DNA of 64,000 bases from Streptomyces pristinaespiralis (lineage in GTDB: Bacteria; Actinomycetota; Actinomycetes; Streptomycetales; Streptomycetaceae): NCBI RefSeq assembly GCF_001278075.1, contig NZ_CP011340.1:2046001-2110000 (forward strand), in the 5' to 3' direction. Shown in pieces: positions 1-64,000 of this stretch (position 1 is its first letter; each line of letters begins with the position of its first letter). Below the pieces are notes generated by a model that had not been told where the DNA came from, did not search any database, and saw only the letters and a program-made list of their open reading frames with translations. A program made the translations under genes and the position numbers.

Positions 1-1206
1 GGGCGGGTGCCGCCGGTCCCGGTGGCCCGGGCGGCGCAGCCGTCCGCCGCGCCGATGACCGCGCTGGGCCGCAGGGCGCTCGGCCTGCGGATGCCGCCCG
101 CGCTGGTGCTGGGCTGGCGCTCGGCCTTCCCGCGCCGGGGCCGTACGGCCGTCGCCGTGGGGCGCCTCGCGCTGCCGCTCGTACTGATCACCGTCGCGCT
201 GGTCGCCTGGTCGACGCTCGACCAGTTCCGCGGCCGGCCCGCGCAGATGGGGCTGCCCGCGGCCCTGACCGTACGGGCGGAGCAGCCCGGCGGCCCCACG
301 GAGGACGAGCTGCGGCAAATCCTCGCCGGGGTCCCGGAGGTCGCCGCCGTCCATCCCGGCGCCGAGATGGCGGCCCTCGTCCCCGGGCAGACCGGGACGA
401 TCACCCTGCGCGGGCTCGGCACCGCGGAGGACCCCTATCCGTCGGCCGTGGCCGAGGGACGCGCGGCCCGCGGACAGGACGAGGCGGTGGCCGGGCAGGG
501 GCTCCTCGACCTGCTCGGGGTGCGTGTGGGCGACTGGGTGCGGATGACCGTCGAGGGCAGGCCGCAGATCCTGCACATCGTGGGACGCAGCATCGAGCCC
601 GAGTCCGGCGGGCGGATCATCTCCACGACGGTCGACGCCCTGCGGGAACGCGACCCGGGGCTGCGGCCCGACTTCCACGCGCTGGTGCTCACGGACGGGG
701 CGGACCCGCGGTCGGTGAGCTCCGCGCTCGACGGGGCGGCGGGCGGCGCCCTGGAGATCCGCGAGACGCCCAACCCCGCGGACCGGCTGGAACCGGCGCG
801 CGGCGTGATCGCAGCCCTGATCGCCGTCCTGGCCCTGATCGGTCTCACCGAGCTGCTGACACTGATCGGCACCGGGGTCCGCGACCGCGGCCGGGACCTG
901 CTCGCGCTGAAGGCGATCGGGCTGACGCCCCGGCAGATCGGCTCGGTCATCGTGACCGCCGCAGGGCTGACCGCGCTGGCGTCGGCGCTGGCGGGAACGG
1001 CACTCGGCGCGCTCTTCGGCATGTGGCTGGTGGACGCCCAGGGCAGTTCGAGCGGGATGGGGGCGGGGATCGCCCATCTGCCCCCGTGGCCGGTGCTGGT
1101 GGCGGTCGTCGCCGGCGCGGTGCTCGGGGCGGTGGCGGCGGCCTCCCTGCCCGCGACGCGGACCGCCCGCCGACGGCTCGCGGACTCGCTGAGCGAGACG
1201 CTCTGA
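1..1206 (+). CDS. FtsX-like ABC transporter permease, C-terminal part (5' end outside window)
   Basis: The reading frame is open from the left edge, so the gene is cut by the window; a GTG at position 7 is available but unlikely to be the true start. The first visible membrane segment (LALPLVLITVALVAW) is followed by a soluble extracellular MacB-like region. A typical FtsX C-terminal domain follows with three hydrophobic stretches, including VIAALIAVLALIGL, and the cytoplasmic motif LLALKAIGLTPRQIG, which contacts the ATPase in this family. The C-terminus (ATRTARRRLADSL) matches the usual end of MacB/FtsX permeases. The role is probably mechanotransmission or export of an unknown substrate together with an ATPase encoded upstream, outside the window. 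A strong hairpin directly follows the stop. Confidence 0.8.
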   Translation, partial: GRVPPVPVARAAQPSAAPMTALGRRALGLRMPPALVLGWRSAFPRRGRTAVAVGRLALPLVLITVALVAWSTLDQFRGRPAQMGLPAALTVRAEQPGGPTEDELRQILAGVPEVAAVHPGAEMAALVPGQTGTITLRGLGTAEDPYPSAVAEGRAARGQDEAVAGQGLLDLLGVRVGDWVRMTVEGRPQILHIVGRSIEPESGGRIISTTVDALRERDPGLRPDFHALVLTDGADPRSVSSALDGAAGGALEIRETPNPADRLEPARGVIAALIAVLALIGLTELLTLIGTGVRDRGRDLLALKAIGLTPRQIGSVIVTAAGLTALASALAGTALGALFGMWLVDAQGSSSGMGAGIAHLPPWPVLVAVVAGAVLGAVAAASLPATRTARRRLADSLSETL

Positions 1207-1213
1207 ACGCGGC

Positions 1214-1249
1214 GGCCGGGGGCGGGCGGAGGTCCGCCCGCCCCCGGCC
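1214..1249. terminator. Perfect 17-bp stem hairpin between convergent genes
   Basis: Positions 1214-1230 and 1233-1249 are perfect inverted complements separated by two bases, eight bases after the permease stop and ahead of the stop of the converging protease gene. The all-GC stem without a T-run is the usual form of Streptomyces terminators, and it would work from either side. Confidence 0.7.
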
Positions 1250-1315
1250 GGTGGGGGGAAGAGCCCGCCGGCGGGGTCGGGGAGGACGGACCACCGGCGG
1301 AGCAGTGACTACGGG

Positions 1316-2626
1316 TCAGGTGCCGTCGAACCCTCCCTGCTGCTGGTCCTGACCGTCCTGGTTCTGGCCCTCCTGCTGGTCCTGACCGTCCTGGTTCTGG
1401 CCCTCCTGCTGCTGGTCCTGGCCGTCCTGGTCGCCCTGGCCCTGGTCCTGGCCGTCCTGCTGCTGGCCCTGGCCCTGGTCGGCCGCGCCGCCGCCGTCGC
1501 CGCCGTCACCCGTGGTGATCTCCGCGCCGACCGCCGCGAGGGCCGTCGTCACCGGCTGGAAGAACGTCTCGCCGCCCGACGTGCAGTCTCCGCTGCCGCC
1601 CGAGGTCAGCCCGATCGCGGCGCCGTCGCGGGTGAACAGGGCCCCGCCGCTGTCACCCGGCTCCGCGCACACGTTCGTCTGGATGAGACCGGTGACCGTG
1701 CCCTCCGGGTAGTTCACGGTGGCGTTCAGTCCGGTGACCTGGCCGCTGTTCAGGCCCGTGGTGCTGCCCATGCGGAACACTTCCTGGCCGACCGCCGCGT
1801 CGTCGGCGCCCACGATGTCCAGGGTCTGGCCGTTGCCGAGGTCGACCGTGCCCGGGGCGACGGTCGCGGGGTCGTCGTACGTGACGAGCGCGAAGTCTCC
1901 CTCCCCGGGGAACGTCGCCGCCTGCACCGTACCGATGGGCGCGCCGTTCGGGTCCTCGGACCACTGGTCGTCGGCGACGCCGCAGTGTCCGGCGGTGAGG
2001 AAGCCGGGCTGCCCGTCGCCCGTGGTCACGTTGAAGCCGAGGGAACAGCGGGACCCGCCACCGAAGATGGCGTCACCTCCCTCGAGGAAGGGCTTGAACA
2101 CGCCCGCGGACTTCTGGATCCGGGCCATCCCGGAGCCGAGCGATTTCACGGTCGACTCCAGCCGGTTCCAGTCGTCACCGGCGACCGTGCGGTCGGCCGT
2201 GACCAGGAGCTGGTTGGTCCTGGGGTCGACGGCCCAGGCCGTGCCCGGGACCGCGGCCTTCTCGGCCAGCGTGTCCGCCGCCGCTTTCAGCTGCCCCATG
2301 CTGTTCTCGACGGGCCGCGCGACGGCGCCGGCCTCGTTGACCTGAACGATGACGCTGTTGCTGTCACCGACGACGTTGACGACGACCTGCTGTTTCTGCG
2401 CGTCGTAGTACGCACCTGCATACGCGTCACCGAGCTGGGGGCCCAGTTCCGAGACGAGGTCCTGGGCCGCCGCGGCGCTCAGGGTTCTCGGGTCGGCCTC
2501 CGGCCCGGAACCGGAGCCGGACTGCGATGCGTTGGCGTGCGGCAGCAGCACGGCGGCCGCGGCGATGCCCACCGCCCCGGCTCCTGCAAGCACGGCCTTT
2601 CGCTTGGGTATTCGCCTGTGACTCAA
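1316..2626 (-). CDS. Secreted streptogrisin/alpha-lytic-type serine protease (S1) with Gln/Asp/Gly-rich tail
   Basis: Extracellular chymotrypsin-fold protease of 436 residues. The TTG start is chosen because GGAGG lies 7 nt upstream. Residues 1-34 are a signal peptide (basic KRK, hydrophobic core, AxA). Residues about 50-180 correspond to the alpha-lytic-type pro-region that assists folding. The protease domain starts near residue 184. The catalytic triad is visible as His214 (TAGHC), Asp244 (GDFALV) and Ser326 (GDSGG), with paired cysteines 194/215 and 320/348. Unusually, residues about 384-432 form a low-complexity tail of repeated GQDQ/EGQNQD units instead of a chitin-binding domain; the tail may bind wall or matrix. 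The pro-region implies maturation after secretion. Substrate specificity cannot be read from the sequence. Confidence 0.9.
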   Translation of the reverse strand: MSHRRIPKRKAVLAGAGAVGIAAAAVLLPHANASQSGSGSGPEADPRTLSAAAAQDLVSELGPQLGDAYAGAYYDAQKQQVVVNVVGDSNSVIVQVNEAGAVARPVENSMGQLKAAADTLAEKAAVPGTAWAVDPRTNQLLVTADRTVAGDDWNRLESTVKSLGSGMARIQKSAGVFKPFLEGGDAIFGGGSRCSLGFNVTTGDGQPGFLTAGHCGVADDQWSEDPNGAPIGTVQAATFPGEGDFALVTYDDPATVAPGTVDLGNGQTLDIVGADDAAVGQEVFRMGSTTGLNSGQVTGLNATVNYPEGTVTGLIQTNVCAEPGDSGGALFTRDGAAIGLTSGGSGDCTSGGETFFQPVTTALAAVGAEITTGDGGDGGGAADQGQGQQQDGQDQGQGDQDGQDQQQEGQNQDGQDQQEGQNQDGQDQQQGGFDGT

Positions 2627-2777
2627 CTCGCCGCCTCCTGCGGGGATACGGAATCCGGTTGTCGACGACAGACCGGGGGACGCGTCCGACCGTTGATACG
2701 GATGAGGCGGGAGTTGTACTCATCGCATGCGCGAAATCACTGCCTGACCTCTCGTCAGGAGCGGCCCGTCGCAGGGC

Positions 2778-3308
2778 TCATGAGGGCAGTCGGGCGCCGC
2801 ACCTGCTGCAGTAGCGCGCGCCGGGATCGTCGGCGGGACGGTCGCACTCGGGGCAGATGCGGCCGAGCATGCAGGCAGGCTCGCCACCGGCGCTCTCGGG
2901 GGCCGCGGCCGCGCCGACGCCACCGGCCGCCTCACGCGCCGCGGTCACGTTCCCGATGGCCATGCCCGGCCGGCGCCGGTGCGCCGTGAGGTAGACGAGA
3001 CCGTCCGGACCGGCGGCGACGGAGCGTTCCATGCCGTGCGGCAACCAGGCCACGCATCCCGGTTCGAGCTCCTGCCGCACGCCCTGGGTCACGAGCTCGC
3101 CGCTGCCGTGGACCACGCAGAGCAGCACGTCGAGGTCCTTCTCGACATGACGGGGGCGGCGGGTGCCGGGCGGGAGCCGTACGAGGTTGGCGTCCAGCTG
3201 CCGCGCGGCCGGCGTCAGCCGCCACACGGCACCGCCGCGGTCGTCCGGCACGTCGAGAGCGTCCGCCGTCGTGGCGAGCACACCCGCCGTCAGAGGCACC
3301 TCTGCCAT
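2778..3308 (-). CDS. Cupin-domain protein with C-terminal zinc ribbon
   Basis: The ATG at 3308 is preferred over the longer GTG frame because GGAGG lies 7 nt upstream; the product has 176 residues. The N-terminal two thirds has cupin features: LPPGTRRPRHVEKDLDVLL, GSGELV and ELEPGCVAWLPHG, a small beta-barrel with a possible metal or small-molecule pocket. The last 25 residues carry two CxxC pairs (CPEC and CSRC), a zinc-ribbon-like tail. No substrate can be inferred. It is transcribed away from the polysaccharide deacetylase gene, sharing a 170-bp intergenic region. An Ala/Gly-rich linker separates the two domains. Confidence 0.7.
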   Translation of the reverse strand: MAEVPLTAGVLATTADALDVPDDRGGAVWRLTPAARQLDANLVRLPPGTRRPRHVEKDLDVLLCVVHGSGELVTQGVRQELEPGCVAWLPHGMERSVAAGPDGLVYLTAHRRRPGMAIGNVTAAREAAGGVGAAAAPESAGGEPACMLGRICPECDRPADDPGARYCSRCGARLPS

Positions 3309-3478
3309 GCCGTTCCTCCAGAGCACGCGGGCCAGCAGTCGCTCGCATGATTGCACAGTGCAATCCAGGCCATGGACGCGCCCGGCGGCCGGACCGAACG
3401 GGCGGCCTCCGCGCGACCCACCCGGACGCGGAGCCACGGTGACCCTGGACAGAGGCGCTGATCGCTTACTTTTCGTAA

Positions 3479-4321
3479 ATGATCAGATCTGTACTAAGAA
3501 TTACCGGTTTGACGGCCGCGGGTGCCGCACTCGTCGGCTGCGGCGCCTCGGGCAGTCCCGTCTCCGCACCTACGTCGCCGCCGCCGCGTCCGGCCGCCTC
3601 CGCCACCCACGAGACCGCTCCGACCATGGCTCCCGGGCCCGGCGGGCACACCCCCGTGTTCATGCGCGCGGCGGCCGCCGAGGGCGACGCCGCGAAGACC
3701 GTCGCACTCACCTTCGACGCCGACATGACCGCCGATCAGGGCCCGCGCGCCGAGCGGGGCGAACGGTTCGACAACCCCGCGCTGATCGAGACCCTGCGGA
3801 CCCTGAAGGTGCCCTCGACCGTCTTCATGACGGGCCGCTGGGCGGAGGAGTACCCGGCCCAGGCGAAGGCCATCGGCACCGATTCCCTCTTCGAGATCGC
3901 GAACCACTCCTACAGCCATCACGCGTTCAGCTCCCCCTGCTACGGGCTCCCTGAGATCGGCGCGAAGGACATGCTCACCGATGTGCGGCGGGCCTTCGCG
4001 GCGTTCGAGAAGGCCGGAGCGCGCAACGTGGTGCCGTACTTCCGCTTCCCCGGCGGCTGTTACGACGACACGGCACTACGGGCCCTCGCGCCGGCCGGGG
4101 TCACCGCGGTGCAGTGGGACGTCGTCAGCGGTGACGCGTTCGCCTCCGACGCGGACGCCGTCGCCGAGCAGGTGCTCGGCGGGGTGAGACCCGGCTCGCT
4201 CGTCGTCATGCACTGCACCCGCAGCGCCGCCCCGGTCACGCAGGAGGCGGTCCGCCGGATCGTCCCGGAACTGCGCCGGCGCGGGTACCGGTTCGTCAAG
4301 GTCTCGGAACTGATGCGATAG
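3479..4321 (+). CDS. Polysaccharide (NodB-type) deacetylase lipoprotein
   Basis: Predicted surface-anchored carbohydrate esterase family 4 enzyme of 280 residues that removes N-acetyl groups from a wall or chitin-like glycan. The lipobox ALVGC places the lipidated cysteine at residue 21, followed by a Pro/Ser-rich spacer. The NodB domain occupies about 73-275. Motif 1 is TFDAD (Asp80/Asp82), the metal-binding HxxxH is HSYSH (143-147), and motif 3 is RFPGG near 189. The C-terminal SLVVMHC resembles the usual leucine/histidine motif. The first codon (ATG) is followed immediately by the signal peptide, so the start is well supported. Whether peptidoglycan or another polymer is the substrate is undetermined. 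Confidence 0.85.
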   Translation: MIRSVLRITGLTAAGAALVGCGASGSPVSAPTSPPPRPAASATHETAPTMAPGPGGHTPVFMRAAAAEGDAAKTVALTFDADMTADQGPRAERGERFDNPALIETLRTLKVPSTVFMTGRWAEEYPAQAKAIGTDSLFEIANHSYSHHAFSSPCYGLPEIGAKDMLTDVRRAFAAFEKAGARNVVPYFRFPGGCYDDTALRALAPAGVTAVQWDVVSGDAFASDADAVAEQVLGGVRPGSLVVMHCTRSAAPVTQEAVRRIVPELRRRGYRFVKVSELMR

Positions 4322-4388
4322 CCGCCGCCCGGGCGGACCGACAGCGACACCACCACCGCGACCCCGGCACACCACGGAGGCCGATCAC

Positions 4389-5279
4389 GTGCACATCCTG
4401 CTCCCGGTACTGTTCGCGCTCGGCGCGGCGCTGAGCAACGCGTTCGCCACCGTGCTCCAGCGCAAGGCCGCCCTCGACGTACCCCGCTCCGAGGGGCTGC
4501 GCGCCGGTCTCATGCTCGATCTGCTGCGCCGGCCCGTCTGGCTGCTCGGCATGCTCGCCGTCGTGGTGGCGGGCCTGTGCCAGGCGGTGGCGCTCGGGAC
4601 CGGGCCGCTGACGATCGTCCAGCCGCTGTTCGTGCTCGAGCTGCCGCTCGCCCTGATCCTCGCGACGCTGCTGCTGCACGGCAGCCTTCCACGCGTCGGC
4701 CGGCTGGCGGTGGCGGCCGTCGTGACGGGTCTGGGCATCGCTCTCGCCGCCGCGTCACCCTCCGGCGACCGCACCTCCGTGCCCCTGGACCGCTGGATCG
4801 TCGCGCTCGCCGTGAGCGGCGCGGTCGTCCTCGTGCTCACCGCCGTCGCGCTGCGCCGCCCCGAGGGCCGCGCCCGCGCTGCCTGCTTCGGCACCGCCAC
4901 CGCCATCAGCTACGCGCTCACCGCGGCCCTGATGAAGTCGGCGGTGCACACGCTGGACGACCACGGCATCGGAGCCTTCCTCACGGCCTGGCAGACGTAC
5001 GCGTTCGCGGCGACCGGCGGGTGCGCGCTCTTCCTGCTGGAGAACACGATGCAGGCCGGTCCACTGATCGCGTCGCAGCCGGCCCTCACGCTCGGCGACG
5101 CGGCGGTGAGCCTGAGCCTCGGCATGCTCCTGTACGAGGAGGACATCCGCACCGGCTGGTGGCTGGTCCCGCAGGCGTTCGGCGTGGCCCTGGTGGTGGC
5201 AGGTGTCCTCGCGCTGGCCCGGATGCCGCTCGCGCGTTCCCTGGTCGCCACCGAGGAACCGGACCGGGCGGTGCCCTGA
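4389..5279 (+). CDS. DMT-superfamily (EamA/NIPA-like) membrane transporter
   Basis: A 296-residue protein with about nine to ten hydrophobic segments and almost no soluble domain. The GTG start is preceded by GGAGG 8 nt upstream. Two half-domains of four to five helices are visible, with the internal motif GPLTIVQPLFVLELPLALI in the first half and an equivalent LIASQPALTLGDAAVS segment in the second, as in drug/metabolite and NIPA-type magnesium transporters. The substrate is unknown. Its stop lies 7 bp from the stop of the convergent PerM-like gene, so no separate terminator fits between them. Confidence 0.75.
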   Translation: MHILLPVLFALGAALSNAFATVLQRKAALDVPRSEGLRAGLMLDLLRRPVWLLGMLAVVVAGLCQAVALGTGPLTIVQPLFVLELPLALILATLLLHGSLPRVGRLAVAAVVTGLGIALAAASPSGDRTSVPLDRWIVALAVSGAVVLVLTAVALRRPEGRARAACFGTATAISYALTAALMKSAVHTLDDHGIGAFLTAWQTYAFAATGGCALFLLENTMQAGPLIASQPALTLGDAAVSLSLGMLLYEEDIRTGWWLVPQAFGVALVVAGVLALARMPLARSLVATEEPDRAVP

Positions 5280-5286
5280 CGCCAGG

Positions 5287-6405
5287 TCAGCCGCCCTCGG
5301 CGGGCGCGCCGTCCCCGCTCGGCCTCAGCGCCTGCCGGACCGACCAGAGGACGGCCACCAGCGGCACGGCGGCGACCGCGCCCACCATCCCCGCCGCGAC
5401 GGCGCCGCCGACGACCGACAGCGCGACCACCACCGGATGCAGCCGGACGGCCCAGCTCATCACGACGGGATGCAGCAGATGGCCCTCGATCTGCCCGATC
5501 ACGACGATGAGCGCGACGACCACGGCCGCCGTCAGCGGCCCCTTGGCCGCCAGCGCCACCACCGCGGCCACCGCGAGAGCGACGGGGGAGCCGACGAGGG
5601 GGACGAACGCGGCGAAGAACTCCAGCAGGGCGAGGGGCAGGGCGAGCGGGACGCCGAGGGCGAAGAGGGCGATGCCGACGAGGATCGCGTTGGTGGCGGC
5701 CACCAGGAGGATGCCGTGGGTGTAGCCGGTGAAGGTCCGCCAGGCGGCCCGCCCCGCCACCGTGGCGCGCCGGCGGGCGACCGGCGGCAACTGACCGCAG
5801 AACCATCCCCATTGGCGGTCTCCGGAGTGGATGAAGAAGACCGAGCAGAACAGCGCGAGGGCGAACACCGTGAGCACTTCGACCAGCTTGCCGGCACCGC
5901 TCAGCGCCTCACTGATGACCGTGGACCGGTGGCTGGAGAGCAGCTGGCCGATGCGTGACTGGACGTCCGTGAGGGCCTCGGGGTCGACGCGGAACGGCGG
6001 CCGCTCCAGCCGGTTCTCGATCCGCTCGATGCCGGTACGGAACTCCCGTACAAGAGTCGTCCGCTCCCCCGCGACCGCCTCGCCGACCAGGGCGAGCACG
6101 CCCAGGACGAGTGCGATGGTGCCGAACAGCGAGATCGCGACGGCGAGCGGGCGCGGCAGGACGCGCGCCACCAGGTCGGCCACCGGCCGGAGCACGGCGG
6201 TGACGACGAGGCCCAGGAAGACGGCCACCGCGATCTCGTGGAACCGCCCGAGCACCGCGAAGACGCTGTAGACGGCCACGGCCACGGCGATGATCCGCCA
6301 CGCGTACGCGGCGGCCGTCCGCAGCGCCTCCGGCACCCGCGGCGGGGACGGGGGCACATCCTGGGGGCGCTGCCGCGGGTCCGACGGCCTTGGGGGCATG
6401 CACAT
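5287..6405 (-). CDS. AI-2E/PerM family (UPF0118) transporter
   Basis: An integral membrane protein of about 372 residues in the family once named after AI-2 export (TqsA) and also including sodium/proton antiporters. There are two to three N-terminal helices, a long amphipathic extracytoplasmic region (EFRTGIERIENRLERPP), and then five or more helices. The conserved elements are GYTHGILLVAATNAIL, PLALLEFFAAFVPLVGSPV and GQIEGHLLHPVVM. The HPVVM motif followed by LHPVVVALSVVGG is diagnostic. A start at 6405 (ATG, after GGTGG) or at 6399 is preferred to the longer frame from 6465. The transported ligand is not predictable. Confidence 0.85.
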   Translation of the reverse strand: MCMPPRPSDPRQRPQDVPPSPPRVPEALRTAAAYAWRIIAVAVAVYSVFAVLGRFHEIAVAVFLGLVVTAVLRPVADLVARVLPRPLAVAISLFGTIALVLGVLALVGEAVAGERTTLVREFRTGIERIENRLERPPFRVDPEALTDVQSRIGQLLSSHRSTVISEALSGAGKLVEVLTVFALALFCSVFFIHSGDRQWGWFCGQLPPVARRRATVAGRAAWRTFTGYTHGILLVAATNAILVGIALFALGVPLALPLALLEFFAAFVPLVGSPVALAVAAVVALAAKGPLTAAVVVALIVVIGQIEGHLLHPVVMSWAVRLHPVVVALSVVGGAVAAGMVGAVAAVPLVAVLWSVRQALRPSGDGAPAEGG

Positions 6406-6553
6406 CGGCGTACCACCAAAAGGGCCAGGGGCCACGGTCGCGGCGCCTGGTTCCCCCGAAGGCACCCGGGACCGCGCCGCCGGGCATCCGGAGCGGGCCC
6501 GCAGGCGACCGGGTGCTCGGGCCGGCGGTCAGGGGCGGTCGCGGGTCACGCGG

Positions 6554-6751
6554 TCAGCCGGAGCAGGCCGTGCGCTCCGCCTCCCGCCACTCGCACACCG
6601 GACACAGCGGCGCGCCCTTGACCGTCTCCGGGTACTCCGTCGGCGCACGGCACAGGACGCATTCGGCGAAGGGCCCCTCGGCCGGGGTTTGGGCCTCCTG
6701 CCCTGCCGCCTGGATCTCCGTGGTCTCGCAGTACGGCTCGTGCTCGTCCAT
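6554..6751 (-). CDS. Small zinc-ribbon-like protein, unknown function
   Basis: A 65-residue acidic protein that starts with MDEHEPYCETTE. Two CxxC pairs (CVLC and CPVC), with an isolated cysteine at each end, suggest bound zinc. It starts 10 nt after the stop of the ABC permease gene on the same strand, so it is probably co-transcribed with that transporter. No function is recognised. The alternative longer start at 6790 would overlap the permease stop and lacks a ribosome site. Confidence 0.6.
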   Translation of the reverse strand: MDEHEPYCETTEIQAAGQEAQTPAEGPFAECVLCRAPTEYPETVKGAPLCPVCEWREAERTACSG

Positions 6752-6761
6752 ACATCCGACT

Positions 6762-7454
6762 CTAGCTCGCGGCTCTGCCGCCGTCCGCACCCCGCAGCGG
6801 CGCCAGGACGGACGCGACGCCGGCTGCGGCGGAGGCGATCAGCGCCGCCGCGAGGAGCGGCAGCAGCGGCAGCGTCACCACCCCGTTCCGAGAGCCCGTG
6901 ACCAGTCCGGTGACGGCGTACCTCGCGGGAGATCCACTGCTGACCAGTGCCAGCAGCGCCAGCAGGACCGTCGCCGCCAGTGACCAGCCCCGCGCGTGCA
7001 GCAGGGGCCGGGTGCACAGCGCCCCGACCGCCACTCCGAGCAGGACGCAGACCGCGCCCGCGACGAGTCCCGCCCCGGCCGCGGCCGGCCGTGGGACCAC
7101 CGCCTCGTGGGCGGCGCCGGAGGGAGCGCTGATCAGTACCACGAAGGTCACGGCCACGGCGCCCAGGACCGCCGCGCACAGGGCGGCGGCGAGCAGTGAG
7201 GCCAGGTGCGCCCGGGGCGCGCCGGCGGCCGCGGCCGTGACGCAGCGCGCGGCCGGCGGCTCCTGGGTGGCGCAGATCCGCACGAGCCACGCGGTGACCG
7301 GGAGCAGCGCGGCGGCCGTGTAGCCGAGGGAGTCCAGCACCGGTCCGCCGCCCTGGACGCCGACGGCCAGCGCCGCGCCGTAGAGCAGTACGGGCGGCAG
7401 CCAGCGCTGGGAGCGCAGGAGAAGGGCGGTGTGGTAGCGCAGAAGTGCCGTCAT
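6762..7454 (-). CDS. ABC-2-type transporter permease, six-helix
   Basis: The product has 230 residues, nearly all hydrophobic, with about six membrane segments (for example WLPPVLLYGAALAVGV, LAAALCAAVLGAVAVTFVV, WSLAATVLLALLALV). The ATG start overlaps the stop of the upstream ATPase by four bases (ATGA), indicating translational coupling and a common complex. An ATPase of the CcmA-like class plus this permease would form a small exporter. The substrate is unknown. The charged N-terminus (LLRYHTALLLRSQRW) is typical for ABC-2 permeases. Confidence 0.75.
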   Translation of the reverse strand: MTALLRYHTALLLRSQRWLPPVLLYGAALAVGVQGGGPVLDSLGYTAAALLPVTAWLVRICATQEPPAARCVTAAAAGAPRAHLASLLAAALCAAVLGAVAVTFVVLISAPSGAAHEAVVPRPAAAGAGLVAGAVCVLLGVAVGALCTRPLLHARGWSLAATVLLALLALVSSGSPARYAVTGLVTGSRNGVVTLPLLPLLAAALIASAAAGVASVLAPLRGADGGRAAS

Positions 7455-8371
7455 GTCGTCGTGCCGGATCCTGTCGGACGCGCGGTCGTCGCTGTCACCG
7501 CCGCTGCCGCGGGTGCGTGCGCGGCCGGATCCACGCCCCCTTCCACGCGCCGGATGTGCCACGGCGGCCGGGCGGTGAGCAGCGCACGCAGCAGGGCGTC
7601 GGAGTACCCGGCAGGGACGGTCAGTACGGTGCCGCCGTCCTCGCCCGCGAACTGCTCCGGATCTCCGGGCAGCCGGTCCGGCAGGGGTACACCGCGGGGG
7701 GCGACCGCAACGATCCGCGTCCTCGCGCCCGGTTCCCGCCCCGCGCCCGACGGGCCTTCCGCCGGCAGTTCCACGACCCGGCCGTCCCGTACGTGGAGCA
7801 CCGTGCCGGCCGTCGCGGCCGGCCGCCGGGGGTCGTGGTCGACGTGCACGACCGAGGCACCCGCCGTGACCAGCGCGGCGACGGCGAGGTCGAGCTGCTC
7901 GCGCGCCGGGGCGTCCAGGCCGGTCCATGCCTCGTCGAGCACGAGCAGTTCCGGGCCGGCGACGAGCGCCTGGGCCACGGCGACCTTCTGGCTGGTGCCC
8001 TTGGACAGCTCACCGAGCGGTGTTCGTGAGTAGGCCGCGGCCCCGAAGCGCTCGAGCCACTCGGCAGCCCCTGATGCCGCCGCCCGCCGCCCCAGCCCGT
8101 GGATGCGGCCGAGATGCGTCAGATAGCCGGCCGCGGTGAACGGCAGGGCGGCGGGGAAGCGTTCGGGGACGTAGGCCGTGCGGGGCCGGCCGGTGATCCG
8201 GCCCTCCGTGGGCGCGTCGATGCCGGCGAGCAGCCTCAGCAGCGTCGACTTGCCACTCCCGTTGGCGCCCTCGACGCGGACGAGGGCGCCCGGGCGCAGC
8301 TCGAGGTCGACCTCGCGCAGCACCCAGGGCCCGCCGAGGCCGTAACGACGGCCCACCTGCCGGAGCTTCAG
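7451..8371 (-). CDS. ABC transporter ATP-binding protein (start uncertain)
   Basis: Cytoplasmic ATPase partner of the following permease, about 306 residues. Walker A is GANGSGKST, Walker B is LLVLDEAWTGLD, and the H-loop is HVDHD. The signature reads LSKGTSQK rather than LSGGQ, a variant common in short exporters of this type. After the nucleotide-binding domain there is about 90 residues of extra C-terminal sequence. The start is unclear: the first beta strand (TELKLRQVGRRYG) lies upstream of the first GTG (8356), and the only candidate that includes most of it is a CTG at 8371 that overlaps the AIM24 stop (CTGA). I used that CTG, but 8356 is possible. Confidence 0.75.
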   Translation of the reverse strand: MKLRQVGRRYGLGGPWVLREVDLELRPGALVRVEGANGSGKSTLLRLLAGIDAPTEGRITGRPRTAYVPERFPAALPFTAAGYLTHLGRIHGLGRRAAASGAAEWLERFGAAAYSRTPLGELSKGTSQKVAVAQALVAGPELLVLDEAWTGLDAPAREQLDLAVAALVTAGASVVHVDHDPRRPAATAGTVLHVRDGRVVELPAEGPSGAGREPGARTRIVAVAPRGVPLPDRLPGDPEQFAGEDGGTVLTVPAGYSDALLRALLTARPPWHIRRVEGGVDPAAHAPAAAAVTATTARPTGSGTTT

Positions 8372-9054
8372 TTCTGTGACGCTTTCTGCGGGGTGAGCTC
8401 GCTGGGCCGGACGATGACGAAACCCTCGCCCTCCAGCTTGAGTTGCACCGCCTCGCCCGAGCCGCCGCGGATCATCGAGCCGACGGACTGCGAACGGTGC
8501 AGCGACGTGTGCAGCTGGGCGCTCCAGCCGACGACGGCGTCCGTGTCGACGAAGACCGGCTGCTGGTGGCTGACGGGGATGACGATCGGGCTGCCGTCGC
8601 AGATGACGCCCAGTTTCCCGTAGCCGGTGAAGAGGCTGTTGAAGAGGCCGCCGCCGGTCATGCCGGCGCCCTTGACGGTCTTGATCTCGTAGCTCAGCGT
8701 CGCGTCGAAGCAGAGCACGTTGCGGCCGTTTATGGTCAGCGCGTCGCCCTGTTCGATGTCGACGATGAAGCAGTTGGCCGCTTCGTGCGCGAACCACGCC
8801 TCGCCCTGGCCGCGCACGGCCATCAACGGCAGCCCCTCCCCGGTGACGGCGCGCTTGAGCATGCCGCCGATCCCCTGGCCCTTGCGCTCGAACTGCAAGT
8901 TGCCGCGGAAGGCGATCATCGAGCCCTGCCGCGCGTGCATCTCGCCGTTGACCGCGTACTTGATCGACTTGGCGTTCTGCAGCGTCATTCCGGGCACGGT
9001 GGCCTGCTGTGCCATGTTCTCTGTGGAGAAAAGATCGCTCTTCATGGAGTGCAT
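8368..9054 (-). CDS. AIM24-family protein
   Basis: A 228-residue protein of the AIM24 (TIGR00266-like) beta-sandwich family, related to the yeast mitochondrial biogenesis factor. Bacterial members have no agreed function. The body shows the family pattern, for example AVNGEMHARQGSMIA, MLKRAVTGEGLPLM and the GGGLFNSLFTGYG loop. It heads a cluster with the ABC ATPase and permease, and its stop overlaps the ATPase start region, suggesting they act together at the membrane. Starts at 9054 or 9045 are equally plausible; neither has a strong ribosome site. Confidence 0.8.
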   Translation of the reverse strand: MHSMKSDLFSTENMAQQATVPGMTLQNAKSIKYAVNGEMHARQGSMIAFRGNLQFERKGQGIGGMLKRAVTGEGLPLMAVRGQGEAWFAHEAANCFIVDIEQGDALTINGRNVLCFDATLSYEIKTVKGAGMTGGGLFNSLFTGYGKLGVICDGSPIVIPVSHQQPVFVDTDAVVGWSAQLHTSLHRSQSVGSMIRGGSGEAVQLKLEGEGFVIVRPSELTPQKASQN

Positions 9055-9116
9055 CGTCGCCCGGAGGGGCTCGTTCCGCCAACAGCCTCCGGCCGGGCGG
9101 CTGGCAGACTGGCGGC

Positions 9117-9944
9117 GTGAGCAGCGAAGACCTCCGTGAAAACCCGTCCGACAGTCCCTTCAGGCACCGGGACGACTCCCGTGACGCGGCACCCCAGTTC
9201 GTCCTGCCGCTGGTGGTGCGCATAGAGAAGTCGGGGCCGCCGTCCCGTACGGACGCCTTGGAGACCGCCGCGCGAGCGGTCCTCGAGATCCTCGCCGACG
9301 AGCGCTCCGCCGGTGAGGGAGAGTGGGCGCAGGCCGTGCGGGACTGGCAGGACGCCCGTATCCGCAAGGTCGTCCGCCGGGCGCGCGGCGCGGAGTGGCG
9401 CAAGGCCGGCACGCTCCCCGGCATCACGGTGACCGGCGCGGGCGGTCCGGCGGCCGGGTCCGAAGCGGAGTCCGCGGCGGACGCGGCGGACACGGACGCC
9501 GCCACAGGACCGGTACCGGCACCGCCTCCGGCGGAGGTACGGGTCTTCCCGCCGGTCCCGCTCGACGGGTGGCCGAAGGAACTGGCCAAGCTCCAGGTGT
9601 CGGGAACGGAACTCGACGACCCCCGCCCGCCCGTCGCCCCCGACCCGGCCCGTCCCGTCCTGTGGCTGAGCCCGGAGCTGGAGATGTCCGCGGGCAAGGC
9701 CATGGCGCAGGCGGGCCACGGCGCCCAACTCGCCTGGTGGGAACTGTCCGACGCGGATCGCGAGGCGTGGCGGGACTCGGGCTTCGCGCTCTTTGTGCGC
9801 ACCGCGGACCCGGCGGACTGGCCGGCGCTCACGAAGAGCGGTCTGCCGGTCGTGCGCGACGCGGGCTTCACCGAGATCGCCCCGGGTTCGTGCACCGTCG
9901 TGGCCGACCACCCCTCGCTGCGCGGCGGCGCGGACCGCGCGTAG
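9117..9944 (+). CDS. Peptidyl-tRNA hydrolase type 2 (PTH2)-like protein
   Basis: A GTG start at 9117 gives 275 residues. The C-terminal domain (about 180-275) matches PTH2: LWLSPELEMSAGKAMAQAG contains the phosphate-binding SAGKAMAQ-GH segment, and the end has PVVRDAGFTEIAPGS, as in PTH2 enzymes that release peptides from stalled peptidyl-tRNA. The N-terminal 140 residues are unusual. They include a helical part (VVRIEKSGPPSRTDALETAARAV), an Ala/Asp/Glu-rich linker and then the PTH2 fold, so the protein is about twice the length of archaeal PTH2. It is divergent from the AIM24 gene, with only 62 bp between them. Hydrolase activity is inferred from the motif only. Confidence 0.7.
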   Translation: MSSEDLRENPSDSPFRHRDDSRDAAPQFVLPLVVRIEKSGPPSRTDALETAARAVLEILADERSAGEGEWAQAVRDWQDARIRKVVRRARGAEWRKAGTLPGITVTGAGGPAAGSEAESAADAADTDAATGPVPAPPPAEVRVFPPVPLDGWPKELAKLQVSGTELDDPRPPVAPDPARPVLWLSPELEMSAGKAMAQAGHGAQLAWWELSDADREAWRDSGFALFVRTADPADWPALTKSGLPVVRDAGFTEIAPGSCTVVADHPSLRGGADRA

Positions 9945-10007
9945 GCGGCCGTCGGGGCGCGCCTGCGCGGGCGGTGCGTCGTCCGCGGTGCGGGGCGCGG
10001 CTCCCGC

Positions 10008-10436
10008 CTAGGCGGGCGGTGTCACGTCCGCGGTGTTGGTGGTGCGCGCCGACCGGCCGCGGACGAGGCCGAACAGTGAGGGTCCGCCCCTCAGGCACCA
10101 CAGCGCGATGACGGGATCGCAGACGGCGCAGGCGAGGGACGAGTCGTGGGAGAAGGGGATGATCGGGTTGCCCTTGAAGTGGTGGAGCAGGTCCCATGCG
10201 GTGTGCAGCAGCCAGGCGATGCCGATGAACGTCCAGGACTCCAGGCCCCGGTAGGCGACGTACGTGATGACGGCGGTGGCGAGGAACTCCCAGCCGCCGA
10301 AGCCGCCGCCGCTCAGGTACGCGGCCCCCGCCCCGGCCACCATGATCGCGTTGAAGCGGCGCCGGTGCGGTTCGCGGATCAGGGACATCGCGGCGGCGTA
10401 GAGGACGCCGACCAGGATCGGCGTGAGGTAGGTCAT
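10008..10436 (-). CDS. DUF6010-family integral membrane protein
   Basis: The product has 142 residues with four predicted membrane helices (including LTPILVGVLYAAAMSLI and WTFIGIAWLLHTAWDLL). Polar and cysteine-containing residues lie near CAVCDPVIALWCL. The ATG start overlaps the stop of the DUF3817 gene by four bases (ATGA), so it is translationally coupled as the third gene of a three-gene membrane set. The function is unknown. The histidine-rich segment LLHTAWDLLHHFKGNP is characteristic of the family. Confidence 0.7.
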   Translation of the reverse strand: MTYLTPILVGVLYAAAMSLIREPHRRRFNAIMVAGAGAAYLSGGGFGGWEFLATAVITYVAYRGLESWTFIGIAWLLHTAWDLLHHFKGNPIIPFSHDSSLACAVCDPVIALWCLRGGPSLFGLVRGRSARTTNTADVTPPA

Positions 10437-10720
10437 GGGCGCACGGCCTTCTCGGGGGTCGGACGGACGGTGCCGCGGCGGTCGAGCCGCCGCAGTGCGA
10501 GGAGGCCGCCGATGCCGGGGACGACGGCGGCGGCCTTGGTGAGGGGCGTGGCCCGCCGGAGGCGCCACGTCGCGACGACGACGAACAGGTAGGCGCAGCC
10601 GTGGGTGGGCCCCATCAGGGAGGAGACGGGCCCGAGATGGGCGGTGGCCAGGTTGGCCGTCATCACGATCAGTGAGACGAGCTCGGCGTGGGCCGCGATG
10701 CGCAGGGGCCGCAGAGTCAC
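10433..10720 (-). CDS. DUF3817-family small membrane protein
   Basis: A 95-residue protein with three hydrophobic segments. It matches DUF3817: RIAAHAELVSLIVMTANL near the start and the conserved MGPTHGCAYLFVVV in the middle. Two in-frame GTG codons compete. The one at 10726 overlaps the previous stop as GTGA but has AGGAG only one base away; the one at 10720 has AGGAG at 7 nt and is used here. It lies between two other small membrane-protein genes, each overlapping the next. The function is unknown. Confidence 0.75.
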   Translation of the reverse strand: MTLRPLRIAAHAELVSLIVMTANLATAHLGPVSSLMGPTHGCAYLFVVVATWRLRRATPLTKAAAVVPGIGGLLALRRLDRRGTVRPTPEKAVRP

Positions 10721-10722
10721 GG

Positions 10723-11184
10723 TCACACTCCTGTGGTGGAGCCGGGGCGGATGATCATCAGGACGGTGACCGTGGCCCACAGCAGGTTGAAGACGCCGGT
10801 GAGCATCGCGAGGCGGCCCGGTGATCCCGGGTCGGAGCCGGAAGTCTCCGCGGCGGCGAGGGCCCCCTCCTGGGCGGGCAGGATCAGCAGGGCGAGCAGG
10901 CCGGCGGCCCCGGCGGTCAGAAGGATCGAGGCGATGAGCCACGCGCTGCCGAGGACGCCGAGGCTGCTCGCCGTGGCGAATCCGAAGACGGGAACGGCGA
11001 TGCCGACGGCCGCGTAGACGCGGCAGATGCGGTGCAGCGTCCGCAGGGTCGTGAGCGCCTCCCCGTCGCCGGGGCCGCTGTGCGCGTGGCGCAGGGCCTT
11101 GGGGAACATGCTCGCCGCGACGGTGACCGGGCCGACGGCCACGACGGCGGCCAGGACGTGCAGGACGAGGAAGAATTTCGTCAC
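10723..11184 (-). CDS. Four-helix integral membrane protein (DUF2269-like)
   Basis: The 153-residue product has four membrane segments. It opens with TKFFLVLHVLAAVVAVGPV, typical of DUF2269-like proteins in which a histidine sits in the first helix. The GTG start has GGAG 8 nt upstream. It is the first gene of a coupled trio with the DUF3817 and DUF6010 genes. The upstream region on this strand contains a tandem-repeat array rather than another gene. No function is assigned. Confidence 0.65.
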   Translation of the reverse strand: MTKFFLVLHVLAAVVAVGPVTVAASMFPKALRHAHSGPGDGEALTTLRTLHRICRVYAAVGIAVPVFGFATASSLGVLGSAWLIASILLTAGAAGLLALLILPAQEGALAAAETSGSDPGSPGRLAMLTGVFNLLWATVTVLMIIRPGSTTGV

Positions 11185-11807
11185 CGTCGGGGCTCCGTGG
11201 CCGCACGGACGATGCGACGCGTCGGCCGGGTTCCGGCCGACCGGGTACGGGGCGCGCCGGTGACCTCCGAGGCCGGCGGGCGTCCGGCTCCACGGACACC
11301 CGTGCGCCGGACGACTTCGGAGACACCCGCCACCGTGCGCCGGGCGCGGCAGGAGGTTCCCGTCACCGTGCGCCGGACGGCTCGGGAGCCACCCGCCGCC
11401 CTGCGCCGGGCGCGGCAGGAGGTTCCCGTCACCGTGCGCCGGACGCGGCAGGAGGTTCCCGCCACCGTGTGCCGGACGACTCGGGAGCCAACGGCCACCG
11501 TGCGCCGGACGACCGTGCCGCCGGCGTGCGGCACCTCGTGGGGAGCGCCGGCATCGAGCCGGTCCGAGCCCTCGGACAAGTGGATCCGGACGTGCATGGA
11601 GAGGCCCTTCGGGGGTGTGGGAGATCCGGTCATGTGCCGGAGACGCCACCGAAGTTATCCGGCTGCCACCGGGTCTCCCAGTGGCATCAGTGACACCTTT
11701 CAACGAGATACTGCCAACGCGACGAAGCGGCTTGCGAACTGCGACAGGACAGCGGTTCCGTAGCACCTGGGCGGATCCGGCATCCGGTGGAGAGGTACGT
11801 TCCCGCC
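11185..11807. other. 623-bp intergenic region with repeats and divergent promoters
   Basis: This stretch separates the leftward membrane-protein trio from the rightward GlxA/AraC gene. Its core is a 33-bp tandem array (separate entry). All three leftward frames and at least one rightward frame stay open through the array, but no frame has a credible start, ribosome site and family resemblance together, so I call no gene. The right third (about 11640-11760) is less GC-rich (GTGACACCTTTCAACGAGATAC) and probably carries the regulator promoter. Confidence 0.5.
11299..11529. repeat. 33-bp tandem repeat array, about seven units
   Basis: Units begin near 11299, 11332, 11365, 11398, 11431, 11464 and 11497, each 33 bp with the core ACCGTGCGCCGG. 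Two sub-types alternate: one continues with GCGGCAGGAGGTTCCC, the other with ACTCGGGAGCCA-like sequence. The period is a multiple of three, so in the rightward frame it would encode 11-residue Arg-rich repeats (TVRRxRQEVPV). No open reading frame with a good start spans it. It may be an expanded non-coding repeat or the relic of a repeat protein. Confidence 0.8.
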
Positions 11808-12746
11808 ATGCACACCATCGCCGTTCTCGCGCTGGACCGGGTGATCCCCTTCGACCTGTCCACCCCGATCGAGGTCTTCACCCGCACCCGGCTCCCGGAC
11901 GGGCGACCCGGCTACCACCTGCGCGTGTGCGCCGAACAGCCGGAGATCGACGCCGGCGCGTTCACCCTGCGTGCGCCCTGGGGACTGGAAGGGCTCGAGG
12001 GCGCGGACACGATCGTCGTGCCCGGTACCGCCGCCCCCGCCGCCCCGCTCTCCGCCGCGGTCCGTGACGCGCTGCGGGCGGCGGCCGAGAACGGCACGCG
12101 CATCGCCTCCATCTGCTCGGGCGCCTTCCCGCTGGCCGCCACCGGGCTCCTCGACGGCCTGCGGGCCACCACCCACTGGGTCGCGGCGGACCTCCTGGCA
12201 GCCGGCCACCCGGACGTCGAGGTCGACCCGGACGTCCTGTACGTCGACAACGGGCAGATCCTCACCTCGGCGGGCGCGGCCGCGGGCCTGGACCTGTGCC
12301 TGCACATGATCCGCCGCGACTACGGCTCCGCGGTCGCCGCGGACGCGGCCCGGCTGTCCGTCATGCCTCTTGAACGGGAAGGCGGGCAGGCGCAGTTCAT
12401 CGTCCACGACCATGCGCCCGACCCCCAGGGCTCCGCCCTCGAGCCGCTGCTCACCTGGCTGCGGGACAACCTGGGCCGTGACCTCACGCTCGCCGCCGTC
12501 GCCGACCAGGCCGGGACCAGCACCCGCACCCTGATACGCCGCTTCCGCGAACAGACCGGCACGACCCCGCTCCAGTGGCTCCACCGGGCCCGTATCCGCC
12601 AGGCCCAGCACCTGCTGGAGACCACCGACCACTCCGTCGAGCGCATCGCCGCCCAGGTCGGTTTCGGCTCGCCCACCGCTTTCCGTGACCGTTTCAAACG
12701 CACCACCGGGGTCTCCCCGCGGACCTACCGCCGCACCTTCGGCTGA
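11808..12746 (+). CDS. GlxA-family AraC-type transcriptional regulator with DJ-1/PfpI domain
   Basis: A 312-residue regulator. The N-terminal about 170 residues form a class-I glutaminase-like DJ-1/PfpI fold. The nucleophile-elbow segment is ASICSGAFPLA, retaining the cysteine, and TIVVPG precedes it. The C-terminal about 100 residues (from LTWLRDNLGRDLTLAAVA) form the double helix-turn-helix AraC domain ending in GVSPRTYRRTF. The ATG at 11808 is chosen; a GTG at 11787 is an alternative. Such regulators sense small metabolites and usually control a nearby operon. The divergent membrane-protein trio is the nearest candidate, though repeat DNA lies between them. Confidence 0.88.
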   Translation: MHTIAVLALDRVIPFDLSTPIEVFTRTRLPDGRPGYHLRVCAEQPEIDAGAFTLRAPWGLEGLEGADTIVVPGTAAPAAPLSAAVRDALRAAAENGTRIASICSGAFPLAATGLLDGLRATTHWVAADLLAAGHPDVEVDPDVLYVDNGQILTSAGAAAGLDLCLHMIRRDYGSAVAADAARLSVMPLEREGGQAQFIVHDHAPDPQGSALEPLLTWLRDNLGRDLTLAAVADQAGTSTRTLIRRFREQTGTTPLQWLHRARIRQAQHLLETTDHSVERIAAQVGFGSPTAFRDRFKRTTGVSPRTYRRTFG

Positions 12747-12834
12747 GGTCCGGATTCAATTACTCCGATTGTCGTCCCTTCCGGGGTGCCGGGCGCTACG
12801 GTGAGCCTTCACAGAATCTGCACAAGGGGGGACC

Positions 12835-13320
12835 TTGAGCAATCCGTTCACCATCGGCCCGCCGTCGCCCGGCCCCGTGCCCGCCGGGACGCAACGGCCG
12901 CTGTGGAAGATGAAGCGCACCTACGCCGGCGGGCTGCTGATCATGGCGCTCGGCTTCGGGTGCGGTGGTGCCGCCGCCTCCGACGACTCCCGGCCGGCCG
13001 CGGCGGCCGCCGGGCCGAGCCCCGGCCCGACCGTCACCGAGACGGTCACCGCGACGGCGACCACCACGGCGACGCCCGCCCCCAAGGCCACCGTCACCGA
13101 ACCGGGGCCCACCGTGACCGTGACGGTGACCGAGACGGAGACCGCCGACGCCTACGACAGCGGCGACAGCGACTCCGGCAGCGGCGGTGACGCGGACGTG
13201 TACTACGAGAACTGCGCCGCCGCACGGGCCGCGGGGGCCGCGCCCGTGCGCCGGGGCGAGCCCGGCTACGGCAGCCACCTCGACCGGGACAACGACGGCA
13301 CCGGCTGCGACTGGGGCTGA
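12835..13320 (+). CDS. Excalibur calcium-binding-domain surface protein
   Basis: A 161-residue protein with a TTG start directly after a strong GGGGGGA ribosome site. A single hydrophobic segment near residues 28-46 (TYAGGLLIMALGFGC) anchors it. Residues about 60-104 are a Thr/Val/Glu stalk with repeated TVTET units. The C-terminal 40 residues are an excalibur domain: YYENCAAARAAGAAPVRRGEPGY followed by the calcium-loop-like DRDNDGTGCDWG. Such domains are extracellular and often linked to wall enzymes or nucleases, but none is present here. The cysteine in GFGCGG could alternatively be lipidated. Confidence 0.8.
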   Translation: MSNPFTIGPPSPGPVPAGTQRPLWKMKRTYAGGLLIMALGFGCGGAAASDDSRPAAAAAGPSPGPTVTETVTATATTTATPAPKATVTEPGPTVTVTVTETETADAYDSGDSDSGSGGDADVYYENCAAARAAGAAPVRRGEPGYGSHLDRDNDGTGCDWG

Positions 13321-13327
13321 CGGACCG

Positions 13328-13360
13328 GTGCCCGCCCGGACCGAACTCCGCGGCGGGCAC
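13328..13360 (+). terminator. Hairpin after the excalibur gene
   Basis: GTGCCCGCC at 13328-13336 pairs perfectly with GGCGGGCAC at 13352-13360 around a 15-base loop, eight bases after the stop. A further inverted copy (GGCGGGCACCGG near 13420) could form an alternative longer fold. Confidence 0.5.
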
Positions 13361-13676
13361 GGGTCGTCGGCCCTTACACCGGGGCCCGATCGCTCCCGCC
13401 GTACCGCCGAACCACAGGGCGGGCACCGGTGGTCGACCCTCCCGGACGGCCGGAACCCAGGGGCGCGCGGCAGGCCGCCCCTTCCCGCGTACCCCACCGC
13501 TCGCCGCACCGGCATCCGGCCGGCGGGCCGTTGAACAACCAGGGCCCCGGCTACGTACTTCCGGGTACCGCCCAGTAGTTTGACCGGCTAAGTTCGACCG
13601 GCAGGCGGCCGGTGGGCTGACCGGCCATTCAGCAGGGCGGTTGGTTGCCGTGTAACGCATCGGCTCTGGAGGCACA
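13361..13676. other. Intergenic region without a gene
   Basis: About 315 bp between the excalibur terminator and the DUF4142 start. I see no coding frame with family resemblance. The segment near 13560-13620 has repeated GACCGGC words (TTGACCGGCTAAG, TTCGACCGGCAGG, GCTGACCGGCC) that could be regulatory or chance. The promoter of the DUF4142 gene should lie here. Confidence 0.4.
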
Positions 13677-14468
13677 TTGTTGCGGCGCATCAACGGAACA
13701 GCACTCATCATCGCGGCCCTGGTCGTCACGGTCGGGGCGCTCGCGTTCCCCGTGTGGTCATACGCCGACCGTTCCGGCACCGGGCAGGACAATCTCAACG
13801 CCTCGAGCGTGGCGACCCAGTGGGGGCCGCTGTCGGCCACCGACCGCGACTTCCTCGTCAAGGTGCGGCTCGCCGGCCTGTGGGAACTGCCCGCCGGGCA
13901 GCAGGCGATCGAACGCGCGCCCACCGAGGCCGTCAAGGCGGCCGGCGACCACCTCGTCGTCGGCCACACCGACCTCGACAAGCGGGCCCGCAACGTGGCG
14001 GCGCAGCTGGGCGTCGAGCTGCCGAACCAGCCCACCGAGCAGCAGCAGGGCTGGCTGCGCGAACTGTCCGCGGCGCAGGGCGAGGAGTACGAGCGCAAGT
14101 TCGCCCAGCTTCTGCGGAACGCCCACGGCAAGGTCTTCGCGCTGATCGCGCAGGTCCGTCACACCACCCGCAACACACTGATCCGCCAGCTCGCCTCGGA
14201 CGCCAACCAGACGGTCCTCGACCACATCACGATGCTCGAGCAGACCGGCCGGGTCGACTTCGACGCCATCGCCAACGAAGCCGCGGCGGGAGCCACGGCC
14301 AGCCCGAGCGGTCCGCCGCCGCCGGACGGCAACCTGCCGCCCGCGCCGCCCGCGGTCACCCCGACCGGGGACCAGTCGTTCACGTCCCGGCCCTCACCGC
14401 AGCCGGGTGCGCCGACCGCGGTCAACACCGACCGCCCGGCACCGCAGGACCCCGTCCCTGCGGGATGA
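13677..14468 (+). CDS. DUF4142-domain exported protein
   Basis: A 263-residue protein; the TTG start has GGAGG 6 nt upstream. One N-terminal hydrophobic segment (LIIAALVVTVGALAFPVW) acts as signal or anchor. The DUF4142 region (about 50-195) is a helical, ferritin-like bundle. It opens with LSATDRDFLVKVRLAGLWE and includes VGHTDLDKRARNVAAQLGV and LIRQLASDANQTVLDHI, which hold scattered His, Asp and Glu residues. The C-terminal about 70 residues are Pro/Gly/Ser-rich and probably disordered. The gene lies just upstream of the MNIO gene in the same direction, but a strong hairpin separates them. The function is unknown; a role in cell-envelope or metal handling is only a guess. Confidence 0.8.
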   Translation: MLRRINGTALIIAALVVTVGALAFPVWSYADRSGTGQDNLNASSVATQWGPLSATDRDFLVKVRLAGLWELPAGQQAIERAPTEAVKAAGDHLVVGHTDLDKRARNVAAQLGVELPNQPTEQQQGWLRELSAAQGEEYERKFAQLLRNAHGKVFALIAQVRHTTRNTLIRQLASDANQTVLDHITMLEQTGRVDFDAIANEAAAGATASPSGPPPPDGNLPPAPPAVTPTGDQSFTSRPSPQPGAPTAVNTDRPAPQDPVPAG

Positions 14469-14491
14469 CCGGGCGGCCCCGAACACGGCAG

Positions 14492-14521
14492 GAGGTTCCG
14501 GTCCGCCCGGGCCGGAACCTC
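14492..14521 (+). terminator. Hairpin after the DUF4142 gene
   Basis: GAGGTTCCGG (14492-14501) pairs perfectly with CCGGAACCTC (14512-14521), 23 bases after the stop. It separates the DUF4142 gene from the MNIO gene, arguing for an independent promoter for the latter. Confidence 0.7.
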
Positions 14522-14618
14522 AAATCAACCTCTGAACGTCCCCTCCTGCGGATTCACCTGCTCGTGCGGGGGCCATGACCCTGGCACGCCACACACGTCG
14601 GGCGTGGAGGAGGGGACC

Positions 14619-15929
14619 ATGGAACTCGGCATCGGAATCGGCTGGCGGCCGGAGATCGCGGACACGGTGGAGCGGCTGCCGGAGCTCGACTGGGTCGAGG
14701 TCGTCGCGGAGAACGTCTGCCCCGGCCACCTGCCGCCCGCACTGCTCCGGCTGCGCTCGCGCGGCGTCCGCGTCGTCCCGCACGGCGTCTCGCTCGGACT
14801 CGGCGGCGCCGACCGGCCCTCGAAGCGGCGCCTGGCCGATCTGGCAGAGCGGGCAGAGGCACTGGCCGCGCCGCTGGTCACGGAGCACATCGCGTTCGTG
14901 AGGGCGGGCGGCGCGCTCACCGCGTCCGCCGTGCAGGAGGCCGGCCATCTGCTGCCCGTCCCCCGCACCTGGGACGCGCTCGCCGTGCTGTGCGAGAACG
15001 TGCGCATCGCGCAGGACTCGCTGCCGGTGCCGCTGGCGCTGGAGAACATCGCGGCGATGTTCTCCTGGCCGGGCGAGGAGCTCACCGAGGGCCAGTTCCT
15101 CGCGGAGCTCGTGGAACGGACCGGGGTAGGGCTGCTGATCGACGTGGCCAACCTCCACACCAACCACGTCAACCGCGGCGAGGACCCGTCGGCCGCGCTC
15201 GACGAACTGCCGGTGGAGTCGATCGCGTACGTCCATGTCGCGGGCGGCGTCGAACGCGACGGGATCTGGCACGACACGCACGCGCACCCGGTGACACGGC
15301 CGGTCCTGGACATCCTGTCGGACCTGCGGAGCAGGGTGAACCCGCCGGGGGTGCTGCTGGAGCGCGACGACGACTTCCCCGCCGGTTCCGAGCTGGAGGC
15401 CGAACTCGCGACCATCCGCACGACCCTGGCGTCGGCCGCGCACAGCGCCCGCTCCGCCTCGCCCCGGACCACCCCCCTCGCGGCGACGCCGCCCCGCCCC
15501 GCCTCCGACACAAGAACGCCGCCCGCCCGCCAGCACGTCGCGCTCAGGCAGGCCGCCCTGCTGTCCGCGCTCGTCGCGGGAACGCCCGCACCCGAGGGAT
15601 TCGACGCACGCCGCCTGCGCGTGCAGAGCCGCGCCCTCGCCGCGAAGCGCGCGGACGTCGTCGCGAAGGTCGCGCCCGAGCTGCCCGAGATCCTCGGGAC
15701 CGGCTACCGGGCCGCCTTCCTCGCGTACGCCAGGAACCGCCCCATGCACGCGGGTTACCGGCGCGACGCGCTCGACTTCGCCGAGCACCTGCTGGCCTCA
15801 GGACGCCCGCAGGACGGCGCCGCCCGGCGCAGGCTGACCCTGTGGTGGCGGGAGCGCAGCGCCACCCGTCCGCCGCGCGGGGCGACCCGCCTGGTCCGTG
15901 TGGCCCGCGCCGCGCTCGCGGCGAGGTGA
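14619..15929 (+). CDS. DUF692/MNIO-family multinuclear iron oxidase-like enzyme with C-terminal extension
   Basis: Residues 1-270 form a DUF692 TIM barrel, the family of MbnB, TglH and ChrH, which use two or three iron ions to modify cysteine or backbone groups of peptides. Candidate metal ligands are in the expected order: His55 (VVPHGVSLG), Glu89-His90 (TEHIAF), Glu142-Asn143 (LENIAAMF), Asp175/His180/His183 ([10 protein letters not shown]), His206 (YVHVAGG), Asp219 with His221/223 (HDTHAH), and Glu249 (LLERDDD). An Ala/Pro/Thr linker (about 275-303) leads to a helical C-terminal domain (304-436) with no metal-type motifs, perhaps a fused substrate-recruiting partner. The ATG at 14619 follows GGAGGAGGGG; the GTG at 14604 lies inside that site. 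The next gene begins at the stop and encodes a Cys-dotted membrane protein, the likely substrate. Confidence 0.85.
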
Positions 15930-15934
15930 GCGCC

Positions 15935-16912
15935 ATGGAATTCCTCGCGATCGTCGTCCATCTCGCGGTCGGCCTGTCGTCCCTGTTCCTGATCGTCCGG
16001 GTGTCCGCCGCCCAGCCGGCCTCCCCGCCCGGCGCCGCGCACGTCCACGACGCGTACGAGGCGGCCTTCCTCGCGGGCGGACCCGGACGCGTCGTCGACG
16101 CCGCGATCACCGCCCTGCACGGCGACGGACGGATCGCCGTCGGCTGGCCCGGAGTTCTGTCCGCGCTGCGGCCGGTCGCGCGGGACCCGGTGGAGCGGGC
16201 GGTGTTCTCGGTGCTCCCCTTCGCCCCGAACGGCGCGCTGCACACCGTACGGCTCCACACGATGCGCAGCCCCGCGGTACAGGAGATCGGCGACCTGCTC
16301 GCGGCACGCGGACTGATGGTGCCGCCCGGCCACGGCACGGGGCTCGCCCGGTGGGGCGTGATCCAGAGCGCGGTCTGCTTCCTCGGCCTCCCGGTGTCGC
16401 TCTTCCTCACGGTCGTCGCATTCCTCGGTGACACGTCCGGCGGCCCGGGATCGCCGTTCGTCCTCCTGGTCTTCCCGGTGCTGATCGCGGGCGCCGTGAT
16501 CGGCGCGTTCCAGGCGCGACGCGCCCGGCGGCGGGTCACGCCCGCGGGGCGGAGCGCGCTGCGTGCGTACCGCCTGGCGCACTCCGGGACGCGGGATCCG
16601 GCCGTCCTGGTGGCCCTGCAGGGCGTGCGGGGCGTGCCGGACTACGCCCTGCGCAGGCAGTTGGGCGCGGCCGTGCGGGTCGGTGCGACGAGCGGTGGCA
16701 CGACGGGCGGCGTGCCGAGCGATCCGTCGTACGCGCCTCCCTTCGTGGGCGAGGCCGTGTGGTGCGCCGGTTCGTCTCCCGAGTCGGGGGGCGGTTCCGG
16801 CTGCGGCGCGTCCGGCGGGTCGGGCTGCGGCGGCTCGGGAGGCGGCTCCGGCTCCTCCTGCGGCGGCTCCTCCGGATCCAGTTGCGGCGGAGGCTCCGGC
16901 AGCAGTTCCTGA
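15935..16912 (+). CDS. TIGR04222-domain membrane protein with Cys/Gly/Ser tail, likely MNIO partner
   Basis: A 325-residue protein with a membrane helix at residues 3-22. The TIGR04222 region (about 38-245) follows: AYEAAFLAGGPGRVVDAA is its hallmark, and a hydrophobic pair lies at 141-165 and 174-192. The family pattern is a conserved domain followed by low-complexity sequence. Here residues 284-325 are almost only Gly and Ser, with cysteines at 290, 298, 309 and 317, plus Cys277 just before. The start codon is ATG 15935, with GAGGTGA 8 nt upstream. A GTG at 15926 overlaps the MNIO stop as GTGA and would add three residues. Coupling to the MNIO gene suggests the tail cysteines are modified by it; this is inference. 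Confidence 0.85.
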   Translation: MEFLAIVVHLAVGLSSLFLIVRVSAAQPASPPGAAHVHDAYEAAFLAGGPGRVVDAAITALHGDGRIAVGWPGVLSALRPVARDPVERAVFSVLPFAPNGALHTVRLHTMRSPAVQEIGDLLAARGLMVPPGHGTGLARWGVIQSAVCFLGLPVSLFLTVVAFLGDTSGGPGSPFVLLVFPVLIAGAVIGAFQARRARRRVTPAGRSALRAYRLAHSGTRDPAVLVALQGVRGVPDYALRRQLGAAVRVGATSGGTTGGVPSDPSYAPPFVGEAVWCAGSSPESGGGSGCGASGGSGCGGSGGGSGSSCGGSSGSSCGGGSGSSS

Positions 16913-16922
16913 CGGGACGGCA

Positions 16923-16941
16923 TCGGGGTCATTGGCCCCGA
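16923..16941 (+). terminator. Short hairpin after the MNIO/TIGR04222 pair
   Basis: TCGGGGTC pairs with GGCCCCGA (one mismatch) across a three-base loop, 10 bases after the stop. It plausibly ends the two-gene unit. Confidence 0.45.
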
Positions 16942-17039
16942 CACCGCCGGACGGTGCTTTACTTCGCGAACCGCCCCTGACCAAGATCCCTTTCGTCCCG
17001 TGGCCGCCGCCCGGCCGCCCCGCGCACGAAGGGAACGCG

Positions 17040-18641
17040 ATGAGAACAGCCGCGAAGTACGGGGCCGTGGCGGGCCTCGGTTCCTTGCTCCTCACCTCGG
17101 TCGCCGTCGCCCCCGCCGGCGGTACGACCACCACCGACGCCGCCGCCCACGGCACCGCCGTGGCCGCCGGGCGCGCCGCGGCGGCCGGCATCGACTTCGG
17201 CCGCTGCCCCGCCGCCGAGAAGCTGCCCGACACGGTCCGCTGCGGCACCGTCGAGGTCCCGCTCGACTACGCAGACCCGTCGGGCCGCCGGATCGAACTC
17301 ACCGTCAGCCGGGTGCGGGCGACCGGGAAGAAGTCGCAGCGGCAGGGCGCCTTCGTCTACAACCCGGGCGGTCCGGGCGCCTCCAGCATGTCCTTCCCGC
17401 TGGCGGCCGGGCTGCCCGAGTGGAAGCGGATCGCGGAGGCGTACGACATCGTCGGCTACGCGCCCCGCGGGGTCGGCCGGTCCGCCCCGCTGTCCTGCCA
17501 GGAGCCGGAGGACTTCCTCAAGGCCCCCACCCAGGCCCCGACGCACCCCTCGCTCGCGTACAAGAAGGAACGCATCGCGCAGGCGCAGGCCTACGCGAAG
17601 GGCTGCGCGGAGAAGACCGGCACGGCGCTGCGCCACTACACGTCGCTGAACAACGCCCGCGACCTGGACGTGCTGAGGGCGGCGCTCGGCGAGAAGAAGC
17701 TGACGTTCATGGGCGCCTCGTACGGCACCTACTTCGGCGCCCTGTACGCGACGATGTTCCCCTCCCATGTGCGCCGTATGGTCTTCGACTCCGCTGTCGA
17801 CCCCGACCCCGAGCAGATCTGGTACCGCAACAACCTGGACCAGTCGGAGGCCTTCGAGAGCCGCTGGGCCGACTTCCGCGCCTGGGTGGCGAAGCACGAC
17901 ACGACGTACGGGCTGGGCGCGACCCCCGAGGACGTGTCCCGCAGCTACGAGAAGGTGCGCGCCCGCCTCGAGCGGGAGCCCGCGGGCGGCACGGTGGGTC
18001 CTGGCCAGCTGCACGCCGCGTTCCTGGGGGCCGGCTACTACGACGACTACTGGCCGCTGCGCGCCGGCGCGCTGTCGGAGTACCTGAAGGGCAACCCGGA
18101 GCCGCTGATCGAGCAGGCCGCGCCGGAGCCCGCGGCGGCGAAGGCCTCGGAGAACGGCAACGCCGTCTACACGGCGGTCGAGTGCAACGACGCCCCGTGG
18201 CCGGAGGACTGGCTCACCTGGGACCTGGACAACTCGCTGCTGGCCAAGCGCGCGCCGTTCGAGACCTGGGACAACGTGTGGATGAACCTGCCGTGCGCCT
18301 TCTGGCAGGAGCCGCGGCAGCAGCCGCTGGACGTCCGCGCGGAGCCGGGGCAGTTGCCGCCGACGTTGATCCTCGCGGCGGAGCGGGACGCGGCCACCCC
18401 GTACACGGGAGCGCTCGAACTGCAGCGGCGTCTTGCGGGTTCGGTGCTGGTCACGGAGGAGGACGCGGGGACGCACGGCATCGGCGGCGGCAGCAACACC
18501 TGCGTCAACAAGCACCTGGAGGACTATCTGCTGCGGGGTGAGACGCCGGTGCGGCGCGCATCGTGCGCGCCGCACCCGGAGCCCGACCCGGTGTCGCTGG
18601 ACCGGCGGGCGGAGCAGCGGAAGCTGCCGCACGCCGTCTGA
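17040..18641 (+). CDS. Secreted alpha/beta hydrolase, TAP-like (S33 tripeptidyl aminopeptidase-type)
   Basis: A 533-residue exported protein. The signal peptide covers residues 1-27 (AVAGLGSLLLTSVAVAPAGG). The fold opens with a cysteine-bounded strand (GRCPAAEKLPDTVRCGTVEVPLDY), typical of SlpD/SlpE and tripeptidyl aminopeptidases of Streptomyces. The oxyanion motif is NPGGPG (109-114) and the nucleophile elbow GASYGT places Ser227. The acidic residue lies in LAAERDAATP and the histidine in DAGTHGIG. The last 130 residues match the TAP-like C-terminal domain, with further cysteines. The expected role is removal of N-terminal tripeptides from secreted proteins or peptides. The ATG follows GAAGGGAA. 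Confidence 0.9.
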   Translation: MRTAAKYGAVAGLGSLLLTSVAVAPAGGTTTTDAAAHGTAVAAGRAAAAGIDFGRCPAAEKLPDTVRCGTVEVPLDYADPSGRRIELTVSRVRATGKKSQRQGAFVYNPGGPGASSMSFPLAAGLPEWKRIAEAYDIVGYAPRGVGRSAPLSCQEPEDFLKAPTQAPTHPSLAYKKERIAQAQAYAKGCAEKTGTALRHYTSLNNARDLDVLRAALGEKKLTFMGASYGTYFGALYATMFPSHVRRMVFDSAVDPDPEQIWYRNNLDQSEAFESRWADFRAWVAKHDTTYGLGATPEDVSRSYEKVRARLEREPAGGTVGPGQLHAAFLGAGYYDDYWPLRAGALSEYLKGNPEPLIEQAAPEPAAAKASENGNAVYTAVECNDAPWPEDWLTWDLDNSLLAKRAPFETWDNVWMNLPCAFWQEPRQQPLDVRAEPGQLPPTLILAAERDAATPYTGALELQRRLAGSVLVTEEDAGTHGIGGGSNTCVNKHLEDYLLRGETPVRRASCAPHPEPDPVSLDRRAEQRKLPHAV

Positions 18642-18660
18642 TCTTCCGGGCCATGTGGAC

Positions 18661-18697
18661 GGCTGGGTATCCGCTCTGCAGGAGCGGAAACCCGGCC
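18661..18697. terminator. Imperfect 16-bp stem hairpin between convergent genes
   Basis: Positions 18661-18676 and 18682-18697 pair in 14 of 16 positions around a five-base loop, 20 bases after the hydrolase stop and 60 bases beyond the stop of the opposing hemQ. It may serve both genes. Confidence 0.55.
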
Positions 18698-18757
18698 GTC
18701 AGGTCGTTCGCCGTCTTCGCCGGCTCAGCCGGCTCCGTCGGGCTCGCCGGTGGAGGG

Positions 18758-19471
18758 TTACGCGAGACCCGCGACGAGGTCCGCCACGTCCTTGCGGCGG
18801 CCGGTGTAGAACGGGACCTCCTCACGGACGTGCATCCGCGCCTCCGACGCACGCAGGTGCCGCATCAGGTCGACGATGCGGTACAGCTCGTCCGCCTCGA
18901 AGGCGAGGATCCACTCGTAGTCGCCGAGCGAGAACGAGGCGACCGTGTTGGCGCGCACGTCCGGGTAGCCGCGGGCCATCTTGCCGTGGTCGGCGAGCAT
19001 CCGGCGACGGTCCTCGTCGGGGAGCAGGTACCAGTCGTAGGAGCGCACGAAGGGGTAGACCGAGACGTAGTTGCGGGGGGTCTCGTCGGCCAGGAACGCC
19101 GGGATGTGCGACTTGTTGAACTCGGCGGGGCGGTGCAGCGCCATGTTCGACCACACCGGCTCGAGCGCGCGGCCGAGGCGGGTGCGGCGGAAGCGGTTGT
19201 ACGCGTCCTGCAGCTCGTCCGCGGTCTCGGCGTGCCACCAGATCATCACGTCGGCGTCGGCACGCAGCCCGGACACGTCGTACGTGCCGCGCACGGTGAC
19301 GTCCTTGGCGGCGAGCTGGTCGAACAGCTCCTGGACCTCCTCGGCGTAACCGGAGCGGTCCTCGGGCAGCACATCGCGCAACTTGAAGACGGACCACAGC
19401 GTGTACCGGATGACCTCGTTGAGGTCCTTGGCCTTCTTGCCTGCGTTCGGGAGCTTTTCTGGCGCACTCAT
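18758..19471 (-). CDS. hemQ: Coproheme decarboxylase HemQ (chlorite-dismutase family)
   Basis: A 237-residue cytoplasmic enzyme that converts coproheme III to haem b by two oxidative decarboxylations, the last step of the coproporphyrin-dependent pathway of Gram-positive bacteria. Family sequence is clear: [17 protein letters not shown] at the N-terminus, the active-site tyrosine region [18 protein letters not shown], and [19 protein letters not shown] before the C-terminal strand. The length is usual. The start (ATG 19471) is 4 nt after the hemG stop, so the two are co-transcribed. The longer frame from 19492 would overlap hemG and lacks support. Confidence 0.93.
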
Positions 19472-19475
19472 ACGG

Positions 19476-20903
19476 CTATTGTCCCGCCTCACGATCGGTG
19501 CCCCGCGCCAGGGTCGGCGTGGCGAGAATCTCGTCCGCGGCGCGCTGTCCGCTCGCGACGCAGGCCGGGATCCCGACGCCTTCGTACACCGCGCCGCACA
19601 GCCGCAGCCCCGGCAGCCCGGCGACCTCCTCGCGGATGCGGGCGACCCGGTCGAGGTGCCCCACGGGGTACTGGGGCAGGCCGCCGGTCCACCGGGTGAC
19701 CTCGGCGGCGACCGGGCGGGCGGTGAGCCCCACGGCGGCGCGGAGGTCGGTCAGGGAGACGTCGACGAGCTCGGCGTCCTCGCGTTCGAGGGCCTGCTCC
19801 TCGCCGTAGCGGCCGACGGAGGTGCGCAGCACGAACAGGTCCCCCGCGCTCCGGGCGACCCAGCCCCACTTGTTGGAGGAGAAGGTGGAGGCCTTGATGG
19901 TGTGCCCGTCCACCGGCGGGACGAGGAATCCGCTGCCTGCCGGCATCCCCGCCACGTCGGCGCGCCGGAACGCCATGGTGACCAGCGCCATCGAGGCGTA
20001 TTCGACACGGCCGAGCTCGGCCGCGGCGGCCGGCGACACGGAGGCCAGCAGCGCGGACGCGGACCAGGCGGGCGTGGCGAGCACCACGGCGTCGGCGTCG
20101 AGCGTCCCGCCGTCGGTGCGGACCTGCCAGCGGTCCGCGGCGCGGGTCAGGCCGAGGACGGGCGTCTCGGTGCGGATGTCGCCGCCCTTGGCGCGTACGG
20201 CGTCGGCCACGGCGCCCGGCAGGGTGCCGATGCCGCCGTCGAGCCCCATGAAGACCGGGCCTCCGGTCTGCTGCCCGGCCGCCCTCGCCTGGATGTCCCG
20301 CACGCCCTCGAGCAGTGAGTCATGGGTCCTCGCGGCCTCGAAGAGCTGGGGGACGGCCGCGCGCATCGAGATGCGGTAGGCGTCACCCGCGTAGACGCCG
20401 CCGAGCAGCGGCTCGACCAGCCGGTCGACGACCTCCCGGCCGAGGCGCTCGGCGACGTACGCGCCGACGGCGACGTCGTCGCCCACCGCGGCCGGCGCGA
20501 GGTCCTTCTCGTGCTCGATTCGGGCGAGGCCCTCCGCGGAGAGCAGCCCGGCGAGCGCCGACGCGTCACCCGGGACGCCCATCACATGCCCCTTCGGCAT
20601 GGGCCGCAGGGCGTCACGGGTCCAGACCGCCGAGGTCGCCGTGGCCGGCGGCTCCAGCCGGTCGCCGAGACCGACCGCGCGGGCGAGGTCGGTGCCCTCG
20701 GCGCGGCGGGCGAGCATCGACTCGGCGCCGAGGTCGACCCGCACGCCCTCGATCTCGCCCGACAGCAGCTTGCCGCCGACGCGGTCGGTCGCCTCGAGGA
20801 GGGTGACGCGCACGCCGGAGGCGAGCAGCCGGTGCGCGGCGGCGAGACCGGCGATACCGCCCCCGATGACGACGACATGGCGCGCTCGTGTGTCCACGTT
20901 CAT
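19476..20903 (-). CDS. hemG: Protoporphyrinogen/coproporphyrinogen III oxidase (FAD-dependent)
   Basis: A 475-residue flavoprotein of the HemY/CgoX class (hemG is the symbol commonly used in Streptomyces). It oxidises a porphyrinogen by six electrons using oxygen. In organisms with HemQ the physiological substrate is coproporphyrinogen III. The N-terminal dinucleotide fold is [17 protein letters not shown], followed by [14 protein letters not shown]. The C-terminal FAD contact is [18 protein letters not shown]. The ATG start is at the divergent region shared with the DUF4349 lipoprotein gene. It lies directly upstream of hemQ and about 3 kb from hemE, which is separately transcribed. Confidence 0.92.
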
Positions 20904-21031
20904 GGTCCAACTCTCTCAAACGCCGTTCCGAGTCCTGACCGTGACCGCTTCGGGACCCGGAACCGGCAACCCGCGCCGGGGCCGGGGCGTCGAACCTGCG
21001 ACAAGTTCACAACCATCCCCGGGGGGCCGGT

Positions 21032-22024
21032 ATGCGTGCACGGCGTGCGTTCGCGGTACTACTTCTCACTGCCTCACTCGGCCTCGCCGGGTGCGCGGGC
21101 GGTTCCGACTCCGGCGACGGCGCGCAGAGCGCGGCGAAACCGGCCGCGCGTGACGCGGAGGGCGCGGCCGGGTCGCGACAGGCGGCCGACGAGGCGGCGG
21201 GGGCGCCGGCCGAGGACGGCGCGGACCGTGACGGCGCCGCGAAGCCGTCTGCGCCGCCGAGCACCCACGTCATCCGCACGGCCACGCTCGAGGTGGAGGT
21301 CGAGGACGCCACCAAGGCGCTCGCCGCGGCCCGCAGGGCGGCGGGGAACGCGGGCGGACACGTGGAGAACGAGAGCACCGAGCGGATCGACGACACGCAC
21401 GTCACGTCGAACGTCGTGCTGCGCGTGCCGCAGGAGCGTTACGAGTCGGTGCTGGCCGAACTGGCCGGAGCCGGGAAGCTGTTGTCCCGCACGGCCGACG
21501 CGAAGGACGTCACCGGCCAGGTCGTGGACGTGGAGAGCCGGATCGCGACCCAGCGGGCGAGCGTCGCGCGGGTGCGGGAACTGATGGACCGGGCGACGAG
21601 GCTGTCGGACGTCGTCACGCTCGAGGCCGAGCTGAGCACCCGTCAGGCCGACCTGGAGTCACTGCTCGCACAGCAGGCGACGCTGAAGGACCGCACCTCG
21701 CTCGCGACGATCACGCTGACGCTGTCGGAGACCACGCCCGAGGAGACCGCGAAGGAGGACGACGGCCCCGGCTTCCTCGACGCGCTCGGCGGCGGCTGGG
21801 ACGCGCTGGTCGCGACGCTGCACTGGATCGCGGTGGCGGTCGGCGCCGTGGCTCCCTTCGCGGCGCTGGGCGCGGTGCTGTACGCGGTGTGGCGGTGGCT
21901 GGTCCGCCCGCGCCTGCCCGAGCGGCCGGCGCGCACCCCGGCTCCCCCGGCCGCACCGACCGCCGCCGCACCGGCAGCCGCCCGGACCACCCCTCCGGCC
22001 GCTCCTGGGGGCACGCGGGACTGA
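21032..22024 (+). CDS. DUF4349-domain lipoprotein
   Basis: A 330-residue exported lipoprotein. The signal peptide ends in the lipobox LAGC (cysteine 21), followed by an Ala/Asp-rich spacer to residue 80. The DUF4349 domain spans about 80-285: a beta element (THVIRTATLEVEVEDATKAL), a long coiled-coil section (QVVDVESRIATQRASVARVREL, LSTRQADLESLLAQQATL), and a closing membrane helix (ALVATLHWIAVAVGAVAPF). A Pro/Ala-rich tail ends the protein. The function is unknown; related proteins are membrane-associated. It is divergent from hemG. Confidence 0.88.
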   Translation: MRARRAFAVLLLTASLGLAGCAGGSDSGDGAQSAAKPAARDAEGAAGSRQAADEAAGAPAEDGADRDGAAKPSAPPSTHVIRTATLEVEVEDATKALAAARRAAGNAGGHVENESTERIDDTHVTSNVVLRVPQERYESVLAELAGAGKLLSRTADAKDVTGQVVDVESRIATQRASVARVRELMDRATRLSDVVTLEAELSTRQADLESLLAQQATLKDRTSLATITLTLSETTPEETAKEDDGPGFLDALGGGWDALVATLHWIAVAVGAVAPFAALGAVLYAVWRWLVRPRLPERPARTPAPPAAPTAAAPAAARTTPPAAPGGTRD

Positions 22025-22052
22025 AAGCGCCCTTCCCCGTAGCGTGTTCCCC

Positions 22053-23432
22053 ATGGGAGCGACTGAGCGGCTGGTGGTCATCGGGGGCGATGCGGCGGGC
22101 ATGTCCGCCGCATCGCAGGCACGCAGGATGAAGGGCCCGGACGAGCTGGAGATCGTCGCGTTCGAGCGCGGTCACTTCAGCTCGTACTCGGCGTGCGGCA
22201 TCCCGTACTGGGTGAGCGGCGACGTGACGGACCGCGCCGAACTCGTCGCCCGTACCCCGAAGGAGCACCGGGAGCGCGCCATCGACCTGCGGATGCGCAC
22301 CGAGGTCACGGAGATCGACGTCGCCGGAGGGCGGGTGCGCTCGCGCGACCTGGAGAGCGGCGCGGAGTCCTGGACCGGTTACGACAAGCTGGTCGTCGCC
22401 ACCGGTGCCCGTCCGGTGCGCCCCGACCTGCCCGGCATCGGCGCGCCCGGCGTCCACGGCGTGCAGACCCTCGACGACGGCCAGGCGCTGCTGGACAGCC
22501 TTTCCCGCACCGAGGGCCGGCGGGCGGTCGTCGTCGGCGCCGGGTACATCGGCGTCGAGATGGCGGAGGCGCTCCTCAAGCACGGCTTCGAGGTCACCCT
22601 CGTCGACCGCGGCGAGCAGCCGATGGCGACGCTCGACCCCGACATGGGCCGGCTGGTCCACGAGGCGATGTCCGGCATGGGCATCACCACGGTCTCCCGA
22701 ACGGCCGTCACCAAGATCCTCACCGGCGACGACGGCCGGGTCCGGGCCGTCGCCACCGACAGTGCCGAGCACCCGGCGGACATCGTGGTCCTCGGTATCG
22801 GCGTCGAGCCGGAGACCACCCTCGCCCGGGCCGCCGGCCTCCCGCTGGGCCACCACGGCGGGCTCCTCACGGACCTGTCGATGCGGGTACGCGGCCACGA
22901 GAACATCTGGGCCGGCGGCGACTGCGTCGAGGTCCTCGACCTCGTGTCCGGCCGCGAACGCCACGTCCCGCTCGGTACGCACGCCAACAAGCACGGCCAG
23001 GTCATCGGAGCGAACGTGGGCGGCGGCTACGGCACGTTCCCAGGCGTCGTCGGCACCGCGGTGAGCAAGGTCTGCGACCTGGAGATCGCCCGCACGGGCC
23101 TGCGCGAGAAGGACGCGCGGGCGGTGGGCCTCCAGTACGTGACGGCGACGATCGAGTCGACGAGCCGCGCGGGCTACTTCCCCGGCGCTGCCGCCATGAC
23201 GGTCAAGATGCTGGCGGAACGCCGCACGGGCCGATTGCTGGGCGTCCAGATCGTCGGCCGTGAGGGCGCGGGCAAGCGCGTGGACGTCGCGGCGGTGGCA
23301 CTGACGGCCGGCATGACCGTCGAACAGATGACGGCGCTGGACCTGGGCTACGCCCCGCCGTTCTCCCCTGTCTGGGACCCGGTCCTGGTCGCGGCCCGCA
23401 AGGCGTCGGCGGCGGTGCGGGCGGGAGCGTAG
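22053..23432 (+). CDS. CoA-disulfide reductase/NADH oxidase-family FAD oxidoreductase
   Basis: A 459-residue two-dinucleotide-fold flavoprotein. The FAD motif is VVIGGDAAGMSAASQ, the redox motif is SSYSACGIPYW (single cysteine at the position of Cys43 in CoA-disulfide reductases), and the NAD(P)H fold is AVVVGAGYIGVEMAEAL. The C-terminal dimerisation domain includes GVVGTAVSKVCDLEIARTGL and DLGYAPPFSPVWDP, whose tyrosine is typical of CoADR. It may reduce CoA disulfide, persulfide or polysulfide. ATG 22053 is chosen. The sequence TAGCGT at 22040-22045 sits just upstream, like a -10 element of a leaderless transcript, and no ribosome site is visible. GTG 22044 is the alternative. Confidence 0.87.
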   Translation: MGATERLVVIGGDAAGMSAASQARRMKGPDELEIVAFERGHFSSYSACGIPYWVSGDVTDRAELVARTPKEHRERAIDLRMRTEVTEIDVAGGRVRSRDLESGAESWTGYDKLVVATGARPVRPDLPGIGAPGVHGVQTLDDGQALLDSLSRTEGRRAVVVGAGYIGVEMAEALLKHGFEVTLVDRGEQPMATLDPDMGRLVHEAMSGMGITTVSRTAVTKILTGDDGRVRAVATDSAEHPADIVVLGIGVEPETTLARAAGLPLGHHGGLLTDLSMRVRGHENIWAGGDCVEVLDLVSGRERHVPLGTHANKHGQVIGANVGGGYGTFPGVVGTAVSKVCDLEIARTGLREKDARAVGLQYVTATIESTSRAGYFPGAAAMTVKMLAERRTGRLLGVQIVGREGAGKRVDVAAVALTAGMTVEQMTALDLGYAPPFSPVWDPVLVAARKASAAVRAGA

Positions 23433-23531
23433 ACGGTGGTGGGCGGGGGCGCCCTCGCGGGGCGTCCGAACAGCCCCATTTACCCAGAGTGATGAATTGC
23501 GCCAAATGCATCACCGTGTGTAGCTGGGGGC

Positions 23532-24029
23532 ATGATCCGACACACAGCGCGAGCGCTCTGCGCCGCCTCACTCGTCATCGCGCCTCTCGCGATAAGCACC
23601 CCCGCCCACGCCGTGACCACGTGCACCGTCAACGGCAGGACCGTCACGGGCACGACCGTGAACGGCACCGCCGGCAGCGACTCCATCCGCTGCGGCGCGG
23701 TCGACGCCGGTGACACGGTCAACGGCCTCGGCGGCAGCGACATCATCACCATCACGGGCCCGGTCGCGGGCACCGTGAACGGCGGAGCCGGCAGCGACCG
23801 TGTCACCGTCTCCTCGACCGCCTCCGTCAGCGGCGTCGTCGCCGGCAACGAGGGCGACGACTACGTCACCGTGGGCGGCGTGACGACCACCGGCGACGTC
23901 CTCGGCGGCACCGGGAACGACTTCCTCCGGACCGGGGCCAACGCCGGCCTCGTCGACGGGGACGGCGGATTCGACTACTGCGTCGTGGCCTCCGGCAACG
24001 ACCCCGAGAACTGCGAATTCCCCTTCTGA
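23532..24029 (+). CDS. Secreted RTX-like (haemolysin-type) calcium-binding protein
   Basis: A 165-residue exported protein with a clear signal peptide (residues 1-27, ending HAV). The mature part consists of repeated glycine-rich nonapeptide-like turns (GLGGSDIIT, GGAGSDRVT, GNEGDDYVT, GGTGNDFLR, GDGGFDYC) that build a calcium-bound beta roll. Three cysteines lie near the ends, one pair probably disulfide-bonded. No catalytic domain is present. The ATG follows a GGGGG ribosome site. Upstream, GTGATG and CATCAC half-sites (about 23491-23515) form a possible operator. Confidence 0.82.
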   Translation: MIRHTARALCAASLVIAPLAISTPAHAVTTCTVNGRTVTGTTVNGTAGSDSIRCGAVDAGDTVNGLGGSDIITITGPVAGTVNGGAGSDRVTVSSTASVSGVVAGNEGDDYVTVGGVTTTGDVLGGTGNDFLRTGANAGLVDGDGGFDYCVVASGNDPENCEFPF

Positions 24030-24035
24030 GCCGAA

Positions 24036-24071
24036 GGCTCGCCGCGGTGCCGGCCGGCACCGCGGCGAGCC
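24036..24071. terminator. Perfect 36-bp palindrome between convergent genes
   Basis: GGCTCGCCGCGGTGCCGG (24036-24053) is followed directly by its perfect reverse complement. It sits 7 bases after the RTX-like stop and 17 bases from the hemE stop, so it is well placed to terminate both transcripts. Confidence 0.8.
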
Positions 24072-24087
24072 GCGTGTCCGGGCTGTC

Positions 24088-25149
24088 TCAGCGCGCGGTC
24101 TGCTCGTGCACGTACGCCACCAGCCGCGTCAGCGCGTCCGGGTCCGTCGTCGGCAGCACGCCGTGGCCGAGGTTGAAGACATGACCCTCCAGCCCCGCCG
24201 CCGCGTCCAGCACCTCACGGGTCTTCGACTCGACCGCCTCCCGCGAGGAGAAGAGCACCGCCGGGTCCAGGTTGCCCTGGAGCGCCTTGCCGGGGCCGAC
24301 CCGGCGCGCGGCCTCGTCCAGCGGGACGCGCCAGTCGACGCCGACGACGTCCGCGCCCGCCTCGCCCATGAGACCGAGCAGCTCGCCCGTGCCCACGCCG
24401 AAGTGGATGCGCGGGACGCCGTAGGAGGCGACGGCCTCGAAGACCTTCTCCGACGCCGGCATCACCGAGCGCCGGTAGTCGGCGGGAGCCAGCGCGCCCA
24501 CCCACGAGTCGAAGAGCTGCACGGCGGAGGCGCCGGCCTCGATCTGGACCTTCAGGAAGGCGGAGGTGATCTCCGCGAGGCGGTCCAGCAGGTCGGCCCA
24601 CAGCTGCGGGTCGCCGTACATCAGGGCCTTGGTGTTCTCGTGGTTGCGCGAGGGGCCGCCCTCGACGAGGTAGCTGGCGAGGGTGAAGGGCGCGCCGGCG
24701 AAGCCGATGAGCGGGGTCGGGCCGAGCTCGTCGGTGAGCATCCCCATGGCCTCGGTGACGTACCGGACGTCGTCCGGCGTCAGGTCGCGCAGCCGGGCGA
24801 GATCGGCGCGCGTACGGATCGGCTCGGCGACCACAGGTCCGACGCCCGGCTTGATGTCGAGGTCGATGCCGATCGCCTTGAGCGGCACCACGATGTCGCT
24901 GAAGAAGATCGCCGCGTCGACCTTGTGCCGCCGGACCGGCTGCAGGGTGATCTCCGTGACGAGCTCGGGCCGCATGCAGGACTCGAGCATCGGGATGCCC
25001 TCGCGGACCTTCAGGTACTCCGGCAGTGAGCGGCCCGCCTGACGCATGAACCACACGGGCGTGTGCGGCACCGGTTCGCGGCGGCACGCCTTCAGGAACG
25101 CGGAGTCATAGGTCTTCAGGTGGCCCGGGGGGCGGTTGTTGGCGCTCAC
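24088..25149 (-). CDS. hemE: Uroporphyrinogen decarboxylase
   Basis: A 353-residue cytoplasmic enzyme that removes four acetate carboxyls from uroporphyrinogen III to give coproporphyrinogen III, the substrate feeding the HemG/HemQ branch found 3 kb away. The N-terminal signature [15 protein letters not shown] is present, as are [17 protein letters not shown] and the C-terminal [17 protein letters not shown]. The length is normal. The GTG start at 25149 gives the usual [13 protein letters not shown] N-terminus. It is divergent from the DUF3000 gene. Confidence 0.96.
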
Positions 25150-25241
25150 GCACTGAATCTTCGCATGTGCGCGGGAAGTGCCCGCCCCGGCCCGGGTGTC
25201 CCTCCCTGCGCGAAGCCCCCGTTCCGCCTACTCTTCCCCGC

Positions 25242-25937
25242 ATGGCTGCGGCTCAGGGACATTTTTCCGATCATTCCAAAAGCGCTGACGAGAAGGGGAA
25301 CCCCGAACCGAGCAGTGACCCGGATACCGGCGCGGGTGCTGTTCCGCCCGTGTTCCGTCATGCGGTGGAGGCGCTTCGGTCGGCACGGTTGCGGCCGGAG
25401 ATCGAGGTCGAACCGACCCGGCCTCCGCAGCGGCTCGCCCCGCACTCGTACGCGCTGGAGGCGGCGGTCGTCGACGGCGAGGACGATCTCGCGGACGGCC
25501 GTCTGGTGCTGCTGCACGAGCCGGCCGGCCACGACGCCTGGAACGGCACGTTCCGGATGGTGACGCTGGTGCGTGCCGAGCTGGAGCCGGAGATGGCCGC
25601 CGACCCGCTGCTGCCGGAGGTGTGCTGGTCCTGGCTGACGGGGGCACTGGAGGCGCGCGGGCTGTCGTACGGGGTACCGAGCGGCACCGTCACCCGTGCG
25701 GGTTCTCACTATTTCGGAGGACTCTCCGACCGGCGTCCCGCGACCCAGATCGAGATCCGTGCGTCATGGACGCCCCGTGAGGGTCCGGGCGGGGCCCCGG
25801 ACACCGCCGCACATCTCGCCGCCTGGTGCGATCTGCTCTGCCAGATCGCCGGACTGCCGCCGTCGCCGGTCGGCCCGGCGGACAACGCGACGGGCGTGGT
25901 CACCCTTCCGCAGCGCCGCGGCCCCCAGCAGACCTGA
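25242..25937 (+). CDS. DUF3000-family protein
   Basis: A 231-residue soluble protein of a family confined to actinobacteria, with no known activity. After a polar N-terminus of about 35 residues, the conserved core begins at PPVFRHAVEALRSARLRPE and includes LAPHSYALEAAV, GTFRMVTLVRAELEPEMAADPL and SHYFGGLSDRRPATQIEIRASW. The ATG at 25242 is preferred to the earlier start at 25167, which would run into the hemE promoter. The conserved position next to hemE in Streptomyces (recalled, not checked) suggests shared regulation. Confidence 0.85.
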   Translation: MAAAQGHFSDHSKSADEKGNPEPSSDPDTGAGAVPPVFRHAVEALRSARLRPEIEVEPTRPPQRLAPHSYALEAAVVDGEDDLADGRLVLLHEPAGHDAWNGTFRMVTLVRAELEPEMAADPLLPEVCWSWLTGALEARGLSYGVPSGTVTRAGSHYFGGLSDRRPATQIEIRASWTPREGPGGAPDTAAHLAAWCDLLCQIAGLPPSPVGPADNATGVVTLPQRRGPQQT

Positions 25938-26227
25938 CCCGGCGGGGGCCGGCGGGGGCGGACACCGGGCCGGCGCCGGGGAAACTGGGCGCGGCCGTGC
26001 GCAGGAAACAGCGGGCTTCGCGTCGCCCGTGAATCACGCGCCTGAACGGTTCGCTCGTAGGATGATCGATCGCCTGTCCGAATTGCCCCGATTATTACTC
26101 ACCAAATCGTGATCATTCTCTAAAGGCGGACGGGTTCGGTGCCGAAGAGGTCAATGACCCAACTGCACGGTTCGCCCCGGCTTCACCCCCCGAGCCGGCT
26201 CCGTCCCGCACCTTTCCAGGAGGCCTG

Positions 26228-26890
26228 GTGTCCGTTCTTCTCGAGCAGCCCGCAAGCCTGGTCGCCTACCGCCCGAACAAGCCGACGGCCATGGTCGTCG
26301 TGGCCGACCCGCGCGTCCGTTCCACCGTCACCCGCCACCTGTGGGCACTCGGGGTCCGTGACGTCATCGAGGCGTCGTCCATCGCGGAGGCACGTCCCCG
26401 CGTCGGCAACCCGCGCGACATCTGCGTTGCCGACGTCCATCTGCCCGACGGTTCCGGGCTGACCCTCCTGTCCGAAACCCGTGCGGCGGGCTGGCCCAAC
26501 GGCCTGGCCCTGTCCGCCGCCGACGACATCGGCGCCGTGCGCAACGCCCTGGCCGGCGGTGTCAAGGGTTATGTCGTCACCGGTACCCGAACCAACATCG
26601 GCCACCCGACCCGTCCCGGCGCCGCCCCCATCGGCGCCGCGGCGAACCGTATGCACCGCCGCCCCCCGGGTGCCCCGAGCCACCCGGGCGGCTACCGCGA
26701 ACTGTCCGGCCGCGAGGTCGAGGTCCTGCGCCTCGTCGCGGAAGGCCAGTCCAACAAGGCCATCGGCGTCTCCATGGGCCTGTCCGCGCTGACCGTCAAG
26801 AGCCACCTCGCCCGCATCGCCCGCAAGCTGGGCACGGGTGACCGTGCCGGAATGGTGGCCGTGGCACTGCGCACCGGAATCATCCACTGA
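26228..26890 (+). CDS. LuxR/NarL-type response regulator with atypical receiver
   Basis: A 220-residue DNA-binding regulator with a GTG start after AGGAGG. Residues about 20-110 form a receiver-like domain with the phospho-acceptor-like aspartate in CVADVHLPDGSG, but only one acidic residue in the first acidic pocket (VVVADPRV). The usual conserved lysine is absent (GYVVTGTRT), so phosphorylation is doubtful. A Pro/Gly-rich linker leads to a C-terminal LuxR helix-turn-helix (LSGREVEVLRLVAEGQSNKAI, ALTVKSHLARIARKLG). No sensor kinase is adjacent. The upstream region contains an AT-rich stretch (26080-26125), a good promoter location. A strong palindrome follows the gene. Confidence 0.88.
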   Translation: MSVLLEQPASLVAYRPNKPTAMVVVADPRVRSTVTRHLWALGVRDVIEASSIAEARPRVGNPRDICVADVHLPDGSGLTLLSETRAAGWPNGLALSAADDIGAVRNALAGGVKGYVVTGTRTNIGHPTRPGAAPIGAAANRMHRRPPGAPSHPGGYRELSGREVEVLRLVAEGQSNKAIGVSMGLSALTVKSHLARIARKLGTGDRAGMVAVALRTGIIH

Positions 26891-26907
26891 CCGCTTCGTA
26901 TTCTTTT

Positions 26908-26943
26908 CGCGCCCGTCGACGGAACGTTCCGTCGACGGGCGCG
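26908..26943 (+). terminator. Perfect 36-bp palindrome after the LuxR-type gene
   Basis: CGCGCCCGTCGACGGAAC at 26908-26925 is followed directly by its perfect reverse complement, 17 bases after the stop and 25 bases before the RNase D start. It could form a fully paired hairpin of 16 or more base pairs. Confidence 0.78.
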
Positions 26944-26968
26944 TTCCGTTCACAGATACCCTTGACAC

Positions 26969-28255
26969 GTGACCGACGCCCAAGAGACCGCAGCAGAGAC
27001 GACACTGCATACCACCGGGGGCGCTCCCTCGGACGACGAGGTCCCTGCCGCAGGGCTGCCGATCCCGTTGCTGGAGCCCCGTGAGGGCATTCCCCCGGTG
27101 GTCGCCGACGAGGACGCCCTGGCCGAGGTGATCGCCGCGTTCGCGGCCGGCACCGGCCCCGTGGCCGTCGACGCGGAGCGCGCGTCCGGCTACCGCTACG
27201 GACAGCGCGCGTACCTCGTGCAGCTGCGCCGCGAGGGCGCCGGCACCGCGCTCGTCGATCCCGTCGGCTGTCCCGACCTTTCCGCGCTCGGCGACGCGCT
27301 CGCCGACACCGAGTGGATCCTGCACGCCGCCACGCAGGACCTTCCCTGCCTGCGTGAAATAGGCATGGTCCCGGCGCGGATCTTCGACACGGAGCTGGCC
27401 GGGCGGCTCGGCGGCTTCCCCCGGGTCGGCCTCGGCGCGATGGTCGAGAGCGTGCTCGGCTACGCCCTGGAGAAGGGCCACTCCGCCGTCGACTGGTCCA
27501 CCCGCCCGCTGCCCGAGCCGTGGCTGCGCTACGCGGCGCTCGACGTGGAGCTGCTGGTCGACCTGCGCGACGCGCTGGAGAAGGAACTGGACCGGCAGGG
27601 CAAGCTCGACTGGGCCCACCAGGAGTTCGACGCGATCGCCTCCGCCCCGCCCCCGCCGCCGCGCCGTGACCCCTGGCGGCGTACGTCGGGGATGCACAAG
27701 GTGCGCCGCCGCCGCCAGATGGCGGTCGTACGGGAGATGTGGACCGTGCGCGACCGGGTCGCCCAGCGCCGGGACGTGTCCCCCGGCAAGGTGCTCGGCG
27801 ACGCCGCGATCGTTGAGGCCGCGCTCGCCCTGCCGGCGAACGTGCACGCCCTCACCGCGCTGCCCGGCTTCGGGCACCGGATGGGCCGGCGTCAGCTCGA
27901 GCAGTGGCAGGCCGCGGTCGACCGGGCCAAGGCCCTGCCCGACTCCGAACTCCCGCAGCCCGGCCAGCCGCTGAACGGTCCGCCGCCGCCCCGGTCGTGG
28001 GCCGACAAGGACCCGGCCGCCGCGGCCCGCCTGTCCGCCGCGCGCGCGGCGGTCTCCGCGCTGGCGGAGCAGCTGAACATGCCGCAGGAGAACCTGATCA
28101 CGCCGGACACCGTGCGGCGGGTGTGCTGGGAGCCGCCCGCGACGGTCACGCTCACGTCGGTGGCCGACGTGCTGGAGTCCCTCGGCGCGCGTCCGTGGCA
28201 GCGGGAGCTCGTCGCGCCCCTGCTGGCCGCGGCGCTCACGGCCCGCCCGGCGTAG
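26969..28255 (+). CDS. Ribonuclease D-like 3'-5' exonuclease with HRDC domain
   Basis: A 428-residue enzyme of the DEDD exonuclease superfamily that trims structured RNA 3' ends. The metal ligands are recognisable: VAVDAERASG (Asp, Glu), WILHAATQDL (Asp region) and YAALDVELLVDL (Tyr-x3-Asp). An HRDC domain follows near residue 235-310 (RRRRQMAVVREMWTVRDRVAQRRD). A second helical region sits near the C-terminus, as in actinobacterial RNase D. The GTG start is 26 bases after the regulator terminator. The 3' end overlaps the converging LysR gene by 20 bp. Confidence 0.9.
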   Translation: MTDAQETAAETTLHTTGGAPSDDEVPAAGLPIPLLEPREGIPPVVADEDALAEVIAAFAAGTGPVAVDAERASGYRYGQRAYLVQLRREGAGTALVDPVGCPDLSALGDALADTEWILHAATQDLPCLREIGMVPARIFDTELAGRLGGFPRVGLGAMVESVLGYALEKGHSAVDWSTRPLPEPWLRYAALDVELLVDLRDALEKELDRQGKLDWAHQEFDAIASAPPPPPRRDPWRRTSGMHKVRRRRQMAVVREMWTVRDRVAQRRDVSPGKVLGDAAIVEAALALPANVHALTALPGFGHRMGRRQLEQWQAAVDRAKALPDSELPQPGQPLNGPPPPRSWADKDPAAAARLSAARAAVSALAEQLNMPQENLITPDTVRRVCWEPPATVTLTSVADVLESLGARPWQRELVAPLLAAALTARPA

Positions 28256-29162
28256 CAGGCGCGTCCACGGCGACGGGGCCCGCGGCCCCGGTGAAGGCCC
28301 CGCGGCAGTGGACGCTCAGCGCCCGTACCGCGGGGTCGCCCGTCCGCCGCCGGACCAGGGCGAGCAGCGCGGGTGCGCGGACGTCGTCGATGAGGCGGAC
28401 GGTCAGCCCGTCCTGACACGCGGCGGCCATGGACTCGCTCAGCACCGCGACACCGAGGCCGCGCCGGGCGAGCGCCGCGACGGCCTCCGCGGCGCCCGCC
28501 TGGAGCGCGATCCGCGGTTCGACGCCCTGCTCGGCGCAGACGCCGTCGAGCACCGTGCGCAGTCCGGTGCCCGGGGGCATGCAGACGAGCGGGTGGGCCG
28601 CGGCCTCCCGCAGAGTGACACGGCGGCACCGCGCGAGGGCGTGGTCGTGGGGAACGGCGACGACGAGCCGTTCACTGATCACCGTCCATGTGTCGAGACC
28701 CTCGAGCTCCAAGGCCGCGGTCCCGACGAGCGCCAGGTCGACGCCGCCCGTGCGTACGGCCTCGATCAGCCGGTCGGAGTTGTCCTCCAGCAGACGCAGT
28801 TCCACGCCCGGGTGCGCCCGGTGGAAGGCGGCGAGTCCGTCGAAGAACGGCGTGACGGTGCACCCCGCGACCATGCCGACCGTCAGCCGGCCCCGGATCA
28901 GGCCGGTCAGCTCCCCCACCGACCGGCCGACGGCCCCGGCCGCGGCGAGGGCCGCCCGTGCGTGCCCGAGTGCCGCCTCCCCGGCCGGGGTGAGCGTCAC
29001 GCTGCGGGCCGTCCGGTCGAACAGCTCCGCGCCGACCTCGCTCTCCAGGCGGCGGATCTGGGCGCTGACGCCGGACTGGCTGATGTGCAGGCGTGCGGCG
29101 GCACGGGTGAAGTTCCGCTCCTCGGCGACCGCCACGAAGTACGCGAGCTGCCTCAGTTCCAT
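28236..29162 (-). CDS. LysR-family transcriptional regulator
   Basis: A 308-residue regulator. The N-terminal winged helix-turn-helix is typical: MELRQLAYFVAVAEERNFTR, then AARLHISQSGVSAQIRRLE. The rest is a substrate-binding-protein-like effector domain with VVAVPHDHALA and VCMPPGTGLRTVLDG. It is transcribed divergently from the SnoaL-like gene, and the intervening sequence carries an inverted repeat, so it probably controls both that gene and itself, the classic LysR arrangement. The effector is unknown. Confidence 0.93.
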   Translation of the reverse strand: MELRQLAYFVAVAEERNFTRAAARLHISQSGVSAQIRRLESEVGAELFDRTARSVTLTPAGEAALGHARAALAAAGAVGRSVGELTGLIRGRLTVGMVAGCTVTPFFDGLAAFHRAHPGVELRLLEDNSDRLIEAVRTGGVDLALVGTAALELEGLDTWTVISERLVVAVPHDHALARCRRVTLREAAAHPLVCMPPGTGLRTVLDGVCAEQGVEPRIALQAGAAEAVAALARRGLGVAVLSESMAAACQDGLTVRLIDDVRAPALLALVRRRTGDPAVRALSVHCRGAFTGAAGPVAVDAPATPGGP

Positions 29163-29181
29163 AACCAGAAATGCTAGCTCC

Positions 29182-29210
29182 GATCAGAACCATCTGTTGG
29201 ACTTCTGATC
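29182..29210. promoter_or_regulatory. Candidate LysR operator
   Basis: GATCAGAA (29182-29189) and TTCTGATC (29203-29210) are perfect inverted repeats 13 bases apart. They lie 20 bases upstream of the lysR start and 51 bases upstream of the divergent SnoaL-like gene. The T-N11-A type spacing is consistent with LysR dimer binding. Confidence 0.55.
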
Positions 29211-29260
29211 ACCCGGGGCCGATCGTTGAAGGACCGAAGCCGGAGCAGCTGGAGGTAGCG

Positions 29261-29626
29261 ATGACGGAGTACGAGAAGGCCCTGCGCCCCGAGGACATCA
29301 CCCGCCTCTTCGTCGAGCGGTCCAACGCGGGCGACGCGGCCGGGGTGGCCGCCCTGTACGAAGAGGACGCGGTCCTGGCCTACCCGCCGGGCCGGCGGAC
29401 GGTGGGCCGTGAGGCGATCAGGGCGCTGTGGGAGAAGGTGCTGGCGAACGCCCCCACCTTCCGCCCGGAGACGCCGCTGCCGACGCTGATCAGCGGAGAC
29501 CTCGCGCTGACGTCCACGCCCCCGTCGGACGGGGCCGGGGCCCGGGCACAGGTCGCCCGCCGCCAGCCGGACGGGAGCTGGCTGCGGGTGCTGGACCAGC
29601 CGGAGTTCGTGACGCCGACGGACTGA
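29261..29626 (+). CDS. SnoaL-like/NTF2-fold protein
   Basis: A 121-residue protein with the NTF2-like alpha+beta cone pattern: ITRLFVERSNAGDAAGVAALYEE, then TVGREAIRALWEKVLANAP and a final strand region GSWLRVLDQPEF. Such proteins are small-molecule isomerases, cyclases or binding proteins. No catalytic residues can be assigned. The ATG follows GGAGG. It is divergent from the LysR gene and probably its target. It is followed by about 200 bp without a gene before fadA. Confidence 0.8.
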   Translation: MTEYEKALRPEDITRLFVERSNAGDAAGVAALYEEDAVLAYPPGRRTVGREAIRALWEKVLANAPTFRPETPLPTLISGDLALTSTPPSDGAGARAQVARRQPDGSWLRVLDQPEFVTPTD

Positions 29627-29824
29627 GCGGCCGCCGGACGGAGCGTTTCGCGCCTGGCCGGGACGGGGAAGGGCTCCGCGCAGCCGCCTGCGACGTGTGA
29701 CCTTCACCGCTCCCGGCCCAGGGGGTGGGCAGCCTGGTTACCCACAAGTAGCATGGGGCGAGCAAGCGCACGCTCAGCCGTGCGCCCGCAGCAGTGCAAC
29801 CCCGCACCCTGGAGGAGAGCCATC

Positions 29825-31051
29825 GTGCCTCGTACCGTCAGGGACGTCGTCTTCGTCGACGGCGTCCGCACCCCGTTCGGCAAGGCGGGCCCGAAGGGCA
29901 TCTACCACGAGACCCGCGCCGACGATCTTGTCGTGAAGGCCATCCGGGAGCTGCTGCGCCGCAACCCGGCCCTCGACCCCGCGAAGATCGACGAGGTCGC
30001 CATCGCCGCGACCACGCAGATCGGTGACCAGGGTCTGACCCTCGGCCGTACCGCCGGCATCCTCGCCGGTCTGCCGCAGTCCGTGCCCGGCTACTCCATC
30101 GACCGGATGTGCGCCGGTGCGCTCACCGCCGTGACGAGCGTCGCCGGTTCCATCGCGTTCGGCGCGTACGACGCCGTCATCGCCGGTGGTGTCGAGCACA
30201 TGGGCCGTCACCCCATGGGCGAGGGCGTCGACCCGAACCCGCGCTTCGTCAGCGAGAAGCTCGTCGACGAGTCCGCCCTCTTCATGGGCATGACCGCGGA
30301 GAACCTGCACGACCGGTACCCGCAGATCACCAAGCAGCGCGCCGACGAGTACGCCGTGCGTTCGCAGGAGAAGGCCGCCAAGGCGTACGCCAACGGCAAG
30401 ATCCAGCAGGACCTGGTGCCGGTCTCCGTCCGCCGCACCAACCCGGAGGCCGGCGAGACCGGCTGGGGCCTGGTCACCGCCGACGAGCCGATGCGCCCGG
30501 GCACCACGCTCGAGTCCCTCGCGGGCCTGAAGACGCCGTTCCGCGTCCACGGCCGCGTCACCGCCGGCAACGCCGCGGGCCTGAACGACGGCGCAACCGC
30601 CTCGATCATCGCGTCCGAGGAGTTCGCCCGCGAGAACGACCTCCCGGTCAGGATGCGCCTCGTCTCGTACGCCTTCGCCGGTGTCGAGCCGGAGGTCATG
30701 GGCTACGGCCCGATCCCCGCGACCGAGAAGGCCCTCGCCAAGGCCGGCCTGTCGATCGAGGACATCAACCTCTTCGAGATCAACGAGGCCTTCGCCGTCC
30801 AGGTGCTGGCGTTCCTCGAGCACTACGGCATCGCCGACGACGACGCCCGCGTCAACCAGTACGGCGGCGCGATCGCGTACGGCCACCCGCTGGCCTCGTC
30901 CGGTGTGCGTCTGATGACCCAGCTGGCCCGTCAGTTCGAGGAGCAGCCGGAGGTCCGCTACGGCCTCACGACGATGTGCGTCGGCTTCGGCATGGGCGCC
31001 ACGGTCATCTGGGAGAACCCGCACCACAAGGACGCCGGAGGCGACAAGTGA
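29825..31051 (+). CDS. fadA: Acetyl-CoA C-acyltransferase (3-ketoacyl-CoA thiolase)
   Basis: A 408-residue cytosolic thiolase that cleaves 3-ketoacyl-CoA with CoA in beta-oxidation. The nucleophilic cysteine is in SIDRMCAGALTAV, the NEAFA motif precedes YGGAIAYGHPLASSG with its histidine, and the second cysteine is in TTMCVGFGMGA. The GTG start follows GGAGGAG; the longer frame from 29753 reaches into the promoter region. The stop overlaps the start of fadB (GTGA), so the two subunits are translationally coupled, as expected for a trifunctional complex. Confidence 0.93.
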   Translation: MPRTVRDVVFVDGVRTPFGKAGPKGIYHETRADDLVVKAIRELLRRNPALDPAKIDEVAIAATTQIGDQGLTLGRTAGILAGLPQSVPGYSIDRMCAGALTAVTSVAGSIAFGAYDAVIAGGVEHMGRHPMGEGVDPNPRFVSEKLVDESALFMGMTAENLHDRYPQITKQRADEYAVRSQEKAAKAYANGKIQQDLVPVSVRRTNPEAGETGWGLVTADEPMRPGTTLESLAGLKTPFRVHGRVTAGNAAGLNDGATASIIASEEFARENDLPVRMRLVSYAFAGVEPEVMGYGPIPATEKALAKAGLSIEDINLFEINEAFAVQVLAFLEHYGIADDDARVNQYGGAIAYGHPLASSGVRLMTQLARQFEEQPEVRYGLTTMCVGFGMGATVIWENPHHKDAGGDK

Positions 31052-33174
31052 CCACCACCGCTGAACTCCTGAAGGGCGCGGCAGAGCTGTTCCCCGACGA
31101 GGTCGTCACGCAGGCGCACGTCCGCCACCTCGACCTCCCCGGCGCCGGGCGCTTCGCGCTCATCACGCTGGACAACGGCCTGGACCACACCAAGCCGACC
31201 ACCTTCGGCCCGCAGTCCCTCGCGAACCTGGACACCGCGATCGACCAGGTCGAGGCGGAGGCGGCGAACGGCGACATCGTCGGCGTCGGCATCACCGGCA
31301 AGCCGTTCATCTTCGCCGTCGGCGCCGACCTCAAGGGCGTGGAGCTGCTGGGGCAGCACTCCGACGCGCTGGCCATCGGCAAGGGCGGCCACGACGTCTT
31401 CAAGCGTCTCTCCGCCCTCGCGGTCCCGACCTTCGCCTACTACAACGGCGCGGCCATGGGCGGCGGCGTCGAGGTCGGTCTGCACTGCTCGTACCGCACC
31501 GTCTCGAAGGCGATCCCGGCCTTCTCGCTGCCCGAGGTCTTCCTCGGTCTCGTCCCCGGCTGGGGCGGCTGCACGATCCTGCCGAACCTGATCGGCGCGG
31601 AGCGCGCGGTCTCGGTCATCATCGAGAACTCGCTCAGCCAGAACAAGCAGCTCAAGGGCACCCAGGTCTACGAGCTCGGCATCGCCGACGCGATCTTCGA
31701 GGGCGCCGACTTCCTGGAGCAGTCCCTGCTCTGGACGGCGTCCGTCCTCAAGGGCGAGATCGCCGTCGAGCGCCTTGAGGTCGACCGCGGCGAGGCCTGG
31801 GACCAGGCCGTCGCCAAGGGCCGGTTCGTCGCCGACTCCAAGGTGCACGGCGCTGCCCCGGCCGCGTACCGCGCCCTGGACATCATCGAGGTGTCCAAGG
31901 ACGGCGACCTGCAGAAGGGCTTCGACGCCGAGGACCAGGCCCTGGCCGACCTCATCATGGGCGGCGAACTGCGCTCCGGCATCTACGCCTTCAACCTGGT
32001 GCAGAAGCGCGGCAAGCGCCCGGCCGGCGCGCCGGACAAGAGCCTGGCCCGCCCGGTCACCAAGGTCGGCGTCGTCGGCGCCGGCCTGATGGCCTCGCAG
32101 CTCGCTCTGCTCTTCCTGCGCCGCCTCGAGGTGCCGGTCGTGCTGACCGACATCGACCAGGAGCGCATCGACAAGGGCGTGGGCTACGTCCACGCCGAGA
32201 TCGAGAAGCTGCTCGGCAAGGGCCGCATCAACCAGGACAAGGCCAACCGCCTCAAGGCCCTGGTGACCGGTGTGCTCGACAAGGCCGAGGGCTTCGCGGA
32301 CGCGGACTTCGTCATCGAGGCCGTGTTCGAGGAGATGTCGGTCAAGCAGAAGGTGTTCGCGGAGGTCGAGGCGGTCGCCCCGGCGCACGCGATCCTCGCC
32401 ACCAACACCTCGTCGCTGTCGGTCTCCGAGATGGCGTCGCAGCTGAAGCACCCCGAGCGGGTCGTCGGCTTCCACTTCTTCAACCCGGTCGCGGTCCTGC
32501 CGCTGCTGGAGATCGTCCGCGGCGAGAAGACGGACGACGCTTCGCTGGCCACCGCGTTCGGTGTCGCGAAGAAGCTGAAGAAGACCGCGGTGCTCACCAA
32601 GGACGCCCCGGCGTTCGTCGTGAACCGCATCCTGACCCGCTTCATGGGCGAGATCCAGAACGTCATCGACGAGGGCACCCCGGTGGCCACCGCCGAGAAG
32701 GCCATCGAGCCGCTCGGCCTGCCGATGTCGCCGCTGGTCCTGCTGGAGCTCGTCGGTCCGGCCATCGGCCTGCACGTCTCCGAGACCCTGAACCGCGCCT
32801 TCCCGGAGCGCTTCAAGGTCTCCGAGAACCTGGCCGCGGTCGTCAAGGCCGGCAAGCGCGGCTTCTACGTCTACGACTCCGGCAAGCCGGAGCTGGACCC
32901 GGAGGTCGCCGCGCTGCTGAAGCAGGGCGACACCGTCCTGACGGAGGAGCAGGTCCGCGACCGCGTCCTGGACGCCGTCGCGCAGGAGATCGGCCTGATG
33001 CTCGAGGAGGGTGTCGTGGCCGAGGCCCAGGACATCGACCTCTGCCTGATCACGGGCGCCGGCTGGCCCTTCCACCTGGGCGGCATCACGCCGTACCTGG
33101 ACCGCGAGGGCGTCTCCCAGCGGGTGAACGGCAAGCCGTTCCTGGCACCGGGCGTGGCGAGCGTCCCGGCGTAA
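31048..33174 (+). CDS. fadB: Multifunctional beta-oxidation enzyme: enoyl-CoA hydratase / 3-hydroxyacyl-CoA dehydrogenase
   Basis: A 708-residue protein. The N-terminal crotonase domain (about 15-300) has the oxyanion segment YYNGAAMGGGVEVGLHC and the glycine-rich FLGLVPGWGGCTILP. The NAD-binding 3-hydroxyacyl-CoA dehydrogenase domain starts near residue 335 with VGVVGAGLMASQLALLF and carries ATNTSSLSVSEMA and GFHFFNPVAVLPLLE. Two C-terminal helical domains follow. Together with the coupled thiolase it performs three steps of the fatty-acid oxidation cycle. The GTG start overlaps the fadA stop. A strong hairpin ends the operon. Confidence 0.94.
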   Translation: MTTTAELLKGAAELFPDEVVTQAHVRHLDLPGAGRFALITLDNGLDHTKPTTFGPQSLANLDTAIDQVEAEAANGDIVGVGITGKPFIFAVGADLKGVELLGQHSDALAIGKGGHDVFKRLSALAVPTFAYYNGAAMGGGVEVGLHCSYRTVSKAIPAFSLPEVFLGLVPGWGGCTILPNLIGAERAVSVIIENSLSQNKQLKGTQVYELGIADAIFEGADFLEQSLLWTASVLKGEIAVERLEVDRGEAWDQAVAKGRFVADSKVHGAAPAAYRALDIIEVSKDGDLQKGFDAEDQALADLIMGGELRSGIYAFNLVQKRGKRPAGAPDKSLARPVTKVGVVGAGLMASQLALLFLRRLEVPVVLTDIDQERIDKGVGYVHAEIEKLLGKGRINQDKANRLKALVTGVLDKAEGFADADFVIEAVFEEMSVKQKVFAEVEAVAPAHAILATNTSSLSVSEMASQLKHPERVVGFHFFNPVAVLPLLEIVRGEKTDDASLATAFGVAKKLKKTAVLTKDAPAFVVNRILTRFMGEIQNVIDEGTPVATAEKAIEPLGLPMSPLVLLELVGPAIGLHVSETLNRAFPERFKVSENLAAVVKAGKRGFYVYDSGKPELDPEVAALLKQGDTVLTEEQVRDRVLDAVAQEIGLMLEEGVVAEAQDIDLCLITGAGWPFHLGGITPYLDREGVSQRVNGKPFLAPGVASVPA

Positions 33175-33186
33175 CGCGCACACGGA

Positions 33187-33226
33187 CCTCCGCCCCGGCA
33201 CCGCGTCAGCGGCGCCGGGGCGGAGG
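33187..33226. terminator. 13-bp perfect stem hairpin after fadAB
   Basis: CCTCCGCCCCGGC (33187-33199) and GCCGGGGCGGAGG (33214-33226) pair perfectly around a 14-base loop, between the fadB stop and the stop of the convergent SGNH-hydrolase gene. Confidence 0.78.
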
Positions 33227-33265
33227 CGTTCCCGGGTCCGTGGCCCGGGGCTCACCGGCGGGTGT

Positions 33266-34657
33266 TCACCAGGCGGGTTCGTGCGGAAGGTGCTCGCACG
33301 CGCTCCCGCAGGTCTCCCGGGCGCGGGTGGAGGCGCTCAGCCAGCTGCCGTCCGGGATTCCGTGGATCTTGAGGGTGAGCACGGTCGGGCTCGAACGGAG
33401 CGCGCTGAAGACCGAGACGAACTCGACCCGGTGCACACCGGGCTTCCAGTCGTGCGGGTGCTTCACACTCCAGGTGCCGTCCTCCTTGACGCGGGTCTCC
33501 GCGATCAACCGCCCGCCTTCCAGGACCATCACCTTGCTCACGCCTCGCGCGGCCGTGCCGGAGAACCTCGGCCGGGGGCCGCTCCACGCACCCTCGCGTG
33601 GGCCGAGGACGGCAGGCGCCTCCACGTGGTCGGCGACGGTGAAGCCCACGGCGGCCGCCGGCGACACGCCTCGATCGTCGAGCCCGACGGCCTGCAGGAC
33701 GTGCTCACCTGCGGGCCACGCCACGACGCGCCGCCACATCCACCGGCCCTCCGCGTTGACCGAAGTGCCGCCGATGTACTCGCCGGCGCCGGTGAAGAAC
33801 AGCAGATACGTGGTGCCCGGGTCTGCCGTGCCCGTGAACTTCAGCTGCCCGCTCACCGTCTGCCCGTGCACCGGCGAGACCACGACGGGAGGCCTTCCGG
33901 AGTGGGGCGGGCCGACCAGTGCGGACTCGGGGTGCTGCACCGTGAACTCGGGCAGCACCGGCGGAAAGTCGCCTGGTACCAGGCTCTGGGGGTCGACGAG
34001 GCCCTGCGGGGTGCCCGGAACGGACTGGAGGGCCGTGGCGAACAGTCTGGCCACCTCCCGGGCGCCCGGCTCGTTGAAGTGGGTCGAGTCGATGATCCCT
34101 TCGGGGTGGTTGGGATGCGCCCCGGCGTCCTCCCACCGGAACAGGCCCCTCGCCCTCGTGCAGCCGACCTGCTCCAGCATCCGGGTGGTGAGCAGATTGA
34201 GGTCGACGACCCCCGCCCCGGTCTCCGCGGCCGCGTCCCGCGCGTACTGCGGATATCCGTCGTGCGTGTCCACCACGTTCCCGTGGACGTCGAAGACGCA
34301 GCGCGCGGCGGGGGTGACCACGACCGGTGTCGCCCCTTCGCCGCGGATGGCCTCCACGTAGAGACGCAGATACTCCTTGAACTCACGCGGGCCGTGGTAG
34401 CGGAGAGGTACGTTGACGCGCTGCTCGACGGCCCCGAAGTCGATCGCCACGAAGTCGCCGGGTTCCAGGCTGTTCAGCAGCTTCACGAAGCGGTCGGTGA
34501 AGTAGCCGCGCAGGGTCATCGCGTCGCGCGCGTAGTTCTTGACCTCGTAGCCGGGCCCCAGGAACTCGTGGAGGTACTGCCCCCAGCCGGCCATCGGGGA
34601 TTCGCTCCGGCTGCGCGAGGTGGCGACGGAGTTTCCGAGGATGCAGAACTTGTTCAC
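33266..34657 (-). CDS. SGNH/GDSL-type hydrolase with C-terminal Ig-like repeats
   Basis: The product has 463 residues. The GTG start is supported by AAGGA 6 nt upstream and by an immediate block-I motif (ILGNSVATSRS; serine at residue 10). The block-V-like HFNEPGAREVA supplies the histidine. The arrangement resembles rhamnogalacturonan-acetylesterase-like enzymes that remove acetyl groups from glycans. The last about 200 residues hold two Ig-like modules (SPVHGQTVSGQLKFTGTADPG and LGPREGAWSGPRPRFSGTAARG). No signal peptide is visible, which is odd for a glycan esterase with Ig modules. It lies last in the leftward Stealth locus, 8 bp after the preceding stop, suggesting it edits the same polymer. 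Confidence 0.78.
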   Translation of the reverse strand: MNKFCILGNSVATSRSRSESPMAGWGQYLHEFLGPGYEVKNYARDAMTLRGYFTDRFVKLLNSLEPGDFVAIDFGAVEQRVNVPLRYHGPREFKEYLRLYVEAIRGEGATPVVVTPAARCVFDVHGNVVDTHDGYPQYARDAAAETGAGVVDLNLLTTRMLEQVGCTRARGLFRWEDAGAHPNHPEGIIDSTHFNEPGAREVARLFATALQSVPGTPQGLVDPQSLVPGDFPPVLPEFTVQHPESALVGPPHSGRPPVVVSPVHGQTVSGQLKFTGTADPGTTYLLFFTGAGEYIGGTSVNAEGRWMWRRVVAWPAGEHVLQAVGLDDRGVSPAAAVGFTVADHVEAPAVLGPREGAWSGPRPRFSGTAARGVSKVMVLEGGRLIAETRVKEDGTWSVKHPHDWKPGVHRVEFVSVFSALRSSPTVLTLKIHGIPDGSWLSASTRARETCGSACEHLPHEPAW

Positions 34658-34665
34658 GCTGTTCC

Positions 34666-37530
34666 TTACAGAGGCCAGCCGGGAAGGTGGCCGGCATGGA
34701 AGAGTCGGTTGCGCGCCGATCCCGCCTCGAACTGGCTGGCGATCGGGAAATAGCTGGGAAGGAAGGCGGCGAGCGTCGCGTCCTGCTCGTCCTCCGAGAC
34801 GTCGCCGTCGTGGAAGTCGTTCAGACAGAACACGTCGTTGGAGCGCGCCGAGAGCAGGTGGTTGAGCTTCTTGACCTGCTCGCTGATACCGACGTTCACG
34901 AAGCCGCTGGAGATGCTGCCCGGCACGCTGCGTTCGGTGTAGTAGCCGAAGTAGTGGTGCAGCGAGGAGGCGACCGACACGTCGGAGCGGTCCCTCAGCT
35001 GGCTCGCGGCCGTGGCCCGCAACTGGTCGGGGAAGGTCCGTTCGAGGTCGTACATCACGCTGCGCCGCAGCGGGTGCGGCGCGTGGATGAACGAATTGAC
35101 CAGCAGACGCCCGAACGCCCAGGAGACGAGCTCCCTGTTGTTCTTCGCCGCGCTGCGGCTGTATTCGTCGGTCGGCCGGACCGGGTTCATGGGGATGGCG
35201 TTCGACGACATGAAGTGCTTCGACTGCCCGTTGCCGAGGAAGAAGAGGCTCGGCTGGATCGGCTTGGCCACGAAGACGTCGTCGTTGAAATACAGGAACT
35301 GCTCGGACAGATCCTCGATGTGGTGCATCCGGCTCTCGATGGCGTGCGAGTTGTACGTGGGCAGCACGCCGTCGTCGCCGAAGATCTCGGTGTGGTCGAC
35401 CACCCTTACCCGCGGGTGCGCGGGGTCGAGCCAGGCCGGCACCTGTCGGTCCGTCACGATGTAGATGTTGCGGATCCACGGCGCGTACATGTCCAGCGAC
35501 CGCAGGGAGTAGCGCAGTTCGTCGCGGTTGCGGAAGCGCGCGGCGCTGGCCGCGGCGTCCTCCGTGTCCATGCCCTTCGCGGCGAGCACCGCGTTCTTCC
35601 GCTCCAGCCAGTCGACGTCCGATCCGTCGACCCAGGTGTAGACGGCGTCGATGGGGAAGGCGACGTCGTGGTGCAGGGTCTGCTCGAACGGGGTGATCGT
35701 CGGATACCTGCGCCCGCCAAGGACCGTGGGCACCCGGGTCAGCGCCTCCTTGGGGATCCGGGATCCGATCAGGGTGCGCAGCGGTGAGGTGATGTGGTCG
35801 GGCTCCTCCGGGTCCTCCTCCCAGAAGGAGATCGTGCACCCGTAGGCCGCCCCCAGCCGCAGGGTGCGCGCGGGGGTGACCACGTTCTGGTAGACCCGCA
35901 CGCCGGCGCAGGGCGTGTTCACATGCTCGGTGGCCATCGAGGCCAGCGTCGTCGTCATGGCGGCGTCGGAGTCGTTGAGCAGGGCCATGTACACGGCCTG
36001 GCCCTGGCAGCTGTCGGCGAGGGCCTTGAGCGCCGCCTCCCGCTGTCCCACGAAGACGGCGAGGCTGTGCCTGATCTTGGACGTACGCGTCACGAAGTAC
36101 GGGATTCCGCCCTGTTCGAGGGCGTTCGCGGCCAGGGCAAGGTTGGCCTGCATCACGTCGAACGGCGTCTCGGCGTCGGTGACCCGGCAGATCTGTCCCC
36201 CGTCCCGCACGAGCCCCGTCGCGCCCTGGAGGACGCGCTGCTCCGCGTTCGCGAGACGGCGGGAGTGCCGGGTGCTCGGCGGCGCGGCGGCGGCCGGCCG
36301 CCCCTTGCCGTCGACTCCGCAGTGCAGGGCGTACGCCGCCACACGCTCCGCCTTCATCAGCTCGCGGCGGCCGGAGGACAGATCGGCCCGCAGCGCGGCG
36401 AGCAGCATCTCCCACCCGTCCGTGGGCCGGAACCTGGCGGCGTACGCGGCGGCCGACCGGCCCATCGAATGGCGCATCTCCTGCTGCTCGATCACCGCGG
36501 TCAGGACCGACGCGAGGGCCTCGACGTCCCCCGGGGTCACCAGCAGGCCGGTCTGGCCCTCCATCACGACGTCGCGGGTGACGCCCGGCGCGTCGTAGGC
36601 GATGACCGGGACCCCCGCCGCCTGCGCCTCCATGAGGGAGAGACCGACGGCGTCCTCGTCGGCGATGCTCACCGCGATGCTCGCCTTCGCCCACTCCTCC
36701 GCCAGGTGGGGCGCCTCGCCGATGAACTGCACACTGCTCTGGAGACCCAGCTGGTCCCGGCGCTGCCGCAGGGCCCTGCCGTACGGCCCGTCACCGAGGA
36801 TGCGCAGCGTCCACATGGGGTGGAGGCCGCTGACCTTGGCCCAGGCGGCGAGCACGTCGCCCGTCCGCGACCCCTTCTCCAGCCGGGAAGCCATGGTCAC
36901 CATGCGCGTCTCCAGGGTGGAGCGCGGGCGGAAGCCCTCGGGCAGGCCCGGCGGCAGGTGCGTCAGCCTGGCCGCACCGGGGCCGAAGGTGTCGGCGAAC
37001 CACTGCTCCGAGCGCGCGCCGGAGAAGGTGAGGGCGTCGCACCGTGCGCCGTACAGGGCCAGGGGCTCCCGCTCCGCTCCCCCGCTCTCCACGGCGCGCT
37101 GCTCATGGTGGACGGTGAGCACGCGTGCGGGCGCGAACCGGGCCACGTAGGCGAGCAGCGCCGGAGAGGTGGGGACGATGACGTCCGCGTCGATGCCCTG
37201 GAGGAAGTACTCCAGTTCGATGTCGGCGAGCCGGTGGTACAGGCCGTCCCAGCGCCGTTCGACGATCTCGCTGGGCATGGCGGCCAGCGCCGCCCCGGTC
37301 GTGGCGTCCGGTCCCGAGCCGCGCACGGCCTGGTGGACCGGGTCCGCCGCCTCGACGAGGAACTGGACGGCGACCCGCTCGTCCGGGGAGACGAAACGCC
37401 TGCGCCTCGCCTTGAAGACGCTGACGACACGGACCTCATGGCGGTCGGCGAGCAGGGACGCATGCTGGAACACGGCGCGTTCGGCATCGCTCATGACATC
37501 CGCACGCGCCAGCAGGAACGCGATCTTCAT
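34666..37530 (-). CDS. Glycosyltransferase (GT4)-Stealth phosphotransferase fusion
   Basis: A 954-residue bifunctional protein. Residues about 1-400 form a GT-B glycosyltransferase family 4 enzyme, with MASRLEKGSRTGDVL (donor domain) and the EX7E-like section LSLMEAQAAGVPVIAYDAPG. Residues about 625-954 contain the four Stealth regions: CR1 (FPIDAVYTWVDGSD), CR2 (RNRDELRYSLRSLDMYAPW through LPTYNSHAIESRMHHI), CR3 (IHAPHPLRRSVMYDL) and CR4 (CLNDFHDGDV). Stealth enzymes transfer sugar-1-phosphate from nucleotide sugars to build phosphodiester-linked glycans, so this protein could add both glycosidic and phosphodiester links. The central segment (400-620) has no clear family. ATG 37530 gives the expected GT start MKIAFLLARAD. 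Confidence 0.88.
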   Translation of the reverse strand: MKIAFLLARADVMSDAERAVFQHASLLADRHEVRVVSVFKARRRRFVSPDERVAVQFLVEAADPVHQAVRGSGPDATTGAALAAMPSEIVERRWDGLYHRLADIELEYFLQGIDADVIVPTSPALLAYVARFAPARVLTVHHEQRAVESGGAEREPLALYGARCDALTFSGARSEQWFADTFGPGAARLTHLPPGLPEGFRPRSTLETRMVTMASRLEKGSRTGDVLAAWAKVSGLHPMWTLRILGDGPYGRALRQRRDQLGLQSSVQFIGEAPHLAEEWAKASIAVSIADEDAVGLSLMEAQAAGVPVIAYDAPGVTRDVVMEGQTGLLVTPGDVEALASVLTAVIEQQEMRHSMGRSAAAYAARFRPTDGWEMLLAALRADLSSGRRELMKAERVAAYALHCGVDGKGRPAAAAPPSTRHSRRLANAEQRVLQGATGLVRDGGQICRVTDAETPFDVMQANLALAANALEQGGIPYFVTRTSKIRHSLAVFVGQREAALKALADSCQGQAVYMALLNDSDAAMTTTLASMATEHVNTPCAGVRVYQNVVTPARTLRLGAAYGCTISFWEEDPEEPDHITSPLRTLIGSRIPKEALTRVPTVLGGRRYPTITPFEQTLHHDVAFPIDAVYTWVDGSDVDWLERKNAVLAAKGMDTEDAAASAARFRNRDELRYSLRSLDMYAPWIRNIYIVTDRQVPAWLDPAHPRVRVVDHTEIFGDDGVLPTYNSHAIESRMHHIEDLSEQFLYFNDDVFVAKPIQPSLFFLGNGQSKHFMSSNAIPMNPVRPTDEYSRSAAKNNRELVSWAFGRLLVNSFIHAPHPLRRSVMYDLERTFPDQLRATAASQLRDRSDVSVASSLHHYFGYYTERSVPGSISSGFVNVGISEQVKKLNHLLSARSNDVFCLNDFHDGDVSEDEQDATLAAFLPSYFPIASQFEAGSARNRLFHAGHLPGWPL

Positions 37531-37540
37531 AAAGAACCCT

Positions 37541-38485
37541 CTACTTGCCCTCTGCCTCACGGCTGCAGGTGAGCCGGAAGTTGCCCGCCGGCGTGTAGCG
37601 GGGCTCGACCACCATCAGCCGCTCCCGCTGCGGAGCGACCGTGACCTTGCGCATGCCGAACACCTTGCCGGGGTCGCGCACGTCGTGCAGTCGCCTGGCC
37701 AGCCGCAGCGGACGCCTGCGGCCCCCGGGGTGCACCATGACGTCCCAGTGCACGCGCCGACCGCTGTCGGGGACCATCTCGGACAGCGGCACCTCGACCC
37801 GCCACAGTCCCGGGACCGTCTCGAACAGGGGCCGCTCGATGCTGTGTCCGGCGGCCACGAACTCGGCCACCGGGCTGTCGGCGCGCACGCCGTAGAGGTA
37901 GAGGTCCAACTCCACCCCGGAGTGGGCCGTGTGGACGTTCGCGACCTCGGCCGCCGGGCTGGCCTCGCTGCACACGACCCGCGCGTCGCCGCGCACGGTG
38001 CGGCCCACGCGGTAGCGGTCGCCGGTGACCGGCGAGACGCTCATCGCCCCGGTCGGGCCGCCGGTGGGAGCGGGAAGCTCACGGAGCAGCAGGGGCAGCC
38101 GGCGCGATCTGTTCCCGGCGGCGACCCGCAGCCGCAGCTTCCAGCGTCCGCGCCCGACCGGCAGTCCGCCGGCCTGCTCCCCGAAGAGGACGGCCGCGTC
38201 CATCAGCAGACGGCCTCCGCTCTCGTACACCCTCGCGGGCACCCGGTGGCGGCTGCCACGGCGCCGGACGAGGATCTCCGCGCTGTCCGCCGTCTCGAGG
38301 GACGGCGGCAGCACGGCGTGGAGGTTGAGCGTCTGGCCGTCGAGGAGTGCCGCGTAGCGCAGCACGGCGGTGCTGCTCTCCCGCCGGGGCAGGAAGAAGC
38401 GGGTCATCACCCTGAGGCGGACGGCGCCGAAGCGGGCGCGGACGCCACGGCGCGCGGCGCCCAGGCGTCTGCGGACACGGCTCAT
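37541..38485 (-). CDS. Unrecognised beta-rich protein in the Stealth locus
   Basis: A 314-residue protein with an arginine-rich N-terminus (SRVRRRLGAARRGVRARFG) and no signal peptide. The body looks like two beta-sandwich-type repeats, with similar strands LLRELPAPTGGPTGAMSVSPV and FRLTCSREAEGK-type ends. Related segments occur at the C-terminus of some glycosyltransferases, so an accessory glycan-binding role is possible. The ATG overlaps the stop of the upstream Stealth gene by four bases (ATGA), and the GT4-Stealth gene starts 11 bp after its stop, so all three form one unit. No function is recognised. Confidence 0.6.
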   Translation of the reverse strand: MSRVRRRLGAARRGVRARFGAVRLRVMTRFFLPRRESSTAVLRYAALLDGQTLNLHAVLPPSLETADSAEILVRRRGSRHRVPARVYESGGRLLMDAAVLFGEQAGGLPVGRGRWKLRLRVAAGNRSRRLPLLLRELPAPTGGPTGAMSVSPVTGDRYRVGRTVRGDARVVCSEASPAAEVANVHTAHSGVELDLYLYGVRADSPVAEFVAAGHSIERPLFETVPGLWRVEVPLSEMVPDSGRRVHWDVMVHPGGRRRPLRLARRLHDVRDPGKVFGMRKVTVAPQRERLMVVEPRYTPAGNFRLTCSREAEGK

Positions 38486-40308
38486 GCGCTCAGCCCCAGG
38501 CCGCCGGTACGCGGGGCCTCGAGCGCGTCGGCGCCTGCCTGCTCGTACGGGCTGGGAACGGGGAAGTACGTGTTCAGGAACGTGTCGATCATGCGCGCCT
38601 GGGCATCGGGGTCGTCGGCCACGACGGTGTCGTTGATGCAGAACGTGTCGAAGTCCCGCTTCGCGAGCAGCGAGTTCAGACGCCGCTGGGCGAGCTTGTC
38701 CGCGAGGTCGATGTAGACGTACCGGATGTCGCCGACGGTCGCCCGGGCGGAGTGGTACGCGTAGTAGTGGTGCAGCGACGAGGCGATGGGCACGTCGTGC
38801 GGTGAGCGGAAGCGGGAGTGCTGGGTGACCCGGTGCGCCTGGGCGTAGACCTGCTCGATCTCGTCGAGGACGCTGCGCCGCAGGGCGTGCGGGGTGTGCT
38901 TCATCTTCTGCGAGATGACCGTGCCGAACTGCTGGGCGATCAAGCCTCGGCTGTTCTTGCCGGCCGCGTTCACCGGCAGGTCGTCGGGGCCCGCGCTGCC
39001 CGAGGGGATCAGCGCCTTGGACATGAAGAACTTGGTCAGTCCGTTGGGGTGGAAGAACTGCCCGGGCCGGACGGGACGGCCGAAGAAGACGTCGTCGTTC
39101 AGGTACAGGAAGTGCTCGGCGAGGTTCGGTATGTGGTGCAGCTGGCTCTCGATCGCGTGCGAGTTGAAGGTCGGCAGCGCGTCCGGGTCCGAGAAGATCT
39201 CACGGTGGTCCACGACCCGCAGTCCGGGGTGGTCGGTGTTCAGCCACCTCGGCACCTGGCCCGCGGTGACGAGGTGGATCCGGCGCACCCACGGGGCGTA
39301 CTGGTGAAGGGCGCGAAGGGAGAAGAGGAGTTCGTCGCGGCTGGTGTAGCGGGAGTCGTTGGCGGCCTGCTCGTGCAGGGGCGGCGCGTCGGCCTCGGTC
39401 TTCCCGTCGCGCACCGCGTCCCTGACGGCACGCCACTTCGGGTCGTCGCCGTCGACCCAGGTGTAGACGACGTCGATCGGGAAGAGGTGGTCCTCGGGGA
39501 GCGGCGCCGCGAACTCGGGGAGCGTACGGGCGTAGCCGGTCGTGTAGGCGGGCGGGACGGTGCTGAACAGCGTCTGCGGAGCCCATCCGGTCTCCCGGGC
39601 CGCCGGCACCTCGGTCACCACGCGGTTGGGTCGCGGAGCGACGAGCCGGCCGTCGGACTCCGTCCAGAACTCGAGGTCACAGCCGGACTCCGCGCCGAAG
39701 ACGAGTTCGCCGGTCGGGTCGCACACGTACCAGGCCAGGCGCAGGACCTTCGTTGACGTCAGCCGGCGCCAGGTCTTCGCGGAGGCTCCCGGGTGCATCC
39801 GGGCGGCGCTGGTGCCGACGTAACCGGGGTTGCGTCCGAACACCAGCCGCAGCACTTCCTCCACGTCGCCCCTGGAACCGGAGGGCACGGCCACGCACGG
39901 AAGGGGGCCGGACACGCCGCGGACGCAGAAGTAGTCGATGTCCGCGGCCTCGAGGGCGGCGACGACGATGTGCAGGTTCCGCGCCCGTGCGGCCCATGCG
40001 GTCGCTCCGGGCACAAGGGTGGCACGGGCGTGCCTGCCGCCCACCTTCACGACCTTGAGCAGCGCGGCGGCACTGTGGCGGGCCGGCTTGCGGCGCCCGC
40101 CGAGCATCCAGACGACCGTGGCGGTTCGCACCGCGTCGGCGAGCGCCAGTGCGGCCATGACGGCGTTACGCAGCGGCTGCGGGACCCGCCGGACAATCTT
40201 CCTACGCGCACGGACCGGCACGAGAGATCGATAAGTCGACACAAGCGCACTGGCCTCGGGGTTATCGAGGCTGACCACTGAACTACCGCACCATCCCAGA
40301 CGAGGCAC
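38482..40308 (-). CDS. Stealth-family sugar-phosphate transferase (start uncertain)
   Basis: Up to 608 residues. Stealth CR1 (FPIDVVYTWVDGDD), CR2 (TSRDELLFSLRALHQYAPW to LPTFNSHAIESQLHHI), CR3 (HTPHALRRSVLDEIEQ) and CR4 (TFCINDTVVADDP) occupy roughly residues 275-585. The first 250 residues include a domain about 110-240 (IDYFCVRGVSGPLPCVAVP) like that found in other Stealth proteins. The predicted activity is hexose-1-phosphate transfer in wall glycopolymer synthesis. GTG codons at 40308, 40278 and near 40241 are all possible starts and none has a good ribosome site. It is the first gene of the leftward Stealth unit. Confidence 0.87.
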   Translation of the reverse strand: MPRLGWCGSSVVSLDNPEASALVSTYRSLVPVRARRKIVRRVPQPLRNAVMAALALADAVRTATVVWMLGGRRKPARHSAAALLKVVKVGGRHARATLVPGATAWAARARNLHIVVAALEAADIDYFCVRGVSGPLPCVAVPSGSRGDVEEVLRLVFGRNPGYVGTSAARMHPGASAKTWRRLTSTKVLRLAWYVCDPTGELVFGAESGCDLEFWTESDGRLVAPRPNRVVTEVPAARETGWAPQTLFSTVPPAYTTGYARTLPEFAAPLPEDHLFPIDVVYTWVDGDDPKWRAVRDAVRDGKTEADAPPLHEQAANDSRYTSRDELLFSLRALHQYAPWVRRIHLVTAGQVPRWLNTDHPGLRVVDHREIFSDPDALPTFNSHAIESQLHHIPNLAEHFLYLNDDVFFGRPVRPGQFFHPNGLTKFFMSKALIPSGSAGPDDLPVNAAGKNSRGLIAQQFGTVISQKMKHTPHALRRSVLDEIEQVYAQAHRVTQHSRFRSPHDVPIASSLHHYYAYHSARATVGDIRYVYIDLADKLAQRRLNSLLAKRDFDTFCINDTVVADDPDAQARMIDTFLNTYFPVPSPYEQAGADALEAPRTGGLGLSA

Positions 40309-40406
40309 GCCGCGCCCCTGCCAGCGGCGCTGCTGCAGATTGGCGGCCCGGCGCGGTCGTCACGGCCCCCCCATGAGACGCACACCCAAGATCGACAGAG
40401 AAACCG

Positions 40407-40436
40407 ATCACCCCACTTTGAAGTGATCGATCACGC
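40407..40436. promoter_or_regulatory. Inverted-repeat region upstream of the Stealth unit
   Basis: CGATCAC (40407-40413) is inverted as GTGATCG (40425-40431), and GTGATCGATCAC (40425-40436) is itself a 12-bp palindrome. The surrounding 100 bp is the most AT-rich stretch of this area, between the end of the beta-propeller-like gene and the first Stealth gene. It may be an operator or a terminator-promoter junction. Confidence 0.35.
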
Positions 40437-40445
40437 GCAGGATCT

Positions 40446-41516
40446 TCACATTTTCTTTCGCCATTTGTCCAGTAGAAAACCTTCATCCGACACCTTCTGT
40501 CGGGTAAGCCACAGCTGATGCCGATCCGCCAGGGCGGCAGCGACCATGCGGCCGTCGGTTCCCGTGCACACGGCCGGCACCACGGACGGCGCGCCGGTGT
40601 CGGTCTCCGACCACCACGCGCCCGCCGATTCCTGCTCGGTGGGATGTGCCGTGAAGGAGACCCGCCCGGGACCGGACTCCTGGGCCAGGACCGTGCAGTC
40701 GTATCCGCCGATCACGGCGCGGGTCGCCACCAGCGGCCCGGCGCCGACGGCCTGCACGAGCGGGTGCGCGTAGGGCGAACGCCCCGGGGCCCAGACGTTG
40801 ACGACTCCCCCGCCGTCGAGGAAGTACAGCGAGACGGAGCCGGAGCTGGTCGCGAGGGCGGTGAACGCGCCCGGCGCCGCGACGGCGTCGAGCTGACCGC
40901 TCAGGACGAACTTGCCGCCGTCCTCCTCCTGCGTGAACCACCGGATCGCGCGCGCTCCCGGCACGAAGAGCTGCACCCGGCCCGCGCCGTCGGTCGCCGC
41001 AGCCAGAAGATCGCCGGTCCTCGCACCCCCGAGGTCCTGCCAGCCGCGCCAGCCCCGAGCGCTCTGCACCCGGCAGCTCACACCGCCGCCGCCGTTGCGC
41101 ACGAAGACACAGAGCCGGCCGTCGGCGTCTACGGCCGCGGCGGGATGCCCCGTCCACGGACCGGTCCTGTTCGGATGCCCCAGCGACGTCCACCCCAGCA
41201 CCGGCCGTCCGGTCTGGAACTGCACGGCGTGCGTCAACTCCACCTCGTCGCCCGAGCCGGTACGACGAATGCCTACGAGATGGACATATCGGTCCACGCC
41301 TTGAGCGACCGTCAGGTCGGCGGTGAGCCCGTCATGGGCCAGCCGGTCCGGCTCCGACCACCCCGAGCGGCCTTCGGTCCAGCGCAGCACCGCACCCTCG
41401 ACGGGTGCGTAGGCACTGAAAAGCCCTTCTTTTCCGCAGGTCAGCCACGAACCCGTCAGAAGGGAGGCACCGAGCGTGCCGTCCTCGCGGGACGGGCGGG
41501 TGCGTGCAGTAGCCAT
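40446..41516 (-). CDS. Beta-propeller-like protein A (paralogue of the gene at 42959-44047)
   Basis: About 356 residues with repeated blades of the PLL/tachylectin-like lectin or sialidase-like type. Repeated words are GRLCVFVRNGGGGVSCRVQ, GRVQLFVPGARAIRWFT and GSVSLYFLDGGGVVNVWAPG, each followed by a Trp-rich turn. No signal peptide and no catalytic motif are visible. Starts at 41516 (ATG) and 41558 (GTG) are possible. It is closely similar along its whole length to the gene on the other side of the LCP gene. It probably binds glycan; this is inference from fold and context. Confidence 0.65.
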   Translation of the reverse strand: MATARTRPSREDGTLGASLLTGSWLTCGKEGLFSAYAPVEGAVLRWTEGRSGWSEPDRLAHDGLTADLTVAQGVDRYVHLVGIRRTGSGDEVELTHAVQFQTGRPVLGWTSLGHPNRTGPWTGHPAAAVDADGRLCVFVRNGGGGVSCRVQSARGWRGWQDLGGARTGDLLAAATDGAGRVQLFVPGARAIRWFTQEEDGGKFVLSGQLDAVAAPGAFTALATSSGSVSLYFLDGGGVVNVWAPGRSPYAHPLVQAVGAGPLVATRAVIGGYDCTVLAQESGPGRVSFTAHPTEQESAGAWWSETDTGAPSVVPAVCTGTDGRMVAAALADRHQLWLTRQKVSDEGFLLDKWRKKM

Positions 41517-41762
41517 CTCAATCCAGTGCGTAGAAAAGGACCGGTCGGGTTCATTCACCCGTTGATCGTTGGATCACCATAGTGTGTTCACTGTACGATC
41601 ACTTCCGCCGCTGCCCTGCTCGGGGTACGCACTTCGGAAACCGAAAGCCGTCCCCACCGGCCCGATCGTGCGCCTTCGCGACAGCAGCCTCCCCCATGAA
41701 CGGCCATCACGGCGACGCGATGACACATGCCCGGACGGGCTCAGCACGAAGGTTGGACGACC

Positions 41763-42818
41763 ATGACTGACGAAGGTGGCCGCAGGAAACGGGGCCGGAC
41801 CCGGAAGCGACCCGTGCTCCGCATCGTTCTAGGGACACTGCTGGTACTCGTCCTCGCGGCGGCCGGCACCGGCTACTGGCTGTACAGCCGCCTCGACGGC
41901 AACATCGAGTCGATCGACATCGACGACGCCGTCAACGGCGAACGGCCGGAGAAGCTCGCCACCGGCGCCCGGGACATCCTCGTGCTCGGCTCCGACTCAC
42001 GCTCGGGCGACAACAAGGGCCTGGCGGGCGGCGACGTGGGCGGCACCGCGCGCTCCGACACGGCGATGGTGGTCCACATACCCGAGGGCCGGCAGCAGGC
42101 CGTCGCCGTGAGCATCCCGCGCGACACCCTGGTGAGCCGGCCCGAGTGCACCAAGAAGGACGGCTCCAAGCTCCCTGCCGCGGAGCGGGTGATGTTCAAC
42201 TCCGTCTACACCAGCGCCGGTCCCGCGTGTGTGATCAGCACCGTGGAGAAGATGTCCGGTGTCCGGATCGACCACTACATGGAGATCGACTTCTCCGGGT
42301 TCAAGGAACTGGTCGACGCGATAGGCGGCGTGACCGTCGACGTGAAGGAACCGATCCACGACGAGGAGTCCGGCCTCGACCTCACGGCCGGATCCCACAA
42401 GCTCGACGGCACGCAGTCCCTGGCGTTCGTCAGGACCCGGCACGGCATCGGCGACGGCAGCGATCTCGGCCGCATCGGCCTCCAGCAGCAGTTCATGATG
42501 GCGCTGCTCAGCGAGGTGAAGTCGCAGGACCTGCTGGGCAGTCCCGCCAAGTCGTTCAAGATCGCCGACTCGCTGACCCAGTCGCTGACGACCGACTCCG
42601 GGCTCGACTCCCTCACGAAACTCGCCGAGTTCGCCCGCAGCATGGACGGCGTCGACCCCGCCTCGATGGAGACGATCATGCTGCCCGTCGCCTACGACAA
42701 GGTGGACCCGAACCGGGTCGTGGCCGCCGAACCCCAGGCGACCGAGCTGTGGAAGGCGATCCGCGAGGACTCCGAGATCCCGGAATCCGCGAAGAAGTCG
42801 CCCGCGACGGGCGGCTGA
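41763..42818 (+). CDS. LCP (LytR-CpsA-Psr) family glycopolymer transferase
   Basis: A 351-residue membrane-anchored enzyme that attaches phosphate-linked glycopolymers to peptidoglycan. A basic N-terminus precedes one membrane helix (RIVLGTLLVLVLAAAGTGYWL). The LCP domain follows: DILVLGSDSRSGDNKG, RSDTAMVVHIPEG, AVSIPRDTLVSRPEC (arginine and aspartate contacting the lipid pyrophosphate), and IGGVTVDV. The C-terminal LAFVRTRHGIGDGSDLGRI holds the conserved arginines. Its place between two propeller-like genes and next to the Stealth unit suggests it anchors the Stealth-made polymer to the wall. A strong hairpin follows. Confidence 0.92.
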   Translation: MTDEGGRRKRGRTRKRPVLRIVLGTLLVLVLAAAGTGYWLYSRLDGNIESIDIDDAVNGERPEKLATGARDILVLGSDSRSGDNKGLAGGDVGGTARSDTAMVVHIPEGRQQAVAVSIPRDTLVSRPECTKKDGSKLPAAERVMFNSVYTSAGPACVISTVEKMSGVRIDHYMEIDFSGFKELVDAIGGVTVDVKEPIHDEESGLDLTAGSHKLDGTQSLAFVRTRHGIGDGSDLGRIGLQQQFMMALLSEVKSQDLLGSPAKSFKIADSLTQSLTTDSGLDSLTKLAEFARSMDGVDPASMETIMLPVAYDKVDPNRVVAAEPQATELWKAIREDSEIPESAKKSPATGG

Positions 42819-42833
42819 CGGACCGCCGGCCGA

Positions 42834-42874
42834 GGAAGCCACGGCGACCGCGCCTCGCGCACGCCGTGGCTTCC
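42834..42874. terminator. 13-bp perfect stem hairpin after the LCP gene
   Basis: GGAAGCCACGGCG (42834-42846) pairs perfectly with CGCCGTGGCTTCC (42862-42874) around a 15-base loop, between the LCP stop and the stop of the convergent propeller-like gene. Confidence 0.78.
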
Positions 42875-42958
42875 GCGTCCCCGCTCAGGCCCGGCCCTCC
42901 GGCCGCCCGGCCCCTCCGGTCAACGATCGCGAGGACTTCGGGCCCGCCCCCGGCGGCC

Positions 42959-44047
42959 TCACCGCAGGGGCTTCCAGCTCCCCAGGGCGAACCCGCCCTC
43001 TTCGGTCTTCTGCCTGCTGACGATCGGGCTGCCGTCCGGCGCCAGGGCCATCGCGACCAGACCGTGCCCGCCGTGCTCCCGCAGAGCCAGCGACAGGTGG
43101 CCGGCGCCGGTGGTCGTGCGGGTCCACCAGCCGCCCGCCGACTCGTCCTCGGTGGGGTACGCGGCGAACGCCACCTGCCCCTGGTCCGCCTCCTGGGCGA
43201 GGACCGTGCAGTCGTGGCCGTCGATGACCAGTCGCGAAACCACCAGCGGCCCGGGCCCCGCGGCGTCCATCAGCGGGCGGGGCTCCGGCAGCCGGCCGGG
43301 TGCCCAGACCTGGATCACCCCGTCGTCATCGGTGTAGAAGAGCGAGACGGTCCCGGAGGCCGTGGCGAGCGCGGCGAAGGCTCCCCCCGGCGCCGCCTGG
43401 ACGTCCAGCCGGTCCGCCGGGGCGAAGGCCGCACCCGGCTTCTCCTGGGTGAACCGGGTGATCTGCTTGCGTCCCGGTACGAAGAGTTCCACCAGTCCAT
43501 CCCCGTCGGTGGCGACCGCCAGGGTGTCCCCGGTCCCGCGTCCGCCCAGGTCCTGCCAGCCGCCCCAGCCGCCGCGGATCCCCTGGACCCGGCAGCTCAC
43601 GCCGTTGCCGCCGTTGCGCAGGAACACACAGACCCGGCCCTCGCCGTCGACCGCGGCCACCGGATCGCCGGTCCACCGGCGGACCTTGTTGGGGTGACCG
43701 AGCGCGTGCCAGCCGAGCAGGGGGCGACCGGTCTGGAACTGCACCGCGTGCACCAGCTCCAGTTCCTCCTGCCCCTCGGCGTCGGTGCCGGTCCGGCGCA
43801 GGCCGATGAGATGGACGTAACCGTCCGCTCCCTGGGCGACGGTGAGCACCGGCATCAGTCGGGGTGCGTCGAGCCGATCCGGCCCGCGCCAACCGGACGG
43901 CGTCTCCGTCCGGCGCAGCACCGCGCCGTCCGCCGGCGCGTACGCGGTGAGGAGACCGTCCGTGCCACGGGTCAGCCATCGGCCCGACAGCCGTGTCTCA
44001 TGTGCCCGGTCTCGGTCTCGAAGCGTGGTCGCACGCTCAGTTGGCAT
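42959..44047 (-). CDS. Beta-propeller-like protein B (paralogue of the gene at 40446-41516)
   Basis: A 362-residue protein. Matching words with the paralogue include LTVAQGADGYVHLIGLRRTG, HAVQFQTGRPLLGW, VCVFLRNGGNGVSCRVQ and DCTVLAQEADQGQVAF, so the two genes arose by duplication. Blade-like repeats run through the protein; no signal peptide, membrane segment or catalytic motif is seen. It converges on the LCP gene with a terminator between them and is divergent from the NYN gene. A lectin-like or scaffold role in envelope assembly is inferred from context only. Confidence 0.65.
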   Translation of the reverse strand: MPTERATTLRDRDRAHETRLSGRWLTRGTDGLLTAYAPADGAVLRRTETPSGWRGPDRLDAPRLMPVLTVAQGADGYVHLIGLRRTGTDAEGQEELELVHAVQFQTGRPLLGWHALGHPNKVRRWTGDPVAAVDGEGRVCVFLRNGGNGVSCRVQGIRGGWGGWQDLGGRGTGDTLAVATDGDGLVELFVPGRKQITRFTQEKPGAAFAPADRLDVQAAPGGAFAALATASGTVSLFYTDDDGVIQVWAPGRLPEPRPLMDAAGPGPLVVSRLVIDGHDCTVLAQEADQGQVAFAAYPTEDESAGGWWTRTTTGAGHLSLALREHGGHGLVAMALAPDGSPIVSRQKTEEGGFALGSWKPLR

Positions 44048-44171
44048 GGGAGGTCCAGTGCGTCGGAACGGGTCGAAGGAGCCGGCAAGTCACCTCACCG
44101 GCCGGTCAATTCTGGCACCACCACCGGGCCGTGAACGCCGCGGCCCCGGTGCACCCTGCGACCCTGGTGCC

Positions 44172-44573
44172 ATGAACGAGCTTCCCCTGCTTCTGATCGT
44201 GGACGGCGCCAACGTCGTCGGCTCCGTCCCCGACGGGTGGTGGCGCGACCGCTTCGGCGCGGCGGAGCGGCTGCGGGACCGGCTGGCCGCCACGGCGCCG
44301 GAGGGGATCGCCGGGGAACCCGGGCCCGTGGAGGTGCTGCTCGTCGTGGAGGGGGCGGCCCGGGGCGTCGGGTCCGTGCCCGGCGTCATGGTGGAGCCGG
44401 CACCAGGGAGCGGCGACGACCTGATCGTGGAGAGGGTGCGGGCGGCGGCCGGCCGGACCTGCGTGGTCGTCACGGCCGACCGCGAGCTGCGGCGAAGGGT
44501 CGAGGCGCACGGCGCGCGGTGCGTGGGCCCGCGTGCCGTGCGCCGTGCGGAGACCGGCCGGTCCGGCGACTGA
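44172..44573 (+). CDS. NYN/PIN-like domain protein (putative RNase)
   Basis: A 133-residue protein. It opens with LLLIVDGANVVGSVPDGWW, the acidic NYN/YacP-type start, and has DDLIVERVRAAAGRTCVVVTADRELRRRVEAHG, supplying the other acidic residues of the PIN-like active site. Members act on RNA (YacP-like) or are uncharacterised. The ATG start gives full family length. Its stop is 11 bp from the stop of the convergent permease gene. Nuclease activity is inferred from the fold only. Confidence 0.78.
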   Translation: MNELPLLLIVDGANVVGSVPDGWWRDRFGAAERLRDRLAATAPEGIAGEPGPVEVLLVVEGAARGVGSVPGVMVEPAPGSGDDLIVERVRAAAGRTCVVVTADRELRRRVEAHGARCVGPRAVRRAETGRSGD

Positions 44574-44583
44574 CGGCCGGCCG

Positions 44584-46098
44584 CTACCGCCCGACCGTGG
44601 TGTCGCCGCGGCCGAGACGGCTGTTCCGGCGGCCGTACAGGGCGTACACGACGAAGCCGATCGCCATCCAGACGGCGAACCGGAACCACGTCTCGCCCGG
44701 CAGGTTGAGCATGAGCCACACCGAGGCCGCGACCGACAGGATCGGGACGAGGGGCACCAGCGGAGTACGGAACGCACGGTGCAGGTCGGGCCGGGTACGA
44801 CGCAGGATGATCACGCCGAGTGCGACGACGACGAACGCGAAGAGCGTGCCGATGTTCACCAGGGTGGCCAGCTCGTTGATGCTGGTGAAGCCGGCGACGA
44901 TCGCGATGATGACACCGAGGAGGATCGTCGGGCGGTACGGGGTGCGGAACCGCGGGTGGGTCTTGGAGAAGAACCGCGGCAGCAGGCCGTCGCGGCTCAT
45001 GGCGAAGAACACCCGGGTCTGCCCCAGCAGCAGGATCATGCACACCGTCGTCAGGCCGACCGCCGCGCCGAAGCTGATGACGCCCGCGAAGAACGGATGG
45101 CCGGTCGCCTTGAAGGCGTCGGCGAGCGGCGCGCTGATCGACAGCTCGGTGTAGTGCTGCATGCCGGTCACCACGAGGGACACGGCGACGTAGAGCACGG
45201 TGCAGATGAGCAGCGACCCCAGGATGCCGCGCGGCATGTCGCGCTGCGGCAGCTTGGTCTCCTCGGCCGCCGTGGCCACCACGTCGAAACCGATGAAGGC
45301 GAAGAAGACGATCGACGCGGCGGTGAAGATGCCCATGACGCCGAAGTTCGTGGGCTCGTAGCCGAACAGCAGCTGCACCAGCGGCGCGTCCCAGCCGCTG
45401 CCCTCGATCTGGCCCTGCTTCTCGGGGATGAAGGGGTCGTAGTTGGCGGCCTTGACGAAAAACAGGCCCGCGACGATGACGATCAGGACCACGCCGACCT
45501 TGATGGCCACGACCACGGCGGTGATGCGTGCGGAGAGCTTCATACCGACGACGAGGATCGCCGTCAGCACCAGGATGAGGATGAAGGCCAGCAGGTCGAA
45601 CGTGCCGCCCTCCACATCAGGGCCCTGCAGGCCGGCGGGTAGGTTCCACCCCACGTTGTCCATCAGCGAACGCACGTAACCCGACCAGCCGACCGCGACC
45701 ACCGCCGTGCCGAGCGCGAACTCCAGCACCAGGTCCCAGCCGATGATCCAGGCGGGCAGTTCGCCGAGCGAGGCGTACGCGAAGGTGTAGGCGGAGCCGG
45801 CCACCGGGACGGTGGAGGCGAACTCGGCGTAGCACAGTGCGGCAAGGGCACAGACGATGCCGGAGGCGACGAAGGCGAGTGCGGTCGCGGGGCCGGCGTT
45901 GTTCTTGGCGACGGTGCCGGTGAGGACGAAGATGCCGGTGCCGATGATGACACCCACGCCGAACACCGTGAGGTCCACGGCGGAGAGGGACTTCTTGAGT
46001 GCGTGCTCCGGCTCTTCGGTGTCCCGGATCGACTGCTCGACGGGCTTGGTTCTGAAGACACCTCGCCTGCCGCCGGACGGGTCAGTATCTGTGCTCAC
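44584..46098 (-). CDS. APC-superfamily amino acid permease (cationic-amino-acid type)
   Basis: A 504-residue transporter with about 12 membrane helices. It opens with an amphipathic segment and LTVFGVGVIIGTGIFVLTG, the APC substrate-site helix 1. FFAFIGFDVVATAAEETKLPQRDMPRGI is the typical helix 6-7 region, and LLGQTRVFFAMSRDGLLPRFFSKTHPRFRTPY is the CAT-type motif. The GTG start has GGAGG 7 nt upstream. The untranslated segment between dxs and this gene is structured (separate entry). The substrate amino acid is not predictable; proton symport is usual for the family. Confidence 0.9.
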   Translation of the reverse strand: MSTDTDPSGGRRGVFRTKPVEQSIRDTEEPEHALKKSLSAVDLTVFGVGVIIGTGIFVLTGTVAKNNAGPATALAFVASGIVCALAALCYAEFASTVPVAGSAYTFAYASLGELPAWIIGWDLVLEFALGTAVVAVGWSGYVRSLMDNVGWNLPAGLQGPDVEGGTFDLLAFILILVLTAILVVGMKLSARITAVVVAIKVGVVLIVIVAGLFFVKAANYDPFIPEKQGQIEGSGWDAPLVQLLFGYEPTNFGVMGIFTAASIVFFAFIGFDVVATAAEETKLPQRDMPRGILGSLLICTVLYVAVSLVVTGMQHYTELSISAPLADAFKATGHPFFAGVISFGAAVGLTTVCMILLLGQTRVFFAMSRDGLLPRFFSKTHPRFRTPYRPTILLGVIIAIVAGFTSINELATLVNIGTLFAFVVVALGVIILRRTRPDLHRAFRTPLVPLVPILSVAASVWLMLNLPGETWFRFAVWMAIGFVVYALYGRRNSRLGRGDTTVGR

Positions 46099-46191
46099 CC
46101 CTGCACCTCCACACTTGTCGTCCTCGCCATGATCGGGACGGTGCGTGGTCCACGGAGAGCCGGAACAGGTGGAGTTCGACCGAATGGGCCG

Positions 46192-46233
46192 AAGGGACCA
46201 CCCTTTCAGGGTTACCCTCCGGCCCGGGGCCGG
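46192..46233 (-). promoter_or_regulatory. Three consecutive hairpins in the permease leader
   Basis: On the transcribed minus strand, reading towards the permease, CCGGCCC-C-GGGCCGG, GGG-TAA-CCC and AAGGG-TGGT-CCCTT follow each other within 42 bases, about 95 bases before the start codon. I do not recognise a known riboswitch. It could be a cis-regulatory RNA or a terminator/attenuator set. Confidence 0.35.
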
Positions 46234-46247
46234 AACGTCGTGCACAC

Positions 46248-46272
46248 GATCCGTGCCATTCGTCCACGGATC
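46248..46272 (-). terminator. Hairpin after dxs
   Basis: GATCCGTG (46248-46255) pairs perfectly with CACGGATC (46265-46272) around nine bases, 22 bases beyond the dxs stop on the minus strand. Confidence 0.5.
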
Positions 46273-46293
46273 GACTGCATCGTGCGAGGCGCC

Positions 46294-48207
46294 TCAGTCG
46301 CGGGCGGGCTCGACCGCCTCACTGTCGATGCGGCCGTCGAGCTTGGAGACCAGACCCGTGACCTGACGGGCGATGTCCGGTGCGGTCAGGCCGATCTCCG
46401 CCATGACCTCCTTGCGGGAGGCGTGGTCGAGGAAACGGGGCGGGATGCCGAAGTCGCGCAGCGGCACGTCCACGCCCGCGTCGCGCAGCGCCTGGGCGAT
46501 CGCCGATCCGACGCCGCCGACCCTGCTGTTGTCCTCGACGGTGACGACGACCCGGTGCTGCTCCGCGAGCGGTGCGAGCGCCTCGTCGACGGGCTTGACC
46601 CAACGGGGGTCGACGACGGTGGTCGAGATGCCCTGGGCGTCGAGCAGGTCGGCGATCTCCAGGCACATCGGGGCGAGGGCGCCGACGGAGACCAGCAGGA
46701 CGTCGGGCCGTTCCGCCTCCGGCCGGCGCAGCACGTCCATGCCGCCGGCCTTGCCCACTGCCTTGACGGCCGGCCCGACCGCGCCCTTGGAGAAGCGGAC
46801 CACGGTCGGCGCGTCGTCGACCTCGACGGCCTCGCGCAGCTGGGCGCGGACCTGGTCGGCGTCGCGCGGGGCGGCGATCCGCAGGCCCGGGACGACCTGA
46901 AGGATCGACATGTCCCACATGCCGTTGTGCGAGGCGCCGTCGGTGCCGGTGACGCCGGCCCGGTCCAGTACGAAGGTCACACCGCACTTGTGCAGGGCGA
47001 CGTCCATCAGGACCTGGTCGAAGGCGCGGTTGAGGAAGGTGGCGTAGACGGCGAAGACGGGGTGCAGGCCGCCGGTCGCCAGGCCCGCGGCCGAGACCGC
47101 GCCGTGCTGCTCGGCGATGCCGACGTCGTAGACCCGCTCGGGGAACGCCTTGGCGAACCGGTCGAGGCCGACGGGCTGGAGCATCGCGGCCGTGATGGCG
47201 ACGATGTCCTCGCGCTCCTTGCCGAGCTTGACCATCTCCTCGCCGAACACCGAGGTCCAGTCGAGGCCGGAGCTCGAGATGGGCAGTCCCGTGTCGGGGT
47301 GGATCTTGCCGACGGCGTGGAAGCGGTCCGCCTCGTCCGCCAGGGCGGGCTGGTAGCCGCGGCCCTTCTCGGTGAGGCAGTGGACGATGACGGGGCCGCC
47401 GAAGCGCTTGGCGCGGGCGAGGGCCGACTCGAGCGCCTCGATGTCGTGGCCGTCGATGGGGCCGACGTACTTGAGGCCGAGGTCCTCGAACATGCCCTGC
47501 GGGGCGATGAAGTCCTTCAGGCCCTTCTTCGCGCCGTGCAGCGTGCCGTACAGCGGCTTGCCGACGACGGGGGTGCGCTCGAGGAGGTCCTTGCCGCGGG
47601 CGAGGAAGCGCTCGTAACCGTCGGTGGTGCGCAGGGTGGCCAGGTGGTTGGCGAGGCCGCCGATGGTCGGCGCGTACGAGCGCTCGTTGTCGTTGACGAC
47701 GATGACCAGCGGGCGGTCCTTGGCGGCGGCGATGTTGTTCAGCGCCTCCCAGGCCATGCCGCCCGTGAGGGCGCCGTCGCCGATGACGGCCACCACGTGG
47801 TCGTCCTTCTTCAGGACCTCGTTGGCCTTGGCGAGGCCGTCGGCCCAGCCGAGCACGGTGGAGGCGTGCGAATTCTCGATGACGTCGTGCTCGGACTCGC
47901 CCTGCGAGGGGTAGCCGGACAGCCCGCCCTTCATCTTGAGCCTGGAGAAGTCCTGGCGGCCGGTCAGCAGCTTGTGGACGTAGCTCTGGTGCCCGGTGTC
48001 CCAGAGGACCTTGTCCTTGGGGGACTCGAAGACACGGTGGAGGGCGATGGTCAGCTCGACCACGCCCAGGTTGGGTCCGAGGTGCCCACCGGTCTTGGAG
48101 ACGGCGTCCACCAGGAAGGTGCGGATCTCTGCGGCCAGCTGCTCCAACTGCTCCGGGCCGAGCCGGTCCAGGTCGCGCGGTCCCCTGATACGGGAAAGCA
48201 GTGCCAC
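46294..48207 (-). CDS. dxs: 1-deoxy-D-xylulose-5-phosphate synthase
   Basis: A 637-residue thiamine-diphosphate enzyme that condenses pyruvate and glyceraldehyde-3-phosphate, the first step of the MEP isoprenoid pathway. Motifs seen are [19 protein letters not shown] N-terminal sequence ([14 protein letters not shown]), the ThDP signature [29 protein letters not shown] and the transketolase-like [15 protein letters not shown]. The GTG at 48207 follows AAGGAGG; the longer frame to 48309 would cover the operator-like dyad. The length is normal. It is transcribed after the xyl-type operon but separated by a terminator and a large dyad. Confidence 0.96.
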
Positions 48208-48322
48208 CCGTGCCTCCTTGCATTCGAGCTGCATCCGAGCCGATCGACTCTGGGCTGATCGACCTTGCCGATTGCCCGAGTCTAATGTTCCGTGCACGCG
48301 CCCGGTCATCGGGCGGTGGGTT

Positions 48323-48349
48323 CTGTGTCACGTCTATGACGTGACACAG
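48323..48349. promoter_or_regulatory. Perfect 27-bp dyad upstream of dxs
   Basis: CTGTGTCACGTC (48323-48334) and GACGTGACACAG (48338-48349) are perfect inverted repeats around TAT, about 115 bases upstream of the dxs start and abutting the xylH-side terminator. The TGTGTCA half-sites look like a dimeric regulator operator, but a hairpin role is also possible. Confidence 0.45.
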
Positions 48350-48384
48350 CAGTGCCCGGCACCGCTGCGCGGCACCGGGCACTG
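48350..48384 (-). terminator. Hairpin after the xylose-type ABC operon
   Basis: CAGTGCCCGG (48350-48359) pairs perfectly with CCGGGCACTG (48375-48384) around 15 bases, 10 bases beyond the permease stop on the minus strand. Confidence 0.75.
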
Positions 48385-48394
48385 TGCGGTCGTA

Positions 48395-49680
<1,286 letters not shown>

Positions 49681-49684
<4 letters not shown>

Positions 49685-50463
49685 TTCGTAACCTCCGCGT
49701 TGCGCGCCGCACGGCGGGTCACGGCGTTGTCCGTGGCACCGGTGATGGCGGAGATGATCTCTTCCTGCGAGGTCGACTTGACCTCGAAGACACCGTTGTT
49801 CCTGCCCAGCCGGAGCACGGCGACCTTGTCGGCGACCGCCTTGACGTCGGCCATGTTGTGGCTGATGAGAACGACGGCGTGGCCGCGCTCCCGCAGCCGC
49901 TCCACGAGGTCGAGCACCTGTGCGGTCTGCTCGACACCGAGAGCGGCGGTGGGCTCGTCGAGGATGACGAGCTTGGGCTCGCCGAGCATCGAACGGGCGA
50001 TGGCCACGGTCTGGCGCTGACCGCCGGAGAGCGAGGCGATCGGGATACGGACGCTGGGGATACGGATCGACAGCGTCTTCAGCAGTTCGAGGGCGCGTCG
50101 CTCCATCTCGACCTCGTCGAGCACGCCGCGCTTGCGCAGCTCCCGGCCGAGGTAGAGGTTGCCGACGACGTCGATGTTGTCGCACAGCGCGAGGTCCTGG
50201 TAGACGGTCGCGATGCCGAGGTTCTGGGCGTCGTGCGGACGGTTGATGGAGACCCGCTTGCCCTCCCACTCGATGGCGCCTTCATCGATGGGGTGCACAC
50301 CGGCGATCGTCTTGACCAGCGTGGACTTTCCGGCGCCGTTGTCGCCGACCAGGGCGACCACCTCACCGGCGTGGACCTCAAGCTCTACGTCGGTGAGCGC
50401 CTGGACGGCACCGAACCGCTTGGAGACCCCGCGCAACGCCAACACGGGCGTAGCGGACACGTG
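49681..50463 (-). CDS. xylG: Sugar ABC transporter ATP-binding protein, single-domain
   Basis: About 260 residues with one ATPase domain, whereas E. coli XylG has two; single-domain versions occur in actinobacteria. Walker A is GDNGAGKST, the signature LSGGQRQTVAIARSM, Walker B LVILDEPTAALG, and the H-loop LISHN. The GTG at 50463 has AAGGAG 9 nt upstream; the ATG two codons earlier (50469) touches that site, so the GTG is preferred. It energises uptake by the coupled permease gene downstream. About 215 bp with no gene separates it from the binding-protein gene. Confidence 0.87.
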
Positions 50464-50677
50464 AACCATCTCCTTCGCCGCCTGACCGGCGGGGATGCCG
50501 CGCCGGGGGAAATGCGGCGCGGAGGTTGAGCAGACTGGAAATGCAGCGAGTGTTCCGACCGGTGCCCCGACCGGCAGCGGGGGCTGATGGCGGGGCGGGG
50601 CACCGGAAGGTTTCTGCGGGCGCGGGCGCCCGGGCAGAGGCCGGAGCACCGGGGGGACCGGGCTCCGGCGTGCGGCC

Positions 50678-51790
50678 TTACTTCAGGCCCAGCTGGTCAC
50701 ACGCGGCCTTGAACTTCGGGGTGCAGATCTCGTTCACCGTGTAGACGCCGTCCTTCACGACGGTGTCCTTGATGTTGTCCTTGGTCAGCGACACCACCGG
50801 GACGAGGACCGACGGGATGGCCTTCTGGGAGGGGCTGTCGACCTTCTCCTTGGCGATCGCGTCGAGCGACTCGCCCTTGGCGAGCGCCACGGCCATCTCG
50901 GCGGCGGCGGAGGCCTCCGGCGCGTACGGCTTGTAGACGCTCATGAACTGCTCACCGGCGACGATGCGCTGGACACCGGCAAGCTCGGCGTCCTGGCCGG
51001 TGACCGGCGGGAGCTTGGTGAAGCCGGCCGACTTGAGGGCGGTGATGATGCCGCCCGCCATGCCGTCGTTCGCGGAGTAGACGCCGATGATCTTGTCCTT
51101 GCCGAGGGCCGAGATCGCGGCCTCCATGTTGGCGTTGGCGTTCTCCGGCTTCCACTCCTTGGTGTCGTACTCCTTGCCGACGTTCACCTTGCCGTCGAGC
51201 TCGGAGTGCGCACCCTTCTTGAACAGCGCGGCGTTCGGGTCGGTGACCGAGCCGTTCATCATGACGATCTGGCCGTCCTTGGCCTTGTCGCCGAGGGCCT
51301 CCACGAGGGCCTTGCCCTGGACCTTGCCGACCTCTTCGTTGTCGAAGGAGGTGTAGGCGTCGATCGGGCCCTCGGCGAGACGGTCGAAGGCGACGACGGG
51401 GATACCGGCGTCCTTGGCCTTCTTCACACCGCCGGCGATGGCCTTGGAGTCGACCGCGTCCACGATGAGGGCGTCGACCTTGTTGGTGATCATGGTGTCC
51501 ACCTGCTGCGTCTGCAGCGTGGCGTCCTGCTTGGCGTTGGCGTAGACGACCTTCGCCTTGCCGTTCGTCAGCTCGCTGATCTTCTTCTCGATCAGCGGCT
51601 TGTCGAACTTCTCGTAACGAGCGGTCTGGTTCTCCGGAAGGAGCAGACCGATCGTGATGTTGTCGCCCTTCTTGGCGGCCGACTCTTCGGCGCTCTCGCC
51701 CGAGTCTCCGGCCTGGCCGCAGGCCGCGAGCGATACGGCCATCGCGGAAGCGGCGACAGCAACAGCAGCACGACGCAGATGTGCGTTCAC
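50678..51790 (-). CDS. xylF: Xylose-type periplasmic-binding lipoprotein
   Basis: A 370-residue sugar-binding lipoprotein of the peripla_BP_4 class. The signal peptide ends in the lipobox SLAAC. The mature part shows NITIGLLLPENQTARYEKFD, the hinge VDALIVDAVDSKAIAGGVKKA, IPVVAFDRLAEG and the ligand-pocket GVYSANDGMAGG. The GTG start follows GGAGG 9 nt upstream. It is the first gene of the leftward transport unit. Its upstream region carries an AAGGA-N5-TCCTT palindrome and converges with regulation by the ROK protein encoded just upstream. Confidence 0.88.
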   Translation of the reverse strand: MNAHLRRAAVAVAASAMAVSLAACGQAGDSGESAEESAAKKGDNITIGLLLPENQTARYEKFDKPLIEKKISELTNGKAKVVYANAKQDATLQTQQVDTMITNKVDALIVDAVDSKAIAGGVKKAKDAGIPVVAFDRLAEGPIDAYTSFDNEEVGKVQGKALVEALGDKAKDGQIVMMNGSVTDPNAALFKKGAHSELDGKVNVGKEYDTKEWKPENANANMEAAISALGKDKIIGVYSANDGMAGGIITALKSAGFTKLPPVTGQDAELAGVQRIVAGEQFMSVYKPYAPEASAAAEMAVALAKGESLDAIAKEKVDSPSQKAIPSVLVPVVSLTKDNIKDTVVKDGVYTVNEICTPKFKAACDQLGLK

Positions 51791-51868
51791 GATGAGAAAC
51801 CTCCCTGACGAGGCCGCGTCGCTGCGGCCGAGGTGGCTGGAAGTCAACTCGGCCCCGCCGCCAGCGTC

Positions 51869-51883
51869 AAGGAGTAAATCCTT
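51869..51883. promoter_or_regulatory. Candidate operator upstream of the binding-protein gene
   Basis: AAGGAGTAAATCCTT is a palindrome with 5-bp arms, 79 bases upstream of the xylF-like start, within an AT-rich 60-bp stretch that looks like the operon promoter. ROK regulators bind comparable A/T-rich dyads. Confidence 0.4.
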
Positions 51884-51912
51884 AACGAGATGACAACGGT
51901 GCCATTCGTTAT

Positions 51913-53112
51913 CTAAGTGAAGGCGGGCGCCCCGACCGGCAACGCACTGTCCAGAAGGGTCGAATCACCCATTTCGCTGAGCACGAGGGCCAGCGCGCCC
52001 AGCACTTCGGCACGCCCGCCCAGGGCACCGGGAGCCACGGAAAGCTGCCTCGCCGCACTGGGAATGGCGTAACGGGAGACGGACTCGCGAATGGGTCCCA
52101 GTACCAACTCTCCAGCCTCCGCCAAATCCCCTCCGAGCACCACCCGGCTCGGATTGAGGAGGTTGCACAGGTTGGCGACACCACTGCCGATGTGGCGCCC
52201 CACGTCCGCCACCACCCGGCGGCAGCCGGGGTCGCCGTCGCGCGCCAGCTGCACGACGCGCTCCATGGTCAGTTCGGCCCCGTGACTCGACTGGAGCAAC
52301 GGCAGCACGTACCTGGCCGCCGTGAACGTCTCCAGGCAGCCGCGGTTGCCGCAACGGCACACCGGGCCCGACTCGTCCAGCGTGATGTGCCCGATCTCGC
52401 CGGCGGTACCGCCCGGACCCCGGTAGATCTGGCCGTCTATCACCAGGCCCGCGCCGACACCGCTCGCGACCTTGATGTACGCGAGGTCCTTCACGCCCCG
52501 GCCGCTGCCCCACACCATCTCGCCGAGCGCGCCCAGGTTGGCGTCGTTGTCGACGTACACGGGCACGCCCAGCCGGGCCGAGAGCTCCTCACTCGGATTG
52601 ATGCCGGTCCATCCCGGCAGGATCGCCGTCGAACCCAGCGTGCCCGACTCCACGTCGATGGGGCCCGGCACGCCGAGCCCCACACCGATCACCTTGCCGA
52701 GACCGATCCCGGTGGCCTCCACCAGCCGGTTGACCAGCGCCTCCGCCCTGCCGAAGCCCTCCGCGGACGACGCGTCCACATCGAGCGGCTCGGCCTCCTC
52801 CGCCAGCACCTGGTGCGCGAGGTTGCCGATCGCCACGCGCAGGTGCGTATGGCCGAAGTCCACGCCGATCACGATGCCGGCGTCGCCGCTGAGCGAGACG
52901 CTGCGGGCCCTGCGGCCACCGGCCGAGGTCGGCGTCACCTCTACCGTGCCGCCGTCCTTGAGCTCACGGACGATGTTGGAGACGGTGGCCGCGGAGAGGC
53001 CGGTGCTCCTCGCGATCTCCGCCTGCGTCAGCGAGCCCGCCATGCGTACGGCACGCACGACGCGCTCGAGGTTGGCCCGGTGCAGAGATGTCTGCGATCC
53101 CGGAGTCTCCAT
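51913..53112 (-). CDS. rok7B7: ROK-family transcriptional regulator (ROK7B7-like)
   Basis: A 399-residue regulator. The N-terminal winged helix (SLTQAEIARSTGLSAATVSNIVREL) precedes a ROK sugar-kinase-like fold with the phosphate motif GIVIGVDFGHTHLRVAI. It also has DNDANLGALGE and the zinc motif CRCGNRGCLE (Cys-x-Cys-x4-Cys). Its place just upstream of the xylose-type operon matches, as I recall, S. coelicolor SCO6008 (rok7B7), which affects xylose uptake and carbon repression. The symbol is assigned on that basis. ATG 53112 is used; GTG 53124 is possible. In this genome the region upstream is interrupted by repeats and an insertion. Confidence 0.85.
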   Translation of the reverse strand: METPGSQTSLHRANLERVVRAVRMAGSLTQAEIARSTGLSAATVSNIVRELKDGGTVEVTPTSAGGRRARSVSLSGDAGIVIGVDFGHTHLRVAIGNLAHQVLAEEAEPLDVDASSAEGFGRAEALVNRLVEATGIGLGKVIGVGLGVPGPIDVESGTLGSTAILPGWTGINPSEELSARLGVPVYVDNDANLGALGEMVWGSGRGVKDLAYIKVASGVGAGLVIDGQIYRGPGGTAGEIGHITLDESGPVCRCGNRGCLETFTAARYVLPLLQSSHGAELTMERVVQLARDGDPGCRRVVADVGRHIGSGVANLCNLLNPSRVVLGGDLAEAGELVLGPIRESVSRYAIPSAARQLSVAPGALGGRAEVLGALALVLSEMGDSTLLDSALPVGAPAFT

Positions 53113-53343
53113 TGACTCATCCACTCCTGCCCCCGGTGGGCGGCGCGACGGCCGCCCCCGGCCGGGGGCGCGCAGCGCGACCCCGACGTCTCTCCAACTT
53201 ATGAACCCTAAGCTCAACCTTTTGGGCCTTATCCCGTCAAGACCTTGAGCGGAGCCAACCTCTGATGAGCGGGGCCGGGTCGGTGGTGCGGTGGGTGACG
53301 CCTCCTTTACGGAACGTGACGGTTCGCTGTGCGGCGTCACGTA

Positions 53344-53409
53344 GGGCGCGGCGATCTCGGGCGTGGCCGGGTGCTTGGGCGCGGCGATCTCGGGCGTGGC
53401 CGGGTGCTT
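53344..53409. repeat. 33-bp perfect tandem duplication
   Basis: The 33-bp unit starting GGGCGCGGCGATCTCGGGCG occurs at 53344-53376 and again at 53377-53409 without a mismatch. A partial third copy follows (GGGCGCGGCG, then divergence). Confidence 0.85.
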
Positions 53410-53497
53410 GGGCGCGGCGTCGCGCGGGCCGGCGATCTCCGGCGCGACTGCCGGGCCGGGTGGGGCGGGTCCGCGGCCGGGGGTGGCCCGGTCCGTG

Positions 53498-53579
53498 GTG
53501 TGGCGGTCTCGGGGGGCTCGCGTCGGGCCGGGTCCGCGGGTGTGGCGGTCTCGGGGCTCGCGTCGGGCCCGGTCCGCGG
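53498..53579. repeat. Imperfect 42/40-bp tandem duplication
   Basis: Two units beginning GTGTGGCGGTCTCGGGG and ending GGTCCGCGG lie head to tail (53498-53539 and 53540-53579). They differ by a two-base indel and one substitution. Confidence 0.75.
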
Positions 53580-53640
53580 GTGCGACGTCCTTGAGGCCGG
53601 CCCGGCCGGCGCCGGTGGGGGTGCGGGTGGCGGGGCCTCC

Positions 53641-53718
53641 GGAGGGGGGTGCCCGGAATGGCTTTCCTCACCGCGCTTCGCGCGAGTTGCGACGCTTTAC
53701 TTCCGGACACCCCCCTCC
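53641..53718. repeat. 78-bp structured inverted repeat (REP/MITE-like)
   Basis: GGAGGGGGGTGCCCGGAA (53641-53658) and TTCCGGACACCCCCCTCC (53701-53718) pair in 17 of 18 positions. The 42-base interior holds a second small hairpin (CGCG-CTTCG-CGCG). It is neither a simple terminator (no gene ends here) nor a recognised insertion-sequence end. Confidence 0.7.
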
Positions 53719-53820
53719 TACGACCCCACCCCCCTCACGTCTCGTCCGGCCCTTGCGACCGGTGGTCGCAGCACCGCCCGCTTCCGGCCTGGCCCACTGG
53801 TTCGTCCGGAGCCCGGTCCC

Positions 53821-53850
53821 GCTCCCGCTCCCGCTCCCGCTCCCGCTCCC
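53821..53850. repeat. GCTCCC microsatellite, five units
   Basis: Five perfect head-to-tail copies of GCTCCC. In one rightward frame they read as alternating Ser-Arg, in another as Pro-Leu. Confidence 0.85.
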
Positions 53851-53868
53851 GGGGACAGCTGCCGGTTG

Positions 53869-53973
53869 GGGTGTTGGGGCGTCAACCCTCAACGGGGCCG
53901 GTCGGGACGCTCGGGTATGGGGGGCGTCGCCTCACAGGAGCGGGCGGACGCTCACCACGCCGCGAAGCTGCCG
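53869..53973 (+). repeat. Dispersed repeat, left copy
   Basis: Similar to 57352-57413 in the same orientation: GGTGT-GGGGCGTC, CGGG-CCGGTCGGG-CGCTC and CGCGAAGCTGCCG are shared. This copy has about 40 extra bases, flanked by a duplicated GGACGCTC. It ends where the transposase remnant begins. Confidence 0.6.
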
Positions 53974-53975
53974 TC

Positions 53976-54590
53976 CCCGACGGCCGTTCGGTCCTGGCGG
54001 TGGACGTCCCACCGTGGCTGCGGTCGGACGCGCCGTGCTCGCCGGAGCGGCTGTTCTGCCACGTCTACGGCCGGGCGAAGACGGCCTCGCAGTTCATCCC
54101 CGGCCGACCGTACTCGTTCGTCGCGGTGCTGGAGACGGGCGCCACGCCCTGGGCGCAGATCCTGGACGCTGTTCGGCTCGGCCCGGCCGACGATGCCACC
54201 GCGGTCACCGCTTCCCAGCTCCGAGATGCCGTCGACCGGCTCATTACCACGGGCCAGTGGCAGCCCTGCGAGCCGGACATCCTCATCGTGACCGACGCCG
54301 GCTATGACGTCACCCGCCTGGCCCGGGTCCTGCGCGACCTCCCGGCCGAGCTGGTCGGGCGCGTCCGCGGCGACCGCGTGGTGCGTCTGCCGAAGCCGCC
54401 GCGGCTGCCCGGGACGAACGGCCGGCCGCCCAAGCACGGGCCGGAGTTCCGCTTCGCCGCGCCGGAGACCTGGCCCGAGCCCGCGGTCACCACCCGCACC
54501 GCCACCGCGAACCACGGCAAGGCCGTCACTCAGGTGTGGGACCGGGTCCACCCACGGCTCACCCACCGTGCTTCCTGGCGGGTGTGGTGA
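53976..54590 (+). pseudogene. Transposase remnant (IS701-like / NF041680-type), truncated at both ends
   Basis: The frame from 53976 reads DGRSVLAVDVPPWLRSDAPC, then ERLFCHVYGRAKTASQFIPG, SFVAVLETGATPW, DILIVTDAGYDVTRLARVL and LVGRVRGDRVVRLP. I recognise this as the core of a Streptomyces transposase family with a DDE-type catalytic domain. The N-terminal part is missing; the upstream frame is repeat sequence. The protein stops shortly after HPRLTHRASW, where intact members continue. About 200 residues remain of an expected 400 or more. It is a decayed insertion-sequence copy, marking this segment as a past insertion site. Confidence 0.7.
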
Positions 54591-54674
54591 ACGGCTGAGG
54601 CCTGGAGTGAGTCCGCCACTCTCACCTCGCCTGACTCCACATCGCCGCCATCTACATGGCTCTACGATCTTCGT

Positions 54675-55214
54675 ATGAGCGAATGGAGCCTGGCGGGCGA
54701 AGAGCTGTCGACCGCCCGACTGTCACTGCGGCGTCCGACCGAAGCCGACATCGATGCGATCTTCGCGATCCACAGTGACCCCGCAACCTGCCTGCATAAT
54801 CCCTCCGACGCCCTCGCCGGGCCCGAAGAGGCCCAGGAGCTCTATCAGCGCTGGAACAACCAATGGCAGAGCTGCGGATACGGGTACTGGGTTGTCCGAC
54901 GCCACGACTCTGCCGTGCAACTGGGGTTCTGCGGGGTCAAGCCCATGGAGCTGAACGGCATGAAAGTTCTCAACCTCTTCTACCGTTTCGCCACTTCATC
55001 ATGGGGTCAGGGCTTCGCCAGCGAGGCGGCGATCGCAGTCACCGACTGGGTATCGCGCCACGTTACCGACCTCCCGCTGATCGCCCGAGTCCGGCCGGCA
55101 AACGCTGCCTCGCAGCGCGTGGCGGTACGTGCCGGCCTGATGCGGGCAGAACATCTCGACGGCCCCGGATACGACGGCTTCGATTGGATCTACGCAGCGA
55201 AACTGCCTGGCTGA
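54675..55214 (+). CDS. GNAT-family N-acetyltransferase (RimJ/RimL-like)
   Basis: A 179-residue acyltransferase with the order typical of RimJ/RimL-type GNATs: LSTARLSLRRPTEADIDAIF, WVVRRHDSAVQLGFCGVKP, SWGQGFASEAAIAVTDWV (acetyl-CoA loop, with Gly-Gln-Gly in place of the usual Gln/Arg-x-x-Gly) and RVRPANAASQRVAVRAGL. The acceptor may be a protein N-terminus or a small amine. Codon use is visibly less GC-biased than in the flanking core genes (for example TATCAGCGCTGG, AACAACCAATGG), and it sits beside a transposase relic, suggesting transfer. The ATG start has only a weak ribosome site. Confidence 0.88.
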   Translation: MSEWSLAGEELSTARLSLRRPTEADIDAIFAIHSDPATCLHNPSDALAGPEEAQELYQRWNNQWQSCGYGYWVVRRHDSAVQLGFCGVKPMELNGMKVLNLFYRFATSSWGQGFASEAAIAVTDWVSRHVTDLPLIARVRPANAASQRVAVRAGLMRAEHLDGPGYDGFDWIYAAKLPG

Positions 55215-55396
55215 GCGCACTCCGAGTGTGTGGTCCCTCGCCGAAGGCCGTTCCACGTTCCGAGCTGAGCCACGAGGCACGGCGATCTCCCGTTCTGGCC
55301 CGTGCTGTGCAACCGAGCACTCGGGCCGCTCACCGCGAGCTGATGTCTCAGCTCAACAGCACCTCAGGCCGGTGCCGGTGAGGCCAGGAGTGGAAG

Positions 55397-56023
55397 TCAC
55401 CGGGTCGTGGGCGCGGTCCGGCTGCTGTTGAAGATCCTGTCGAGGTGGTAGTGAAGTGCCGCGGTGGCAGACTCCGGCGTGCGCTGTCCGACGAGGATGC
55501 TGGTGCCCATGGTTGCTGTCATGGCGAGCAGGCTGATCGCCTCAGTGCGAGCATCGGCTCCAGCATCGGCTTGGCCCGTGTCCTGTGCCTGTTGGATCAG
55601 CTCAGTAAGGGCGTTCTCGGCGGCGTCAGGGTTGTCGATGAACGGCTGGGCGGCGAGGGCCTCGTCGGTCACGGACAGGATCGAGTAGGAGCTGTAGAGA
55701 AGGTGGAAGGTTCGGCTCTCCTCGTCGGTCGGCAGCGAGGCCAGCAGCAGTGCCTCGATGGTCGCGCGGGGGCCCGGGTTCTGGCCCGCAGCGGCGAGGC
55801 GGGCGCCGACGCGTGCGGTGAAGCGGTCGGTCAGGTGTTGGAGGCCGTGGAAAAGCAGCTTTTCCTTGGTCTGGAAGTAGTACTGCACCAGGCGCAGTGA
55901 GACGCCCGCCTCGGCGGCGACGTCGCGCATGCCGACCGCGTGCAGGCCCTGCCGCCCTGCGACCTGGATGAGTGCTTCAGCGATCTGGGTGCGGCGTTCA
56001 TCGTGGTCCACGCGCTTGGGCAT
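55397..56023 (-). CDS. TetR-family transcriptional regulator
   Basis: A 208-residue repressor. The N-terminal helix-turn-helix reads RRTQIAEALIQVAGRQGLHAVGMRDVAAEAGVSLRLVQYYF. The C-terminal helical domain (TDRFTARVGARLAAAG to the end) has the TetR_C-like length and would bind a ligand and dimerise. It is divergent from the alpha/beta-hydrolase gene with 142 bp between the starts. That space holds two 18-bp direct repeats, so it very probably represses the hydrolase and itself. ATG 56023 is chosen over 56119, which lies inside the operator region. Confidence 0.92.
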   Translation of the reverse strand: MPKRVDHDERRTQIAEALIQVAGRQGLHAVGMRDVAAEAGVSLRLVQYYFQTKEKLLFHGLQHLTDRFTARVGARLAAAGQNPGPRATIEALLLASLPTDEESRTFHLLYSSYSILSVTDEALAAQPFIDNPDAAENALTELIQQAQDTGQADAGADARTEAISLLAMTATMGTSILVGQRTPESATAALHYHLDRIFNSSRTAPTTR

Positions 56024-56098
56024 CCGTAGTGTCTCCGGCCGTGGTTGGGGTTGGTGGGTCGCCTGTCCGCCTCCGGTGCGGCTCGAGGGCACCTTTTC

Positions 56099-56138
56099 AT
56101 GGTACCGCCGTATCACCAATATGGTACGGTCGTATCAC
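56099..56138. promoter_or_regulatory. Twin TetR-type operators
   Basis: ATGGTACCGCCGTATCAC (56099-56116) and ATGGTACGGTCGTATCAC (56121-56138) differ at two positions and lie 22 bp apart, about two helical turns. Each contains a near-palindrome GTACGG-T-CGTAT. They lie 76 bp from the tetR start and end 28 bp before the hydrolase start. Confidence 0.7.
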
Positions 56139-56165
56139 AAAGAGCGGATCTCACGGAGGTACCCC

Positions 56166-57116
56166 ATGCCCGAGAACACGCCCCGAACGCGCCGAGACAT
56201 GGGCCGCTACGTCAACGACCGGCTACGCGACCGCTACTTCGCCGCCTGCGACGTGCTCTACGCGAAGGGCGCACCGATCCGCTCCGAGACCGACGTGGAG
56301 ACGAGCTTCGGAACGACTCACGTCTACCGGTACGGCCCCGCGGACCCGGCGGCCGAGTCCCGCACGCCGGTGGTCCTGATCCACGGCTCGGGCGGCTGCT
56401 CCGCGATGTGGTACCCCAACACGGCCGCGCTCAGCGCCGACCGCCCCGTCTACGCCCTTGACACCCCCGGCGACCCGGGCCGCAGCATCCACCGCGAGCC
56501 GATGTGGCAACCCGAGCGGGCCGCCCAGTGGATGACCGAGGCCTTCGACGCCCTCGGCCTCGACAAGGTCCACCTCGTCGGCTCCTCCTACGGCGGCTGG
56601 CTCGTCATCAACCAGGCCCACCGCCAACCCGAACGGCTCGCCTCAGTCACCGCCCTCGACCCGGGCGGGCTGGAGAAGGTGGGGTTCCGCTTCTTCGTCT
56701 GGATCTTCGCCAGCCTCTTCGCCACCTTCGCTCCTGAGCGGCTGCGCCCGGCTCTGGCCAAGTGGCTGGAGCAGCCGGTGATATCCGATGCGGATCTGCG
56801 GGCCTGGATCCAGGCCGGTGTGAAGGCCTTCCGGATACGCCGTCCCGCTCCGCTGCCGCTGTCCGACGCCGAGCTGGGCTCCATCCGGACGCCGTTCTAC
56901 CTGATCATGGGTAAGCGCAGCCTGCTGGTGCACCCCAAGCGTCAGCTCGAACGCGTTCCTCGGGTGATTCCCGGCGCGCGCGCCGAGATCGTCGCCGCGA
57001 CCGGACACGGGCCGCAGATCGACCACCCCGACCTCGTCAACGCCCGGATGCTGAGTTTCATGGAGGACATCGACTCCCTCCCCCCGACGACGCCCCGGGA
57101 CGTCACCGACGCGTGA
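56166..57116 (+). CDS. Alpha/beta hydrolase, probable TetR target
   Basis: A 316-residue enzyme with the ATG preceded by GGAGG. The oxyanion motif is LIHGSGGCSAMW and the nucleophile elbow VGSSYGGW (serine). The catalytic histidine lies in AATGHGPQIDHP and an acidic residue near LIMGKRS. A hydrophobic lid region (FRFFVWIFASLFATFAP) could bind a lipophilic substrate. There is no signal peptide, so it is cytosolic. Regulation by the divergent TetR repressor suggests detoxification or degradation of the inducing compound. The substrate is unknown. Confidence 0.85.
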   Translation: MPENTPRTRRDMGRYVNDRLRDRYFAACDVLYAKGAPIRSETDVETSFGTTHVYRYGPADPAAESRTPVVLIHGSGGCSAMWYPNTAALSADRPVYALDTPGDPGRSIHREPMWQPERAAQWMTEAFDALGLDKVHLVGSSYGGWLVINQAHRQPERLASVTALDPGGLEKVGFRFFVWIFASLFATFAPERLRPALAKWLEQPVISDADLRAWIQAGVKAFRIRRPAPLPLSDAELGSIRTPFYLIMGKRSLLVHPKRQLERVPRVIPGARAEIVAATGHGPQIDHPDLVNARMLSFMEDIDSLPPTTPRDVTDA

Positions 57117-57580
57117 CCGCTGAGACATCCGGAACCACTCGCGGGGCGTCAAGGGTGGATAGCACGAGCCTGGACTTCTCGACAATCGCTCGCCCCCGAC
57201 AGAGAGCAGATGGGCCCTCAGGCGCAGCTCATCATGCACCGCCAGGCCGGCCGTGAGGCCGAGTACGACTATTGATCTTCGGACATGGCATCCACCACCC
57301 ACCCGCGGGTCCGGGGCACGGCCAGCGGCCGCGGTGAGACCCGTCCCGCTTCGGTGTGGGGCGTCGGCCTCAGCGGGACCGGTCGGGGCGCTCATCGCGG
57401 CGCGAAGCTGCCGCTCCGGGGGTGTGGGGGCGTCAGCCCCCATGAGCACCTTCCCCTCCAGGGAGGGGCGGGGTGGCGGCGCCGGGCTACGGAGGCGCAC
57501 GTCAGGGAAACAGGGCGGGCCCACCCCATGGCGCTGATGCGCCGCGAGGCGGGCCCGGCCGTACGCGGGCTCGGGGCGCG
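57117..57580. other. Intergenic region with dispersed repeat and no gene
   Basis: About 460 bp between the hydrolase stop and the stop of the opposing ngcG-like gene. It contains the right copy of the dispersed repeat (57352-57413) and a GGGGGCGTCAGCCCCC-like hairpin near 57424-57440. Short open frames show no family resemblance. Confidence 0.5.
57352..57413 (+). repeat. Dispersed repeat, right copy
   Basis: Same orientation as 53869-53973. It shares GGTGTGGGGCGTC, CAGCGGGACCGGTCGGG-CGCTCA and CGCGAAGCTGCCG with that copy but lacks its internal 40-bp insertion. The two copies bracket the transposase remnant, GNAT, TetR and hydrolase genes. Confidence 0.6.
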
Positions 57581-58504
57581 TTACTTCAGCGCGCCCGCCG
57601 TCAGGCCCGACTGGACCTGGCGTTGGAAGATCGCGTAGACGACCAGCACCGGAAGCATCGCGATCATCATGCCTGCCATCAGCGCGCCCCAGTCGTTCTC
57701 GTAGCCCTGCTGGAGCGCGATCATCGCCAGGCCCTGGGTGAGGACGTACTTGTCCTCCTGCTGGTTGAGGACCATCGGCAGCAGGTACTGGTTCCACTGG
57801 CCGAGGAAGTTGAAGATGCCGATGCTGATCAGGCCGGGCTTGGCCATCGGGAGCATCACCTGGAAGAACGTCCGGCTGTGCGACGCGCCGTCGATCAGTG
57901 CCGCCTCCGCCACCGTCGCCGGGAGCGTGCGGAAGAACGCCGTCATGAAGAAGACGGTGAACGGCAGCGAGTAGGCGATGTAGACCAGGATCAGTCCGTG
58001 GTAGGTCGCCAGCAGCGAGCTGCCGGGGAAGTCCCGCATGACGAAGAACAGCGGGATCACCAGCATGAAGACCGGGAAGGACATGCCGGCCACGAACAGG
58101 TAGTAGATGAACCGGTTGCCGGGGAACTCGAAGCGGGCCAGCACGTACGCGGCCATGGACCCGAGGACCATCGTGCCGATCACAGAACCGCCCACGATGA
58201 TGGCGGTGTTGACGAAGTACTGGCCCATGTTCGCGTCCTCCCACGCGTTGGACCAGTTCTCCCAGTGGAGGACCGTCGGCAGGCCCCAGGGGTCGGTGAG
58301 GATCCCGTTGCTGTCCTTGAAGGCGCTCCAGGCCACCCAGAGCAGCGGCACGCCCACCATCAGCCCCCACACGATGAGGATGCCGTGGGAGAAGACGTTG
58401 AGGACCCCGCCCTCCGAGGACTTCCGTTTCGCCGGCTCGGGGGTGCGGTCGGGCGTGGCAGGGCCGTCCTGCTTGGCCACCGCTTCGATCTCTTCGGTCG
58501 TCAT
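57581..58504 (-). CDS. ngcG: Carbohydrate ABC transporter permease (NgcG-like)
   Basis: A 307-residue MalG-type permease with six helices after a 35-residue polar N-terminus. The ATPase-coupling EAA loop reads EAALIDGASHSRTFFQVMLPM, and the C-terminus has NDWGALMAGMMIAMLPVLV. It starts 11 bp after the stop of the MalF-type gene and belongs to a three-gene unit with it and the binding protein. No ATPase is encoded here; such systems in Streptomyces share the ATPase MsiK, encoded elsewhere (known for the genus). The symbol is given by position and resemblance. Confidence 0.85.
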   Translation of the reverse strand: MTTEEIEAVAKQDGPATPDRTPEPAKRKSSEGGVLNVFSHGILIVWGLMVGVPLLWVAWSAFKDSNGILTDPWGLPTVLHWENWSNAWEDANMGQYFVNTAIIVGGSVIGTMVLGSMAAYVLARFEFPGNRFIYYLFVAGMSFPVFMLVIPLFFVMRDFPGSSLLATYHGLILVYIAYSLPFTVFFMTAFFRTLPATVAEAALIDGASHSRTFFQVMLPMAKPGLISIGIFNFLGQWNQYLLPMVLNQQEDKYVLTQGLAMIALQQGYENDWGALMAGMMIAMLPVLVVYAIFQRQVQSGLTAGALK

Positions 58505-58515
58505 CCGCCCTACCC

Positions 58516-59439
58516 CTAGTACTCGATCCGCTCACGCCGCGCGAAGCGCATGGTGAGCACTGCGAAGGTCATCGTGACAATGAGCATCGCGACGCCCATG
58601 GCGGAGGCGTAGCCGAACTGGCTGTCGCGGAAGGCCGTCAGATACAGCCGGAGCGGCATGACGTCCGTCGCGCCGTCCGGTCCGCCCATGTTGACCGACA
58701 TGATCTGGACCAGGGCGAAGGCGTCCAGCGCGATGATGCCCATGTAGACCCAGCCGGTCTGGACGGTGTCCCACAGCAGCGGGAGCGTGATCCGGAAGAA
58801 GGTGTGGAAGCGGCTGGCGCCGTCCAGCAGAGCCGCCTCGTAGATGTCCCGGGGGATGGACGCCATCGCCGCGGAGAACAGGACCACGTAGAAGCCGACG
58901 TGTCCCCAGACCATGACGGCGCTGATGCACCAGAGCGCGAGGCTCTTCTCGCCGAGCCAGGAGTTCTGCAGGCCGTCGAGGCCGATGAATCCGAGGAAGG
59001 AGTTCAGCATTCCGTCGTCGGGGTCGGGGTTGTAGATGTTGAACCAGATGACCGCGATGATGGTGACGGAGATGACCTGCGGGAAGAAGAAGACGAATTT
59101 GTACATCTTCGATCCGCCGACACCGGCGATGACTTCGTTCTTCCGGCGCTTGCCGCCGACGTTGAGCATGAAGGCGAAGAAGAGGCCGAGGCCGAGAGTG
59201 ACCACCGGGACGAGCGCCAGCATGTAGACGTTGTGGCGCAGCGCGTTCCAGAAGTCGCTGCTCTCCCAGAGCCGCTGGAAGTTCTCCAGGCCGACGAATT
59301 CGGCGGTTCCGACCAGGCCGGACCAGTTGGTCATGGAGATCTGGAAGGCCTGGACGAACGGTGAGATGACGAAGATCGCGTAAACGATCAGGGGCAGGGC
59401 CAGGAAGCCCACGATGAATCGGTATTTGCCGTGTTGCAC
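58516..59439 (-). CDS. ngcF: Carbohydrate ABC transporter permease (NgcF-like)
   Basis: A 307-residue MalF-type permease. The N-terminal helix is IVGFLALPLIVYAIFVISPF, and the ATPase-coupling loop is EAALLDGASRFHTFFRITLPL. There are six helices in total, ending in FAVLTMRFARRERIEY. The GTG start follows the binding-protein gene by 41 bp. It pairs with the next gene to form the membrane channel. The sequence VGFYVVLFSAAMASIPRDI is typical of CUT1 sugar importers. Confidence 0.86.
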   Translation of the reverse strand: MQHGKYRFIVGFLALPLIVYAIFVISPFVQAFQISMTNWSGLVGTAEFVGLENFQRLWESSDFWNALRHNVYMLALVPVVTLGLGLFFAFMLNVGGKRRKNEVIAGVGGSKMYKFVFFFPQVISVTIIAVIWFNIYNPDPDDGMLNSFLGFIGLDGLQNSWLGEKSLALWCISAVMVWGHVGFYVVLFSAAMASIPRDIYEAALLDGASRFHTFFRITLPLLWDTVQTGWVYMGIIALDAFALVQIMSVNMGGPDGATDVMPLRLYLTAFRDSQFGYASAMGVAMLIVTMTFAVLTMRFARRERIEY

Positions 59440-59480
59440 TGTCTGCTTCCCGGCCCTTCCCTCGAATCCGAACTGATCGG

Positions 59481-60923
59481 TCAGGCGGAGCGCTTGAACT
59501 TGGTCACCGAGTCGTCCTTGGCGACCTTGTCGGCCTCGGCCTGGGTCTTCTTGATCCAGTCGGCGGCCTTCAGCTCACCGGTGAGCAGCTGGCCGGTGAG
59601 GCCGCCGATCTTCTCATCGGTCAACGCCGGGTACCACTCCTGCAGCTGGAGGCTGATCAGGTTGTCGCCGGCCTCGCCGAACACCTTGCTGGCCGAGGCC
59701 AGACCGGGCGAGAGGGCCATACCCTCGGTGGCGTCCATGACACAGGTCAGGGACTTGACCTTGGTGGCGAAGTTCTGCGCGTGCTTCTTGGAGAGCATGA
59801 TGCGCAGCAGCTCCATGCCGCCGGCCGGGTTCTTGCCCTTGGAGGCGACGATGTACGGCTCGCTCGGCTCGCCGCGCAGGGTGCCGTGCGGCATCTTGTC
59901 GCCGGTGCCGTCGAAGAGCGCGCCGACCGCCATGCCGAAGTCCTTCGGCGTGGTGGGGGCGGACTCGTTCTCGACCCAGGAGCCGTTCGGGAGGAAGACG
60001 GCCTTGCCCTTGTTCCAGGCGGTCTGCGACTGGATGTGGGTCAGGCCCTGGCTGCCCTCGAGGAAGTACTTCTTGGCCGCGAGCTCCTCGTAGTGCTCGA
60101 CGACCTCCTTGACCGCGTCGTTGGAGGTCCAGGCGTTGGGCTCCAGGTTGTCGATCGCGATCCACTTCTCCATGCCGCCGATCTTGGCGATCTGGGCGAA
60201 GAGGTTGAAGTGGACGTAGTACGGATACTTGCCCGGGTACGTCCAGGGGGCGATGCCGGCCTTCTTGATCTCGCCGCAGAGCTTGACCATCTCGTCGAGG
60301 GACTTGGGGTAGGCCCAGCCCTTGTCGTCGAGCAGCTTCTGGGAGTACCAGGTGCCGTAGATGGTGAAGGCGTAGTAGAGCACGTCGAACTTGTCGCCGT
60401 GCTTGCCCTTCTCGATGGTGCTCGGGTGGATGGTGTCCCTGACCTTCTTGGCCGGGTCGTCCATCGAGGCGGCGTCCAGCAGCACGGTCAGGTCCTGGAG
60501 CTGACCCTGGGTGGAGAGCTGGTTCATGTTGAGGTGGTCGGCGCCGGAGTTGTCGATGACGTCCGGCGGGTTGCCGCCCGCGAAGCGCGGGGTGAGCTTG
60601 GGGCCGACCTGCTGGGTGCCGGTGTGCTTGACCTCGGCGCCGTAGGTGGCCTTGTAGTCGGCCTCCGCGTCCTTGGCGTACTGGTCGCCGAGGCCGCCCT
60701 TGAAGATGAAGGCCTCGAGCGGGGCGCCCTGCTTGACACCGAGCGGGTTCTTCTCGCTCTTCTCGCCCCCAGGGGCCTTGGTCTCCTTGTCGGTGCCGCC
60801 ACCGCCGGTGGCGCAGGCGGACAGGAAGCTCATCGTAGGAATCGTGAGCAGGCCGAGCGCGGCAGAACGCTTGATCAGGTTGCGACGGCCGACGCCCTCG
60901 TTGTGGGCGGAGGTGGATCCCAT
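59481..60923 (-). CDS. ngcE: Sugar-binding lipoprotein, NgcE-like (GlcNAc/chitobiose)
   Basis: A 480-residue extracellular solute-binding protein. Residues 14-38 form a twin-arginine lipoprotein signal (GRRNLIKRSAALGLL and lipobox LSAC). The mature protein has the NgcE pattern: GAPLEAFIFKGGLGDQYAKD, IDNSGADHLNMNQLSTQGQL, YYAFTIYGTWYSQKLLDDKGW and TLRGEPSEPYIVASKG. The expected ligands are N-acetylglucosamine and N,N'-diacetylchitobiose. The resemblance to SCO6005 of S. coelicolor is from memory. ATG 60923 with GCGAGGA upstream is preferred to the TTG at 60929. Divergent from a GH92 mannosidase gene, so regulation may be shared. Confidence 0.85.
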   Translation of the reverse strand: MGSTSAHNEGVGRRNLIKRSAALGLLTIPTMSFLSACATGGGGTDKETKAPGGEKSEKNPLGVKQGAPLEAFIFKGGLGDQYAKDAEADYKATYGAEVKHTGTQQVGPKLTPRFAGGNPPDVIDNSGADHLNMNQLSTQGQLQDLTVLLDAASMDDPAKKVRDTIHPSTIEKGKHGDKFDVLYYAFTIYGTWYSQKLLDDKGWAYPKSLDEMVKLCGEIKKAGIAPWTYPGKYPYYVHFNLFAQIAKIGGMEKWIAIDNLEPNAWTSNDAVKEVVEHYEELAAKKYFLEGSQGLTHIQSQTAWNKGKAVFLPNGSWVENESAPTTPKDFGMAVGALFDGTGDKMPHGTLRGEPSEPYIVASKGKNPAGGMELLRIMLSKKHAQNFATKVKSLTCVMDATEGMALSPGLASASKVFGEAGDNLISLQLQEWYPALTDEKIGGLTGQLLTGELKAADWIKKTQAEADKVAKDDSVTKFKRSA

Positions 60924-61170
60924 GCTCAAGTCCTCGCCTTCTCCAGGACTCAGGCGGTGTACCGGTCGCCCGTCCTTCTCGCCTCAGGCGAAGGGCCCCG
61001 CCACCGCGGTCAGTTGCTGTGTTTTCCCGAAGGGAAACCCAGTGAAGCTCCGGTCGTGCGGCTGACAGCGGGAACGGAGTAGCTGCGGCCGGCGGTCGCG
61101 TGCTCCGCACGTGTCCGCCGCCCCCGTCCCCCCTGGCCCGCTGCCTTACGAAACGGCTTTGCGGACGCCG

Positions 61171-61186
61171 ACAGGTATAGTCCACT
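61171..61186. promoter_or_regulatory. Candidate DasR-responsive element
   Basis: Read on the minus strand, AGTGGACTATACCTGT matches the known dre consensus AGTGGTCTAGACCACT at 12 of 16 positions. It lies about 250 bases upstream of ngcE. DasR controls GlcNAc and chitin uptake genes in Streptomyces, so the location makes sense. Confidence 0.4.
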
Positions 61187-61386
61187 TCCCGCCGGGTGAG
61201 CAAGATCAAATGCAAGGTTGGACGCCCATCTTTCCCGAGTTGAGACCTCGCGGACACATGGACACCTAAAACGACCTTACGACCGCAGCATTCTTCGCGG
61301 AACGCCAGATTCCGTCCGGCACGCTCCGCCAACACCCTTGACACCGTAGGTCACTTACCTCCCTACTGGAGCCTGCGCCTCGCGCC

Positions 61387-61400
61387 TGACAACGTTGTCC
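61387..61400. promoter_or_regulatory. LacI-type operator in front of GH92
   Basis: TGACAACGTTGTCC contains the perfect palindrome GACAACGTTGTC, a typical LacI-family operator core in Streptomyces. It lies 32 bases before the mannosidase start and downstream of a TTGACA-like hexamer, a position suited to repression. Confidence 0.6.
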
Positions 61401-61431
61401 AAACGCGACTTCCTCTGGAGGAAGACCCGGG

Positions 61432-64000
61432 ATGCAGCCCAGAACAAGACCCCGGCCCAGAAAGATCAATCCCGTCACCCTCGTGGTGACCGCTTCCATG
61501 CTGGTGTTGACGGCGCCTTCCGCCGCCATCGCCCTTCCCTCGGAGCCCGGACAATCGACGTCGCCCGGCCGGGAATTCAGATCGTCCTTCGAATCGGACG
61601 AAGCCCAGCCGGACTGGCGTAATACCGTTGAAGTCGGCACCGACGGAAAGAAGCGGTCATCGGGTGTCGACGGCGGCTTCTCCAGCGGAATACCGGGCAA
61701 TGTCACCGACAAGGTGATCGACCTGCGGGCCAGCGACGAGAACACCGGCGGCGGCGAGACCAAGGAGAATCTGGTCGACCTGCTCCCGAGCAGCAAGTGG
61801 CTGGGCTTCGAGCCGACCGCCTGGATCGAGTTCGACACCGACGAGCCGGTCAAGGTCTCCACCTACGCCCTGACGTCCGCCAACGACTTCGCCTCGCGCG
61901 ACCCCAGGGACTGGACCCTGAAGGGGTCCGCCGACGGGGAGAACTGGACGGTCCTGGACAGCCGTTCCGGTGAGACCTTCGCCGAGCGCTTCCAGACCAG
62001 GACCTTCGACATCGGCGCCCCCTCCGAGGTGACGGCCTACGCCCACTACCGGCTGGAGATCACGAAGAACAACGGTGCGTCCGACGCCACCCAGCTGGCG
62101 GACGTGCAGTTCTCCAACGGTGACACCAGCACCCCCGTCCCCGACGACATGCGCAGCCAGGTCGACCGCGGCCCCAGCGGCTCCCCCACCGCCAAGGCCG
62201 GCGCGGGCTTCACCGGCAAGCGCGCCCTGAAGTACGCCGGCACCCACAAGCCTGACGGCAGGGCCTACTCGTACAACAAGGTCTTCGACGTCGATGTCGC
62301 CGTGCGCCGCGACACCGAGCTGTCGTACAAGGTCTTCCCCGCCATGGCGGAGACGGACCTGAACTACCCCGCCACGAACGTGTCGGTCGATCTCGCCTTC
62401 ACCGACGGCACCTACCTGAGCGATCTGGGGGCCACGGACTCGCACGGCGGACTCCTCACCCCGGCGGGCCAGGGCGCCGCGAAGCGCCTCTACGTCAACC
62501 AGTGGAACGCCGTCGCCTCCGGCATCGGCACGGTCGCGGCCGGCAAGACCGTCGACCGGATCCTGGTGGCCTACGACTCCCCCAAGGGTCCCGCGAAGTT
62601 CCAGGGCTGGATCGACGACGTCACCCTCGCGCCCAAGGCGCCGGAGAAGCGGCTCGAGCACCTCTCGGACTACGCCTCCACCACCCGCGGCACCAACTCC
62701 AGCGGTTCGTTCTCCCGGGGCAACACCTTCCCCGCCACCGCGGTCCCGCACGGCTTCAACTTCTGGACGCCGGTCACCAACTCCGAGTCCAAGAGCTGGC
62801 TGTACGAGTACTCCCGCGGCAACAACGCGGACAACCTGCCCACCGTCCAGGCCTTCAGCACCAGCCACGAGCCCAGCCCCTGGATGGGTGACCGGCAGAC
62901 GTTCCAGGTGATGCCGTCGGCGGCAGAGGGCACCCCGGACACCTCGCGCGAGGCCAGGGCCCTGCCCTTCCGGCACGAGAAGGAGACGGCCAGGCCGCAC
63001 TACTACGGCGTCACCTTCGAGAACGGCCTCAAGGCCGAGATGACGCCGACCGACCACGCGGCGATGATGCGCTTCACCTACCCCGGTGACGACGCGAGCG
63101 TCATATTCGACAACGTCACCAAGGAGGGCGGCCTCACCCTCGACGCCGCGACCCGCTCCTTCACCGGTTACTCGGACGTCAAGAGCGGCCTGTCCACGGG
63201 CGCCACACGGCTGTTCGTGTACGGCGTCTTCGACGCGCCGGTGACCGACTCGGCCTCCGAGGGCGTCACCGGGCGGCTCCGCTTCGACGCCGGTGACGAC
63301 CGCACCGTCAATCTGCGGATGGCGACCTCGCTGATCAGCGTGGACCAGGCGAAGAAGAACCTCGCCGACGAGATCCCGGCCGGGACCCGCTTCGAGAAGG
63401 TCCGGGGCAAGGCGCAGGACGCCTGGGACGACATCCTCGGCAAGGTCGAGGTCGAGGGCGCGACCCGCGACCAGCTGGTCACGCTCTACTCCAGCCTCTA
63501 CCGGCTCTACCTCTACCCGAACTCGGGCTTCGAGAACACCGGTACCAAGAAGCGCCCGGAGTACCGGTACGCGAGCCCGTTCTCGCCGATGACCGGCCCC
63601 GACACCCCGACCCGTACCGGCGCGAAGATCGTCGACGGGAAGGTGTACGTCAACAACGGCTTCTGGGACACCTACCGCACGACCTGGCCGGCCTACTCCT
63701 TCCTCACCCCGAAGAAGGCCGGCGAGCTGGTCGACGGCTTCGTCCAGCAGTACAAGGACGGCGGCTGGATCTCCCGCTGGTCCTCCCCCGGTTACGCGGA
63801 CCTGATGACCGGCACCAGCTCCGACGTGGCGTTCGCCGACGCGTACGTCAAGGGTGTCGACTTCGACGCGGAAGCCGCCTACGAGGCGGCGCTGAAGAAC
63901 GCGACCGTCGTCCCGCCGGCCTCCGGCGTGGGCCGCAAGGGCATGGAGACCTCGCCGTTCCTCGGCTACGCCTCCACCTCCACCCACGAGGGCCTGTCCT
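61432..64000 (+). CDS. Secreted GH92 alpha-mannosidase with F5/8-type carbohydrate-binding domain (3' end outside window)
   Basis: The reading frame is open to the right edge (856 codons seen). The ATG has GGAGGA 13 nt upstream. A signal peptide covers about residues 1-38 (LVVTASMLVLTAPSAAIA). Next is a discoidin/F5-8C-like module (about 70-225) with DWTLKGSADGENWTVLDSRS, then a linking beta region, then the GH92 N-terminal sandwich (SDYASTTRGTNSSGSFSRGN, AVPHGFNFWTPVT). The start of the (alpha/alpha)6 catalytic domain follows with NGFWDTYRTTWPAYSF. GH92 enzymes are calcium-dependent exo-alpha-mannosidases that act on mannan and N-glycans. Catalytic glutamate/aspartate residues of the C-terminal part are outside the window. 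Confidence 0.92.
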   Translation, partial: MQPRTRPRPRKINPVTLVVTASMLVLTAPSAAIALPSEPGQSTSPGREFRSSFESDEAQPDWRNTVEVGTDGKKRSSGVDGGFSSGIPGNVTDKVIDLRASDENTGGGETKENLVDLLPSSKWLGFEPTAWIEFDTDEPVKVSTYALTSANDFASRDPRDWTLKGSADGENWTVLDSRSGETFAERFQTRTFDIGAPSEVTAYAHYRLEITKNNGASDATQLADVQFSNGDTSTPVPDDMRSQVDRGPSGSPTAKAGAGFTGKRALKYAGTHKPDGRAYSYNKVFDVDVAVRRDTELSYKVFPAMAETDLNYPATNVSVDLAFTDGTYLSDLGATDSHGGLLTPAGQGAAKRLYVNQWNAVASGIGTVAAGKTVDRILVAYDSPKGPAKFQGWIDDVTLAPKAPEKRLEHLSDYASTTRGTNSSGSFSRGNTFPATAVPHGFNFWTPVTNSESKSWLYEYSRGNNADNLPTVQAFSTSHEPSPWMGDRQTFQVMPSAAEGTPDTSREARALPFRHEKETARPHYYGVTFENGLKAEMTPTDHAAMMRFTYPGDDASVIFDNVTKEGGLTLDAATRSFTGYSDVKSGLSTGATRLFVYGVFDAPVTDSASEGVTGRLRFDAGDDRTVNLRMATSLISVDQAKKNLADEIPAGTRFEKVRGKAQDAWDDILGKVEVEGATRDQLVTLYSSLYRLYLYPNSGFENTGTKKRPEYRYASPFSPMTGPDTPTRTGAKIVDGKVYVNNGFWDTYRTTWPAYSFLTPKKAGELVDGFVQQYKDGGWISRWSSPGYADLMTGTSSDVAFADAYVKGVDFDAEAAYEAALKNATVVPPASGVGRKGMETSPFLGYASTSTHEGLS

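Follow-up and report, generated by a model that had tools for sequence, protein, structure and literature searches.

What does an MNIO modify when the gene adjoining its own encodes an integral membrane protein that ends in a cysteine-dotted Gly/Ser tail, and on which side of the membrane would that tail lie? The question is raised by a locus of Streptomyces pristinaespiralis lying in a stretch of 64,000 nucleotides, here called the window; the 8.53 Mb single-contig genome contains one MNIO match and one TIGR04222 match. Both the pairing of these families and the idea that the tail is a substrate have been published: Antoine et al. (PMC12452194; Microb Genom, 2025) assembled a set of over 3,500 TIGR04222 proteins, mostly from Actinomycetota, described their C-terminal Ser/Gly regions with Cys as often MNIO-associated, and proposed subsets of these proteins as MNIO substrates. 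In that paper, C-proximal Cys are absent from more than a quarter of the TIGR04222 proteins, and 490 of the 1,372 genomes with TIGR04222 have no MNIO. A passage of PMC5183585 mentions one further TIGR04222 peptide, in a bacteriocin cluster. The window's locus resembles the substrates proposed by Antoine et al. in combining a membrane protein, a C-terminal Gly/Ser/Cys segment and an adjacent MNIO, and its reading as a variant of this known putative class is partly supported by the comparisons below.

The two-gene cassette and the second domain of its enzyme

The locus consists of two genes on the forward strand, with the following features.

13677..14468, +, DUF4142 protein (PF13628, 2.6e-20), a frequent Streptomyces neighbour with a putative link to the system
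14619..15929, +, MNIO-partner fusion gene, 436 aa
14628..15425, +, MNIO catalytic TIM-barrel domain, aa 4-269 (PF05114)
15531..15926, +, fused C-terminal all-helical partner-like domain, aa ~305-436 (homology to stand-alone genes; helices in the model)
15926, +, alternative GTG start of the TIGR04222 gene, overlapping the MNIO stop
15935..16912, +, TIGR04222 membrane protein with Cys-rich Gly/Ser tail, 325 aa (TIGR04222 172.5 bits, cut-off 43)
15938..16012, +, first hydrophobic helix of the TIGR04222 protein, aa 2-26 (model and hydropathy)
16355..16429, +, second hydrophobic helix, aa ~141-165 (model and hydropathy)
16457..16528, +, third hydrophobic helix, aa ~175-198 (model and hydropathy)
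16517..16534, +, RRARRR after the third helix, the main positive-inside signal (sequence)
16757..16909, +, VWCA motif and Gly/Ser tail with C277, C290, C298, C309 and C317

The window MNIO matched PF05114 at 264 bits (1.6e-78, residues 4-269) and combines this Pfam signature over cut-off with a TIM-barrel fold, but scored below the BufB model NF050167 (180 bits, cut-off 310). Positions aligned with TglH and 3bww are kept, and these we take to be the metal ligands, in agreement with the initial annotation, which had found all expected ligand positions present. Its description of an MNIO adjoining a three-helix TIGR04222 protein with a Gly/Ser tail likewise held up, the membrane protein exceeding its family cut-off fourfold and carrying five Cys in the tail. 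In the structure model of this protein the tail is of low confidence, and the best Foldseek match of the model in the PDB had an E value of 0.87. Downstream neighbours at 18758-20903 presumably correspond to HemQ and HemG. In the same order, PMC5069765 lists S. coelicolor SCO6042, a chlorite dismutase, ahead of SCO6041, a protoporphyrinogen oxidase. Heme supply is at most a possible context of the cassette.

Behind a Pro/Ala-rich linker, the MNIO carries a second domain (residues ~305-436) that is strongly conserved in 15 aligned homologues; PF26136 is its precomputed annotation in the 120 homologues listed. The initial annotation had overlooked this C-terminal domain, and the structure comparison of the MNIO model (VIA-align) covered residues 1-279, ahead of it. 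A profile of the domain matched the stand-alone gene that follows the MNIO in four non-Streptomyces loci (L052, L061, L062 and L063; E 7e-11 to 2e-13); in a fifth, L060, the match was confined to a piece of 30 residues. The homology to a separate post-MNIO gene of other actinobacteria indicates that a partner-like domain has been fused to the MNIO in the window. This arrangement is the rule in Streptomyces, where the domain was fused in 99 of 108 loci and encoded by separate genes in the other nine. Among 36 further non-Streptomyces loci it lay in the MNIO's own frame in nine, in a separate frame in 26 and was not found in one; in the 35 loci with a match, two of them partial (L289 and L291, ~40 residues each), the gap between the end of the matched MNIO domain and its start was 6-214 bases.

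The relation of this domain to known MNIO partners appears remote. It fell below the cut-off of DUF2063 (Pfam PF09836; E 0.0041, 17.8 bits, cut-off 27.2), and profile-profile comparison with hhalign gave a weak match (E 0.0036, probability 9%) against an E of 0.4 for an unrelated control. Four stand-alone relatives matched no Pfam family, a PDB profile search with the fused domain returned chance matches only, and PF09836 itself had a single match in 41 genomes (the window's and 40 relatives), none of it in the window's genome. A small helical domain beside the MNIO, as expected of a PME-type 2 partner, is nevertheless what we found, judging from the homology to a stand-alone gene and the helical model. 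From where it lies, how large it is and its helical make-up, we therefore class the fused domain as a PME-type 2-like partner, with deeper homology and partner function putative, and infer that it works as the partner of this MNIO. According to Antoine et al. (PMC12452194), TIGR04222 clusters contain no DUF2063 genes, at least 10% have PME-type 2 partners and many seem to be without a partner gene, whereas in nearly all loci examined here a partner-like domain was fused or next to the MNIO; no MNIO-partner fusion is described in the 12 passages considered, of 13 in that paper on fusions and topology.

Composition and predicted position of the tail

The tail was compared in 121 Streptomyces rows, comprising the query and the best 120 of 808 matches, one of these being the query's own cluster. 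Within this set, the tail started with a conserved [VILM]WC[AG] motif in 119 rows and contained a median of 8 cysteines. In the 110 distinct tails, none of 593 Cys neighbours lay closer than 4 residues, compared with a mean of 173 in shuffles, and Gly came directly after a tail Cys in 86% of cases (43% in shuffles), with Ser directly before it in 68% (39% in shuffles). A spacing of at least 4 residues together with the S-C-G preference argues that the tail is not the drift of a low-complexity stretch, and bears out the regular placement of cysteines that had been noticed in the window's protein alone. By sequence, this context is also unlike CxxC metal motifs.

The side of the membrane on which the tail lies was predicted from simple hydropathy and Lys/Arg counts. 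Over the 121 rows, mean K+R counts were 3.07 after helix 1, 2.39 before helix 2 and 3.89 after helix 3, compared with 0.00 at the N-terminus and 0.15 in the loop between helices 2 and 3. Under the positive-inside rule, this pattern implies that the N-terminus is outside and that both the globular domain and the tail are inside, an arrangement indicated in all 121 tailed rows (best 120 of 808 plus the query). The same charge balance recurred in all 57 scored locus proteins, in 69 of the 70 paralogues without a tail and in 28 of the 30 proteins scored from outside Streptomyces. A cytosolic domain is also weakly suggested by L067 and L070, two TIGR04222-like proteins that have no clear membrane helix and whose hydropathy maxima of 1.59 and 1.43 over 19 residues fall in charged domain helices. 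We predict that the globular domain and tail of the Streptomyces TIGR04222 proteins are cytosolic; a tail in the cytosol could be reached by a cytosolic MNIO without an export step.

This prediction departs from that of Antoine et al. (PMC12452194), who place the TIGR04222 tail in the periplasm, and from the initial annotation, which had proposed a surface-bound tail. According to such a scheme, the tail would be modified before translocation and then be exported or surface-exposed. Besides the published topology, some sequences lend themselves to it. At a looser threshold, 19 of the 121 tailed rows had a fourth hydrophobic segment somewhere. In the stretch between helix 3 and the tail end, a helix hydrophobic enough to count as a candidate fourth segment was seen in three of the 47 Streptomyces locus proteins and in six of the 32 scored from other genera; if real, it would place those tails outside. 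In that stretch, however, none of the 121 tailed rows had such a segment, all of them showed the tail-in charge pattern, and the cytosolic domain weakly suggested by the helix-less proteins is two helices apart from the tail. For the window's protein the surface-bound placement is therefore not upheld, and export of the tail appears unlikely.

Cysteine tails and MNIO genes across genomes

Among 296 genomes of the phylum, TIGR04222 exceeded its cut-off in 15 and MNIO in 19, and in all 14 genomes with both, the two genes lay on the same strand within ~2.1 kb, consistent with the actinobacterial adjacency that the initial annotation had suggested surveying. In the fifteenth TIGR04222 genome (G013), the match sits on a contig of 8.6 kb, the assembly being split into 960 contigs. 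Nine of the 14 genomes are Streptomyces, six of them with the tail-less form only.

A survey of 393 genomes of the class found TIGR04222 (E <=1e-8) in 118 and MNIO in 98, and provided 79 further TIGR04222 genes, two of them from Streptomyces. These comprised 35 genes adjacent to an MNIO; nine with an MNIO elsewhere, from eight hand-picked genomes of which one is a Streptomyces and some have a different type of MNIO (G659 and G719 excluded); and 35 from 34 genomes with TIGR04222 at E <=1e-8 and no MNIO, one genome giving two (a second match in G567 excluded). With a Cys-Gly tail defined by two or more Cys-Gly among the final 40 residues, 34 of the 35 adjacent genes had such a tail, as did 5 of the 9 with an MNIO elsewhere and 1 of the 35 from genomes without one. 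Grouped by whether the genome has an MNIO, this amounts to 39 of 44 genes versus 1 of 35 (Fisher p 7e-16, with labels that are clustered by clade). Of the exceptions, L270 is the one adjacent gene without a Cys-Gly tail, L296 from the "MNIO elsewhere" group has Cys-Gly repeats outside the last 40 residues, and the sole Cys-Gly tail in an MNIO-less genome (G480, L226) is at the edge of its contig, which is broken off on the side that carries the MNIO in its relative G490.

The MNIO-less genes largely represent other subfamilies. A Gly/Ser-rich end was found in 14 of the 35, several with Asp in place of Cys (GGGGDGGGGGGGD), and the others were without such an end; that MNIO-less relatives almost all lack Cys-Gly tails is a further difference from the account of Antoine et al. 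(PMC12452194). The TIGR04222 tree implies 6 changes of MNIO presence and 8 of the Cys tail, and the independent-pairs test had no power, since the 3 starred independent pairs represent too few changes to test the association. The link between tail and MNIO thus stands as a hypothesis that the counts favor and that Antoine et al. had already proposed, while the clustering of its labels by clade weakens the statistics. Gene order differs between groups, TIGR04222 preceding the MNIO in the 35 adjacent non-Streptomyces loci and following it in Streptomyces. L061 contains a second TIGR04222 match whose end is unclear, with a Cys-rich ORF directly after it in another frame.

Within Streptomyces, the enzyme is more widespread than the tail. 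An MNIO over cut-off was present in 115 of 121 genomes, and 108 MNIO loci were scored, with loci near contig ends left out of those fetched and four more (L064, L165, L169 and L170) omitted for an MNIO not over 200 bits. A TIGR04222 protein with a Cys-rich tail was encoded at 57 loci, tail-less proteins only at 42 and neither at six; three contig-edge loci (L093, L109 and L131) were counted apart, leaving 105 non-edge loci. The 42 include two borderline cases, L073 with a one-Cys tail remnant and L112 with a fragment match only. Their tail-less proteins are mostly one paralogue of ~260 aa, which also stands beside the Cys-tailed protein in 29 of the 57 tailed loci. The initial annotation had named adjacent TIGR04222 proteins lacking cysteines as an observation that would speak against its proposal, and this is what part of the loci displayed (42 of 105 tail-less only, six with none).

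These counts raise the possibility that the conserved substrate in Streptomyces is the tail-less paralogue with its C-x-R-L-C motif, the DUF4142 protein or a protein encoded elsewhere, the Cys tail being secondary or former. Consistent with this, the MNIO appears constrained in the 48 loci without the Cys-tailed protein, 45 of which belong to a single starred clade (49 rows, among them two tailed loci and two at contig edges): its median pairwise dN/dS was 0.145 there versus 0.211 at loci with the tail (pairs not being independent), and its conserved His, Asp, Glu and Asn residues are kept almost throughout the Streptomyces rows, loci without the Cys tail included, with rare exceptions. A replacement for the tail was seldom seen. 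Eight such loci contained no other Cys-rich Gly/Ser ORF, and a search elsewhere in 17 Streptomyces without a Cys tail at the locus (best candidates, at most 97 per genome) recovered one Cys-tailed TIGR04222 protein (G366, L192). A C-x3-C near helix 1 occurs in 59 of 70 tail-less paralogues and makes them candidates; the DUF4142 gene, however, was absent from the five non-Streptomyces loci checked. A Cys-tailed protein was found in none of six MNIO-less Streptomyces, two of which keep the tail-less paralogue, and G677, a further MNIO-less Streptomyces from the class survey, has the tail-less form only. The C-x-R-L-C motif was rejected as an MNIO marker because these MNIO-less strains were inconsistent, the second Cys being absent in two of the three paralogues and kept in the third.

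Purifying selection on an MNIO with no Cys-tailed gene at its locus implies that the tail is at most one of its substrates, and from these sequence comparisons the MNIO of many Streptomyces must also have another substrate where no such gene is seen. That the tail is no more than a secondary or former substrate is rather improbable, and we consider it a likely, though not exclusive, MNIO substrate. A tail that stays unmodified and serves as a thiol-rich sponge for metal or redox purposes, beside an MNIO with an unrelated target, is very improbable, for although Gly/Ser/Cys tails could bind metal as free thiols, the Cys tails follow MNIO presence (39/44 versus 1/35) and their S-C-G context with spacing of at least 4 is unlike that of CxxC metal motifs.

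A putative membrane-bound array of metal ligands

We propose, with a probability of about 0.5, that the two genes form a cassette in which a single-chain MNIO-partner enzyme oxidizes the S-C-G tail into tethered, inward-facing soft-metal ligands. In this model, the cytosolic enzyme, made up of the MNIO domain and the fused partner-like domain, would bind the adjoining TIGR04222 protein and oxidize cysteines in its C-terminal S-C-G repeats. The likeliest product would be one four-electron heterocycle per Cys, of the 5-thiooxazole type known from EGKCG captophorins, giving a row of soft-metal ligands tethered at the inner face of the cytoplasmic membrane, and the most plausible role would be that of a copper or soft-metal buffer. 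We infer the modification and its chemistry from related systems. As to the metal role taken by itself, we tentatively favor a buffer for copper or soft metals that is tethered to the inner face of the membrane. Full conversion of an S-C-G tail of an integral membrane protein into a heterocycle array, which would be a non-released, inward-facing, membrane-bound metallophore polymer, is less likely than not.

The chemistry is modeled on peptides with which the window's tail has much in common. In the EGKCG captophorins and oxazolins (fontiphorin, HvfA), Cys-Gly repeats are likewise served by an MNIO and a partner, with one heterocycle per repeat: Lys-Cys-Gly is the modified segment, each repeat loses 4 H at Lys-Cys to form a 5-thiooxazole and the product binds copper (PMC13097082). 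EGKCG captophorin precursors, however, have Sec signal peptides (PMC12452194), whereas the window's carrier is a three-helix membrane protein, and their partners are of the DUF2063 type (PME-type 1), whereas the partner-like domain here is fused and only remotely DUF2063-like. The size of the carrier has a precedent, as an MNIO can modify the C-terminus of a protein of more than 30 kDa, and the C-terminally modified proteins and lipoprotein-RiPP hybrids of the ChrH subfamily likewise have an MNIO whose target is the C-terminal end of a protein that is large or carries a lipid anchor (PMC12636315). In contrast to the CPACGMG motif and lipid anchor of that subfamily (PMC12636315), the window has S-C-G repeats on a polytopic protein, and P0001 scored 40 bits against the ChrH model, whose cut-off is 600.

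In sum, the initial interpretation of the locus is partly supported. What is new here, by computation, is the built-in partner-like domain, the likely cytosolic position of the tail and the cross-species link between tail and enzyme. The fused or adjoining domain is a possible answer to a question in print, namely the whereabouts of the partner in TIGR04222 clusters, and its fusion offers a convenient single polypeptide for in vitro work. Because Cys-Gly tails track the MNIO and a clade of Streptomyces has the enzyme without the tailed gene, the substrate question is testable by comparison of strains. The MNIO products described in the papers cited are peptides, exported proteins or lipoproteins; should the tail be modified where it stands, a metallophore facing the cytosol would be carried by an integral membrane protein.

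Variation in the partner-like domain

Fusion of the MNIO to its all-helical partner-like domain is also present in a second actinobacterial family, f81 (loci L259, L261, L263, L266, L268, L270, L273, L279 and L281), and its occurrence in another family suggests a separate fusion event. Three loci of genus g3 (L060, L289 and L291) have a partner-like gene after the MNIO that matches over only about 30–43 residues and then diverges, a pattern such as would be left by a frameshift or truncation.
L060 7654-7875, partner-like gene, partial match

At locus L296 of genome G453, the Cys-Gly tail continues into a stretch with a visual likeness to the partner-like domain, the arrangement that loss of an intervening MNIO would leave; the same genome has an MNIO-family match (142 bits) elsewhere, away from this locus.

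Variants of the TIGR04222 protein

A C-x3-C motif, mostly C-x-R-L-C, ends helix 1 in 59 of the 70 scored tail-less TIGR04222 paralogues adjoining an MNIO, with bearers at L053, L054, L056-L059 and other Streptomyces loci. Two TIGR04222-like proteins lack clear membrane helices; each finishes in a short, single-Cys tail rich in Gly, and their genes are distant from the MNIO.
L067 6965-7705, TIGR04222-like protein without clear membrane helices
L070 7115-7855, TIGR04222-like protein without clear membrane helices

Neighboring genes and the S. coelicolor region

The neighbor tally placed a DUF4142 gene at many Streptomyces loci, where it either precedes the MNIO gene or separates it from the TIGR04222 gene; the DUF4142 proteins carry Pro-rich tails.
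Window 13677-14468, DUF4142 gene
L053 7892-8686, DUF4142 gene

Downstream of the MNIO/TIGR04222 pair lie two genes whose products resemble HemQ and HemG in sequence.
Window 18758-20903, minus strand, HemQ-like and HemG-like genes

Because SCO6042 and SCO6041 of S. coelicolor bear HemQ and HemG annotations in matching order, the SCO6039-6045 region is probably the counterpart of the window. SCO6045, which may be the MNIO gene, is among the entries of the HbpS-SenS-SenR RNA-seq table (PMC4991794).
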